Notes under the pieces: model-generated
The model's database searches: none
What the model was told of the DNA's origin: nothing
What the model saw: only the letters and a program-made list of their open reading frames with translations
Made by a program: the position numbers and the translations under genes
NCBI GenBank assembly: GCA_021789895.1
Contig: JAJYIU010000029.1
Coordinates: 1 to 42,753, forward strand
DNA from: Acidobacteriota bacterium
GTDB lineage: Bacteria > Acidobacteriota > Terriglobia > Terriglobales > SCQP01
Direction: 5' to 3'
DNA length: 42,753 nucleotides
Part shown: in pieces, positions 1 through 42,753 of the stretch
Position numbering within the stretch: position 1 is the first letter of the stretch
How the letters are laid out: the number at the start of each line of letters is the position of its first letter

Positions 1-40
1 TGCCAAGGCGGGCTTTGATAAGCTTTTCACGGGTGCTCAT
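1..40 (-). CDS. N-terminus of a transposase-like protein (partial, runs off the left edge)
   Basis: The minus strand reads ATG at 40-38 and gives M-S-T-R-E-K-L-I-K-A-R-L-G before the window ends. A good ribosome binding site (AGGAGA) lies about 6 bases upstream of the ATG. This opening resembles the start of helix-turn-helix/DDE transposases of the IS481-like group as I remember them, which is a family guess from only 13 residues. Its position beside a truncated tRNA supports a mobile-element context. Everything downstream is outside the window, so function cannot be confirmed. Confidence 0.4.
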   Translation of the reverse strand, partial: MSTREKLIKARLG

Positions 41-228
41 GTGGTTCTCCTGGTGATCGGTTTTTGAGTCGGGTAAACCCAAAAAATCCTACCACTCGGA
101 AGCCCATGAGCACCGCTCAGGCAGTTGTCTATGACCTGATCCCCCTCCCTTCGCCAACCGCCTGCTCAGCCCTCAAACTGTCCGCTCATCTCCCGCTAAG
201 TTCAGGTTAGGGGTACACGAATGCAGAG
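41..228. mobile_element. Probable terminal non-coding part of an insertion sequence or integrated element
   Basis: This stretch lies between the transposase-like start codon and the tRNA fragment and has no gene. Read on the minus strand it passes from about 217 (TGTACCCCTAACCTGAAC) toward the transposase start, which would suit an insertion-sequence end beginning with TGT. The exact terminus is not provable because the other end and any target duplication are outside the window. An 8-base string, CTCCCGCT, at 190-197 recurs at 263-270 in the tRNA acceptor arm. Confidence 0.3.
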
Positions 229-273
229 TTCCCAAGCTTGATGTCGCGGGTTCGATCCCCGTCTCCCGCTCCA
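229..273 (+). pseudogene. 3' half of tRNA-Gly(CCC), from anticodon loop to CCA
   Basis: Numbering is exact from the anticodon loop onward. Loop TTCCCAA is at 229-235 with anticodon CCC at 231-233. The 3' anticodon strand GCTTG follows at 236-240, then a 5-base variable loop. The T-arm GCGGG/TTCGATC/CCCGT is at 246-262. The 3' acceptor strand CTCCCGC is at 263-269, with discriminator T and encoded CCA at 271-273. The sequence before 229 cannot supply the partners: CAGAG does not pair with GCTTG, and no GCGGGAG 5' acceptor strand exists on this strand. It is therefore a fragment, starting at the usual crossover zone of tRNA-targeting integrases. Confidence 0.7.
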
Positions 274-571
274 GCCAAGCTTATTGAATCCGCGTGACAG
301 CCGCTCGATAGTTGTGCGTCACAAAGCGCCGCCCCGGCCGGCGCCGTAAAGGTAAGGTATAGACCGCCGCGCCGCGGTCGCGCTTAATCGCTTAATCCAC
401 AGAAAGGGCCGCAGAGGGGCGCCTGAGCCATGCATGCCCGGCGGACGCGGAAGCCTTCCAGTCCTTGCTTGCAATCTTTTCCAGCAGACGGCGTGGCGCG
501 GCGCCGCCCTCGCCTCAGCTCGGGACAGCTCAACCTTGCTCCCACCCCGGTTCCGGGCTTAGGGTGAGGCC
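274..571. other. Intergenic region without a recognisable gene
   Basis: This 298-base gap between the tRNA fragment and the YjbQ gene shows no supported coding frame. The antisense frames across it are composition artefacts. Two small patterns are visible: a perfect 5-bp inverted repeat TTGTG-CGT-CACAA at 312-324, and a tandem octamer CGCTTAAT at 381-388 and 389-396. Neither matches a regulator site I can name. Confidence 0.5.
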
Positions 572-988
572 ATGACCTTTCAGCAGGAAATCGCGTTGCG
601 CACGCGCGAGCATGGGCAGATGGACGATTTGACCGAACGGCTGGCGGTGATCGTGGCCGCATCCGGAATTCAGCGCGGCATCGCCAATCTGGCGGTCATC
701 GGCAGCACGGCGGCCCTGGCCGCCATTGAGTTCGAACCGGGCTTGCGCCGTGATCTGCCGGAAGCCCTCGATCGTCTGCTGCCGCCCTCGCGCAATTATC
801 ATCATGAGCAGACCTGGCACGACGGGAACGGGCATTCGCATTTGCAGTCGGCCTGGCTGGGACAGTCGCTGACCGTTCCAATTAACGCGGGCGCGCCGGT
901 GCTCGGCGCCTGGCAGCAGATCGTGCATCTCGAATGCGACGTGCGCGCGCGCGAGCGCAAGATTGTCGTGACGGTCATGGGCGATTGA
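572..988 (+). CDS. yjbQ: YjbQ/UPF0047 family protein
   Basis: The 138-residue product matches the UPF0047/YjbQ family in length and pattern. It has a histidine-rich NYHHEQTWHD segment near residues 73-82, then NGHSHLQSAWLG, a VPI strand, and the terminal GAWQQIVHLECD motif. Members show weak thiamine-phosphate synthase activity in E. coli genetics, but their physiological substrate is unsettled, so the role is family knowledge. No signal peptide or membrane segment is seen, so it should be cytoplasmic. The ATG follows a GGTGAGG ribosome binding site closely. It precedes the acetyltransferase by 31 bases and may be co-transcribed with it. Confidence 0.85.
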   Translation: MTFQQEIALRTREHGQMDDLTERLAVIVAASGIQRGIANLAVIGSTAALAAIEFEPGLRRDLPEALDRLLPPSRNYHHEQTWHDGNGHSHLQSAWLGQSLTVPINAGAPVLGAWQQIVHLECDVRARERKIVVTVMGD

Positions 989-1019
989 AGCCAAGCGGCG
1001 GCCCCGGAAGGAGGTCGCG

Positions 1020-1523
1020 ATGTCAGCAGCCGGCGATGCGAAGGCATTGCCTCTAACGTCTATCGAGCTGCCGCCCGGCGCCGGCCTGGCGCGGGCGCAG
1101 CGCGGCGACCGCGCCTGGGGCGCTCGCATGATGGCCGCCAGCGAGCCCTGGCTGACCCTCGCCCAGGATGCCGGGCGCATCGCCGCCGGCCTGCGCCAAC
1201 CCGGCGTCGAGCTCTGGATCGCGCGCGAAGCCGGCGCCCCGGCAGCCCTGCTGGCGCTCGCTCCCCGCGGTTTTGCCGGCGCGCCCTATTTGAAAACCCT
1301 GGCCGTCGCTCCCCAAGCCCGCGGCCGCGGCTGGGGCACGCGCCTGCTGCGCTTTGCCGAAGCCCGTTTTGCCCGGCAGGGCCGGCTGTTCTTGCTGGTA
1401 TCGTCCTTCAATACCGGAGCGCAGCGGCTGTATTGGCGGCACGGCTATCAAAAACGCGGCGTGTTGCCGGATTTCGTCGCGCCCGGATATTCAGAATGGA
1501 TCTTGAGCAAAGACCTGCGCTAG
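1020..1523 (+). CDS. GNAT-family N-acetyltransferase
   Basis: The 167-residue protein has the acetyl-CoA binding signature of the Gcn5-related fold: a V-A-P strand end, then QARGRGWGTRLL around residues 98-109, followed by the NTGAQRLYWRHGY helix-strand typical of motif B. The N-terminal 50 residues are less conserved. The start is supported by a very strong ribosome binding site (GGAAGGAGGT at 1006-1015). The substrate cannot be read from sequence. Its last 28 bases overlap the start of the downstream MFS transporter, suggesting translational coupling and perhaps a shared substrate or resistance role, which is inference. Confidence 0.85.
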   Translation: MSAAGDAKALPLTSIELPPGAGLARAQRGDRAWGARMMAASEPWLTLAQDAGRIAAGLRQPGVELWIAREAGAPAALLALAPRGFAGAPYLKTLAVAPQARGRGWGTRLLRFAEARFARQGRLFLLVSSFNTGAQRLYWRHGYQKRGVLPDFVAPGYSEWILSKDLR

Positions 1524-2812
1524 CGCCTGCCGTAAATGCCGCCCCCGGCGCGCCAACGGACGCCGCCCTGCCGGCCGCTGCGGCCTGGCGCGGGGTGGGG
1601 CTGCTGCTCTTTCTGGCCACGGCCGGTTATTTGGGCCGGGTGGGGCTGACCGTCATTGCGCCGCAGTTGATGGCGGCATTTCACTGGTCGCCGACGCAGA
1701 TGGGTGGCGCGTTTAGCGCCTTCCTGCTCACCTACACCCTCTTGCAGGCGCCCGGCGGCTGGCTCGCCGACCGCTGGACCGCGCCGCGGTTCCTGTTTCT
1801 GCTGGCGTCGTCTTGGAGCTTCTGCACGCTCGCGACCGCCGCGGTGGGGCTTTGGGGCGGCGCCGCGATGGCGATGGAAATCTTGTTAGCGTTGCGGCTG
1901 GCTTTTGGCGCCGCCGCCGCGCCGACCTATCCGCTCTGCGCGCGCACGGTGGCGAGCTGGCTGCCGCCCCGGCAGCAGGGACGCGCCAACGGCATCGTGC
2001 TGGCTTCGATCGGGCTGGGCTCGGCGCTGGCGCCGCCGCTGCTGGGCGGCATTTCCGCCGCCGCCGGCTGGCGGGCAGCCCTGGCCGCCACCGCCGCAAT
2101 CATGCTGGCCGCCGCCTTCGCCTGGCGGCGCTGGGCGCCGCCGCCTTGGCCGCGGCCGCCCGCCCCGCTTCCTGACGCCGCCCCGCCGGCAATTCACCCC
2201 CGCCGGCCGCCGTGGCGCAGCTTCGCTTTCCTCTGCGCCAGCTATTTTCTCCAAAGCTATCTTGGCTACATCTTCGTGTTCTGGTTTTATCTTTACCTGG
2301 TCGAAGTCCGCAAGCTGCCGCTGATGCATGCCGCGTGGCTGACCACCCTGCCCTGGCTGTCCACCTTGGCTGCCATCCCTCTTGGCGGGCTGCTTTCGGA
2401 TGCCGCCGTGCGCCGCTGGGGAACGGCTTGGGGGCGGCGGCTGCTGCCAATGGCGGCTTTGGCCGCGGCCTCCGCCTGCCTTTGGCTGGGAGCCCGGGCG
2501 GCGAGCCTGGCTCCCGCCGTCGCCGCCTTGACCGCCGCGACCGCGCTGGTGATCGGCACCGAGGCCCCCTTCTGGGCCACGGCCAGCCAGTTGTCCGGAC
2601 GCCGGGCCGGCGCCGGCGGCGGCCTCATGAACTTCTGCGGCAATCTTGGCGGCCTGCTCTCGCCGGTAGCCACCCCCTGGCTGGCGGCACGGCTGGGTTG
2701 GAACTCCGCCCTGTCGTTCTCCGCCCTGCTGGGGCTGGCGGCTGCGGGACTTTGGCTGGGAGTCGCGGCCGGGAACCACTCCCGCCCCCCTCGCGAGCTG
2801 ATAAATACCTAA
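1496..2812 (+). CDS. MFS transporter (ACS-like)
   Basis: This 438-residue integral membrane protein has about twelve hydrophobic segments and the major facilitator loop motif GGWLADRW between TM2 and TM3, with a matching GGLLSDAAVRRWG in the second half. An internal loop rich in proline and arginine (about residues 215-240) separates the two six-helix halves. The pattern resembles anion:cation symporters for organic acids, but the substrate is not determinable. I chose the ATG at 1496, inside the end of the acetyltransferase gene. An upstream in-frame start at 1433 would add 21 basic residues of the overlapping gene's shadow. Confidence 0.85.
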   Translation: MDLEQRPALAPAVNAAPGAPTDAALPAAAAWRGVGLLLFLATAGYLGRVGLTVIAPQLMAAFHWSPTQMGGAFSAFLLTYTLLQAPGGWLADRWTAPRFLFLLASSWSFCTLATAAVGLWGGAAMAMEILLALRLAFGAAAAPTYPLCARTVASWLPPRQQGRANGIVLASIGLGSALAPPLLGGISAAAGWRAALAATAAIMLAAAFAWRRWAPPPWPRPPAPLPDAAPPAIHPRRPPWRSFAFLCASYFLQSYLGYIFVFWFYLYLVEVRKLPLMHAAWLTTLPWLSTLAAIPLGGLLSDAAVRRWGTAWGRRLLPMAALAAASACLWLGARAASLAPAVAALTAATALVIGTEAPFWATASQLSGRRAGAGGGLMNFCGNLGGLLSPVATPWLAARLGWNSALSFSALLGLAAAGLWLGVAAGNHSRPPRELINT

Positions 2813-2889
2813 TATAAATACAGATAGCCGGGCCGCCGGCGCCGGCCCGAAGTGGAACTTTTGGCCCTGGCGGCGGGCCGGTAAAAGTT

Positions 2890-2918
2890 TTGCTTTTTCT
2901 TCGCCTCGGGGCTAGCAT
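2890..2918 (+). promoter_or_regulatory. Candidate sigma70 promoter of the Y-family polymerase
   Basis: TTGCTT at 2890-2895 and TAGCAT at 2913-2918 are separated by exactly 17 bases. Transcription would start about 7 bases after the -10, at or next to the ATG at 2925, so the transcript may be leaderless. No ribosome binding site is visible before that ATG, which fits. No LexA-like operator was recognised. This is pattern matching only. Confidence 0.45.
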
Positions 2919-2924
2919 CGGGTC

Positions 2925-4196
2925 ATGCCTCGTCCCCGCCTGGTTGATCTCCATGAGGGCCCGCAGGTCGGTTGGCTGTTTCTCGATCTGAACGCCTACT
3001 TTGCCTCGGTCGAGCAGCAGGACCGCCCCGAGTTGCGCGGCCGCCCGATTGCCGTAGTGCCGATGATCACGGAAAACACGGTTTGCATCGCCGCCAGCTA
3101 TGAGGCCAAGCGCTTCGGCATCAAGACCGGCACCAGGCTGGCCGACGCGCAGGCGATGTGCCCCGGACTGGAGCTGGTGGCGGCCCGGCCCCGGCTTTAC
3201 GTCGAGTATCACCATGCAATCGTGGCCGCGGTGGACCGCTGCCTGCCGATCAGCGCGGTGCTGTCGGTGGACGAGATGGCCTGCGAGCTGACCGGCCGCG
3301 AGCAGGCGCTCTCGAATGCGCTGCGGCTGGCGGCAGCGCTCAAGCAGGAATTGCGCGGGGTGGGCGACACGCTGCGCTGCTCGATCGGGCTGGCGCCCAA
3401 CCGCTTTCTGGCCAAGGTGGCTTCGGATATGGAAAAACCCGACGGGCTGGTCTTCCTGTTGAAGGGCGATCTGCCGCAGGCGCTGTTCCGGCTGGCGCCG
3501 GGCGATCTGCCGGGAATCGGAACGCGGATGCAGGCGCGGCTGGAGCTGGCGGGAATCCGGACCATGCGCCAGTTGGCCGCGCTCTCGCCGGCGCGCATGC
3601 GCGCGCTGTGGGGCAGTGTGGTGGGCGAGCGCATGTGGCACTGGATTCGCGGCGCCGATTTTCACGACCCGCCACCGCCGCGGCGCAGCCTGGGGCGGCA
3701 GCACGTGCTGGCGCCGGAATTTCGCAGCCGCGAGGCGGCGCTGGAGGTGGGTTTGAAGCTGCTGCATCTGGCCGCGACCGAGCTGCGCAAGCTGGAGTTG
3801 TGGGCGGGCGGACTGGGCGTGCAGGTGGATTTCATGCGCTTTGCCGGCCAGCCCCAGCCGGGCGACCCCTATTGGGAGGCCCATACGCGCATTGCCGAAT
3901 GCCGCGACGATTTTCTGCTGCAGCGTTATGTGCGGCGCCTGTGGCGCGGCTGCCCGCCGGCGAAGCCGATTTCGGTCGGGGTCTGGCTTTACGACCTCGC
4001 CCGGGAGCGGCAGCGCACGCTGCCGCTCTTCGATGCCGCCGAGCAGCAGCGGCGCGAACTGGCCAGCGACGCCATGGATGCGCTCAACCTCAAATTCGGC
4101 CCGCAGACGGTTTATCCGGGCGGGCTGCAGGGGGTGCGCGCCGCCGCCCCGACCCGTATCTCCTTCAGCAGCATCCCGGGATTGGAGCGATTTTAA
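2925..4196 (+). CDS. Y-family DNA polymerase (DinB/ImuB-related)
   Basis: The 423-residue protein has the Y-family palm signatures. The first metal-binding strand is LFLDLNAYFASVEQQ with Asp21, and the second catalytic pair is SVDEM with Asp116-Glu117. The fingers motif IAASYEAKRFGIKTGT follows at about 55-70. A helix-hairpin-helix thumb (PGIGTRMQARLELAGI) and a little-finger region complete it. Such enzymes copy damaged templates with low fidelity. The palm reads DLN rather than the DMD of canonical Pol IV, and I see no clear clamp-binding tail, so I leave the symbol blank. The next gene, 51 bases on, encodes an abasic-site crosslinking protein, pointing to a small damage-tolerance unit. Confidence 0.85.
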   Translation: MPRPRLVDLHEGPQVGWLFLDLNAYFASVEQQDRPELRGRPIAVVPMITENTVCIAASYEAKRFGIKTGTRLADAQAMCPGLELVAARPRLYVEYHHAIVAAVDRCLPISAVLSVDEMACELTGREQALSNALRLAAALKQELRGVGDTLRCSIGLAPNRFLAKVASDMEKPDGLVFLLKGDLPQALFRLAPGDLPGIGTRMQARLELAGIRTMRQLAALSPARMRALWGSVVGERMWHWIRGADFHDPPPPRRSLGRQHVLAPEFRSREAALEVGLKLLHLAATELRKLELWAGGLGVQVDFMRFAGQPQPGDPYWEAHTRIAECRDDFLLQRYVRRLWRGCPPAKPISVGVWLYDLARERQRTLPLFDAAEQQRRELASDAMDALNLKFGPQTVYPGGLQGVRAAAPTRISFSSIPGLERF

Positions 4197-4247
4197 TTCA
4201 TTTGTTTTTCGGATGGTTTTCAGGCGATATTGCTGCAGGGTCGCGCC

Positions 4248-4901
4248 ATGTGTGGACGGTTCACCTTAGCCAAGCCGGGAGAAGCGGTCGCCGCGCATTT
4301 CCGCCTGGAGACCGCGCCGGTGCTCAGCGCCCGCTACAACATCGCCCCCACCCAGGCGGTGCTGGCGGTGCGCGCGCGTTCGGGCGGAGGACGCGAGGCC
4401 TCCGGCTTCCGCTGGGGGCTGATTCCCTCCTGGGCCCGCGGTGCGGCGAATCCAACCGCGCCGCTGATCAATGCCCGCGCCGAAGGCCTGGCCCGCAAGC
4501 CGGCCTTTCGCGAAGCCTGGCGCCAGCGCCGTTGTCTGATTCCCGCCGACGGTTTTTACGAGTGGCAGCCGGTGGAGGGGAAAAAGCAGCGCTGCTGCTG
4601 GCATATTCGGCGCCGGGATGGAGAACTGTTCGCCTTCGCCGGGCTGTGGGAACCCTGGCCGCCGGCGGTCGCGCTCCCGCCGGGGGCAGCCTCTGGCCAA
4701 AGCTGCGCCCTGATCACGACCCGGCCCAACCCGCTGGTCGCGCCGGTGCACGATCGCATGCCCGTGGTGCTCCCGCCCGAGGTTTATGCAAAATGGCTGG
4801 ATCCCGCCGCCGAGGCCGCCGCGCTCGAACCGCTGCTGCAGCCCTGGCAGGCAGATGCATGGGAACGGGTGCGGGTAGAAACTCCGCTGCCCCCGGCCTG
4901 A
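4248..4901 (+). CDS. yedK: SOS response-associated protein, HMCES/YedK abasic-site crosslinker
   Basis: The 217-residue protein begins MCGRFTL, giving the Cys2 nucleophile after methionine removal that forms the covalent link to abasic sites in single-stranded DNA. Asn75 (in LINARAEG), Glu105 (in DGFYEW) and His168 (in VHDRMPVVL) occupy the known active-site positions of the SRAP domain. I start at 4248 because the Cys must be residue 2; an ATG 18 bases upstream would bury it. It follows the Y-family polymerase directly on the same strand. The convergent pal gene lies downstream, with a hairpin between. The function is well established for the family. Confidence 0.92.
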   Translation: MCGRFTLAKPGEAVAAHFRLETAPVLSARYNIAPTQAVLAVRARSGGGREASGFRWGLIPSWARGAANPTAPLINARAEGLARKPAFREAWRQRRCLIPADGFYEWQPVEGKKQRCCWHIRRRDGELFAFAGLWEPWPPAVALPPGAASGQSCALITTRPNPLVAPVHDRMPVVLPPEVYAKWLDPAAEAAALEPLLQPWQADAWERVRVETPLPPA

Positions 4902-5006
4902 CCGTCCTGGAACGGGTACCGTGAAAGAAACCAGCGAACTCGCAGGCTGCTCCGCACCGGAGTGCGAAGCGGCCGTTTGCCCTACGAACGAGTGGCAACC
5001 GCGCCG

Positions 5007-5036
5007 GCGCTTCCGGCCTGGATCGGCCGGAAGCGC
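5007..5036. terminator. Strong hairpin between yedK and pal, probable bidirectional terminator
   Basis: GCGCTTCCGGCC at 5007-5018 and GGCCGGAAGCGC at 5025-5036 form a perfect 12-bp stem with a 6-base loop. It lies 15 bases past the pal stop on the minus strand and about 105 bases past the yedK stop on the plus strand. A T-run (5048-5052) follows 11 bases later in the plus direction; none follows directly on the minus side. Placement between convergent genes supports a terminator role. Confidence 0.55.
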
Positions 5037-5051
5037 GGCGAGGCTGTGTTT

Positions 5052-5810
5052 TTACTGGCTGGAGCCGTTATTCGACATGACCAGATGGGCGCGGCGGTTC
5101 TGCTGATAGCAATCCGACGTGGTCTCAGTGCAGAACGGCTTTTCCTTGCCATAGCTGATGGTGCGAATGCGGCTGGCATCCACCCCCAGCGCCACCAGGT
5201 ACTTGCGGGCGGCGTTGGCGCGGCGGTCGCCGAGTCCCATATTGTATTCGGCGCTGCCCCGCTGATCGCAATGGCCTTCGATGATGATATCCACATTCGG
5301 ATTTTGCTTCAGCCAATCGGCGTCGCCGACCAACGCCTGCTGGGCGTCGGGCCGGATGACCCAACTGTCGAAATCAAAAAAGGCGTCGTGGATATTCTCG
5401 CTGAACAGTTTGTCCAGCGACTGCGCCACCGGCTGCGGCGCCGGCGGCGGTGGCGGCGGCGGCTGGGCCACGGTGACCCGCACGCTGGCGTTGGCCGACT
5501 TGCCATCGGCATTGGTCGCCACCACTTCGTAATCGGTCGATTCCGTGGGCGAAACCTGCTGGGAGCCGTTGAGGTTGACGCGCGCGCCATTCAAGGTGAC
5601 CGCCACCGCATGAGTCGAGCTCCAGGTCAAGGTGCTGCTCTGCCCACGCTCGATCGCAGTGGGGTTCGCGTCAAGGTTCACCGTCGGCAGCGGCGCCGCC
5701 ACCGGCGGGGGCGTGGGTGGGGGCGGGGGTGGGGTTTTGTGGCCGCAGCCAGCCAACCAGAACAGCATGGGCAGGCTGGCGGCAGCGGCCAGCAGCCGAT
5801 TACGTTTCAT
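5052..5810 (-). CDS. pal: Pal, peptidoglycan-associated lipoprotein with an extra Ig-like domain
   Basis: The 252-residue protein has a lipoprotein signal peptide ending WLAGC (Cys22), a proline-rich linker, and a C-terminal OmpA domain (about 135-250). That domain carries the diaminopimelate-binding motif EGHCDQRGSAEYN and GDRRANAARKYL. Pal anchors the outer membrane to peptidoglycan and is moved by TolQRA and TolB during constriction. Between the linkers, about residues 45-125 form an Ig/PKD-like beta domain (LTWSSTHAVAVTLNG, then STDYEVVATN) absent from E. coli Pal. The ATG at 5810 follows GGAGG. It is the last gene of the tol cluster, 129 bases after tolB. Confidence 0.9.
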   Translation of the reverse strand: MKRNRLLAAAASLPMLFWLAGCGHKTPPPPPPTPPPVAAPLPTVNLDANPTAIERGQSSTLTWSSTHAVAVTLNGARVNLNGSQQVSPTESTDYEVVATNADGKSANASVRVTVAQPPPPPPPAPQPVAQSLDKLFSENIHDAFFDFDSWVIRPDAQQALVGDADWLKQNPNVDIIIEGHCDQRGSAEYNMGLGDRRANAARKYLVALGVDASRIRTISYGKEKPFCTETTSDCYQQNRRAHLVMSNNGSSQ

Positions 5811-5939
5811 GGAAATATCCTCCGTCGTCAAGGGCCATCATGGCCCGGGGTTGACTGCATGGATGCCGCGCCGGCCGGCGGACCCGGCCAATGCACCGCG
5901 GCTTCATTTGATACACCCTGCGAGCGCTGGAAACAGCCA

Positions 5940-7292
5940 TCAATGCTCCGACCAATTCGGCATTTCATTGCTGCCCTGCCGGCTGATCTCGGCAGGATTC
6001 GAGCCATCCGCAAGGATGGTGAACAATTGCCAGTGACCGGGGCGGCCCGAGGTAAAAACGAGATGCCGTCCGTCGGGCGCCCAGGATGGATAATCGTTTC
6101 GTTGGCCATTATGCGTCAATTGTAAGTAAGCGTGGTTAGCTAAATTCATTAAATAAATATCGTAAGCCCCGCCGTTGTTTTCCCCGCCCCCGGTGCGCCG
6201 CCAGGAAAAGGCCAGCACCTGCCCGTTGGGCGACCAGGAGGGGCTCACCGCATAGCCGCCGCTGGTCACGATCTGTTGGTTGGCGCCGTCAGCATCCATG
6301 GTATAGATCTGCGGCAGGCCGGTGCGGTCGCTTTCGAAGGCGATCTGCGCTCCGGTTTTCGGATTCCAGACCGGAGCGATATTGACGCTGTGGGAAAAGG
6401 TCAATTGCCGCATCCCGGTGCCATTGGCATTGATGACGTAGATTTCGGGGTAGCCGCTGTGATTCAGGTCGGCGGAAAAGGCCAGCTTGCTGCCGTCCGG
6501 CGACCAGGCCGGCGTGCCGATGAAGCCGTGCAGGCGCGGGAAATACAGATCATGGTGAATCAAAAGTGAATAAATCGAAATCTGCCAGGTGCCGGTGCGA
6601 TTGCTGACGAAGGCGATTTTTTCGCCATCGGGGGAAATCCGGGGCGAGTAACAGATGCTATGGAGATAGGTGATCTGCCGTGGATTGGAGCCGTCGTAAT
6701 CCATCATCCAGACTTCTTTGTGCCCGCTCCGATTGCTGATGTACGCGATATGCGTGCCGGCAATGCCCTGCCCGCCGCCTAGCGCGGCGACAATGGCGTC
6801 GGCGAATTCATGCGCCATCAGCCGCGCTTCCGTCGCCAGCGTCGGCCCGGTATAGCGCTTCCCCAGCACATAGGGCGAATTCGGCTGAGTCAGATTATAT
6901 AGATAACCTTCGACCTGCAGCACCTGGTTGACCACGGTCAGATTGCCGAACACCAGCCGCTGCGCCAGCGCCGGCGGGTTGGCCCAGGCGGCCAACGGCG
7001 CCGCGCTCAGATCGCCCGGATTGGCGGGCGCGGCGGGCGGATACAGGCTGCGGCTGACCATGATCACCAGGCCGGATTGATATAAATCGTTCCAAAGCGT
7101 TTGATTGAACACCTGCGCCAGGCTGGCCGCCTGGGCATTGCCGGCGGAAATGACAAATTGCGGCTGGGCCAGGCGCAGCTTTTTGAAACCATAAATGCTG
7201 AGGTTCAATGGCCCTTGTGCCGCCAGATGATGCGTGAAAAGTCCGGCCAGCAGTATGACGGCCGCACAGCAATGAATCGTGATTTTGCGCAT
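5940..7292 (-). CDS. tolB: TolB, periplasmic beta-propeller of the Tol-Pal system
   Basis: The 450-residue protein has a signal peptide (about residues 1-25, ending near HHLAAQG), an N-terminal alpha/beta domain, and repeated WD40-like PD40 blades. Blade motifs include IAYISNRSGHKEVWMMDYDG, SPDGEKIAFVSNRTG, SPDGSKLAFSADL and APDGRHLVFTSGR. TolB shuttles between TolA and Pal in the periplasm. I start at the ATG at 7292, directly before the signal peptide; an in-frame ATG 60 bases upstream would add a cysteine-rich, non-signal stretch. A GGAG lies about 14 bases upstream. It lies between tolA (65 bases) and pal on the same strand. Confidence 0.9.
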   Translation of the reverse strand: MRKITIHCCAAVILLAGLFTHHLAAQGPLNLSIYGFKKLRLAQPQFVISAGNAQAASLAQVFNQTLWNDLYQSGLVIMVSRSLYPPAAPANPGDLSAAPLAAWANPPALAQRLVFGNLTVVNQVLQVEGYLYNLTQPNSPYVLGKRYTGPTLATEARLMAHEFADAIVAALGGGQGIAGTHIAYISNRSGHKEVWMMDYDGSNPRQITYLHSICYSPRISPDGEKIAFVSNRTGTWQISIYSLLIHHDLYFPRLHGFIGTPAWSPDGSKLAFSADLNHSGYPEIYVINANGTGMRQLTFSHSVNIAPVWNPKTGAQIAFESDRTGLPQIYTMDADGANQQIVTSGGYAVSPSWSPNGQVLAFSWRRTGGGENNGGAYDIYLMNLANHAYLQLTHNGQRNDYPSWAPDGRHLVFTSGRPGHWQLFTILADGSNPAEISRQGSNEMPNWSEH

Positions 7293-7357
7293 CAGCAAAA
7301 TGTCTGCTCCTTTAGATGGATCGGGCTTGAAAAAGTTACAAAATTTGCACACGCCAA

Positions 7358-8170
7358 TTATTGCAACTGAAACGAGACCACCACATCCAGGCTCGAATGC
7401 GGATAGTTGGCGGGCAGGGGCAATCGTTCCGAACTCGCCATTTGCTCGACCGCGTGCAAGGCCATGCCATCCAGCGCGGGGATGCCGGTCCGGCGGTCAA
7501 ACTGAATATTCGAAATCTCGCCCGCGCGATTGATGGTGAAGGCGACATACGCCGCCCGCCCCACCGGAGTGGTGGGATCGCGATACTGCTGGCTCCAGTA
7601 AAAGCTGAGGCGGTTTCGCAATTGGTTCACATAGCCGGTGTACAACGTTCCGAAGGTCGCGTCGCCGAAGGCCATGCCGCCCCCGCCGCCGACGCCTTGG
7701 CCGGACATGCTGTAGGTAAACGAGGCCGGGCCGCCGGCGCCGTACATCACGCGCCGGTGTTGGCGGTTTCTGACGTCGGCCTGCTGCATATGGCGCAACT
7801 CGCGCAATGCCTGCCGGCGCGCCAGATCGGGAATGTGCACCGGCGACGGCAGCCGCACGGCATTCCGCCTGGGCCGCGGCGCGCGGTGCGGCATCGTGCG
7901 GGTCAGGTCGGGCATCGGATTGGCCAGACGGTTTTGGGTATTCAGCAGCGTGGGCGCGGGCATCGGTATCGAGCCGCCGGGCACCTTGGAAACCAGGTTC
8001 GCCACCAGCGCCCCGCCGGCGCCGCCGGGATGTTGGCCGCCAAAAGGAATGGTGAAGTACGCTCCCAACCAAATCCCGCCGCCCAGCAGCAACAGGTGCG
8101 CAAGGCAGGAAACCAGCAGGGTGCCGCCCCACCCGGTTTCTCCCCGCCGCGAATCTGGCGTTGTGCGCAT
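7358..8170 (-). CDS. tolA: TolA-like / TonB C-terminal domain energy transducer
   Basis: The 270-residue protein has one N-terminal membrane helix (about residues 17-37), a basic and proline-containing middle, a glycine-rich stretch, and a C-terminal TonB/TolA-type domain. The latter includes YVNQLRNRLSFYW and AAYVAFTINRAGEISNIQF from about residue 175. In this place it should link the TolQR motor to TolB and Pal. It is much shorter than E. coli TolA and lacks the long helical rod, so its reach across the periplasm must differ. It follows tolR by 9 bases. Identification rests on the TonB domain plus operon position. Confidence 0.82.
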   Translation of the reverse strand: MRTTPDSRRGETGWGGTLLVSCLAHLLLLGGGIWLGAYFTIPFGGQHPGGAGGALVANLVSKVPGGSIPMPAPTLLNTQNRLANPMPDLTRTMPHRAPRPRRNAVRLPSPVHIPDLARRQALRELRHMQQADVRNRQHRRVMYGAGGPASFTYSMSGQGVGGGGGMAFGDATFGTLYTGYVNQLRNRLSFYWSQQYRDPTTPVGRAAYVAFTINRAGEISNIQFDRRTGIPALDGMALHAVEQMASSERLPLPANYPHSSLDVVVSFQLQ

Positions 8171-8179
8171 CCGATCAAC

Positions 8180-8596
8180 CTAACGATGCCGGTATGGCTG
8201 CGTGACCAGGCTGACCTGCTTCAGCCCGCCGCGCTTGATTTCATCCATCACCTGCGCCAGCGCTCCCCAGGAGACTTTTTCGTCGGCGCGAACGTACACC
8301 GTGCGGTCGGCGCTTTGCGGCAGCCGTTGTTTTAACGCCGCCGGCAGGCGGTGAATGTTCACCAGATGATCGTTGAGATAAATGTCGCCGCTTTGGGCGA
8401 CGGTGACCACCAGGCCCGGCTTGGACACCTGCCGGGAGGTGCGCGTATGCGGCACGTTGACGGAAATACTGGATTGTATGACCGGCGCCGTGATCATGAA
8501 AATCACCAGCAGCACCAGCACCACATCCACCAGCGGCGTGACGTTGATATCCGCCAGCGCGGTCTGGGTGCGGCCATTGGGAAGGCTCCAAGCCAT
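8180..8596 (-). CDS. tolR: TolR/ExbD-family motor protein
   Basis: The 138-residue protein has the ExbD/TolR layout: a short cytoplasmic N-terminus, one membrane helix with INVTPLVDVVLVLLVIFMI (about 17-35), and a periplasmic domain. The aspartate in PLVDVVLVLL is the conserved proton-path residue of the family. With TolQ it forms the proton-driven motor for the Tol-Pal system. The ATG at 8596 follows GAGG. It begins 11 bases after tolQ. Confidence 0.92.
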   Translation of the reverse strand: MAWSLPNGRTQTALADINVTPLVDVVLVLLVIFMITAPVIQSSISVNVPHTRTSRQVSKPGLVVTVAQSGDIYLNDHLVNIHRLPAALKQRLPQSADRTVYVRADEKVSWGALAQVMDEIKRGGLKQVSLVTQPYRHR

Positions 8597-8607
8597 GGGG
8601 TGTGCCT

Positions 8608-9318
8608 CTAGCGCAGGCTCGGCCGGTAGCCGGCGGCGGTTTCCTCGGCTTGCGTCCCGGCGGTTTCCTCCAGGCGATTGATCAGCTCCAGGCCGAACTC
8701 GTCCGTCGTGGCCGCGATCACCTTGACCTGATTGGAGAGTACGTTATAGGCGATCAGCGCCGGCACCGCCGCGAACAATCCGGCCGCGGTCGTCACCAGC
8801 GCTTCGGAAATTCCCGGCGCCACCGCGCGCAGCGTCGCCGCGCCTTCGGCCGCCAGTCCATGAAAAGCGTTGATGATGCCCCAGACGGTGCCGAACAGGC
8901 CGATAAACGGGCTGGCGCCGGCGATGGTGGCCAGCCAGCCCAGACGGTCTTCCAGCGCGGTGATCTGGTCGGTGATGGCGGCGCGCACGGCGCGCTCCAG
9001 CGCGGCCGCGCGAACCCCTCCGCGCTGCCGGGTCATCTCCTCGTAACCGGATTCGAACACCTCGACCATCGGCGACGGACGGAAGCCGTCCACCACGGTA
9101 TGCATCTCCGGCAGCCGGCCGGCTTTGTGGAAGGCTTGTAGGAAGCGCCGCGTCTGCCGGCGGACGCGCCGCAGCGTGCCCCATTTCTTCAAAATCAGCG
9201 CCCAAGAAAAAATGGACATCAGCAGCAAAATCACCAGCACGGTCTTGGCGACCGGCCCGGATTGGCTTAAAAATTCGGTGAGCGCCCCGGTGCCCGGGGT
9301 CAAATTGGGTAACTGCAA
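8608..9318 (-). CDS. tolQ: TolQ/ExbB-family motor protein (TTG start)
   Basis: The 236-residue protein has three membrane segments, near 20-40, 140-165 and 180-205. It carries the MotA/TolQ/ExbB domain with IAGASPFIGLFGTVWGI and the ISEALVTTAAGLFAAVPALIAYN helix. It forms the stator ring with TolR. The start is a TTG at 9318-9316: no ATG or GTG lies in frame between it and an upstream in-frame stop, and GAGG sits 6 bases before it. It is the first gene of tolQ-tolR-tolA-tolB-pal. Upstream, a weak promoter-like pair TTGGTA (9407-9402) and GTCTAA (9384-9379) with 17-base spacing lies on this strand. Confidence 0.92.
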   Translation of the reverse strand: MQLPNLTPGTGALTEFLSQSGPVAKTVLVILLLMSIFSWALILKKWGTLRRVRRQTRRFLQAFHKAGRLPEMHTVVDGFRPSPMVEVFESGYEEMTRQRGGVRAAALERAVRAAITDQITALEDRLGWLATIAGASPFIGLFGTVWGIINAFHGLAAEGAATLRAVAPGISEALVTTAAGLFAAVPALIAYNVLSNQVKVIAATTDEFGLELINRLEETAGTQAEETAAGYRPSLR

Positions 9319-9542
9319 ACCGTGCCTCGCATTGCGAATCGGTCCTCGCTTTCCGGCCCCTGGCCGGAATCGGCGAGTTTAGACTAAAACTATTTTTAGC
9401 ATACCAACTCGGGGCGCCGATAACGGCTGCCGGCACAAAATCGGTGAAATACCCGTTGCTTCCCTGATTCGCTCTCGCGCCGGCTGCCGCCGGCCGCCGC
9501 CACCCCGCGAAAAGCCGGCCAGCCGGACATGCAAAAACTGAC

Positions 9543-9548
9543 TATAAT
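9543..9548 (+). promoter_or_regulatory. Candidate -10 element of recN
   Basis: A perfect TATAAT at 9543-9548 lies 22 bases before the recN ATG, in a very GC-rich surrounding where such a hexamer is unlikely by chance. No convincing -35 lies 16-18 bases upstream. The short leader lacks a clear ribosome binding site. Confidence 0.4.
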
Positions 9549-9570
9549 CCGGTGAGCCCGCGGCCAACGT

Positions 9571-11271
9571 ATGTTGCAGACGTTGCATATCGAAAATTAT
9601 GCCGTGATGGACCGTGTCGAACTGGAATTCGGCCCCGGCCTCAACGTGTTGAGCGGAGAAACCGGTTCGGGCAAGTCCATCGTCGTGGACGCACTGGGGC
9701 TGCTGCTGGGCCGCCGGGCCGAGGCGCAGGTAGTGCGCCAGGGCGCCGAGCGCGCCCTGATCAGCGGCGCCTTCCTGCTCGCCGAGCCTGCCGGAGTGGC
9801 CGCCCGGCTCGAATCCCAGGGCCTGGCTTGCAGCGGCGACGAGCCGCTGCTGTTGCGGCGCGAACTGAGCGCCAACGGCAAAAGCCGCGCCTTCATCAAT
9901 GGCCAGCCGGTCACTTTGGCGCAGGTGCGCGAGCTGGCGCCCTGGTTGGCCACCATCCATTCCCAAAACGAGGCCCTGGTCGCTTTTCAGCCGGCGGCGC
10001 AGTTGGCCTGGCTGGATCGTTACGCGGAACTCGAGCCCGATCTGGCCGCGCTGGCGGCCGCTTATGCGGCCTGGAGCGAGGCGCGTCTGCAATTGGAAAC
10101 GCTTGCCGGCGCCGATCAGCGGCGCCTGCAGGAGCTGGATTTGTGGAACTTTCAAGCGCAGGAGCTGCAGGCGGCGCGGCTGGCGGCGGGCGAAGATGCC
10201 GCCCTGGAACTCGAGCACCGCCGCCTGGCCAACGCCGGCAGGATTTTGCAGTCGGCGCAAAGCGCTTATGATGCGCTCTACGAATCGCCCACCGCGGCCG
10301 CCGCCGAATTGAAGCTCGCCGAGCGCCAGCTCCAGGAACTGGCGCGGCTCGATCCGGCCTGCGCAGCGCTGCTGCCGCGCGTGGCTTCGCTGCGCACCGA
10401 GTTGGCTGATATCGCCGAGAGCCTGCGCGCCTGGACCGAAGCCGGCGAGGCCTCGCCGGAGCGGCTGGCGCAGGTCGAGGAGCGCCTGGCGCTGCTGGAC
10501 CGGCTGAAGCGCAAATACGGGCCCGGACTGGAGCAAGTGCTGGCCTGGCGCGACCAGTTGGCGGAAAAACTCGACGCCGCGGCGCATGCCGACCAGCGCC
10601 TGGCCGCCGCCCGGGCCGCGCTCGAGGCCGCCGCTCAGGCCTATGCCGGCGCGGCAGCGGCGGCTTCGCGCCGCCGCCGCCTGGCCGCGCCCCGCCTGGC
10701 GCGCGCGGTGGAGCAGCAGGCGAAGAGCATGGCCATGAACCTGCGGCTGGAAATCGCGCTGCAATCCCAACCCGAAGCCGAGGGCTGGGGGCCCGGCGGC
10801 TACGACCGCGCCGGTTTCCAGGGCACGCTCAATCCCGGCGAGCCGCTGCGCGACCTGGCCGGCTGCGCCTCCGGCGGCGAACTCTCCCGCCTGCTGCTCG
10901 CGCTGCAGGTGGCGCTCGAGGAAAGCTCGCGCCGCGCCGCCGGGCGCGAAGACGCGCGCACGCTGGTGTTTGACGAAATTGACGCCGGCATCGGCGGCGC
11001 CGCCGCCGAGACCGTCGGCCGCAAACTGGCCCGCCTGGCCGGTGGCTGGCAACTGCTCTGCGTCACCCATCTGGCGCAGATTGCGACCTTTGCCGATCGC
11101 CATCTGCAGATTGAAAAACAGGTGCGGCAAGGCCGGGCATGTACCACCATCCGCCGGCTGGAAGGCGCCGAGCGGGTGGAAGAAGTGGCCCGCATGCTGG
11201 CCGGCAATCGCCAGGACCCGACCGCCCGCAAGCACGCAGCCGAGTTGCTGGCCGCGCACGCAGGCCGCTGA
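9571..11271 (+). CDS. recN: DNA repair ATPase RecN
   Basis: The 566-residue SMC-like protein has Walker A GETGSGKS at residues 29-36 and a Walker B/D-loop region LVFDEIDAGIGG near 465-476. The ABC signature GGELSRLLLALQ lies about 30 residues before it. Long coiled-coil arms rich in Ala, Leu, Glu and Arg (about 150-350) separate the two ATPase halves. Length is normal for RecN (about 555). RecN acts in double-strand break repair by tethering DNA and promoting sister interactions. It is divergent from tolQ and is followed 65 bases later by miaB. Confidence 0.95.
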   Translation: MLQTLHIENYAVMDRVELEFGPGLNVLSGETGSGKSIVVDALGLLLGRRAEAQVVRQGAERALISGAFLLAEPAGVAARLESQGLACSGDEPLLLRRELSANGKSRAFINGQPVTLAQVRELAPWLATIHSQNEALVAFQPAAQLAWLDRYAELEPDLAALAAAYAAWSEARLQLETLAGADQRRLQELDLWNFQAQELQAARLAAGEDAALELEHRRLANAGRILQSAQSAYDALYESPTAAAAELKLAERQLQELARLDPACAALLPRVASLRTELADIAESLRAWTEAGEASPERLAQVEERLALLDRLKRKYGPGLEQVLAWRDQLAEKLDAAAHADQRLAAARAALEAAAQAYAGAAAAASRRRRLAAPRLARAVEQQAKSMAMNLRLEIALQSQPEAEGWGPGGYDRAGFQGTLNPGEPLRDLAGCASGGELSRLLLALQVALEESSRRAAGREDARTLVFDEIDAGIGGAAAETVGRKLARLAGGWQLLCVTHLAQIATFADRHLQIEKQVRQGRACTTIRRLEGAERVEEVARMLAGNRQDPTARKHAAELLAAHAGR

Positions 11272-11297
11272 GCCCGCGCGCCGGAAACGGAGGCGCT

Positions 11298-11306
11298 TGC
11301 TATACT
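11298..11306 (+). promoter_or_regulatory. Candidate extended -10 promoter of miaB
   Basis: TGCTATACT at 11298-11306 fits an extended -10 (TGn followed by a TATAAT-like hexamer) and lies 30 bases before the chosen miaB start. No clear -35 is needed or seen. It would give miaB its own promoter, separate from recN. Confidence 0.4.
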
Positions 11307-11336
11307 GTGGCCAGAATCCCGCCCGAAGCCGATGCG

Positions 11337-12722
11337 ATGCCTTTCTCCGACAAAACCTTTTGGATCGAGACCTTTGGCTGCCAGATGAACGTGCACGACA
11401 GCGAGCGCGTGGCCGGCACGCTCGCCGCCCGCGGCTACGTACCGGTGGAGCGCATGGAAGACGCCGGATTGATCCTGTTCAATACCTGCAGCATTCGCGA
11501 CAAGGCGGCGCAGAAGGTTTTCAGCCGGCTCTCGCAGTACAAAGCGCTGCATCGCGAAGGCCGCATTTTCGGCGTGCTGGGGTGCGTGGCCCAGCAGGAG
11601 GGCGAGGAGTTGTTCCACCGCGCGCCGCACGTCAGCCTGGTGGCCGGCTCCGCCAGTTACCCGCGCCTGCCGGAGCTGCTCGCCCGCCTGGAAGCGGGCG
11701 AGCGCCGCGTCAGCGGGCTCGAGCCGGCGGGCGATGAGGCCTTCGAAACCGAATTGACGCGCCGCGGTCATCCCTACCGCGCTATGCTCACCATCATCGA
11801 AGGTTGCGACAAGCAATGCGCGTACTGCATCGTGCCGTACACCCGCGGGCGCGAGCGCAGCCGGGCCAGCGCCGCGGTGCTGCGCGAAGCGCAAGCGCTG
11901 GCTGCGGCCGGTTATACCGAGGTCCAGCTCTTGGGGCAAAACGTCAATTCCTACCGCGATCCCAGCCCCGCCGGCCTCAGCTTTGCCGAATTGCTGGCGG
12001 CGGTCGCCGGAATTCCCGGCCTCAAGCGGGTGCGCTTTACCACCTCGCATCCGCGCGACTTCAGCGCCGAAATCGTGCGCGTGCTGGGCGATCATCCCGC
12101 GCTCTGCGACCACGTTCATCTGCCCTCGCAATCCGGATCGGATGCCGTGCTGCGGCGGATGCGGCGGGAATATTCCCGGGCCGAGTACTTGGAAAAAATC
12201 GCGCTCATCCGCGCCTGCCGCCGCCCGCTGGCGATCACCACCGACCTGATCGTCGGCTTTCCCGGCGAAAGCGAGCGCGATTTCGAGCAAACCGTGGAGC
12301 TGATCGAGCAGGTGCGCTACGCCGGCGCCTTCATTTTCCAATACTCCCCCCGCCCCCATACTGAAGCCGGGGCTTGGGGCGAAGCCGATGCCGTGCCGGC
12401 TGAGGTGAAAACCGAACGGCTGATGGCATTGCAGCGCCGGCAGCAGGAAATTCAAGCCGCCGACAACCAGGCTTGGGTCGGCCGCACCATCGAAGTCATG
12501 GTGGAAGGCTTCCACGAACGCCTGGCGCAGTGGAGCGGGCGCGCCAGTTCGAATCGGGTGGTCAACTTCAGCGGCAGCGGCAAGCTCGAAAACACGGCGC
12601 CGGGCGCGCTGCCCCTGCTGCGCCCGCTTCGCCCGGGCGAATATGCCTGGGTGCGGATCGTTCGCGCCGGCGCCAATAGCCTGGTCGGCGAGCAGGCGCC
12701 GCCGCCCGCCGCCGGCGCCTGA
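11337..12722 (+). CDS. miaB: tRNA-2-methylthio-N6-dimethylallyladenosine synthase MiaB
   Basis: The 461-residue protein shows the methylthiotransferase layout. The N-terminal UPF0004 domain has Cys15 (FGCQMN), Cys51 (NTCSIRD) and Cys83 (LGCVAQ) for one 4Fe-4S cluster. The radical-SAM motif CDKQCAYC has Cys157, Cys161 and Cys164. A C-terminal TRAM domain ends near residue 440. The enzyme adds a methylthio group to i6A37 of tRNAs reading UNN codons. I chose the ATG at 11337 because the protein aligns from MPFSDKTFWIETFGC. An open frame to 11139 is a shadow of recN. The next gene starts 23 bases later with its own ribosome binding site. Confidence 0.93.
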   Translation: MPFSDKTFWIETFGCQMNVHDSERVAGTLAARGYVPVERMEDAGLILFNTCSIRDKAAQKVFSRLSQYKALHREGRIFGVLGCVAQQEGEELFHRAPHVSLVAGSASYPRLPELLARLEAGERRVSGLEPAGDEAFETELTRRGHPYRAMLTIIEGCDKQCAYCIVPYTRGRERSRASAAVLREAQALAAAGYTEVQLLGQNVNSYRDPSPAGLSFAELLAAVAGIPGLKRVRFTTSHPRDFSAEIVRVLGDHPALCDHVHLPSQSGSDAVLRRMRREYSRAEYLEKIALIRACRRPLAITTDLIVGFPGESERDFEQTVELIEQVRYAGAFIFQYSPRPHTEAGAWGEADAVPAEVKTERLMALQRRQQEIQAADNQAWVGRTIEVMVEGFHERLAQWSGRASSNRVVNFSGSGKLENTAPGALPLLRPLRPGEYAWVRIVRAGANSLVGEQAPPPAAGA

Positions 12723-12745
12723 ACAACTCCGGGGAAGGAGCGCTT

Positions 12746-13231
12746 ATGGAAATCGAGATGAAAATCCGCGGCTTGATGATGGACGCCACCACCAACACGC
12801 CGATCGTCATCCTGCGCGACGCCGAAGGCAAATCGGTTTTGCCCATCTGGGTGGGCATCTACGAGGCCAATGCCATCGCCCTGGAAATTGAAAAAATTGC
12901 CCCGCCCCGCCCGATGACCCACGACCTGATCAAGCAACTGCTGCTGGGGCTGAATTTCAGCGTCAATAAAGTGGTGGTCAGCGAGCTGAAAGACGACACC
13001 TTTTACGCCCTCATCTGGTTGGAACACAAAGGCGAGCTGATCGCTATGGACGCCCGCCCCAGCGACGCGCTCGCCCTGGCGCTGCGCATGGATTGCCCCA
13101 TCTTCGTCGAAGATGAGGTGCTCAAAAGCTCCAAGGTGGCCTCCGCCGCCGCCGATCCGGCCTCCAGCGAGGAACTGCGCCGCTGGCTGGAAAACCTGGG
13201 CGACGAAGATACCGGCCGCTATAAGATGTAG
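12746..13231 (+). CDS. Bifunctional nuclease (BFN, DUF151) domain protein
   Basis: The 161-residue protein matches the DUF151/bifunctional nuclease domain: an N-terminal beta strand, VILRDAEGKSVLPIWVGIYEANAIALE (residues about 20-46, given as a shortened description), and the DARPSDALALALRM helix near 100-113. Plant and Thermotoga relatives are linked to nuclease activity, but the bacterial role is unclear. No secretion signal is seen. The ATG follows GGGGAAGGAG, a strong ribosome binding site. It lies just after miaB, as in many genomes, and probably shares its transcript. Confidence 0.85.
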   Translation: MEIEMKIRGLMMDATTNTPIVILRDAEGKSVLPIWVGIYEANAIALEIEKIAPPRPMTHDLIKQLLLGLNFSVNKVVVSELKDDTFYALIWLEHKGELIAMDARPSDALALALRMDCPIFVEDEVLKSSKVASAAADPASSEELRRWLENLGDEDTGRYKM

Positions 13232-13362
13232 CCGCATTGGCCGCGCCTTCTTTCTCCCCGCCGTACATACGGCTGCCTTGCCGGCCGGCGGCAGCGCTGC
13301 CGCGGCTGCGGATTCGCCGGCGCTTGTCTTCCGCCCGCTACAATAGAGTGGAGAAATCATCC

Positions 13363-14517
13363 ATGCCTCTGGCCATCAGCGCCGATCGCTTGTTCACCCC
13401 GGAGCAGGAAATCCCGCATCCCATCGTGGTGATCAGCGAGGGGCGGATCGCCGCCATCGGCCGGCGCGGCGAGGTCGCCTTGCCCGGCGGAATCGAGCGG
13501 CGCGATTTTCCCGGTGCAGTGCTGCTGCCCGGCCTGTTCGACGTCCACATCCATGGCGGCGCCGGCCATGATCTGATGCAGCCGGATGCTGCCGGCCGCG
13601 AGCGTTTCGAGCGCCATCTGTTCCGCCAGGGCGTCACCGCTTACCTGCCCACCACCATGACCGCTCCGGTCGAGCCGACCTTGCGCGCGCTCGATCATTT
13701 GGCCGGGGCGGTGGAGGCCGCGGTCGAGCATCATCCTTCCGGCCGCGCCCGGCCGCTCGGTATCCACATGGAAGGCCCCTTCATCAGTCCGGCCAAGCCG
13801 GGGGTGCAGCCGGTGGAAATGATGCAGCCGCCTTCGGCGCCGCTGTTCGAGCGCTTTTGGGAAGCTTCCCGCGGGCGCATGCGCTTGATCACGCTGGCGC
13901 CCGAACTGTCCGGCGCTGAAGCGCTGATCGCCGCCGCCGCCGCCCGCGGCGTCACCGTCAGTCTGGGCCATTGCGACGCCGATTATGATTCCGTCCAGCG
14001 CGCCATCGCCGCCGGCGCGCGCCATGTCACCCACGCCTTCAACGCCATGCGCCCGCTCGATCATCGCGCTCCAGGCATTGTCGGCGCTGCGCTCGGCGAC
14101 GACCGCCTTTACGCGGAAATCATTGCCGACGGCCTGCATCTCCATCCGGCGGTGGTGCGCATTTTTCTGCGCGCCAAGGGCGTGGAGCGCGCCGTGCTCG
14201 TGACCGACGCCATCAGCGCCACCGGACAGGGCGACGGCCGGTTTCGCCTCGGCCCGATCGAGGTGCAGGTGGAAGGCGAGCGCTGTCTGTACAACGGGCA
14301 TCTGGCCGGCAGCGTCCTGGCGCTCGACCGGGCGGTGCGCAACGTGATCGAGTTTGCCGGCCTGGATCTCAATCTGGCCTGGCGGCTGGCCAGCTTCAAT
14401 CCCGCCCGCATGCTCAACCTGCCCGGGGAGCGCGGCCGTCTGGTTTCCGGCGCCCCGGCCGAGCTCGTCGCCGCCACTCCGGCGGGCCATGTCCTGGAAG
14501 TTTTCGGCGGTTCGTAG
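13363..14517 (+). CDS. nagA: N-acetylglucosamine-6-phosphate deacetylase NagA
   Basis: The 384-residue amidohydrolase has metal and catalytic motifs in order: DVHIHGG with His62 and His64, HMEGPF with Glu137, LGHCDAD with His203, HVTHAFNAM with His221/His224, and LVTDAISATG with Asp282. Together these define NagA, which deacetylates GlcNAc-6-phosphate in aminosugar and peptidoglycan recycling. I chose the ATG at 13363, preceded by GGAG and by TACAAT at 13339-13344. An open frame to 13237 would add basic low-complexity sequence. It is followed 64 bases later by murA, so two aminosugar enzymes are adjacent. Confidence 0.93.
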   Translation: MPLAISADRLFTPEQEIPHPIVVISEGRIAAIGRRGEVALPGGIERRDFPGAVLLPGLFDVHIHGGAGHDLMQPDAAGRERFERHLFRQGVTAYLPTTMTAPVEPTLRALDHLAGAVEAAVEHHPSGRARPLGIHMEGPFISPAKPGVQPVEMMQPPSAPLFERFWEASRGRMRLITLAPELSGAEALIAAAAARGVTVSLGHCDADYDSVQRAIAAGARHVTHAFNAMRPLDHRAPGIVGAALGDDRLYAEIIADGLHLHPAVVRIFLRAKGVERAVLVTDAISATGQGDGRFRLGPIEVQVEGERCLYNGHLAGSVLALDRAVRNVIEFAGLDLNLAWRLASFNPARMLNLPGERGRLVSGAPAELVAATPAGHVLEVFGGS

Positions 14518-14581
14518 CGCCGCCCGCGCTATCATCAATACAACTTGCGCCGCTTCGCACATCTGCGGCGGAGAATTTTGA

Positions 14582-15886
14582 ATGGATAAGCTGGTCATCC
14601 GCGGCGGCGTTCCGCTGAATGGAACCATCCGGGTAGGCGGGGCGAAAAATGCCGCCCTGCCCTGCATGGCCGCCTGCCTGCTGACCGACGGCGAATTGCT
14701 GCTCGATCAGGTGCCGGATGTGCGCGATTTGCAGACCACCCGCCACCTGCTCGAAGCCATGGGGGTCGAGACGGATGCCGGCAGCGGGCGCGCCCGCCAT
14801 CGCGTCCGGCTGCAGGCGCGCGAGATTCCAAACCCCGAAGCCGCTTACGAACTGGTTAAAACCATGCGCGCCTCGACGCTGGTGCTGGGCCCGCTGCTGG
14901 CGCGCACCGGCCGCGCGCGGGTCTCGCTCCCCGGCGGCTGCGCCATCGGCGCGCGGCCGATCAACTTGCACCTGCTCGGTCTGGAAAAGCTGGGCGCCCG
15001 CCTCCGCCAGGAACACGGCTACATCGTGGCCGAAGCCGACCGGCTGCGGGGCAATCATTACGTCTTCGACCGCATCACCGTCACCGGCACGGAAGATGTG
15101 CTGATGGCGGCAGTGCTGGCCGAAGGCGAAACCGTGCTGGAAAATTGCGCGCTGGAGCCGGAAGTGGTGGATCTGATCGAGTTGCTCGCCAAAATGGGCG
15201 CTCGCATCGAAGGCGCCGGCACGCCCACCTTGCGCGTGCAGGGCGTCGCCCGGCTGCATGGGGCCAGCCACCGTATCATCCCCGACCGCATCGAAGCCGG
15301 CACTTTCATCCTGGCCGGCTTGATTACCGGGGGACAACTTACGGTCAGCGGCCTTAACCCGCTGCACCTGCGCGCGCTTTTGGACCGACTGCAGGAAGCC
15401 GGCGCCCGGCTCCGCATCGGCGGCGATTTGGTCGAAACCTTGCCCGGCCCGCGCTTGCGCGGACTCGACATCACCACGGCTGAATACCCCGGCTTCGCCA
15501 CCGATCTGCAGGCGCAGTACATGGCCCTGATGACCCAGGCCGAAGGCGCCGCCATCCTGACCGAAACCATCTTTGAAAATCGCTTCATGCACGCGCTGGA
15601 ACTGGTGCGCATGGGCGCCGATATCAAAATCGAGGGCAACCGCGCCATCGTGCGCGGCCCCGCCCCCCTCGCCGGCGCCGCAGTGCAGGCCAGCGACCTG
15701 CGCGCCAGCGCCTCGCTGGTGCTCGCCGCCCTGGCCGCCGAAGGGGAAACTATCATTGACCGGATTTATCATATTGACCGCGGCTACGAACGCATCGAAG
15801 AGCGGCTGCGCGCGGTCGGCGGCATCGTCCGGCGCATTGGCCGGCTGATTCCGCAGCGCCCCGCCGGCGCCACCGCCGCTTCCTGA
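14582..15886 (+). CDS. murA: UDP-N-acetylglucosamine 1-carboxyvinyltransferase MurA
   Basis: The 434-residue protein is a full-length MurA. It has the N-terminal GGAKNAALP motif, the catalytic cysteine Cys120 in SLPGGCAIGARP, and the C-terminal RGYERIEERLRAVGG region. It transfers enolpyruvate from PEP to UDP-GlcNAc, the first committed step of peptidoglycan synthesis. The Cys makes it a fosfomycin-sensitive type by family knowledge. The ATG follows GGCGGAG. Neighbours nagA and bamD place it in an envelope-biogenesis stretch. Confidence 0.96.
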   Translation: MDKLVIRGGVPLNGTIRVGGAKNAALPCMAACLLTDGELLLDQVPDVRDLQTTRHLLEAMGVETDAGSGRARHRVRLQAREIPNPEAAYELVKTMRASTLVLGPLLARTGRARVSLPGGCAIGARPINLHLLGLEKLGARLRQEHGYIVAEADRLRGNHYVFDRITVTGTEDVLMAAVLAEGETVLENCALEPEVVDLIELLAKMGARIEGAGTPTLRVQGVARLHGASHRIIPDRIEAGTFILAGLITGGQLTVSGLNPLHLRALLDRLQEAGARLRIGGDLVETLPGPRLRGLDITTAEYPGFATDLQAQYMALMTQAEGAAILTETIFENRFMHALELVRMGADIKIEGNRAIVRGPAPLAGAAVQASDLRASASLVLAALAAEGETIIDRIYHIDRGYERIEERLRAVGGIVRRIGRLIPQRPAGATAAS

Positions 15887-16021
15887 ACGATGGAAAATCG
15901 TACGCCCGCGCACTGCGTCCCGCTCGCGATAACGTAAACTGGAGTGTCTGTTTCGTTATATTCTGTGGGGAACAGGCCGCCTCAGGCCGGGGTTCGGCCG
16001 CGGCGGCAGGTTCGGAGTTTC

Positions 16022-17476
16022 ATGAAACGCGCAATCCTCATCGGCATGGCCGGATGGCTGGGTCTGGCATCCTCGGGCTGTTTCTTCATACACCATCCGT
16101 CCACCAATCCGCTGGCCAATATTCATTCGGCTCAGCCGGATAAACTGCTTTTCAATCGCGCCATGGCGGCGCTGGATCAGAACAAGTTCACGGTCGCGCG
16201 GCTGCTGCTCCAGGACTTGATCAATACCTACCCTGACAGCCAATTCCTGGCGCGAGCCAAAATGGCCATCGGCGATTCCTGGTACCGTGAGGGCGGCATA
16301 GAAGGCCTCGAGCAGGCGGATGCGGAATATCGCGACTTCATCACCTTCTTCCCCACCATGCCGGAAGCCAGCGAAGCGCAGCTCAAGATCGCCAAAATCC
16401 AGTTTCGGCAGATTGAAAAACCCGACCGCGATCCCACCCACGCCTACCGCGCCCAGAGCGCGCTGCGCGAGTTTTTATTGAATTACCCCAACAGCCCCCT
16501 GCGCCCGCAGGCGCTGCAGATGCTGCGCGAAACCCAGGAAGTGCTGGCCACGCGCGAGTACCGCATCGCCCGGTTTTACTACCTGCAAGGAAACTATCGC
16601 GCTGCCCAGGGACGGCTCCAATCCGTCGTGGCCCAATATCCGCTCTTCAGCCAGGGCGATGCCGCGCTGGCGCTGCTGGCGCGTTCGTACCAGATCACCT
16701 CGCGCCGCTACCAGATGGCCGCCAACATTGACGTTGCCAACCCGCAAATCAAGAAATTGCTGCTTCAGGATTCCCAGCGCGACCGCAATGACGCCATCGC
16801 CTACTGGCATCACTTGCTCGTGCGCTTCCCGTTGAGCCCGGAAGCCGCCTCCGCCCGCAAAGCGTTGTTGGCATTGCATGAGCCGCTGCCGCGGCCCACG
16901 GCTCGCGCCCTCGCCTTCAACCGCGCCGAAATCAACAGCCGCAGCCAGCCCAGCCGGATGCAGCAGTTGGAAGGGATGTTGCGCAGCTCTCCCATCGCCA
17001 TCTTCGACCGGGCGGATAAAATCGGCAGCCCCACCTTATCCCAGCAGAACGTCGCCGATGTGGTGGGCGAGCTGGCGCATTATCCCAGCTACCCGATTGA
17101 AGTCGCCAGCAATCAAAATGCTTCCGCATCCTCCGGCAGCGGGCAAATCGAGCTGCAAAACCTCGGGGCGAGCGGCTTGCGGCCCGATACTCCGACTGCC
17201 ACGGAAGGCTCCAACGCCAACGACCCCAATTACCTGCCCGCGTTGCATGAAAACCAGGCTGGCGCCGGCGGCATGGTGACCCCCAACGAAGAAGACCGGC
17301 GCGCCGCCGAGCGCCTGCTCGCGGCCGAGTTGCGGGCCAACGTTCCCGACGTCCGGAATTACCGCAAGGTGCTGGCGCGGGAGCAAAAGCAGGCCGAGCA
17401 ACTGCGCCAGCAGGCCGGCGCGAAGAAGAAAGTAAAGAAAACCGGCCAAAACGGCGAGCCCAACCAGCAGCAATAA
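16022..17476 (+). CDS. bamD: BamD-like outer-membrane assembly lipoprotein with long C-terminal extension
   Basis: The 484-residue protein has a lipoprotein signal ending ASSGC (Cys20) and TPR-like repeats matching BamD/YfiO. These include LLLQDLINTYPDSQFLARAK, ADAEYRDFITFFPTMPEA and LREFLLNYPNSPLRPQAL. BamD helps BamA insert beta-barrel proteins. E. coli BamD is about 245 residues; here about 190 further residues follow the TPR part, rich in Ala, Asn, Ser and Gln, and ending in a lysine/glutamine-rich tail. I chose the ATG at 16022 before the signal peptide; an in-frame start 78 bases upstream would block it. A TATATT lies at 15957-15962. Confidence 0.85.
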   Translation: MKRAILIGMAGWLGLASSGCFFIHHPSTNPLANIHSAQPDKLLFNRAMAALDQNKFTVARLLLQDLINTYPDSQFLARAKMAIGDSWYREGGIEGLEQADAEYRDFITFFPTMPEASEAQLKIAKIQFRQIEKPDRDPTHAYRAQSALREFLLNYPNSPLRPQALQMLRETQEVLATREYRIARFYYLQGNYRAAQGRLQSVVAQYPLFSQGDAALALLARSYQITSRRYQMAANIDVANPQIKKLLLQDSQRDRNDAIAYWHHLLVRFPLSPEAASARKALLALHEPLPRPTARALAFNRAEINSRSQPSRMQQLEGMLRSSPIAIFDRADKIGSPTLSQQNVADVVGELAHYPSYPIEVASNQNASASSGSGQIELQNLGASGLRPDTPTATEGSNANDPNYLPALHENQAGAGGMVTPNEEDRRAAERLLAAELRANVPDVRNYRKVLAREQKQAEQLRQQAGAKKKVKKTGQNGEPNQQQ

Positions 17477-17560
17477 ATGCCGCTGGCGAAAGGCGATTGC
17501 GCCGGCAACGTATAAAAATCCTGGCCGGCGCCCGCGCTGCCGCTCATCGCCGCCCCGCGC

Positions 17561-18247
17561 TCAGCTTTTGCTCTTGATAACGGCGGTATAGCCATCGGCC
17601 AGCAGCCGGGCGCGCATCGCCTCCGCTTCCTGCCGTGATGTATAAGGCCCGACCTGCACCCGGTAAAGCTTTTGCCCGGCCGTGGGTGAAACCACGAAAA
17701 CCGGATATTGGCGCGCTTTCAGCGCCGCCGCCAGGCTGACCGCATCGCTGCGTATCACGCCGGCAAAGACCTGCACCGAGAAAATGGCGCTGGGACCCGC
17801 CTGGCCGCCCGCGCCCGCTGCCGCCGGGGACGCCGGGGGCGGATTGGCCGGGGTAGCGGTAGTGGAGGCCGCAGGCGCCTGCGGCGCGGGAACGGACGGC
17901 GCCGGGGTCGTGGTGGAGATCGAAGTGGGCGTAGGAGTGGGCGTCAAAGTGGCCGGGGTATGCCCCTGCTCCGCCGCGCTCAGTTCTGCCGGGTTGGGCG
18001 GGCGGGCGCCGCCGTTCGCCTGCGCCCGCCGGCGCGTCTGGCTCATATGCACGGGCGGAGGGGTGGAGTTGAGCGAAAAAGTCTGCGGGGCCGAGTGCCG
18101 ACCAATGGTGTAGCCGAGCGCGTAAAACAGCCCGCAAATCACCGCCAACACGCCCAGCAGGATCAGCAGGCTGGGCGTGCGCAGCTCAAGCTGCACCTCT
18201 TTCTCCTGCCGGCGGGATTGGCGATCCTGTTCCAAACGATAACGCAT
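17561..18247 (-). CDS. SPOR-domain membrane protein
   Basis: The 228-residue protein has a charged cytoplasmic N-terminus, one membrane helix (about 29-48), a long Pro/Thr/Ala-rich linker, and a C-terminal SPOR-type domain. The domain runs from about residue 155 with FSVQVFAGVIRSDAVSLA and YRVQVGPYTSRQEAEAMRARL. SPOR domains bind denuded peptidoglycan at division sites. The layout resembles FtsN/DedD-like proteins, but no further identity can be claimed. It starts 3 bases after the slipin gene ends, implying co-transcription. Its end faces bamD across an 84-base convergent gap. Confidence 0.85.
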   Translation of the reverse strand: MRYRLEQDRQSRRQEKEVQLELRTPSLLILLGVLAVICGLFYALGYTIGRHSAPQTFSLNSTPPPVHMSQTRRRAQANGGARPPNPAELSAAEQGHTPATLTPTPTPTSISTTTPAPSVPAPQAPAASTTATPANPPPASPAAAGAGGQAGPSAIFSVQVFAGVIRSDAVSLAAALKARQYPVFVVSPTAGQKLYRVQVGPYTSRQEAEAMRARLLADGYTAVIKSKS

Positions 18248-18250
18248 CCC

Positions 18251-19036
18251 CTAACCTCCTGCCGCGGGCGGATTGCCGGAGCCGCGCCCTCCCGCCCCCA
18301 CCCGGTTCATCAAGCCTTCCAATAAATCCACCGGCACCGGAAAGACAATCGTCGAGTTCTTTTCGGTGGCGATTTCCGCCAGCGTCTGCAGGTAACGCAG
18401 TTGCAAGGTCACGGGCTGCTTGCCGATGATGCTGGCGGCGTCGGCCAGGCGCTGCGAGGCGGCATATTCGCCTTCGGCGTGGATAATCTTGGCCCGCTTC
18501 TCGCGCTCCGCTTCCGCCTGCCGGGCGATGGCGCGCTGCAGCCCTTCGGGCAGGTCCACCGCCTTGATCACCACGTCGGTGACCTTGACGCCCCAGGGCT
18601 CGGTGCGCTCGTCCAGTATCGCCTGCAAGCGCACGTTCATCTTCTCGCGCGACGAGAGCAGATCGTCGAATTCCACCTCGCCCAGCACCGAGCGCAGCGT
18701 CGCCTGGGCGAATTGCGAACTGGCGAAGCGGAAGTTCTGCACTTCGATCACCGATTTGAGCGGATCGATCACCCGGAAATAGACCACCGCGGTCACCGTG
18801 GCGGTGACGTTATCGCGGGTAATGATGTCCTGCGGCGGCACGTCGAGCGTATCCACCCGCAGCGAGATGCGCTTGATGCTATCTACGATGGGGATGATCA
18901 GCGCCACCCCGGGGCCCTTGGGACGGCCGAGGACGCGGCCCAGGCGGAAGATCACCAGCCGCTCGTATTCCGGAACGATTTTGATCGCGGCGATCAGGAA
19001 CAACAGCACCACCACCACGAAAATCACTATCGGCAT
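18251..19036 (-). CDS. Slipin, SPFH/band 7 membrane protein
   Basis: The 261-residue protein has one N-terminal membrane segment (about 3-20) and a complete SPFH domain of the stomatin/slipin type. Motifs include [30 protein letters not shown] and a helical [19 protein letters not shown] segment near 185-203. Slipins form membrane scaffolds and are commonly paired with NfeD proteases that cleave them. That pairing holds here, as the NfeD gene lies 63 bases upstream on the same strand. The ATG at 19036 begins the hydrophobic segment. No catalytic function is expected. Confidence 0.93.
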
Positions 19037-19099
19037 GTCGCACCGTTTTCCCTGCGGTTCGGATGTGGGCCGAACCTCGGACTTGGATCGAACCTCATT

Positions 19100-20476
19100 C
19101 TACTCTGTTGTGGCCTGGCCGGCGCTCTTTTCCGGGGCGGCGCGCCCGGCCTCGCCGGGCGCGGCTTCCACTTCCAGCAGCAAGCCATGCACGGCGTTGA
19201 CGCGGATGCGGGCGCCCGCCGGCACCGGATGGGCGGCGCGGGCGCGCCAATGTTCGCCGCCGAGCAGCACCTCGCCTTCCGGCGCCAGCGCCTGGCGGGC
19301 GGTGCCGATGGCGCCGACCAGCCCCTCCGCGCCCGACATCAGCTTGGCACGCCGGGCGCGAATCACCAGCCGCAGGGTAATCGTCATCAACAGCCCCAGC
19401 GCCGCCGCCAGCCCGCCGGCCTCGCCCCAGCCGATGCGCATCGCCGGCAGCGGCGTATCAATCAGAAAAACCGCTCCCAGGGTGATGGCGGTGATGCCGC
19501 CGACCGCCCATAATCCGTGCGCCGGGAATTTGGCTTCGATGACGATCAGCGCCAGGCCGAGCAGAATCAGCGCGGCCGCCGCCCAGCGGATAGGAAACAC
19601 CGCCATCCCCATCAGCCCCAGCGCGAGCAGCAGCACGCCGATGACGCCGGGCACGATGACGCCCGGATGGGTGAACTCGATGTAGAGGCAGATTGCACCC
19701 GCCGCCAGTATTAAAAACGCCAGCCCGGGATCCATGTCGAGCATGCGCTCGCGCAGGCTCATGCCGTAAGGCAGAATCACCGCGCCGGCGGTATTCAGCG
19801 TGACCACCTGGCCGTTGATGCGCGCAACCCGGCGGCCCTGCGCCTGGCGCAGCAACCCGGGCAAATCGGGCGCAATGAAATCAATCAGATGCTGTTGCAG
19901 CGCTTCCTCATCGGTGAACGAGGCGCTATGCACGACCGCGTCCACGGCGGCGGCGGCGTTCCGCCCGCGGTGCGTGGCCAGCGAGCGCATGTAGGCGGCG
20001 GCGTCGTTTTGAATTTTCTGCGCTTCGATCCCCTGCGGCTGCGGCCCGCCCAGCACCACCGGATGCGACGCGCCGGTGTTCGTGCCCGGCGCCATCACCG
20101 CCAGATCGCAGCTTTCCAGAATGAAGAAGCCGGCCGAAGCCGAGCGCGCGCCGCTGGGCGACACATAGCCGATGACCGGCGCCGGCGATTGCAAAATGGC
20201 CTCGATAATCTCGCGCATGGCGCTGTCGAGGCCGCCCGGCGTCGAAAGCTCGATCACCACCGCCCCCGCCCCGCTCTGCTGCGCGTAGCGGATGCCGTGG
20301 CGGATGTATTCCGCCGTCACCGGCAGCACCATGCCGTGCAACCGCAGCAACACCACCTTGGGGCGGGCCGCGGCGGCGGGCGCATCCGCCGGCCGCCCTC
20401 CCGCTCCCAGGGCCAGGAACAGAAAAACCAATACCAGAGCGGCGCGGCCGATTTTCATCGCAGGCGGTGTGGTCAT
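19100..20476 (-). CDS. nfeD: NfeD-type membrane-bound ClpP-class serine protease
   Basis: The 458-residue protein has an N-terminal signal/TM segment (about 8-28) and a ClpP-like protease domain with a Ser-Lys dyad. I place these at Ser114 in RSASAG and Lys154 in QKIQNDAAAYMRSLA. Several TM helices (about 245-360) and a C-terminal NfeD OB-fold domain follow. This is the long NfeD form; relatives cleave a hydrophobic slipin tail. The start is uncertain: ATG at 20476 or ATG at 20458, which begins MKIGRA just before the signal segment, and neither has a clear ribosome binding site. Slipin follows, making a protease-substrate pair. Confidence 0.9.
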   Translation of the reverse strand: MTTPPAMKIGRAALVLVFLFLALGAGGRPADAPAAAARPKVVLLRLHGMVLPVTAEYIRHGIRYAQQSGAGAVVIELSTPGGLDSAMREIIEAILQSPAPVIGYVSPSGARSASAGFFILESCDLAVMAPGTNTGASHPVVLGGPQPQGIEAQKIQNDAAAYMRSLATHRGRNAAAAVDAVVHSASFTDEEALQQHLIDFIAPDLPGLLRQAQGRRVARINGQVVTLNTAGAVILPYGMSLRERMLDMDPGLAFLILAAGAICLYIEFTHPGVIVPGVIGVLLLALGLMGMAVFPIRWAAAALILLGLALIVIEAKFPAHGLWAVGGITAITLGAVFLIDTPLPAMRIGWGEAGGLAAALGLLMTITLRLVIRARRAKLMSGAEGLVGAIGTARQALAPEGEVLLGGEHWRARAAHPVPAGARIRVNAVHGLLLEVEAAPGEAGRAAPEKSAGQATTE

Positions 20477-20595
20477 GGCGAAGTTAATCTGTAACACACT
20501 TTGGCGCCGTTTCGCGGTCCCGGCGAAGCTGACGGCGGGCAGCCTCCGCCCGCCCTCGCCGGCCGCTGCCCCCCGGAATTCACCCCCGGCAGCCG

Positions 20596-22257
20596 TCAAC
20601 GCTCGCGGCGGGCGTTCAATTGCGTGCGCAGCGCGCGGGCATCGGCAAAATCGGGCTGCAGCGCCAGCGCGGCATCCACCTGGCGGCGCGCGGCCCGCCA
20701 TTGCCGGGCGGCCATGGCGGCCCGGGCCAGCACAACATGGCAAGCGGCGTTGGGCGCAATTGCCAGCGCGGCCTTAGCCTCATATTGCGCTGCGGTCCAT
20801 TGCTGGCGGGTGGCATAGATCCGGGCCAGCCCGGCATGGGCGGCGGCGGTCCGGGAATCGAGCGCCAGCGCGGCGCGATAATCGCGCGCCGCGCCCTCCA
20901 GCGCCCCCGCCCGCAGCAGGTTCGCTCCCTGCTGCAGATAGAGCGCCAGCCGCCGCGCGCGCGCCAGCCGCCCCGCCTTCCGGCGGGCGAAATCCACCAG
21001 CGCCGCCGCCATCTGGCGAAAGCGGTTGGCGGGAAAGTTTTCGCTGGGGGCTTCCATCTTCGCCGCCAGCGCTTTCGCGTCGCCGGCGGACGACTGAATT
21101 TGGGCGATCCAGCGCAGCAGCTTCGCTTGTTCTTCGGCGGGGGCGGCGTCATGAGCGCGGCGCAGCCATTGTTCGGCGGCGGCGGCATGCCCCTGCCGGC
21201 ATTCATACGCCGCCAGATTGATTTCCAGCCGCTCCGCGCCGGGCGATTTCGGCCCGGTTTGCTGCAGCCCGCGCTGGTAAAGCTGCGCGGCCAGGGGATG
21301 CCCCAGGCGGGCTTCGGCCAGGGCCCAGTTGTTGAGCACCTCGGGCAGCGGCAGGCTCGCGGCAATCGTGCGGAAAAACAAGGCCGCGCGCAAGTTTTCG
21401 CCCAGCGCCAGCGCCGCCCGCCCGGCTAAAAACTGCGCCCGCCAGTAATGCGGATCGCGGCGGCGCAAGCGCGTCAGCCAACGCAGCGCGGTCGCAGCAT
21501 CGCCGTTTTCCAGGTATCCCCGCCCCAGCCGGTAGATGGCAGGGGCATAATCCGGCTGTATCCGCGCCGCAGCGCGAAAATATTCCATCCGCTGCGCCGG
21601 CAGCGAGGCCAGCAGGCCGCGGATGTAATTTTCATAGGCCGGCAGCGCCACCGGCGGCTGGCTGTACCAGAAGTTGAGGAACGCCGGCTTCCAATCCGGC
21701 TGCATCCGGCGGCGCAGTTTCCAGCTCAAGCGCGCCTGCACCCATTGCAGGCGCACCAGCGGCGACGGCTGCACTTGAAAGCGCCAGAGGTGCTCCTGTT
21801 GCAGGTCAATCAGCTCGGCCCGGGCAGTGAGCTGTTGCGCGGCTGCGTTATAGGCGTACGAGCCGAGAATCAGCCAGCGTGCATCGACATTATCGGCAAC
21901 CTGCATCAGAGTCGCCCGGCTGAGCGTGGGCGCCATGGGAATGCCCTCGCGGTCGAAGGCCGATTGCCGCTGCTGCCGGGTCAGGACTTCCAGTTCGCCG
22001 CCCTCGAGCGACTGCCCCAGCGATTCGGCGAAGCTTTCACCGATCCACTCCAGGTTGGGATCGGCGGAAAGGTCCTGAAAAGGCAGGACCAGGCATAAGG
22101 CGCGGCCCGTGCTGGGCGGTGCCGGCGCGGCAACCGTTGGGCCCGGGGGAGACGCGGGCGGGGCTGGAGCCTGGGCCGGCAGCGCGAGGCGCAAACAGCC
22201 GGCGGCCAGCAGCCCGCAGGCCAGGCGAATCAACCCGGATCGGCAGTGCAACTTCAC
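20596..22257 (-). CDS. TPR-repeat protein with FlgO/CsgG-like N-terminal domain
   Basis: The 553-residue protein starts with a GTG and a signal peptide (residues about 1-28). A domain with CLVLPFQDLSADPNLEWIGE follows (about 52-150), of the kind found before TPR arrays in envelope proteins and regulators. It then carries many TPR-like helices, such as AIYRLGRGYLENGDAATALRW and AHAGLARIYATRQQW. It is likely periplasmic or secreted; AGC at residues 19-21 might be a weak lipobox. Binding partners are unknown. It is the first gene of the minus-strand set with nfeD, slipin and SPOR, 119 bases ahead of nfeD. Confidence 0.75.
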   Translation of the reverse strand: MKLHCRSGLIRLACGLLAAGCLRLALPAQAPAPPASPPGPTVAAPAPPSTGRALCLVLPFQDLSADPNLEWIGESFAESLGQSLEGGELEVLTRQQRQSAFDREGIPMAPTLSRATLMQVADNVDARWLILGSYAYNAAAQQLTARAELIDLQQEHLWRFQVQPSPLVRLQWVQARLSWKLRRRMQPDWKPAFLNFWYSQPPVALPAYENYIRGLLASLPAQRMEYFRAAARIQPDYAPAIYRLGRGYLENGDAATALRWLTRLRRRDPHYWRAQFLAGRAALALGENLRAALFFRTIAASLPLPEVLNNWALAEARLGHPLAAQLYQRGLQQTGPKSPGAERLEINLAAYECRQGHAAAAEQWLRRAHDAAPAEEQAKLLRWIAQIQSSAGDAKALAAKMEAPSENFPANRFRQMAAALVDFARRKAGRLARARRLALYLQQGANLLRAGALEGAARDYRAALALDSRTAAAHAGLARIYATRQQWTAAQYEAKAALAIAPNAACHVVLARAAMAARQWRAARRQVDAALALQPDFADARALRTQLNARRER

Positions 22258-22361
22258 GTTTAAAACCTAGCCTGACCAAGACTTAGAGCGAAACGGAATA
22301 CCCGATTGTAGCCCCATTTGCCGGTGGCTTTCCGCTTCGCGCTTTCATTTAAAATAGTCGC

Positions 22362-23273
22362 ATGCCCAACTGTCCCGCCTGCCAGGCCGCGAATCCCTCC
22401 GAATCCCGCTTCTGCGCGCAATGCGGCGCGCCGCTCAACGGTCAAGCCGCCGCCGGAGCCTCGCCCCAAGTCCCCGCCACGGGACGGTTGGGGAATGCCA
22501 GCTACCGCATCTCCGGCTATGAAATGCAGGCGGCGGTGGTGAGCCTGCCGGCGGGCGAAGCGGTGCAAGCCGAGCCCGGCGTGCTGCTCTACATGCGCGG
22601 GCAGGCGAGCATGCAAACCGGCACCGGCGGCGGCATGATGGCCGGCATCAAGCGCGCGCTGGCGGGGGATTCGTTTTTCCTCTCCGAATTCAGCGGGCCG
22701 GGCGAAGTAGCCTTTGCCGCTCCTTATCCGGGCACGATCCATCCGGTGGCGATCGGCGAAGACCCGGGCCAGACCTGGCTCTGCCAGCGGCATTCGTTTC
22801 TCTGCTGCACGCCGGGCGTTTCCGTCTCCGTCGCCCTGAGCCAGAAACTCGGCTACGGGATGTTCAGCGGCGAAGGCTTCATCCTGCAAAAACTGGCGGG
22901 CGCGGGCGAAGCGCTGCTGCACGCCGGCGGGCATTTCATACGCCTCGAGCTCGCCCCGGGCGAGCAGATTCGCGTGGATACCGGCAGCGTGGTCGCCTTC
23001 GACAGCCGCGCCGGCTACACCATCGAATTCGTCAAGGGCGTGAAAAACGCCCTGTTCGGCGGCGAGGGGCTGTTCTTTATCGTGCTGACGGGACCGGCGG
23101 TGGTGATTCTGCAATCGCTGTCGTTCGACCGCCTGGTCAGCCGCATTGCCGCCCAGGCGCAGATGAGCGCCGCGCCCGGCGCCGGCACGGCGGTGGGCAT
23201 GGGCGCGCTCGGCGGCATTTTGGGCGGCATGCTGGGCGGCGGCGGCTCGGGCGGCGGCGGCAATAGTTGGTAA
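22362..23273 (+). CDS. AIM24/TIGR00266 family protein with N-terminal zinc ribbon
   Basis: The 303-residue protein opens with a zinc ribbon (Cys4, Cys7, Cys18, Cys21; CPAC and CAQC). It continues with the AIM24 (DUF124) beta-rich fold from about residue 45, including YEMQAAVVSLPAGEAV, GGGMMAGIKRALAGDSFFLS and LAPGEQIRVDTGSVVAFD. A hydrophobic glycine-rich C-terminus (GGILGGMLGGGGSGGGG) ends it. Yeast AIM24 is mitochondrial; the bacterial role is not known. No signal peptide is seen. It is monocistronic, divergent from the TPR gene and convergent with sdhB. Past its stop, another frame encodes a glycine-rich run (see findings). Confidence 0.82.
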   Translation: MPNCPACQAANPSESRFCAQCGAPLNGQAAAGASPQVPATGRLGNASYRISGYEMQAAVVSLPAGEAVQAEPGVLLYMRGQASMQTGTGGGMMAGIKRALAGDSFFLSEFSGPGEVAFAAPYPGTIHPVAIGEDPGQTWLCQRHSFLCCTPGVSVSVALSQKLGYGMFSGEGFILQKLAGAGEALLHAGGHFIRLELAPGEQIRVDTGSVVAFDSRAGYTIEFVKGVKNALFGGEGLFFIVLTGPAVVILQSLSFDRLVSRIAAQAQMSAAPGAGTAVGMGALGGILGGMLGGGGSGGGGNSW

Positions 23274-23397
23274 TTGCTTCCTACGGATTGGAAGCGGGCG
23301 GTTTTGGTGGCGGCGAAGGTTTCGGCGGCCGGGGCGGCGGGGGAACGGGCTTGGGCAACGGCGGCCAGCTTTGAGAATCTCGCAAACGATTCATATT

Positions 23398-24180
23398 TTA
23401 AGCCGGTGCACTGCCTTTTTTTCGCCGGAACAGCTTCTTTAGCGGGTCGTAAAACTCGTCCACCACGCGTTCCTTCAGCGGAATGATGGCGTTGTCGGTG
23501 ATGTGTATGTATTCCGGGCAGACCTTGGTGCAGCACTTGGTGATGTTGCACAGCCCCAGCCCGAATTCCTCGCGCAGCTCGCGCAGGCGCGAATCCCGAT
23601 CGAGGGGATGCATTTCCAGCGCCGCGATATGGGTAAAGAAGCGTGGCCCGGCAAAGGCATCGAAGCCCTGGTGCTCGCGCAGCACGTGGCAAACGTCCTG
23701 GCAGAGGTAGCACTCGATGCATTTGCGGAATTCCTGCACCCGGTCCATGTCCTGCTGCTGCATGCGCCAGGTGCCGTCGGCGGCGTCGGGCGGGCGCGGC
23801 GCCAGCGGGCGGATGCGCCGCTTGACCGAGTAGTTCCAGGAAACGTCGGTGACCAGGTCGCGCACGATGGGAAAGGTCTTCATCGGCTCGATCTGCACCG
23901 GGCGATCGAGCGGCAGGTGATTGAGGCGGGTCATGCACATCAGCCGTGGCATGCCGTTGATCTCGGCCGAGCAGGAGCCGCACTTGCCGGCCTTGCAATT
24001 CCAGCGCACCGCCAGGTCGGGCGCCTGCTCCGCCTGGATGCGGTGCACGGCATCGAGCACGACCATGCCCGGGGTAATCTCCAGGGAATAATCCACGAAC
24101 CCGGCGTCGTGGCGGGCGGCCGGGCCGGCATCGCGCGGCGCGACGGCGCCGCGCCAGATGCGGAAGATCGCGCTGGGCAT
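23398..24180 (-). CDS. sdhB: Succinate dehydrogenase/fumarate reductase iron-sulfur subunit
   Basis: The 260-residue protein has an N-terminal 2Fe-2S domain with Cys62, Cys67, Cys70 and Cys82. A C-terminal domain carries CIECYLCQDVC (4Fe-4S) and CNITKCCTKVCP (3Fe-4S plus partner cysteines). It passes electrons from the SdhA flavin to the membrane cytochrome. The start ATG shares one base with the sdhA stop (TAATG), indicating coupling. An open frame in the same phase continues through sdhA territory but is out of frame with SdhA and is not real. It is the last gene of sdhCAB. Confidence 0.94.
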   Translation of the reverse strand: MPSAIFRIWRGAVAPRDAGPAARHDAGFVDYSLEITPGMVVLDAVHRIQAEQAPDLAVRWNCKAGKCGSCSAEINGMPRLMCMTRLNHLPLDRPVQIEPMKTFPIVRDLVTDVSWNYSVKRRIRPLAPRPPDAADGTWRMQQQDMDRVQEFRKCIECYLCQDVCHVLREHQGFDAFAGPRFFTHIAALEMHPLDRDSRLRELREEFGLGLCNITKCCTKVCPEYIHITDNAIIPLKERVVDEFYDPLKKLFRRKKGSAPA

Positions 24181-26000
24181 TATTTCATCTCCTCGATAAT
24201 CGCCTGCAAGGGCGGCGGCATGGGTGGCAGCGGCTGGCGGCGCAGCTCCATGCCTCCATCCGCGCCCTGGCGCAGCACCAGGTTGAAGCCGCCGAATTCG
24301 GGGCTTTTCTCGGGAAAATCCTCGCGGAAATGCGCCCCGCGGCTTTCGCGCCGCTCGCGCGCGGCGCGGGTAATGGCCTCGGCCACGAGCAGGCAGTTGC
24401 GCAAATCCAGCGCCGTGTGCCAGCCCGGATTGTACTCGCGGTTGCCGGTGACGGCGATGTGCGCGGCACGCCCGCCCAGCTCCGCCAGCGCCGCCAGCGC
24501 CTGATCCATCTCCGGCCCGGTACGGACGATGCCCACCTTGGCCTGCATCATCTCCTGCATCTCCTGCTGGATCTGGAAGGGGTTGGCGGCGGTGGTGGCG
24601 GGCCGCTCGAAAACTTCGGTAGCGCCGCGCGCCGCGGCTTCGATCTGGGCGGCGTCGCTCCGCGCCGGGCCGTTCTGGGCGGCAAACTCGGCGGCATAAT
24701 GGCCGGCGCGCTGGCCGAAGACCAGCAGGTCGGAAAGCGAATTGCCTCCCAGGCGGTTGGCGCCGTGCAGCCCGGCGGCGCATTCGCCGGCGGCGAACAG
24801 CCCGGCCACGGAAGACATCTGGGTATCGGCATCCACCCGCACGCCGCCCATGGAGTAGTGCGTGGTCGGGCCGATTTCCATCGGCTCCGCCGTGATATCC
24901 AGGTCGGCCAGCTCCTTGAACTGCTGGTACATGCTGGGCAGCTTGCGGCGAATGTGCTCGGCGGCGTGGGGAATTTTTTCCTTGATCCAGGCGATATCGA
25001 GAAACACGCCGCCATGCGGGCTGCCGCGGCCCTCGCGCACTTCGCGCATGATGCAGCGCGCGACGTGGTCGCGGGTCAACAGTTCCGGCGGGCGGCGGGC
25101 GTTGCGGTCGCCGGTGACGTAGCGCCAGCCCTCCTCGGGTGTGTCGGCGGTCTGCTGGCGATAGAGCGGCGGAATGTCGTCGAACATGAAGCGCCGCCCC
25201 TCGCGATTGCGCAGCACGCCGCCTTCGCCGCGCACGCCTTCCGTCACCAGGATGCCGCGCACGCTGGGCGGCCAGATCATGCCGGTGGGGTGAAACTGCA
25301 CGAATTCCAGGTCCATCAGCTCGGCGCCGGCGCGGTAGGCGAGCGCCGGCCCGTCGCCGGTATATTCCCAACTGTTGCTGGTGATCTGGAAAATCCGCCC
25401 CAGACCGCCGGTGGCGAGCACCACCGCGCGCGCGTTGAAAACCCGCATCCGGCCGCGCTCGCGGTCGTAGCCGACCGCCCCGCTGACGCGGCCGCCGTCG
25501 GTGAGCAGCGCCACCAGGGTGGTCTCCATGTGCACCGACATGCCGCGATGGATGCCGTGGTCCTGCAGGGTGCGGATCATTTCCAGCCCGGTGCGGTCGC
25601 CGACGTGCGCCAGGCGGGGATAGCGATGGCCGCCAAAATTGCGCTGCAAAATCTTGCCGTCGCCGGTGCGGTCGAAGACCGCGCCCCAGGCTTCCAGCTC
25701 GCGCACCCGCTCGGGCGCTTCTTTGGCGTGCAGTTCGGCCATCCGCCACTGATTGAGGTAGGCGCCGCCGCGCATGGTGTCGGAAAAATGCACTTTCCAG
25801 TTGTCGCGCTCGTCCACGTTGGCGAGCGCGGCGGCGATGCCGCCTTCGGCCATCACGGTATGCGCCTTGCCCAGCAGCGATTTGGTCACCACCCCGACCT
25901 TGGCACCGGCGGCGGAAGCAGCAATCGCCGCCCGCAGGCCCGCGCCCCCGGCGCCGACCACCAGCACGTCATAGGCATGCGTTTCGAAATCGGCGCTCAT
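24180..26000 (-). CDS. sdhA: Succinate dehydrogenase/fumarate reductase flavoprotein subunit
   Basis: The 606-residue protein has the N-terminal FAD dinucleotide-binding motif VVGAGGAGLRAAIAA (about 14-28). It also has KAHTVMAEGGIAAAL with His47, the expected site of covalent FAD attachment. The catalytic-domain segments MDLEFVQFHPTG and GANRLGGNSLSDLLVFG, and a C-terminal helical domain, are present. Length is standard. It oxidises succinate in the TCA cycle at the cytoplasmic membrane face. Its ATG overlaps the sdhC stop by 4 bases (ATGA), so translation is coupled. Confidence 0.95.
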   Translation of the reverse strand: MSADFETHAYDVLVVGAGGAGLRAAIAASAAGAKVGVVTKSLLGKAHTVMAEGGIAAALANVDERDNWKVHFSDTMRGGAYLNQWRMAELHAKEAPERVRELEAWGAVFDRTGDGKILQRNFGGHRYPRLAHVGDRTGLEMIRTLQDHGIHRGMSVHMETTLVALLTDGGRVSGAVGYDRERGRMRVFNARAVVLATGGLGRIFQITSNSWEYTGDGPALAYRAGAELMDLEFVQFHPTGMIWPPSVRGILVTEGVRGEGGVLRNREGRRFMFDDIPPLYRQQTADTPEEGWRYVTGDRNARRPPELLTRDHVARCIMREVREGRGSPHGGVFLDIAWIKEKIPHAAEHIRRKLPSMYQQFKELADLDITAEPMEIGPTTHYSMGGVRVDADTQMSSVAGLFAAGECAAGLHGANRLGGNSLSDLLVFGQRAGHYAAEFAAQNGPARSDAAQIEAAARGATEVFERPATTAANPFQIQQEMQEMMQAKVGIVRTGPEMDQALAALAELGGRAAHIAVTGNREYNPGWHTALDLRNCLLVAEAITRAARERRESRGAHFREDFPEKSPEFGGFNLVLRQGADGGMELRRQPLPPMPPPLQAIIEEMK

Positions 26001-26800
26001 CGCAAAATTCTCCAATCGTGCCAGATCCCCATCGCGCACAGGCGGACGTAGAGATCGGAAAAAGCCACCCAGAAGAGGCTGCACCAGGCCCAGGCCATGT
26101 GGCGATTGTTCAATTTGGTGACGCAGCGGTAGGCGCAGGCGCGGCCGGGCAGACTGGAAAGCCGGTCGCGCCCGCCGCCGATCAGGTGGCGCAGCGAATG
26201 GCAGCCGAAGGTGTAGCCGGCAAGCAGGATCACGTTCAGGGTCAGCACCAGCGTGCCCACACCGATGCCGAATTCGCGCCCGTGGCCGCCGGGCGCGCGA
26301 AACCACATCGCCTCCCAGGCGTCCTTGCCCAGAATGAAGATGAACAACACCGCCAGGTACATGAAATAGCGGTGTACGTTTTGCAATATCAGCGGAAAGC
26401 TGCGCTCGCCGCGATAACGCAGCCGCGGCTCGCCCACCGCGCAGGCGGGCGGATCGGCCCAGTGGGATTTATAGTAGGCGCCGCGGTAGTAATAGCAACT
26501 GAGGCGGAAGCCGCCCGGGGCCCAGAGAATGAGCAGGGCGGGCGAGACGTTCACCAGCCAATGCGGAGGAGCGCCAAACCAGCTACGGATGCCGCCATGG
26601 CTCCAGAACAGCAGCGGGGAGTAGAAGGGGGAAAGGTAATTGTGGAAATAAAAATAATTCCCCTGCAACGCCGCCCAGGTCGAGTACACCACGAATCCGG
26701 TAAGCCCTAGAAAAACCGCACTCGGGTAAGCCCACCAGGCGTCCGGGCGCGAGGTGTTGCCCAGGCCGCCCCGCCGCACTCCCACGTCGAGCGATCCCAT
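25997..26800 (-). CDS. sdhC: Succinate dehydrogenase cytochrome b subunit (single anchor)
   Basis: The 267-residue protein has about five membrane helices. Histidines that could ligate heme lie in NVHRYFMYLAV, GCHSLRHLIG and NNRHMAWAW. This fits the larger one-subunit anchor (diheme type) that replaces separate SdhC and SdhD, as in Actinobacteria and Acidobacteria; heme number is inference. No sdhD is present in the cluster. I chose ATG 26800, preceded by GAGGGAGG, over an open-frame start 78 bases upstream that lacks such support. It is the first gene of the sdhCAB operon. Confidence 0.87.
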   Translation of the reverse strand: MGSLDVGVRRGGLGNTSRPDAWWAYPSAVFLGLTGFVVYSTWAALQGNYFYFHNYLSPFYSPLLFWSHGGIRSWFGAPPHWLVNVSPALLILWAPGGFRLSCYYYRGAYYKSHWADPPACAVGEPRLRYRGERSFPLILQNVHRYFMYLAVLFIFILGKDAWEAMWFRAPGGHGREFGIGVGTLVLTLNVILLAGYTFGCHSLRHLIGGGRDRLSSLPGRACAYRCVTKLNNRHMAWAWCSLFWVAFSDLYVRLCAMGIWHDWRILR

Positions 26801-26887
26801 CGCTATGCCTCCCTCGGTTGGCTGCCGGCTCCGCCGCGGTTTCGCCCGCGCGCCAAAGAGCCAATGCCTTGAAGCCAAGAATTTTCA

Positions 26888-26916
26888 CACTAAGCCAACC
26901 GGCGCTGTAAATGCAA
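26888..26916 (-). promoter_or_regulatory. Candidate promoter of sdhCAB
   Basis: On the minus strand TTGCAT (26916-26911) and TTAGTG (26893-26888) are separated by 17 bases, about 88 bases upstream of the sdhC start. The -35 is good and the -10 is weak. The surrounding sequence is somewhat AT-richer than the genes. Confidence 0.35.
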
Positions 26917-26972
26917 GCCGCCGCAGATGATTGCCGACACGAAGCCGCATGCTCGCGGAGTATCATGAAGAC

Positions 26973-27158
26973 ATGAGCACTTCCTCGCTCGCTGGGACCC
27001 GCTGGGTGGGCGCCCTGCTGCTCGCCGCCGGCATCGGCTTTTTCCTGACGGCCGCTTCCCTGCCCGACGGCGCGCTGCATCTGGTGCTGCTGGTGGGGGG
27101 TGTGTTCGTGGCGCTGGCGGGCGCGCGCCGGCTGCTGAATCCCAGCGGCGGCACTTGA
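26973..27158 (+). CDS. Small hypothetical membrane protein
   Basis: The 61-residue product has two closely spaced hydrophobic helices (RWVGALLLAAGIGFFLTAA and LHLVLLVGGVFVALAGA) and a short polar tail. I do not recognise a family. I start at ATG 26973 where the hydrophobic part follows shortly; an ATG at 26931 would add 14 polar residues. A GGAG lies 15 bases upstream, a weak site. It sits between divergent sdhC and the M28 peptidase gene, and could be cotranscribed with neither. Confidence 0.45.
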   Translation: MSTSSLAGTRWVGALLLAAGIGFFLTAASLPDGALHLVLLVGGVFVALAGARRLLNPSGGT

Positions 27159-27203
27159 CAGATGTGAATGGAGGCCGCGGGACGGCCTCAAAAAAATAAA
27201 TCG

Positions 27204-27232
27204 TTGCCGCTCGATGGGCGCAGTGCCATACT
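27204..27232 (+). promoter_or_regulatory. Candidate promoter of the M28 peptidase gene
   Basis: TTGCCG (27204-27209) and CATACT (27227-27232) have 17-base spacing. An A-rich tract (27190-27200) just upstream could act as an UP element. The start would lie near 27239, about 29 bases before the gene, leaving room for its GGGAGGA ribosome binding site. A hairpin GAGGCC/GGCCTC lies at 27171-27189. Confidence 0.42.
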
Positions 27233-27267
27233 CCCGCCTTGCAGCCGATACGGCCGCGGGAGGATCT

Positions 27268-29439
27268 ATGAAGCTACGCGCGCGCAGCCTGTTTCCGCTT
27301 CTCTTCGCCTGGACCTTGCTGGCGGCGCCCCCGGCGGCGCGCCAGCCCCGGCCCAATACCGGGCTGCGCGGATTTTCCGCGGTTGCCGGCCATCGCGAGC
27401 GGATCTGGGAACAGCGCTTTCAAAGCCTGCCGCAGGCGGCCCGGATACGCGCCGCCATGCAGCACCTGAGCGCCTATCCGCACCAGCTCGGCTCGCCCTA
27501 CGACCACCAGAACGCGCTCTGGATTCTCCGCCGGTTCCGGCAATACGGCCTCGATGCGCATATTGAAAAATTCGAGGTGCTCTTCCCCACGCCCGCGCAG
27601 CGGCTGGTCGAAATGGTCGCGCCCGCCGTCTACAAGGCCAAATTAAAGGAGCCGGCCGTCGCCGGCGACGCGACCTCGGGACAATCCGGCCAGTTGCCCA
27701 CCTACAACGCCTATTCCGGCGACGGCGACGTCACCGCGCCGCTGGTGTACGTCAACTACGGCGTCCCCGCCGATTACCGCGAACTGGCCCGGCTCGGCAT
27801 CAGCGTGCGGGGCAAGATCGTGATCGCCCGCTACGGGCACAGTTGGCGCGGCATCAAACCCAAGCTCGCGCACCAGCACGGGGCGGTGGGCTGCATCATC
27901 TATTCCGACCCGCGCGACGACGGCTATTTTCAGGGCGACGTCTTTCCCAAGGGCCCCATGCGTCCCTGGCAGGGTGTACAGCGCGGCAGCGTGATGGAAA
28001 TGGAGCAGTACCCCGGCGATCCATCCACCCCCGGCTGGGGCTCGACACCGGGAGCGAAGCATCTGCCGCTCAACCAGATCAAGAATCTGGAAAAAATCCC
28101 GGTGCTGCCCATTTCCTACGGCGACGCGCTGCCGCTGTTGCGCCGGCTCGGCGGGCCGGTGGCGCCGGTCGCCTGGCGCGGGGCGCTGCCCATCACCTAT
28201 CATGTCGGCCCCGGGCCGGCGCGGGTGCACCTGATCGTCCGCCAGCATTGGTCGTTGGTCCCGCTTTATGACGTCATCGCCAAAATCCCCGGCCATGTCT
28301 GGCCCGATCAGTGGGTGATCCGCGGCAATCATTTCGACGCCTGGGTCAACGGCGCCGCCGACCCGCTCAGCGGCCAGTCGCCGCTGCTGGCCGAAGCCAA
28401 AGCCTTGGGAGCATTGCTGCGCCTGGGCTGGCGCCCGCGCCGCACCATTATTTATTGCGCCTGGGATGGCGAAGAGCCCGGCCTGCTGGGCTCAACCGAG
28501 TGGGTGGAAACCCACGCCGCCGCGCTCGAGCGGCACGCGGTGGCTTACATCAACTCCGATACCAGCATGCGCGGCGTGCTCGAAATTTCCGGCAGCCATT
28601 CGCTGGAACGCTTCAGCAACCAACTGGCCGAGGCGGTGCTCGATCCGCACAGCCGTTTCACCCTCTGGCAGGAGATGGCCATGCGGCGCGCCAAAGCGCT
28701 GAAGAAGCCTCCCCATCATGCCGCTCCGCTCGACGGCCGCGATCTGCATATTTCCGCGCTCGGCTCCGGCTCCGATTATTCGCCTTTCCTGCAGCATCTC
28801 GGCATTCCGGCGCTCGACTTCGGATTTTCCGATCACCAACCCTTCGGCCAATACCATTCCGTCTATGACGATTTCTATTGGTACACGCACTTCGGCGATC
28901 CCGGCTTCCGCTATGAGGTCGCGCTGGCGCAGGTGATCGGCGCCGGGGTGATGCGGCTGGCCGATGCCCAGGTGCTGCCGTTCGAGTTCGGCGATCTCGC
29001 CGGCACGGTCGCGCGCTACGGACGGCAGTTGCACGCGCTGGCGAAAAAGCAGGGACGGCCGAAATTCGAATTTGGCCCGCTCGACGCCGCCTTAGCGCGG
29101 CTGCATCGCGCCGCGGCGGGCTATGACGCAGCTTACCGCCGGGCCGCGGCCGGCGGGCTGTTCAAGCGGAGCCCGTCTGCGCTCGGCCAGCTGAATGCCG
29201 GGCTGATGCAATGCAGCCGGGCGCTGCTCGATCCGGCGGGGCTGCCGCGCCGCTCCTGGTACAAGCACACGCTCTACGCTCCCGGCTACTACACCGGCTA
29301 CGGGGTAAAAACCATGCCCGGAATTCGGGAAGCGCTGGAGCGGAAAGACTTCCGCGAAGCCGCGGCGCAGGAGCGGCAGGTGGCGGCGGCGCTGAACCGG
29401 CTGTCGAAAAAGCTGGAGCGCCTGCGGCGCGAGTTGTAA
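27268..29439 (+). CDS. Secreted M28-family metallopeptidase (glutamate carboxypeptidase II-like)
   Basis: The 723-residue protein has a signal peptide (about 1-26), a PA domain inserted around residues 130-260, and an M28 catalytic domain. Zinc-ligand and catalytic motifs match human GCPII in order: GNHFDAW with His355 and bridging Asp365, WDGEEPG with Glu402 and Glu403, INSDTS with Asp431, and YHSVYDD with His530. A C-terminal dimerisation-like domain follows. It should cleave peptides in the periplasm or outside; actual substrate preference is unknown. The ATG at 27268 follows GGGAGGA. Confidence 0.92.
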   Translation: MKLRARSLFPLLFAWTLLAAPPAARQPRPNTGLRGFSAVAGHRERIWEQRFQSLPQAARIRAAMQHLSAYPHQLGSPYDHQNALWILRRFRQYGLDAHIEKFEVLFPTPAQRLVEMVAPAVYKAKLKEPAVAGDATSGQSGQLPTYNAYSGDGDVTAPLVYVNYGVPADYRELARLGISVRGKIVIARYGHSWRGIKPKLAHQHGAVGCIIYSDPRDDGYFQGDVFPKGPMRPWQGVQRGSVMEMEQYPGDPSTPGWGSTPGAKHLPLNQIKNLEKIPVLPISYGDALPLLRRLGGPVAPVAWRGALPITYHVGPGPARVHLIVRQHWSLVPLYDVIAKIPGHVWPDQWVIRGNHFDAWVNGAADPLSGQSPLLAEAKALGALLRLGWRPRRTIIYCAWDGEEPGLLGSTEWVETHAAALERHAVAYINSDTSMRGVLEISGSHSLERFSNQLAEAVLDPHSRFTLWQEMAMRRAKALKKPPHHAAPLDGRDLHISALGSGSDYSPFLQHLGIPALDFGFSDHQPFGQYHSVYDDFYWYTHFGDPGFRYEVALAQVIGAGVMRLADAQVLPFEFGDLAGTVARYGRQLHALAKKQGRPKFEFGPLDAALARLHRAAAGYDAAYRRAAAGGLFKRSPSALGQLNAGLMQCSRALLDPAGLPRRSWYKHTLYAPGYYTGYGVKTMPGIREALERKDFREAAAQERQVAAALNRLSKKLERLRREL

Positions 29440-29803
29440 TCCGCCACTGCCGATACAGTCTCGCCCCGGCCGGCCGGAAACGCCATCGCAAAAGAGACAC
29501 GTGTACACATTGCTTTCATGGCGTAAGTCCATTGAATGGATGGAGATAAGCCGCGCGGAGAAGCAAAAAAGAGACAAAATGAGACCATTGAAAACATCCC
29601 TCTATAATATTTTTTGCAAAACGGCACCCGAGGGCGAAAAATAGACTTAAACCATCTAGATTCAGCAATATATCTCGGTGCCGTTTTCGATTTTGAAACG
29701 GCACTGAAACGGCACCAAACGGCACTGGGTAATTGGACGCATTTCGGGGCCGGGTGCGAGTGGGAAGGCCGGAGTTCCTGCCGCCAGCCCGCTTCCTCCC
29801 GGA
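29440..29803. other. AT-richer intergenic island with repeats, no supported gene
   Basis: The gap between the M28 gene and the convergent tolC-like gene falls clearly below the local G+C content from about 29490 to 29735. It contains a palindrome GTGTACAC at 29501-29508, a TATAAT at 29603-29608, a T-run at 29610-29615, and five copies of AAACGGCAC or its complement (29619-29725). Short frames across it have no recognisable product. It may be a regulatory site or a remnant of an inserted element. Confidence 0.5.
29619..29725. repeat. Five copies of the 9-base motif AAACGGCAC
   Basis: Direct copies lie at 29619-29627, 29696-29704, 29707-29715 and 29717-29725; an inverted copy (GTGCCGTTT) lies at 29678-29686. 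The last three are spaced 11 and 10 bases, about one helical turn. Such phasing suits cooperative protein binding, but no known site family was recognised. Confidence 0.7.
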
Positions 29804-31477
29804 TCAGGGCCCCAGCAGAGGGGAGACGTGCAGGTGCAGGGAGGAGAGCAGGGTCCAATCGGCGCGGCGGTAGCGCACCGCCGCCACCTGCCAGGCGATT
29901 TCCGCCTGCAGCAGAGCGGTTTCGGCGTCGCTCAACTGCGACTGCTGCTGCAAATACTCAAACAGGGTGGTGGTGCCGAGCAGGTATTTCTGGTGGGCGG
30001 CATCCACGTTCTTGCGGGTCAGGTCGAGCGCCACGCGCGCGGCCTGGATTTCCTCGTCGGCCATGCGCAGCTCGGTATCGGCCTGGCGCACCGATTGCGT
30101 CACCGACTGCTGCTGGTCGCGCAACTGCGCCCGGTCGCGGCTGTGCTGAATGTAGGAGTTGGCGAGCGAGGCGGCGGCGGCGCTGTTGCGGAAGGGCAGA
30201 TTGAGCTGCAGCGAAAAGCCGTAAAAGGGTGCGTGAAAGCGGAAAAGCTGGCCGAGGGAATCGCTCAGCCCGCCCGGCTGGAGCGTGCCGCCGGCGCCCA
30301 GCAGCGAGCTGGCGGGAATCTGGTCGCCGCCCAGGCCGCTGGAACCGTAGAGGCCGCTGAGGTCGAGTTCGGGGCGCAGGCGGTTGCGGGCGGCGGTTTC
30401 GCTGAGATCGTCGAGCAGCAGTTGACGGCGGGCGGCGAGCAGCTCGGGGCGGCGACCGAGCGCGGCGGCGAGCGCCTGGCTGAGCGGCAGGCGCGGCGAG
30501 GCGCCGGGCTGCGGCTCGGGCGCGTCTTCCAGGGTGATGGGCAGGTTGCGCAGCTTCGGATTGAGATCGGCGCCGATGAAGCGCCGCAGGCTGTCGAGCG
30601 ATTCCTCATACGCGGCCTGGGCCTGCAGCAGGGCCAGCTTGGTGCGCGCCACCTGGGCCTGCGACTGGTAAATATCCATCGGCGCCAGCGCGCCCAGCTT
30701 CAGCGCCCGCTGGTCGTGGTGGTAAGAGCGCTGCGCCAGCGCCAGCGCCGACTGCTGCACCTGGATCGCCTGGCGCGCGCCGGATGCGTTCCAATAGGCC
30801 TCGGCGGCGCTGACCAGCAGGTCGGCGATCTGCACCCGGCTCTGGTCGCTGGCCACCAGCACGCCGCCCTGCGCCTGCCGCAGCGGCTCCTTCAGCAGCA
30901 GATTGCCGCGATTGCGCAGCAGCGGCTCAGTGATCGAGAGCGTCAGGCCGGTGGCGATGGAGGGGTTGAAGAGATTGAACTGGCTGTTGGTGGAATAACG
31001 GTTGCTGGTGAAACCGGCGGTGATGTTCTGGCCGGTGGGCAGCGCCTGTGTGAAATTGATGCTGGAAGACTGTCCCAGGCTGTTGAGGGTGGAAGCGCCG
31101 CCGAGCTGTGTGTATTGCGGCTCCAGCTTGCGCTGGCTGTTGAAGGCCAGGCTGAGCTGGGGATCGAAGGGAGCGCGGGCGGAGAGCACCTGCGCCGCCG
31201 CCGAACTGACTTGCAGCCGGTCGAGATGAATCTGGGGGTCGTTGCGCAGCACCAGCAGCAGGAATTGCCGCAGGCTGAGCTCCAGTCCGTGCTTGCCTAC
31301 GCGCCGGCTGAGCCCGGCTATGGGACTCAGGCGCAGCGGCGGCAACTGAAAATGCCGCGCGAGATAGTTGGGCAGCGCCTGGCCGGCCGCGGGCAGGCTC
31401 AAAGCCAGAGCCGCCGCGAGCGCCAGCCAGCCGCGATGGCGTTTCCGGCTTCCAATTTTCTCCAATTTCAGGTTCAC
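29804..31477 (-). CDS. TolC-family outer-membrane efflux protein
   Basis: The 557-residue protein has a signal peptide (about 1-34) and two OEP (TolC) repeats. It shows long Ala/Gln-rich helices, LSLRQFLLLVLRNDPQIHLDR near the start, repeated QAQAAYEESLDSLRR-like helices, and a C-terminal QQSQLSDAETALLQAEIAW. It forms the outer-membrane channel for the upstream exporter. The start is a GTG at 31477 with AAGGAA 7-8 bases upstream. It is the last gene of the operon, 65 bases after the permease. Confidence 0.9.
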   Translation of the reverse strand: MNLKLEKIGSRKRHRGWLALAAALALSLPAAGQALPNYLARHFQLPPLRLSPIAGLSRRVGKHGLELSLRQFLLLVLRNDPQIHLDRLQVSSAAAQVLSARAPFDPQLSLAFNSQRKLEPQYTQLGGASTLNSLGQSSSINFTQALPTGQNITAGFTSNRYSTNSQFNLFNPSIATGLTLSITEPLLRNRGNLLLKEPLRQAQGGVLVASDQSRVQIADLLVSAAEAYWNASGARQAIQVQQSALALAQRSYHHDQRALKLGALAPMDIYQSQAQVARTKLALLQAQAAYEESLDSLRRFIGADLNPKLRNLPITLEDAPEPQPGASPRLPLSQALAAALGRRPELLAARRQLLLDDLSETAARNRLRPELDLSGLYGSSGLGGDQIPASSLLGAGGTLQPGGLSDSLGQLFRFHAPFYGFSLQLNLPFRNSAAAASLANSYIQHSRDRAQLRDQQQSVTQSVRQADTELRMADEEIQAARVALDLTRKNVDAAHQKYLLGTTTLFEYLQQQSQLSDAETALLQAEIAWQVAAVRYRRADWTLLSSLHLHVSPLLGP

Positions 31478-31542
31478 TTTCGTTCCTTAATAACTTCTGC
31501 TTGTGCTTGCTTTAGCTCGGCCCTGCCGGCCGTGAAAAATGG

Positions 31543-32838
31543 TCATTCATAGCGCAGGGCCTCGATCGGATCAATGCGGGCGGCCTTGCGCGCGGGATAA
31601 AGGCCGAAGATCACGCCGACGGCGGCGGAGACGCCGAAGGCCACCAGGATGGAGGGGAGGGTGACGATGGTCTGCCAGCCCGCGGACCAGGCAATCAGGC
31701 GCGAGAGCAGCAGGCCGAAGACGACGCCCATCAATCCGCCGGACAGGGAAATCAGCAGCGACTCGGAGAGGAACTGGCGCAGGATATCGCCGCGGCGGGC
31801 GCCGGTGGCGCGGCGCACGCCGATTTCGCGGGTGCGTTCGAGCACGGTGGCGAGGACGATATTCATGATGCCGATGCCGCCGACCAGCAGCGAAATGGCG
31901 GCGATGGCGACCATCACCAGAGTAAATATGCGCTGGGTGCGTTCCTGCGCGGCCAGCAGCGCGGCGGGAGCGACGACGCGGTAATCGTGAGCGCCGTGAT
32001 GGCTGGTGGCGAGAATGGCCTCGGCCACGGCGGAAGCGCGCAGCACGTTGGCGGAGGGCTGGAGGGCGATATCCACCCCGTCGAGCGGGTCTTTGAAGCT
32101 GAAGTCGGCATTCCAGATGCGGTGCTCGAAGGCGTTAAACGGGATATAAATCGCGCGGTCGCCGCCGCCGGCGCTGTTGGGGCCGGAGCCGAGCACGCCG
32201 ATGACGCGGAACCAGACGTCGTTGATCTTGATCCATCTGCCGAGGGCGTTGCGATAGCCCAGCATTTGCACCTTGATCGCCGAGCCTAGAACGCAGTCGG
32301 CGGCGCCGGCGGCATCGTCGGTGGCGTCGAAAAAGCGGCCTTGGGCGACCTGCAGATGGTGTATGCGGGCGTAAACCGGACTGACGCCATAGACTTCCGG
32401 CCAGGCGCCCTGCGGGCGCGGCAGCAGCGCCGCCGGGCGCATTTCGCGCCGCGGGGTAATCCAGCGCACGCCCGGCACGTTCGCCTGGAGCATCCGCAAA
32501 TCGCTCTGGTTCAGGCCATGCGAGGTCTGGCGGCGCTGTTGGAGCTGCTGCTGGCTGGTGGCGGGGATGGAATCAATCAGCAGGTTGCGGACGCCGAGCT
32601 GTTCAATCAGGCGCAGGGACTGGGCGCGGGCGCCGGCGCCGATGGAGAGCATGGCGATGACGGCGCCCACGCCGAAGATCATGCCCAGGGCGGTGAGCAC
32701 GGTGCGCACTTTCTGCGCGCGCAGGTTCTGCCAGGCCAGGCCCAGGTCGGCGCTGAAGCGCTCCCAGTCGCGCCAGGCGGGGGGCATGGATCCCGGGCGG
32801 CGCGGCGCCGGGCCGGATTGGAGCGTCACCGGGCTCAT
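31543..32838 (-). CDS. MacB-type ABC transporter permease without ATPase domain
   Basis: The 431-residue protein carries a MacB periplasmic core plus FtsX-like permease. An N-terminal helix has VRTVLTALGMIFGVGAVIAM. A periplasmic domain follows from about 70 to 290, and three C-terminal helices include ISLLVGGIGIMNIVLATVL and the coupling motif REIGVRRATGARRGDI. E. coli MacB (648 residues) has an N-terminal ATPase that this protein lacks, and no separate ATPase gene lies in this operon. It must therefore borrow an ATPase or work otherwise. Its ATG overlaps the upstream adaptor stop by 4 bases (ATGA). Confidence 0.9.
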   Translation of the reverse strand: MSPVTLQSGPAPRRPGSMPPAWRDWERFSADLGLAWQNLRAQKVRTVLTALGMIFGVGAVIAMLSIGAGARAQSLRLIEQLGVRNLLIDSIPATSQQQLQQRRQTSHGLNQSDLRMLQANVPGVRWITPRREMRPAALLPRPQGAWPEVYGVSPVYARIHHLQVAQGRFFDATDDAAGAADCVLGSAIKVQMLGYRNALGRWIKINDVWFRVIGVLGSGPNSAGGGDRAIYIPFNAFEHRIWNADFSFKDPLDGVDIALQPSANVLRASAVAEAILATSHHGAHDYRVVAPAALLAAQERTQRIFTLVMVAIAAISLLVGGIGIMNIVLATVLERTREIGVRRATGARRGDILRQFLSESLLISLSGGLMGVVFGLLLSRLIAWSAGWQTIVTLPSILVAFGVSAAVGVIFGLYPARKAARIDPIEALRYE

Positions 32839-34145
32839 GGCGTGGCTCCGCCCGCCGCTTGGGGATTGACCAGGGCGATAGAGTCGCCGGCCTGCAGGCC
32901 GGTCAGCGCGACGCGGGTTTCGCTGCGCAGCAGCACTTTCACCGGCTGGCGCAGGAAACGGCCCTGGCGGCGGAGATAGACATAGGCGCTCCCGCCGGTG
33001 CCGAAGACCGCCTCCGCCGGCGCCCAGAGCACATGCGGCATCTGCTTGACCGTAATCCGGGCTTCGGCGCTCATGCCCGGCCGCAATCCCGGAACCTGGT
33101 CGAGCAGCGCCAGGGTGCAATGAAACTGGCGCCGCCAGGGCCGGCCGGACACCCCGCCGACGTTGATCACCCTGGCCTTGATGGTGCGTCCAGGGCGCGC
33201 GATCACGCTTACCACCGCCTGTTCGCCCGCCGCCAGATAGGCACGGTTGGCTTCGCCCAGGGTGGCGTTCAAGCGCAGTTGGGAAAGGTCGGGAACCTCC
33301 GCCACCACGTTGCCGGGATAGACCTGGTCGCCGAGGTGATAGCGCGGAAAGGTCATGCCGGGGAAATAAAAATACTGGTTGTGCAGGTTGGGCTGGATGG
33401 AAAGATAGCCGGCGCGATGCGCGCGCAGCTCCATCGCGGCGATGTTGTGGCGCGCCAGCTCGACTTTCAATTTCGCTTCGTGCGCGGCGGCCTGCTGGAT
33501 GCGGATTTCTGCCAGGCCGCTTTGGCGCTGGCCGGCGAGATCGCCCTGGAGCTGGACCAACTGCGCTTGCGCTGCGCTCAGTTTCAGCAGGTTGGCGCGG
33601 GCGTCGAGCGCCGCCAGGATGGGGTTGCGGCGCACCTCGAGCTGGGCCAGCCGCACCTGGTCGCGGGCATTGAGCAGGGCGTAGCGGTCTTCCTCCGCCT
33701 GGGCCTGCATGGCGGCGCGGGCGGAGGCGATCTGGGCTTGCGCCTGGGCAACCGAGTTTTCCGCCTGCAGCAACTGGTACTGCTGCTGGGCGGCGCTGAA
33801 GCGGGCCACGACTTCGCCGGGATGCACCAGCGAGCCATCGGGCAGCAGATAGCTGAGGTACATGCCTCCGCCGCCGATGCCCGGCGCGGCCATGCGGTCG
33901 GGGTTTTCGCCGCCCAGCGTGCCGTTGGCATATAAGACCACCCGCACCCTGCCGTAGGCGACGCGAAAGACGGGCAGCGAAACCGCCGGGGTGGGCTGAA
34001 GCCGGCGCCAGCTCCAGACCCCCAGCGCCGCCGCCCCCGCCAGCAGCAGCGCCGCCAGGGCAAGCCAGAACCGCCAGCGCCGTCGTCGCGGGAAAGGGCG
34101 TTGCGGGGTAAGCGGGGTTAACGCGGGTTGCGGCTGGGCGCTCAT
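32835..34145 (-). CDS. HlyD/MacA-like periplasmic adaptor 1
   Basis: The 436-residue protein has a basic N-terminus, one membrane anchor (about 27-47), and the lipoyl/barrel-sandwich and coiled-coil hairpin layout of membrane fusion proteins. The hairpin is rich in Ala, Gln and Leu (about 115-230) and is followed by a beta-barrel with RPGRTIKARVINVGG. It should link the permease to the TolC protein. It is one of three such genes in a row, with 4-base overlaps at both ends, showing tight coupling to the permease and to the previous adaptor. Confidence 0.88.
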   Translation of the reverse strand: MSAQPQPALTPLTPQRPFPRRRRWRFWLALAALLLAGAAALGVWSWRRLQPTPAVSLPVFRVAYGRVRVVLYANGTLGGENPDRMAAPGIGGGGMYLSYLLPDGSLVHPGEVVARFSAAQQQYQLLQAENSVAQAQAQIASARAAMQAQAEEDRYALLNARDQVRLAQLEVRRNPILAALDARANLLKLSAAQAQLVQLQGDLAGQRQSGLAEIRIQQAAAHEAKLKVELARHNIAAMELRAHRAGYLSIQPNLHNQYFYFPGMTFPRYHLGDQVYPGNVVAEVPDLSQLRLNATLGEANRAYLAAGEQAVVSVIARPGRTIKARVINVGGVSGRPWRRQFHCTLALLDQVPGLRPGMSAEARITVKQMPHVLWAPAEAVFGTGGSAYVYLRRQGRFLRQPVKVLLRSETRVALTGLQAGDSIALVNPQAAGGATP

Positions 34146-35452
34146 GTGCGGGCTCCAGCGCGGACGCCGGCGCCAGGCGTGGGCATCGCCGGCTTGCCGG
34201 CGGCTGCCGGGGCTTTCGCGCCCGGCTGCTGGAGCGCCACTGTCGCGCCGGCGGCGAGTCCGTCAATCGCGATTTCCTGGGGATTGCGTCCCACCACGCG
34301 AATGGGATACGGCTGGAAGCCGCGGCCGTGGCGCAGATAAACCACGGTTTTACCGTTCAGGATGAACAGCGCCCGGGCGGGCAGAATCAAGGCGTGCGGC
34401 AGCCGGCGGGTAATGATTTCCAGGTCGCCTTTCATCAGCGGCCGCAGCCGCGGATCGGGATGCCGGATCGAGGCGTAGGCGATAAAGAAGCGCGGCGGCG
34501 GCCAGCCCTGATTGAAAACCACTTCGGTCAGCGGCGAGATGGCGTACAGACGCCCGTGAAACTGGCGGTCGGGCAAGGCATTGATGTGCATGCGCGCGGT
34601 TTCGCCGACCTGGAGCTGTCCGCGGTCGGCCTGGACCAGGTTGCCGCGCATCTCGAGCGTGGAAAGCACCGGAATTTCCGCAATGATGGCGCCGGAAAAC
34701 ACCTGATCGCCCACCTGGTAGGTTTGCGGGTTGGCGAACGAGGCGCGGTTGTTGCTCATGTAGGTGATGACGCCGGAGACGGGAGCGCGGAGCACGGTTT
34801 GAGCAAAAATGGCCTGGCGGCGCTGCAGCTTGGCCTGGGCCAGCATCAGCGCTTCGCGATGCCGGGTGATGCTGGCCGCCGAGGATTGCTGGTGCTTGAC
34901 CACGGTGGCCTGCTCGACCTGCAGCGCGGCTTCAGCGGTGCGCAGCGCCAGGCGGGCTTCGGCGCCGTCAATCGGGCTGAGAATGGCTTGCCGGGCGGCT
35001 TCGAGCCGGGCTTCTTCCACCGCTACCTTGGCCTGGGCCAGCCCCAGCCGGTCCTGTTCCGCCAACAGCCGGGCCTGGGCACGGCTCTGGCGCAATTCCG
35101 CCCCGGCGCTGTTCACTTCCGCCTGCTGCTCCCGCATTTGTTCCTGCAGTTCCGAGCTGTCGAAGCGGATCACCACCTGCCCGGCGCGCACCGGCTTGCC
35201 GGCGGACGCCAGCCACATGATATGCAGGTCCTGGGCATTGTGCGGAGCGCGCAGGTACGCCGCCTGCCGCACCCAGAGCTGGCCATCGCAGCGCACGTAT
35301 TCGAGCAGTTCGCCGCGCCGCACCACCGCGGTCGGCAGCGAGGCATCCGTCCCGCCGCCGAAATGCCGCCATCCCCACCAGCCGCCGCCCCCCGCGGCCA
35401 ACACCAGGAGGGCGATGAGCACCGGCTTCCAGGCTGGACCCAGGGTCTTCAT
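34142..35452 (-). CDS. HlyD/MacA-like periplasmic adaptor 2
   Basis: The 436-residue protein starts with a membrane anchor (about 10-29). It then has a barrel-sandwich half, RAGQVVIRFDSSELQEQM, a long coiled hairpin (about 105-210), the second half APVSGVITYMSN, and a barrel domain. It is not a close copy of the neighbouring adaptor; the shared features are fold-level. It overlaps adaptor 1 by 4 bases. Its distinct job beside two other adaptors is unknown. Confidence 0.88.
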   Translation of the reverse strand: MKTLGPAWKPVLIALLVLAAGGGGWWGWRHFGGGTDASLPTAVVRRGELLEYVRCDGQLWVRQAAYLRAPHNAQDLHIMWLASAGKPVRAGQVVIRFDSSELQEQMREQQAEVNSAGAELRQSRAQARLLAEQDRLGLAQAKVAVEEARLEAARQAILSPIDGAEARLALRTAEAALQVEQATVVKHQQSSAASITRHREALMLAQAKLQRRQAIFAQTVLRAPVSGVITYMSNNRASFANPQTYQVGDQVFSGAIIAEIPVLSTLEMRGNLVQADRGQLQVGETARMHINALPDRQFHGRLYAISPLTEVVFNQGWPPPRFFIAYASIRHPDPRLRPLMKGDLEIITRRLPHALILPARALFILNGKTVVYLRHGRGFQPYPIRVVGRNPQEIAIDGLAAGATVALQQPGAKAPAAAGKPAMPTPGAGVRAGART

Positions 35453-35480
35453 CTACGGCTCTCCGCGCCGCGCGCGCGTC

Positions 35481-36734
35481 TCATTGCGCGCCTCCCGGCG
35501 GCGGCAGCAGCGGGGTCGAGCCATCCACGCCGCGCAGCAAAACGCCATGGCTGTCGAAGCCGGCCACCACCACCGGCCGGCGCTGCGCCTGCCCGTTTTG
35601 CCGCACCCAGACATACGACGCTCCGTCCGGCGCGTATGCAACCAGATCGCGCGGCGCCAGCCAGCCGGAACGCGGCGGAATGTGAATCGTCACCTCGCAG
35701 GTCAGGTCGGGCAGCAGCCGCGGATCTTTCTCCAGCAGTTCGAAATTGGCGCCGAAATTGCGAATGGGGTTGTCGGCCGAGCCGGTGGCGACCGGGCTCA
35801 GGCTGAGCAGGCGGGCGGCAAAATGCACGCCGGCGTAGGCATCGAGCTGCACCACGCCCGGAGTGCCGGGCGCGAGCGCGGAAAAATCGGCTTCGCTGAG
35901 CTGCACCCGCACGCGCATGCCGCTGGGACTGAAAACTTCGAGCAGCTTGATGCCATGCCAGACCTGCGTGCCCGGCGCCAGGGTGCCGATCCAGGGCGGG
36001 GCGGTGTACGCCAGCATGCCGTCCATCGGCGAGCGCACCACCAGTTTGCGGCTGTCGGATTCGGCGCGCTGCCAATCCAGCTTCTGGTTATCGCGCTGCA
36101 GCTCCAACACCCGCAGGTTGGCCGCGGCTTTGGCGGATTCCAGCGGGTTGGAGCGCTCGAGGCTGGCGACATGGGCGCGGGCGTCGGCCAATTCCACGCG
36201 ATTTTCATCCACCTGGATTTGGCTGAGGATGGGCGCTTTGCGCAACTCCAGCGCCGCCTTGGCGGCGTCCGCCTCGGCCTGAGCCAACTGCTGCGCGCGG
36301 GCGGCGGCGTCGGCCGCGTTCTGGGCGCGCTGCTTGCGCACCTGCGCCGCCAGATCGATGTATTGCGCATAGGCGCTGCGCGCGCGCACTTCCAGGTCGG
36401 TGAGGTCGAAGGCGACCAGCAAATCGCCTTTTTTGACCCGCGCTCCGTTGGGCGCCAATTGCGTAATCGTGAGCTGGGGAGAAAATTGCGACAGCGACGG
36501 CGCCAGAATCGGCGCTTCCTGCACCGGCACGATCACGCCGGTGGCGCGGATGGTGCGGCTGACCTGGCCGCGGCGAGGATAGACGGCGTGTGGGGACGCC
36601 GCTTTGGCCACCAGCGGCGACGTATGCCCGCCGCAGCCGGCTGCCAGCAGCGCCAGCAACAGCGCGCCCGCAGCCGCCGGGTTTTTACACCGGTGGCGGA
36701 GGGCATGGCGGAATTGACTCTGTTTTCCGGGCAT
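35481..36734 (-). CDS. HlyD/MacA-like adaptor 3, probable lipoprotein
   Basis: The 417-residue protein has a basic start, a hydrophobic stretch ending LAAGC (lipobox cysteine near residue 33), then adaptor features. These are VKKGDLLVAFDLTDLEVRA, an Ala-rich hairpin (about 110-205), VRSPMDGMLAYTA and a barrel domain. A lipid anchor would distinguish it from the two membrane-anchored adaptors that follow. I start at ATG 36734 ahead of the lipoprotein signal. Longer open starts to 36923 would place about 63 unlikely residues first. It is the first gene of the operon, 28 bases before adaptor 2. Confidence 0.85.
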   Translation of the reverse strand: MPGKQSQFRHALRHRCKNPAAAGALLLALLAAGCGGHTSPLVAKAASPHAVYPRRGQVSRTIRATGVIVPVQEAPILAPSLSQFSPQLTITQLAPNGARVKKGDLLVAFDLTDLEVRARSAYAQYIDLAAQVRKQRAQNAADAAARAQQLAQAEADAAKAALELRKAPILSQIQVDENRVELADARAHVASLERSNPLESAKAAANLRVLELQRDNQKLDWQRAESDSRKLVVRSPMDGMLAYTAPPWIGTLAPGTQVWHGIKLLEVFSPSGMRVRVQLSEADFSALAPGTPGVVQLDAYAGVHFAARLLSLSPVATGSADNPIRNFGANFELLEKDPRLLPDLTCEVTIHIPPRSGWLAPRDLVAYAPDGASYVWVRQNGQAQRRPVVVAGFDSHGVLLRGVDGSTPLLPPPGGAQ

Positions 36735-37053
36735 TTTTCTGGGAAGCCGGCGTGGTGTACCGAATGATGATGCTAAGTACTTTACCAAAGCTACAATGCC
36801 GGAAATGCCGCGGTTTGGCAACCCTGAACACGGTTTGCGCCTTATGGCGAAGCGTACAGTGGCGCACGAATGACGCCAAGCCGGTTCCGGGCAGGCGCCG
36901 GAATCGTCGGCCTGAGTTGTCATTCATCCGCCGGCAGCCGCCGGCAACTGGCGCCGGCGCGGCGGCTCGACTACAATGCTGTCTTCGCCTGCCGTTCGCT
37001 TCCGGTTTCTACCGTTAAATCGCGCCTTTGCGGCGGGCGCCAGGAGCCAGCTT
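36735..37053. other. Divergent intergenic region between the export operon and the M1 aminopeptidase
   Basis: This 319-base gap holds no supported gene. On the plus side a TACAAT (36972-36977) lies 76 bases before the aminopeptidase ATG, without a clear -35. Its middle (36920-36965) is a dense run of GCCGGC-type inverted repeats. On the minus side an AT-richer stretch (36765-36800) probably holds the operon promoter, but no convincing hexamer pair with 16-18 spacing was found. Confidence 0.45.
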
Positions 37054-39684
37054 ATGACCCGCAGCCCTAAAAAAACATTTGAGCGCCGGCGCACACGGCT
37101 GTTGCGAGCTGCCGGGCAAGCCTGCCTGCTGGCGCTCTGCGCCCTGCCGCTTGCCGCTCAGGCGCCGGGGCCAAAAGCCCGCGTGTTTGGCAACCCGTTG
37201 ATCTGGCGATGGCCTCCGGGAAAAACCTATCACGTGCTCAATTACAAGCTGCGGCTGCATTTCGACGAGCCGAAAGGCGAAGTCTTCGGCGTTGAAACGA
37301 TCACGCTGACCCCCTTTCGCAACCGTTTTCACGAATTGACGCTGGACAGTTCCGGATTGGCGATTGACCGGATTACGCTGGCCGGGCGCGCGCCTCGCTC
37401 GCTCGCCTTTACCGCGCACGATCCGCATCTGGCCATCACCCTGCCGCGGGCGTATGCGGCCGGCAGCGTGCTCAAGCTGCGGATCGTGTATCACGGCTTT
37501 CCCAAAACCGGCCTGATCTTCATCAATCCCAATTCGTTTTATCCGAAGCGGCCGCGCGAGGTCTGGTCGCAGGGCGAGCCGGAAGACAATCATTACTGGT
37601 TTCCCTGCTGGGATTATCCCAACGATAAAGCCACCAGCGAGACCATCACCACCGTGCCGGCGGGGCAGTCGGTGGTTTCCAATGGACGCCTGGCGAAGGT
37701 GACGCGGCGCGGCGGCGAGGTCACTTACGACTGGGTGGAGAGCGTGCCCCACAGCTCCTATCTGATCTCGATCGCGGTGGGCCCGTGGGCGCGCTTTACC
37801 CAGCACCTGGGCAAGCTGCCGGTGGAAATTTTCGTGCCCAATTACGTCAGCCGGGCGCGCGCGCTGCGCTCCTTCGGCCTGACGCCCGAGATGATCGCCT
37901 GGTATGAGCAGGAAACCGGCGTGGCCTACCCGTATGGCAAGTACGCCCAGACCGCGGTGCACAACTTCACCGAAGGCGGGATGGAAAACATCAGCGCCAC
38001 CACCCAGACCGAGTGGACGCTGCACGATGCCCGCGCCGAGCAGGATTACAGCAGCCAGGGGCTGGCGGCGCACGAGCTCGCCCACCAATGGTTTGGCGAC
38101 CTGGTGACCACGCGCGACTGGGCCGACATCTGGCTGAACGAAGGCTTTGCCACCTTCATGGCCGCCACCTGGGCCGGGCATCACGACGGCGGCGACGCCT
38201 ACCGCTACCAGATTTACCAGGACCAGCGCGCCGCCCGCTTCGAAGACCTGAACCGCTATCGCCGCCCGATCGTGGATTATCACTACAACTATCCCATGCA
38301 GATGTTCGACTCGACCACCTATCCCAAGGGGGCGGCGGTGCTCGACATGCTGCGCTATGTGCTGGGCGACCGGCTGTTCTGGGGCTCGCTGCGCCATTAT
38401 CTGGAAACGCATCGCGCCGGCAACGTGGACACGCACGACTTGATGGAAGCTATACGCGAGACCAGCGGGCGCGGGCTCGACTGGTTTTTCCACGAGTGGG
38501 TGTTCCGCGGCGGGTTTCCCGAATACGCGGTCGGGGCGCACTACCACGCCGCCACTCACATGGAAGTGATCGAGGTGCGGCAGACGCAGAAGCGCGACGC
38601 GGTGACGCCGCTGTTCCGCATGCCGGTGGAGCTGGCCTTCTACGGCGCTCCGGGGCAGGCGCACACGCAGACGGTCGAAGTGGCGCATCGCGACCAAACC
38701 TTCTATGTGCCGCTGGGGTTCGACCCCCGCATCGTGGATTTCGACCCGCAGGACCGCATCTACAAGCAACTGGATTACACCCCGCCGGTCGAGCAGTTGC
38801 TGGCGCAGGTGCGCACCGACCCGGCGATGATGAGCCGGTTATGGGCGGCGCAGCAGTTGGGGCGGCGGGAAGCCGGCCAGCCCGCCACCTCCGGCAACGC
38901 CGTCGCGGCGCTCGGCGCGGCGTTGTTGCACGACCGCTTCTGGGCGGTGCGGGCCGCCGCCGCCAACGCGCTGGCGGCGATCGGCGGCGATCCGGCCAAA
39001 GCCGCGCTGCTGGCCGGGCTCCACGACCGGAAAAGCAGCGTGCGGGCGGCGGTGGCCGACGCCCTGGGGCGCTTTGTGGCGCAGGATCCGGCGGTGTTTC
39101 AGACACTGGCCGCGCGCATGAACCACGACCCCAGCTATGCGGTCGAGGCCTCGGCGGCGCGCAGCCTGGGCGCTTCGCATTTGCCCGGCGCGGCGCCGGC
39201 GCTGCTGGCGGCGGCGCGCAGCGCCACCTCGATTTACGTGCAAACCGGCCTGCTGGCGGCGCTGGCCGATACCCGGGATGCCGCGGCCGTGCCGCTGCTG
39301 CTGGCCGACGCGCGGCGCGGGCAGCCGATGCGGCTGCGGCTGACGGCGCTGGCGCTGCTGCCGCGCTTCAAGCGCGTGCTCAAGCCGGAACAGACGCGGC
39401 CGCTGGTCGAAGCGGCGCTCGATTCCAGCTTTTCCTTTCTCCAGGGCGCGGCCATGAACGATGCCGCGGCGCTGAACCTGACCGCGCTCAAGCCGCGAAT
39501 TCAAAACCTGGCCGTCAGTCTGCCCGAGGCCGCCGAGCGCAGCGCGGCGCGGCGCGCGCTGGCGGCGTTCGAGGCTAAAAAACCGGCCGCGGCCCATCCC
39601 GCGCTCAGCCAGTTGCAGCGGCTGGAGCGGCGGGTGCGGGAGCTGGAAAAGCAGGTGCAGGCGCTGCAGAAGAAAAAGCCGTAG
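37054..39684 (+). CDS. Secreted M1-family aminopeptidase with C-terminal HEAT repeats
   Basis: The 876-residue protein has a signal peptide (about 15-36), a beta-rich N-terminal domain, and the M1 catalytic domain. GGMEN occupies the GAMEN exopeptidase position (308-312), and HELAHQW has zinc ligands His340 and His344. The third ligand Glu363 follows in NEGFATF at the standard 18-residue gap. From about residue 600, Ala/Leu/Arg-rich helices form HEAT-like repeats, such as DRFWAVRAAAANALAAIGG and RKSSVRAAVADALGRF. A coiled-coil tail ends it. It should trim N-terminal residues from peptides in the periplasm or outside. The ATG follows CAGGAGCC. Confidence 0.93.
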   Translation: MTRSPKKTFERRRTRLLRAAGQACLLALCALPLAAQAPGPKARVFGNPLIWRWPPGKTYHVLNYKLRLHFDEPKGEVFGVETITLTPFRNRFHELTLDSSGLAIDRITLAGRAPRSLAFTAHDPHLAITLPRAYAAGSVLKLRIVYHGFPKTGLIFINPNSFYPKRPREVWSQGEPEDNHYWFPCWDYPNDKATSETITTVPAGQSVVSNGRLAKVTRRGGEVTYDWVESVPHSSYLISIAVGPWARFTQHLGKLPVEIFVPNYVSRARALRSFGLTPEMIAWYEQETGVAYPYGKYAQTAVHNFTEGGMENISATTQTEWTLHDARAEQDYSSQGLAAHELAHQWFGDLVTTRDWADIWLNEGFATFMAATWAGHHDGGDAYRYQIYQDQRAARFEDLNRYRRPIVDYHYNYPMQMFDSTTYPKGAAVLDMLRYVLGDRLFWGSLRHYLETHRAGNVDTHDLMEAIRETSGRGLDWFFHEWVFRGGFPEYAVGAHYHAATHMEVIEVRQTQKRDAVTPLFRMPVELAFYGAPGQAHTQTVEVAHRDQTFYVPLGFDPRIVDFDPQDRIYKQLDYTPPVEQLLAQVRTDPAMMSRLWAAQQLGRREAGQPATSGNAVAALGAALLHDRFWAVRAAAANALAAIGGDPAKAALLAGLHDRKSSVRAAVADALGRFVAQDPAVFQTLAARMNHDPSYAVEASAARSLGASHLPGAAPALLAAARSATSIYVQTGLLAALADTRDAAAVPLLLADARRGQPMRLRLTALALLPRFKRVLKPEQTRPLVEAALDSSFSFLQGAAMNDAAALNLTALKPRIQNLAVSLPEAAERSAARRALAAFEAKKPAAAHPALSQLQRLERRVRELEKQVQALQKKKP

Positions 39685-39721
39685 CCGGACAAGGTGAATA
39701 GTTTCTATTTCAGAGAAGGAG

Positions 39722-39895
39722 TTACTCGGTACCACCGATTGGTAATTTTCGCACCCGAATACGTTTCGCTTCCATCGTTACTATGCTGCCTTGCTCTAAA
39801 GCTGCCTCAATCTCATGGAGATTGGCAAAATGCGATCTGAGGCATTTCACGCGCGCCGCGCACTGCCATCCGCCGGCGCGGCGCAGCGCGATCCT
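39722..39895 (-). pseudogene. Decayed C-terminal fragment of a DUF5615-like protein
   Basis: On the minus strand a frame opens after a stop at 39898-39896 and ends with TAA at 39724-39722. Its last part reads FANLHEIEAALEQG, then SIVTMEAKRIRVRKLPIGG. This ending closely resembles the tail of DUF5615 PIN-like toxin proteins as I know them. No start codon or N-terminal half is present, because the frame is interrupted where the ABC permease ends. The segment is lower in G+C than its neighbours. It is most likely a relic of a toxin-antitoxin pair, which is inference. Confidence 0.4.
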
Positions 39896-40672
39896 CTATT
39901 TCAAGTCGCGCAGCTCGAGAATGAGGCCGGCGAGGGCGAGCAGGATGAGGGAATAGAAGACGGCGTAGAGGGCATCCCAGCCGAGCAGGGCGGGGGCGGG
40001 GGGCTGGAAGTGGGAGGCGGCGGTGGCGAGGTTGAGGGCGGAGAAGTCGGGCACCAGGTAGGCGACGCCCAATGCCAGCCAGCGCCCCGGGCCGGGGTGG
40101 GCGGCGGCGCCCAGGCCGCGCAGGTCGCCGGCGAAGTTGCCGATCAGGAACAGCGCCAGGCTGAAGGCGGCGGCCAGCACCGGCGAGGAAAAGCTGGAAA
40201 ACAACAGCGCCAGGGCGGTGAGCAGCGCCAGGGCGAGGAAGATGGTCAGCCCGGAGGCGAGCAGCGCGCTTTCGCCGGTCCGCCAGGCCGGATGCAGCAG
40301 TGCCACGGCGATCAGCAGCGCGGCCAGCATCAGGCCGGTATTGAGCGCCAGGGCGGCGAGCAGGCCGAGGTATTTCCCCATCAGGAACTGGCGGCGGCGC
40401 ACCGGGCGGGCGAGCAGGGTGTAGAGCGTCCGCCGCTCGATCTCTTTGGCCACGAGTTGAATGCCGAGGAAGATGGCGATCACCACGCCGAACAGGGTAA
40501 TGGTGAAGAGGCCGAAGTTGACCAGGGCCGAGGCCGAGATGCCGAACGACATCTGGCTGAAGAGCAGCCCGGCGCCGGCGAGCAGCACGGCGAAGGCCAC
40601 CAGCGAGAGCAGTATGCGGTCGCGAATGGCCTCGCGGAAGCTGTTGCGGGCGACGCTCAGGACCGGGCTCAA
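39896..40672 (-). CDS. ABC-2 type transporter permease (TTG start)
   Basis: The 258-residue protein has about six membrane helices and the ABC-2 permease pattern. This includes an amphipathic NSFREAIRDRILLSL start, IQLVAKEIERRTLYTLLARPVRR (here shortened) and a C-terminal LILLALAGLILELRDLK. The start is TTG at 40672-40670, supported by AAGGAGG 8 bases upstream and a 3-base overlap with the ATPase stop codon; no ATG fits. Its partner is the preceding ATPase. The substrate is unknown; similar pairs export drugs, lipids or polysaccharide parts. The longer open frame to 40984 reads through the ATPase and is not real. Confidence 0.87.
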   Translation of the reverse strand: MSPVLSVARNSFREAIRDRILLSLVAFAVLLAGAGLLFSQMSFGISASALVNFGLFTITLFGVVIAIFLGIQLVAKEIERRTLYTLLARPVRRRQFLMGKYLGLLAALALNTGLMLAALLIAVALLHPAWRTGESALLASGLTIFLALALLTALALLFSSFSSPVLAAAFSLALFLIGNFAGDLRGLGAAAHPGPGRWLALGVAYLVPDFSALNLATAASHFQPPAPALLGWDALYAVFYSLILLALAGLILELRDLK

Positions 40673-41592
40673 GGCGCGACCTCCTTGCCGGGGCGGCCGG
40701 TGAAGAGCTGATCCAGGCCGCGGCGGCGGGGTTCCAGGGCCAGCAATTCGGCCCCGGCGAGGTGGAGCGCCGCCAGCAGATCCCAGAGCTGGGGGCGGGC
40801 AACCAGCGCGCGCGAGGAGCCGTCGGGCAGCGGCTCGACGCCGGTGAGCGGCACGGCGAAGGGACGGGGCGAGCGCCAGCGGACTTCCAGTTCGTCGTCG
40901 GCGCCGGGCTCGGCGGCGGTCAACTCCTCGAGCGGCCCCAGGCGGCGCAGGCGTCCGCGATCGAGGACCGCCACCCGGTCGCAAAGCTGTTCGGCGTCGC
41001 TGAGGATGTGGGTGGAAAAAAAGATGGTGCGGCCGCGGCGCTTCAGCTCCAGCATCAACTCGCGCACCAGCCCGCGGCCGAGCGGATCGAGGCCGCTCAT
41101 CGGCTCATCCAGAATCAGCAGCTCGGGATCGTGCAGTATCGCCTGCGCCAGCCCGATGCGCTGCAACATGCCCTTGGAACATTTGCGCAGCGCCAGGCCG
41201 GCGTGCTCGTGCATCTCCACCCGCTCCAGCGCCGAGGCCACCGAGCGGGCCAGATCGGCGCCGCGCAGCCCGCTCAAACGGCCATAGTATTCGAGCAGCT
41301 CGCGGCAGCTCAGGTAATCGTAGAAATAAGGATTTTCCGGCAGGTAGCCGATGCGCGCCAGGCGCTCGCCCGGCGGCGCGCCCAGCAGCCGCGCCGCGCC
41401 GGCGGTGGGCCGGATGAGGCCCATCAGCAGTTTCAGGGTAGTGGTCTTGCCGGCGCCGTTGGGTCCGAGAAAGCCGAAAATCTCGCCCGCTTCAACGCTC
41501 AGCGTCAGCCGGTCGAGCGCGCGCCGGGGGCGGCGGCGCCAGAAGCCGGCGAGGTAGTCCTTGGTGAGTTCCTGGCACTCGATAACAGGCAT
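40669..41592 (-). CDS. ABC transporter ATP-binding protein
   Basis: The 307-residue protein has Walker A GPNGAGKT (43-50), a signature in the variant form SKGMLQ (139-144), Walker B LLILDEP (158-164), and FFSTHILSD as the H-loop region. The C-terminal 80 residues form an accessory domain. This matches ATPases of the ABC-2 group, where SKGM replaces SGGQ. It is coupled to the permease, whose TTG overlaps its stop. An ATG at 41592 precedes the conserved domain. I do not assign a substrate. Confidence 0.92.
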
Positions 41593-41827
41593 AAACGTCA
41601 GGGACGAAGGGACGGGCGCGCGGCCATTCTAACAAATCGAGGAAAGAAAAGCGCGTGCGGCGGCGATGGTTGCCATCCCTCCCCATCGGCAGGACCTGCG
41701 CCTATGCCCAGGAGGGCGGGATCGTTTCCCGCAGCTTCCCCGACGCCGCGGCGGCATACGCCGACGCGGTGGCGGGGTTGGCCGAATTGGGCGTGCGCCG
41801 CCGGTTGGCGGGGCGCTCAATGGGGCC

Positions 41828-42142
41828 ATGGCAGGCAAATCCACGGCAAATTCGGCCAGCACGGAAAGGGACCCGGCTGCGGCGCCGCGCGCGCTCGCGG
41901 TCCGCCATCCCGGCCGGCTCGCCGCCGTCATCATGCTGGCCTTATCGCTTCCGCTGCCGTTGACCGCCCCGGATTGTATATGCTGGCTGGGGCGGGTGGC
42001 GGGGGGGCTGATGCTGCACCTCTGCCTCGGCCATGCCGGCCTGGCGCCGCCGGCGGCCGCGCGGCTGGGCAGCCTGACGCATTGCGCGATGTTCTGGCAG
42101 GCTCTGTCGGTTGGACTCCAGTTTGTTTTCGGGAGCCGATGA
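41828..42142 (+). CDS. Small hypothetical membrane protein
   Basis: The 104-residue product has a polar N-terminus, a hydrophobic segment (AAVIMLALSLPLPLTA), and a cysteine-containing middle (DCICWLGRVAGGLMLHLCLG). A C-terminal segment (LTHCAMFWQALSVGLQFVFG) ends it. No family is recognised. The frame is open further upstream to 41666, but that part is arginine-rich and probably non-coding. It is coupled to the next gene by an overlap of its TGA with the following ATG region. A weak start context lowers confidence. Confidence 0.5.
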   Translation: MAGKSTANSASTERDPAAAPRALAVRHPGRLAAVIMLALSLPLPLTAPDCICWLGRVAGGLMLHLCLGHAGLAPPAAARLGSLTHCAMFWQALSVGLQFVFGSR

Positions 42143-42753
42143 TGAACGAGACGGACAAACCCACTCCCGCGGCGGCGCCGCCGCCGCCTTCGCCGCGCCC
42201 CTGGCATGCGCTCATTCCCGGGCTGCTGGTGCTGGGTCTGGGATTTTTATTTCTCTCGCATACCATGGGCTGGATCGCCTCGCCCTGGCGCTATCTGCCG
42301 CTCTGGCCCTGGGCCTTCATCGTCCTCATCGGGCTGCTGAAGATGAGCCGCGGCAGCGCTCACGATGTCATCGTCGGCCTGCTGATCACGCTCTTTGGCG
42401 GAGCGCTGATCATGCAGACGCTGGGCTATTGGACCGATATCTGGCGTTTCTGGCCGGTGCTATTGATCGGCGCCGGGGTGCTGCTGATGCTGGAATCGAA
42501 TTTCCCGATTCCCCGGTCTGAGGATTGGCGCGAGCACATGAGCCCCGAGGAATGGCGCAGCCGCATGACCAACCGGATCGTATGGCGCGCGCAGCGGCGG
42601 GCGTGGCGCGCCCAGCGGCGGGCATGGCGCGCGGCACAGTGGCGCGGCGGCTGGTATAACCCCGGCAGCGCCGGGTTTGCCGCCGGCGTTTCCAGCCCGC
42701 CCGGCGCCCCCGCGTCCGGCGCCGGGCCGGCCGCCGCCGGCGCCCCGGACGAC
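42142..42753 (+). CDS. Membrane protein with LiaI/LiaF-like TM region (DUF5668-like), partial
   Basis: The reading frame is open from ATG 42142 to the window edge, giving 204 residues so far. A proline-rich start (about 8-20) is followed by three or four hydrophobic segments: ALIPGLLVLGLGFLFLSHT, YLPLWPWAFIVLIGLL and DVIVGLLITLFGGALIMQTL, then RFWPVLLIGAGVLLML. This matches the paired-helix LiaI/LiaF-like TM region of envelope-stress and anti-sigma-type proteins. After it come WRAQRRA repeats and a Gly/Ala/Pro tail. GGGAG lies 6 bases upstream; an ATG directly before (42139) would add one residue. Its stop lies outside the window. Confidence 0.7.
   Translation, partial: MNETDKPTPAAAPPPPSPRPWHALIPGLLVLGLGFLFLSHTMGWIASPWRYLPLWPWAFIVLIGLLKMSRGSAHDVIVGLLITLFGGALIMQTLGYWTDIWRFWPVLLIGAGVLLMLESNFPIPRSEDWREHMSPEEWRSRMTNRIVWRAQRRAWRAQRRAWRAAQWRGGWYNPGSAGFAAGVSSPPGAPASGAGPAAAGAPDD

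Follow-up and report, generated by a model that had tools for sequence, protein, structure and literature searches.

Among described systems, the replication origins of SaPI/PICI elements come closest to the locus reported here. As set out in excerpts of PMC7581432 and PMC6092414, they lie directly 3' of rep, consist of two iteron sets flanking an AT-rich region, and are recognised by a C-terminal domain. In SCCmec, the isolated C-terminal domain of Cch2 binds a repeat region just downstream of its own gene; the excerpts of PMC7581432 that describe this mention no dispersed gene-less copies, in which respect SCCmec differs from what we describe below.

In this study, we analysed a 42,753-nucleotide stretch of an Acidobacteriota genome (the window), in which a 364-bp gap separates the stop codons of two converging genes (Table 1). 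At roughly three chances in four, we consider this gap to be a solo, gene-less replication origin of the SaPI/PICI type, the initiator of which is encoded elsewhere in the chromosome, on contig C77. Like the SaPI/PICI rep-ori modules, as far as those excerpts describe them, it has two iteron sets around an AT-rich segment and a candidate partner of the SF3-type initiator helicases, whose C-terminal domain would be expected to choose the origin, different initiators going with different iterons. The placement of iterons directly 3' of the initiator gene is shared by the C77 copy only. In contrast to the modules in those excerpts, the window copy and 15 others have no adjoining rep (no helicase coding sequence within up to 2.5 kb), many solo origins occur in one genome, and the iterons are 9-11 bp long and partly inverted. 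The locus is also unlike a whole PICI: its flanks are a peptidase and an efflux gene, no int, xis, pri or interference genes are present, and no rep, primase or integrase was found beside the window copy. We think that the window element would work like a SaPI/PICI origin, yet it is no PICI and has no rep beside it.

SaPI/PICI-type origins are known as parts of satellites, and here they would be free, gene-less chromosomal repeats of more than one iteron type per genome. The copies suggest that such origins can multiply within a chromosome without a gene serving them. If they are active, they would provide a helicase of foreign type with numerous additional start sites, or decoys, in the chromosome. 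A search of open-licence PMC articles on acidobacterial repeats with initiators, SF3 helicases with dispersed origins, PICIs in acidobacteria, MITEs with iterons, orphan or solitary origins and iteron decoys turned up no account of elements of this kind, the last two topics being judged by the titles listed.

The window element and its family

The preliminary description, made from the letters of the window, had reported an AT-rich island with phased repeats between converging genes. The low G+C is borne out by values of 0.38-0.53 in 100-bp intervals starting at 29450-29650, against 0.53-0.80 in the remaining intervals of 28500-30999, and the peptidase gene and the OEP efflux gene do face the gap with their stop codons. 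Exact AAACGGCAC occurs five times in the window, all within 107 bp, as four direct copies, spaced by 77, 11 and 10 bp, and one inverted copy. The phased 11- and 10-base spacings noticed earlier are thus present, while the inverted copy, which had been counted in addition to five, is one of the five, and there is no sixth. Six inexact matches lie elsewhere in the window, and the total of 11 with one mismatch allowed is no excess for the whole window, as 34 of 100 shuffles reach it. The TATAAT (29603-29608) and the palindrome GTGTACAC (29501-29508) are where they had been seen; because both are confined to the window copy and its duplicate on contig C70 among the 17 copies described below, they stand outside the element's signature.

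Table 1. Features of the gap and its flanks, numbered from the first nucleotide of the window
Feature	Position	Strand	Remark
Peptidase gene (TFR_dimer, Peptidase_M28 and PA domains)	27214..29439	+	Flanking gene, outside the element
Gap	29440..29803		Between the two stop codons
Unit common with the copy on contig C70	29466..29800	+	Limits from alignment, +/- few bases
Solo origin-like element	29490..29727	+	Core common to 15 other full-length copies and 1 truncated copy in the genome
5' edge motif AAAnGAGACAC	29490..29500	+	
Weakly conserved module	29523..29549	+	Consensus like ATAAGTCTATnnnGCAnTGnAGATA
Second AAAAGAGACA box	29567..29576	+	AAAGAGACA here in 13/17 copies
T-tract directly 5' of the first iteron	29610..29615	+	At least 5 T in 17/17 copies
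Left iteron AAACGGCAC	29619..29627	+	
AT-rich spacer	29628..29677	+	Presumed melting region
Inverted iteron	29678..29686	-	
Right iteron 1	29696..29704	+	
Right iteron 2	29707..29715	+	
Right iteron 3	29717..29725	+	
Outer membrane efflux protein gene (OEP type)	29804..31477	-	Flanking gene, outside the element

BLAST and an element sequence model (R1, built from 16 copies) recovered 17 elements of up to ~245 bp in the own genome (G000), 16 full copies and one truncated (C29), with their parts in a common order; R1 gave 17 strong and four weaker partial matches (C47, C28, C46 and C7; E 7.5e-9 to 9e-4). The array opens with one iteron; an AT-rich spacer of ~50 bp leads to an inverted iteron 59 bp from the first, and past a short AT-rich loop the element closes with two to four direct iterons. 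The inverted iteron stands at +59 in 15 of 17 copies and at +60 in C26, and has one mismatch in C62b; successive direct iterons are spaced by 11 bp in 17 of 25 cases and by 10, 12 or 20 bp in the rest. At the other end, the edge is sharp: in 14 copies, the three A before and the AC after GAGAC agree in 93%, with at most 50% agreement outside, the full agreement within GAGAC being due to the alignment on that motif. On two tentative suggestions of the preliminary description, an element remnant and a site for an unknown DNA-binding protein, it came close. The array belongs to a dispersed element of 17 copies, and the likely binder, judged from the sequences, would be the SF3-like helicase encoded on C77.

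The iterons are conserved to a degree that the rest of the element is not. The 9-mer matches exactly at 75 of the 76 positions scored, in a count that would have passed over copies with two or more mismatches, and the spacers (~50 bp, mean G+C 0.42) have a mean pairwise identity of 56% among 15 non-redundant copies. Such a contrast seems hard to get by neutral decay of dead repeats, with the proviso that badly damaged copies are harder to detect. It bears on two alternatives. The arrays may be what is left of plasmids or satellites that integrated independently and lost their genes, a rather improbable origin in our estimate, since decay should cost iterons as fast as spacers. They may also be host-adapted sites, kept by host selection, that titrate or handcuff the initiator or block plasmids and satellites with the same iteron; this is the main rival, which we judge unlikely on balance, and the far better preservation of iterons than of spacers is in its favour. 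Iteron plasmids are controlled by iteron dosage, which also counts for host-adapted sites, as does the position of the copies in intergenic, often convergent gaps. Within the spacers, the positions TAA, TC[AT] and TTA are largely kept in 29 aligned sequences of several iteron types, of which 12 of other types were hand-picked and trimmed and those behind G000_C40, G001_C45 and G004_C116 were left out.

Among the genomes compared, the array is specific to this one. The pattern GGTGCCGTTTN{0,30}AAACGGCACC has 19 matches per strand in G000 (overlaps counted, 13 elements), none for the reversed control and none in 40 relatives, in which BLAST with the window element likewise found no match. Taken singly, AAACGGCAC has 60 + 59 matches in the own genome, and its reversed control is also common (30 + 20), so isolated copies outside arrays are mostly background. 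A search of genome and relatives for the motif, as the preliminary description had recommended, thus yields 17 copies at home and none in 40 relatives, of which three have the layout with other motifs; its proposal to count missing conservation in close relatives against the repeats would have misled, as the motif is absent there and the layout is kept.

Clear placement between converging genes applies to six of the 17 copies, the others being co-directional, divergent or unclear by coding scores. A crude ORF list had suggested mostly converging genes, and the idea of a convergent-gene terminator was dropped once coding scores gave only six. On contig C62 (~2990-3540), two copies stand in tandem, 310 bp apart.

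A small RNA gene, which had been suggested at first, or a transcription-regulatory site is very unlikely to account for the gap. The TATAAT at 29603, the hairpin-forming arms and folding slightly better than shuffles on either strand (z -1.66 and -2.14) would fit such a gene, but no Rfam match was found in 29000-30200 up to E 1, and the consensus fold of 16 copies, the outcome of the folding that had been advised, contains nothing but the iteron arms and one hairpin of 3 bp, and there is almost no covariation (covariation term 0.08). Moreover, 15 of the 17 copies lack the TATAAT, and the orientation of genes around the copies is inconsistent.

The candidate initiator helicase

The copy on contig C77 starts at the stop codon of a gene for a 629-aa ATPase (53966-55849), and the link between element and gene recurs in relatives: the gene ahead of the element on G004:C72 and G008:C85 is homologous to the one that, in the own genome, precedes the C77 copy. 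The AlphaFold model of the protein (pLDDT 76, pTM 0.72) has the SaPI5 primase-helicase as its top structural match (Foldseek E 1.1e-7; Z 16.3, rmsd 5.6, 373 aligned), tied within one Z unit with the mpox (poxvirus) E5 protein (Z 15.6); other D5/E5 chains, ASFV PrimPol, MCM and, as a likeness to the SCCmec system, Cch (5dgk, Z 13.4) come next. The model thus indicates an SF3-like (D5-like) helicase. This assignment comes from the fold search, as Pfam, NCBIfam, PADLOC, PHROGs and a sequence search of solved structures gave only weak P-loop-type matches. In the model, the last 60 residues comprise helices plus a wing of two strands, which we take for a winged helix.

This protein would be the cognate initiator, with the same iterons directly behind its gene. 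In the window, the left iteron stands against the inverted and three direct right iterons around the ~50-bp AT-rich segment. The C-terminal winged-helix-like domain would bind the phased iterons, the AT-rich segment would melt, and the helicase would load. The gene-less copies would be non-autonomous and would have retained the binding array.

Strong helicase matches are confined to G000, G001, G004 and G008 among 41 genomes, and of 14 genomes searched with the element model, these four are again the ones that match. Seven others of the 41 have P-loop matches of ~44 residues at E 1.5e-4 or weaker, and in a sample of 396 genomes of the phylum, 15 have a helicase match, the own genome included. 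At 23 loci (21 helicase genes and two solo elements), no neighbour family occurs at more than two, the largest shared set being that of the syntenic pair G000_C1/G001_C43. Five helicase-gene neighbours could be named (a methyltransferase, a Y1 transposase, a glycosyl hydrolase 116, a weak PIN match and an EngA-type GTPase), none of them an integrase or primase. The helicase gene on G000:C40 has the Y1_Tnp (IS200-like) transposase gene (L152:1061-1819) ~0.8 kb upstream.

Helicase homologues also occur on 28 plasmid records, with 26-30% identity among the 20 listed. On the Streptomyces plasmid NZ_CP109021.1 (H6, 22.8 kb), a homologous ATP-binding protein (30% identity over 61% of the query) adjoins a primase/polymerase gene and is followed on its 3' side by a dense GGTGACGCAG array, in which one 8-mer has 10 copies in 300 bp (0 of 300 shuffles have as many) and direct and inverted 10-mers stand partly in 11-bp steps. 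The sequence suggests that this array is the plasmid's origin. It resembles the acidobacterial case in the dense array 3' of a helicase homologue, and differs in being on a plasmid with a primase/polymerase gene. A Stanieria plasmid (L176:5190-5330) has three CGTCAG (GTCAG-type repeats) flanking an AT-rich stretch directly behind its homologue, an arrangement that looks like the acidobacterial elements but is not significant (0.15), and three other plasmid loci gave nothing above shuffles, making one significant array in five plasmid homologues. At the distant loci in the phylum, one of 14 readable ones has clear iteron-like repeats. Phage homologues are known from two records of Microbacterium phage Zeta1847, which, with an uncultured phage ATP-binding protein, is also the best match in the structure search of viral models. 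The scan of viral contigs found at least one relative, a distant one with 26% identity on L171 (IMG/VR).

The homologues on plasmids are what one would expect if the elements were leftovers of integrated replicons, as are two homologues in other genomes of the phylum (L208 and L220), which stand before sequences that we read by eye as excisionase- or integrase-like. However, two things speak against leftovers: the sharp 5' edge, which falls at the stop codon, and the surroundings of the 16 copies other than that on C77, in which up to 2.5 kb (less at contig ends) contain no helicase coding sequence at E 0.01.

Iteron types and C-terminal ends of the paralogues

The occurrence of an array behind the helicase gene is not peculiar to C77. 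We examined 18 helicase genes of the four genomes with a readable 3' end, from -30 to +270 bp around the stop codon and against 500 shuffles, excluding G001_C31, which has one internal stop, and G001_C9 and C23, whose 3' ends run off their contigs. A repeat array was found behind 12 of the 18 (P <=0.012), or 11 after discounting G004_C99, whose array is regarded as an unrelated repeat. The 8-mers are AAACGGCA (G000_C77) and GGTCATCT (G000_C40) in the own genome; GTGGCGGC (G001_C43), TAGTGACG (G001_C45), TACTTCCA (G001_C21), GTGACATC (G001_C7) and TGGTGACA (G001_C13) in G001; CCGGCACC (G008_C85) and GGCACCCG (G004_C72), which belong to a common CCCGGCACCCG iteron; and TCGTCATG (G004_C85) and CGCGTAGG (G004_C116) in G004. 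No significant array was present in the 300 bp tested behind G000_C1, G000_C7, G008_C76, G008_C19, G004_C137 and G004_C10, G000_C1 having only one 12-bp inverted pair.

Comparison of paralogues points to a joint change of C-terminal domain and iteron. G001_C21 and G001_C43 are 99.6% identical over 237 bp, beyond which their final 40 aa (17/40) and their iterons differ. In G001, C13 and C7 are identical in their first 127 bp and then diverge in the same way (18/40 of the last 40 aa). The DNA of the syntenic G000_C1 and G001_C43 is 78% alike until ~70 nt before the stop, after which the last 40 aa agree at 20/40 and the origins are unrelated. These three pairs are opposed by one counter-example, G008_C85/G004_C72, which have a common iteron though they agree at just 20/40 over the last 40 residues, perhaps as the coding end overlaps the origin there. 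The joint change, as it appears from the sequences, is therefore not a strict rule. In G001, the end of C9 (L159) and the starts of C13 (L161) and C7 (L162) connect one helicase body to two C-terminal ends and iterons through the identical 127-bp overlap, like a fork in an assembly graph, which may reflect either two separate loci or switching inside the population.

Several iteron types have solo copies of their own, and several match a resident helicase gene. The C1 type has two in G000, on C51 and C63. In G001, GGTGACAWY...RWTGTCACC has seven matches, of which two follow helicase genes and the other five (C17, C19, C24, C35 and C46) are on contigs in which no helicase match was found; G000 and G008 have none, G004 one and the reversed control none. 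G008 has three similar solo copies of the CCGGCACTG type (C262, C395 and C113), for which no helicase gene was found in that genome, which is 54% complete. In the R1 search, the same layout with other motifs was recovered from G001 (E 8e-7, 0.02 and 0.28), G008 and G004 (best E 0.001 and 0.008) and from none of 10 other genomes tested, some weak matches, e.g., G004:C125, being noise. The left iteron set, which is a single iteron in the window family, comprises two in several related elements. That several iteron types each have solo copies argues against sites kept by the host. On G000:C51 (~1740-2160), a C77-type and a C1-type solo element adjoin each other.

A wider generalisation is possible, and we put it forward tentatively. 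Stand-alone chromosomal SF3-like initiator helicases may exist as a class, the origins of which multiply alone as non-autonomous elements, with C-terminal domain and iteron switching together and with several such 'languages' in one genome. This would be a minimal selfish system without a counterpart in the papers searched. The natural swaps of C-terminal domain and iteron would be material for learning how initiators choose DNA.

A palindrome scan of public contigs for simple hairpin relatives gave 29 scattered loci. The three that were opened (L039, L052 and L053, labelled Terriglobales or Ca. Sulfotelmatobacter) differ from the element: their perfect hairpins, built around GGTGCCGTTTC or GGTGCCGTTTGG, are similar to the inverted iteron pair but come without a left iteron and spacer.

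Insertion sites and mode of spread

The site of the window element is empty in G001, a genome of the same genus, where the two stop codons are a few bases apart (three by count). We compared 15 sites with G001, all except C25 and that of the second C62 copy; both flanks could be aligned for 11 of them, and one side only for C29, C70, C51 and C77. At eight of the 11, the stretch between the flanks is at least 200 bp shorter in G001 (lengths in bp, G000/G001: C5a 328/20, C9 408/51, C78 439/210, C74 446/122, C40 597/85, C62 717/221, C26 863/87 and C13 1494/104), and at the C26 and C13 sites G001 also lacks a gene. Over a unit of ~335 bp, six differences set the near-identical window and C70 copies apart, and their flanks are unrelated; the sequences suggest a recent duplication, larger than the core, that carried some flanking DNA along.

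These observations point to spread rather than to fixed sites, which counts against the idea of arrays maintained by the host for titration. Spread by local replication and reinsertion is our first choice: as a by-product of initiator-driven local replication, the solo origins would be copied and then reinserted. Spread of solo origins by replication alone becomes directly testable.

Dispersal by an ordinary transposase (e.g., an IS200-like Y1), with the likeness to an origin as a by-product of capture, would make the elements MITE- or REP-like, which we consider quite unlikely. The elements do resemble MITEs and REP/BIMEs in being short, non-coding, dispersed, intergenic and present in many copies per genome; their core is palindromic, and the Y1 gene near the C40 helicase would supply a transposase. 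However, their anatomy is that of an origin, and no terminal inverted repeats were found, as the 5' end AAAnGAGACAC differs from the 3' end, which consists of iterons. The scarcity of shared neighbour families (at most two of 23 loci) does not favour transposition either, and the joint change of iteron and C-terminal domain would be left unexplained. No clear target-site duplication was seen in nine filled sites read by eye against G001, where the flanks have diverged. With neither terminal inverted repeats nor a clear target-site duplication to point to one mode of spread, local replication and reinsertion is the choice that we prefer.

Two sites are occupied in both genomes. In G001, the C8 and C5b sites each bear an element of another iteron type; the array at C5b is less regular and counts as an element by our interpretation. 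Instead of recent spread, these two sites could reflect insertions that are old and common to both genomes, with turnover of the iteron. At the C17 site, G001 has other repeats and no iteron element. Other interspersed repeats were also seen elsewhere in G001 (L182, L170, L160 and L080), e.g., GCAATTTCTCCGAAATTGCC...CCGACTCGGCCnTTAACGCTTA and GGCGCGGGACCTAATAGG..., some of them directly adjoining iteron elements.

Follow-up and report, generated by a model that had tools for sequence, protein, structure and literature searches.

Among described systems comparable with the locus analysed here, MacAB-TolC (5gko, 5nik) combines a MacB permease fold with a periplasmic core, a MacA-type adaptor fold and a TolC-family protein in a single operon with one adaptor gene, and each MacB monomer touches three MacA protomers non-equivalently (PMC5985334). 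TriABC-OpmH, a proton-driven RND pump of P. aeruginosa, has two distinct, non-interchangeable adaptors, TriA and TriB, which assemble with the RND trimer as 3:(3+3):3 (PMC13328181). LolCDE has MacB-type topology with its permease and ATPase split, lacks adaptors and TolC, and has a heterodimeric permease. The ADOPs (TIGR03434), acidobacterial MacB/FtsX-type permeases duplicated into proteins of 800-1000 aa, are as a class not known to have ATPases. The operon described here is a variant of the MacAB-TolC type and shares the parts listed for that system, but departs from it in adaptor number and in the placement of the nucleotide-binding domain (NBD): it has three distinct adaptor genes in conserved order instead of one, and the NBD is neither fused to the permease nor encoded nearby, either here or in ~60 relatives. 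As in TriABC-OpmH, one transporter comes with at least two distinct adaptor genes, which are jointly conserved; however, the transporter is a MacB-type permease and the adaptors number three. The permease resembles ADOPs in having no adjacent ATPase, but is a single 431-aa unit accompanied by adaptors and TolC, and it scores 123.7 bits against TIGR03434 (cut-off 622.3). Against the LolC/E family (TIGR02212) it scores 40 bits (cut-off 362).

The window, that is, the whole stretch of DNA analysed, is a complete 42,753-nt contig (G000:C9) of a 3.75 Mb soil-type genome of the class Terriglobia (Acidobacteriota), and contains the following features.

35481-36734, minus strand: A3, first adaptor (HlyD/MacA-like periplasmic adaptor), 417 aa, lipobox LLAAGC
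34142-35452, minus strand: A2, second adaptor, 436 aa, N-terminal hydrophobic anchor
32835-34145, minus strand: A1, third adaptor, 436 aa, N-terminal hydrophobic anchor
31543-32838, minus strand: MacB-type permease, 431 aa, MacB_PCD and FtsX domains, no NBD
29804-31477, minus strand: TolC-family outer membrane factor, 557 aa, GTG start
36976-39684, plus strand: M1 aminopeptidase with C-terminal HEAT repeats (PF01433, PF13646), divergent neighbour
39896-41592: ABC-2 type (DrrA-like) ATPase with its permease, not related to the operon

Open reading frames and Pfam confirmed the five minus-strand genes of the preliminary description, namely three adaptors, a MacB-type permease and a TolC-family protein. 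Its 4-base overlaps hold at two of the four junctions, A2/A1 and A1/permease (ATGA in both), but not at A3/A2 or permease/TolC, which are separated by 28 and 65 bp, respectively. HlyD_D23/HlyD_3 domains were found in all three adaptors (A1 below the gathering score), with PF16576/PF13437 and TIGR01730 (E=1.8e-22) in A3, PF16576 in A2 and TIGR01730 (E=5.4e-21) in A1. The permease matches PF12704 (E=1.1e-35) and PF02687 (E=4.7e-21), and the TolC-family protein matches OEP (PF02321, E=1e-30) and TIGR01844. No ABC_tran domain was detected by Pfam in any of the five genes, which bears out the earlier reading of a 431-residue permease without NBD in an operon without ATPase, and no MacB-type ATPase lies within the window. 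The ATPase closest to the operon within the window (40669-41592) was ruled out as a partner, being DrrA-type with its own permease. The M1 aminopeptidase gene adjoins the operon in five genomes, all of the same family, and stands outside the conserved module; clustering of neighbours around operon loci gave no conserved neighbours hinting at substrate.

AlphaFold2 (AF2) monomer models of the permease and A2 agree with these assignments, whereas A1 and A3 were assigned by sequence alone. The top Foldseek match of the permease model is MacB (5gko_A, E=2.9e-24), and the protein has the four transmembrane helices and periplasmic core domain of MacB (PF12704 and PF02687, AF2/Foldseek). The A2 model (pLDDT 84.7) best matches MacA chains of MacAB-TolC (9qgy_G and 5nik_D), with a two-helix hairpin at about residues 100-217; the MacA-type layout of hairpin, lipoyl, beta-barrel and membrane-proximal domains is found in A2 by model and in A1 and A3 by sequence. 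A lipoprotein A3 was rejected as a general feature, since no more than 21/54 core loci showed a recognisable anchor of this kind. In one sub-clade (L120, L124, L131-L134, L249, L250 and L252), A1 and A3 carry insertions of ~100-280 residues, those of A1 lying near the border of the beta-barrel and membrane-proximal domains.

The gene order is widely conserved. Orthologues of the permease (59-89% identity) are present in 13/13 other genomes of the family, and every family locus with enough contig has the order A3-A2-A1-permease, usually with TolC next and with no adjoining ATPase. Several family members have the operon twice (L041/L051 in G002, L043/L053 in G005, L042/L052 in G007 and L047/L055 in G010); in G002 and G005, TolC is present in one copy and absent from the other. 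In a class sample, 208/399 genomes have a permease match at E<1e-62; this cut-off is loose enough to include some canonical MacB permeases of ~36-40% identity as well. All three adaptors were found in 38 of 40 class loci examined and an ATPase in none; of the two exceptions, L095 runs into the end of its contig and L134 has two recognised adaptors. Across the phylum, 92/396 genomes have a match at E<1e-72, and A3-A2-A1-permease(-TolC) occurs in most of 40 loci. Because this order recurs across the phylum, the arrangement is more than chance. In total, it is shared by ~60 loci in the permease clade that includes the window, none with an adjacent ATPase. An ATPase gene directly upstream in close relatives, which the preliminary description had raised as a sign of local deletion, was looked for and is absent from family and class loci, and local ATPase deletion is thus ruled out. 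A seemingly triple-adaptor fusion in L184 (G710, 3910-7716) was rejected, as its 1268-residue open frame runs through A3, an out-of-frame A2 and A1, with an apparent frameshift near the A3 end.

More distant relatives differ in the ATPase. Four acidobacterial loci (L189, L191, L194 and L201; 44-48% identity) encode a MacB-type ATPase right after the permease. Among the named genomes scanned, four Shewanella loci, Pseudoalteromonas, Psychrobium and Candidatus Aminicenantes have ATPase-A-A-A-permease; Proteiniphilum has A-A-A-permease-ATPase-TolC, and Latescibacterota has ATPase-A-A-permease. The Shewanella, Pseudoalteromonas, Psychrobium, Aminicenantes and Proteiniphilum operons resemble the present one in their three tandem adaptors and related permease (36-42% identity), but have a MacB-type ATPase at the operon start or end. 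In the permease tree, one clade holds 91 ATPase-minus and 4 ATPase-plus rows; ATPase-plus permeases join those of Acidobacteriota in one clade (support 99), except those of Proteiniphilum and Latescibacterota, which fall outside, and no ATPase-plus permease belongs to the window's own sub-clade. Within the same taxonomic order, canonical MacB operons are arranged A-ATPase-permease, with a single adaptor. Some Bacteroidota loci (for example, L266, L274, L296 and L310) have related permeases, a single recognised adaptor and no recognised adjacent ATPase, often with a weak TolC match or an ORF of similar size next. Of the many well-described homologous operons that the preliminary description had allowed for, the architecture does recur; a published description of a three-adaptor MacB-type pump, including the operons of the five genera and candidate lineages named above, was not found in the open-access papers searched, where searches on ADOPs likewise gave nothing relevant.

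The permease probably needs an ATPase supplied in trans, judging from its sequence. It retains the coupling-helix sequence ERTREIGVRRATGAR; the coupling segment ERTREIGIRRAxGAR agrees with the one in ATPase-bearing MacB permeases, and its mean top-residue frequency is 0.80, versus 0.62 for the permease as a whole. For the putative ATP-driven export through TolC, as in MacAB-TolC, this conserved helix is indirect support. Because some more distant three-adaptor operons carry a MacB-type ATPase, the ATPase is presumably in trans here. The absence of an ATPase throughout the window's clade would also fit a permease that no longer uses ATP, in an operon acting as an ATP-independent conduit; this is highly improbable, given that the NBD-docking segment is more conserved than the remaining protein and that sister operons carry MacB-type ATPases. 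The best candidate motors are a MacB-type ATPase (G000:C47:19806-20540) and a lone LolD-like ATPase (G000:C34:12061-12756). The former belongs to an adaptor-ATPase-permease-permease operon (L040:3295-7935) and groups with the ATPases of several multi-adaptor operons at moderate support (83-89), with those of Shewanella and Aminicenantes staying outside the group. The LolD-like ATPase (L138:3362-4060) might be a shared motor for orphan permeases; its placement in a Lol operon was rejected, as its Pfam-tested neighbours in a few relatives are not permeases (SpoIIE-type, ThiI, tRNA synthetase, AIR synthase-related and others). The preliminary description had proposed searching related genomes for the five-gene order and a co-occurring orphan ATPase: the order proved widespread in relatives, and in phylogenetic profiles the C47 ATPase (at ≥70% identity in 60/60 order relatives) and the C34 ATPase (matches in 58/60) occur irrespective of permease presence. 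With the two present in almost all genomes of the order, co-occurrence cannot choose between them.

Fifteen ADOP-like duplicated MacB/FtsX-type permease frames, counted as ORFs of 812-1010 aa that have two FtsX matches and lack an adjoining ABC_tran match, were found in the genome (contigs C49, C66, C55, C76, C6, C4, C26, C47, C13, C24 and C79). Given these orphan permeases, a missing ATPase is locally ordinary. Of the arrangement that had been called unusual, it is the three adaptors, rather than the missing ATPase, that remain so. The same 15 permeases could suggest that A1-A3 are a pool also serving them. This is quite unlikely: the adaptors are always tied to one permease lineage, and order relatives without this permease still have up to dozens of other MacB-type permeases. 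The earlier idea of service to different permeases has no support.

As had been noted from the sequence, the three adaptors differ from one another: A1, A2 and A3 of one operon share just ~25-31% identity, and each position forms its own clade. Across 78 loci (54 core and 24 distant), six such clades have support of 99-100, with no swaps inside either major clade; the window's A3 falls in a3_core and its A1 in a1_core, each with support 99. Domain-wise comparison showed no clear concentration of the divergence in the membrane-proximal domain. The core triplet, (a3,(a1,a2)), groups apart from the distant/gamma triplet. In AU tests constraining the core and distant adaptors of a position to one clade, this was rejected for a1 (p=0.016) and a2 (p=0.002) and not for a3 (p=0.117), so at the A1 and A2 positions, though not at A3, a single origin of the triplet is rejected, and the triplets are possibly of separate origin. 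Either the three adaptors arose more than once or paralogues were homogenised within operons; as the trees used a simple model and short search, this is a lead.

At the sampled loci, all three adaptors have hairpins of 124 residues in the core clade and of 125 in the distant/gamma clade; across the 78 loci, three-adaptor operons span 124-129. Single-adaptor operons, which come mostly from the same taxonomic order, have lengths of 94, 108, 122, 136 or 150. A3-A2 fusions occur in L199, L201, L222 and L205, on at least two branches of the permease tree, and join A3 with A2 only; by a simple hydrophobicity scan, the L199 and L222 fusions each have one N-terminal anchor, whereas none was recognised in L201 and L205. 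Of the three ideas about the adaptors in the preliminary description, a mixed hexamer is the best supported, by the position clades, shared hairpin length, A3-A2 fusions and strict linkage to one permease. Staged substrate handover, with A1, A2 and A3 acting in sequence instead of in one ring, is barely credible: it draws on adaptor divergence and nothing specific, and would not predict three equal hairpins, each full-length and accompanied by an N-terminal anchor, as parallel ring members would have. Separate homohexamers, alternating on the same permease and TolC with differing substrate ranges or regulation, are also unlikely. Within-operon identity of ~25-31% would permit homomeric assembly, and MacA is itself a homohexamer (PMC5985334). 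However, the adaptors are translationally linked in an order fixed across the class, loss of an adaptor is documented at no locus (in L134, two are recognised), hairpin lengths are identical and A3-A2 fusions are ill-suited to separate homomers.

A ring mixing A1, A2 and A3 is thus the reading we consider probable, by analogy and from sequence features; it draws on the position clades, equal hairpins, A3-A2 fusions and the position counts of MacB and TriABC. Against this reading, shared ancestry or within-operon homogenisation would likewise yield equal hairpins and clade-wise adaptor trees, and the 124/125 hairpin difference follows clade. The rejected core-distant orthology of A1 and A2, the restriction of fusions to A3-A2 and the divergence not clearly centred on the membrane-proximal domain also count against it. 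In the proposed MacAB-TolC-like tripartite exporter, the permease homodimer would dock an ATPase encoded elsewhere in the genome, and a six-membered 2+2+2 ring would be assembled from three different adaptors rather than one, with A1, A2 and A3 each present twice. The three adaptor kinds would occupy three non-equivalent positions around each permease monomer, so that adaptor kinds would equal the positions per transporter protomer, two in RND trimers such as TriABC and three in the MacB dimer. Equal hairpins would build a single channel reaching the operon's TolC protein, and, by mechanotransmission as in MacB, ATP-driven opening and closing of the permease periplasmic domains would push periplasmic substrate through it. 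Taken jointly, a mixed ring and a permease with a trans ATPase are slightly favoured, the two claims not being independent. It is a more tentative possibility that 2+2+2 hexamer MacB-type exporters evolved more than once (in core Acidobacteriota, the distant Acidobacteriota/gammaproteobacterial group and Bacteroidota), with a shared unlinked ATPase powering many orphan permeases in Acidobacteriota.

Tripartite pumps join unlike symmetries, with a two-fold MacB dimer, six adaptors and a TolC of three-fold symmetry. A natural pump with three fixed adaptor kinds would reveal the place and role of each adaptor and make the symmetry mismatch testable adaptor by adaptor. In Acidobacteriota, an abundant soil phylum, the absence of an ATPase here hints that the many orphan permeases share motors, an idea that can be tested as well. 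The conserved gene set, found across the class and widespread in the phylum, suggests a mixed-connector pump driven by a motor protein whose gene lies elsewhere in the genome.
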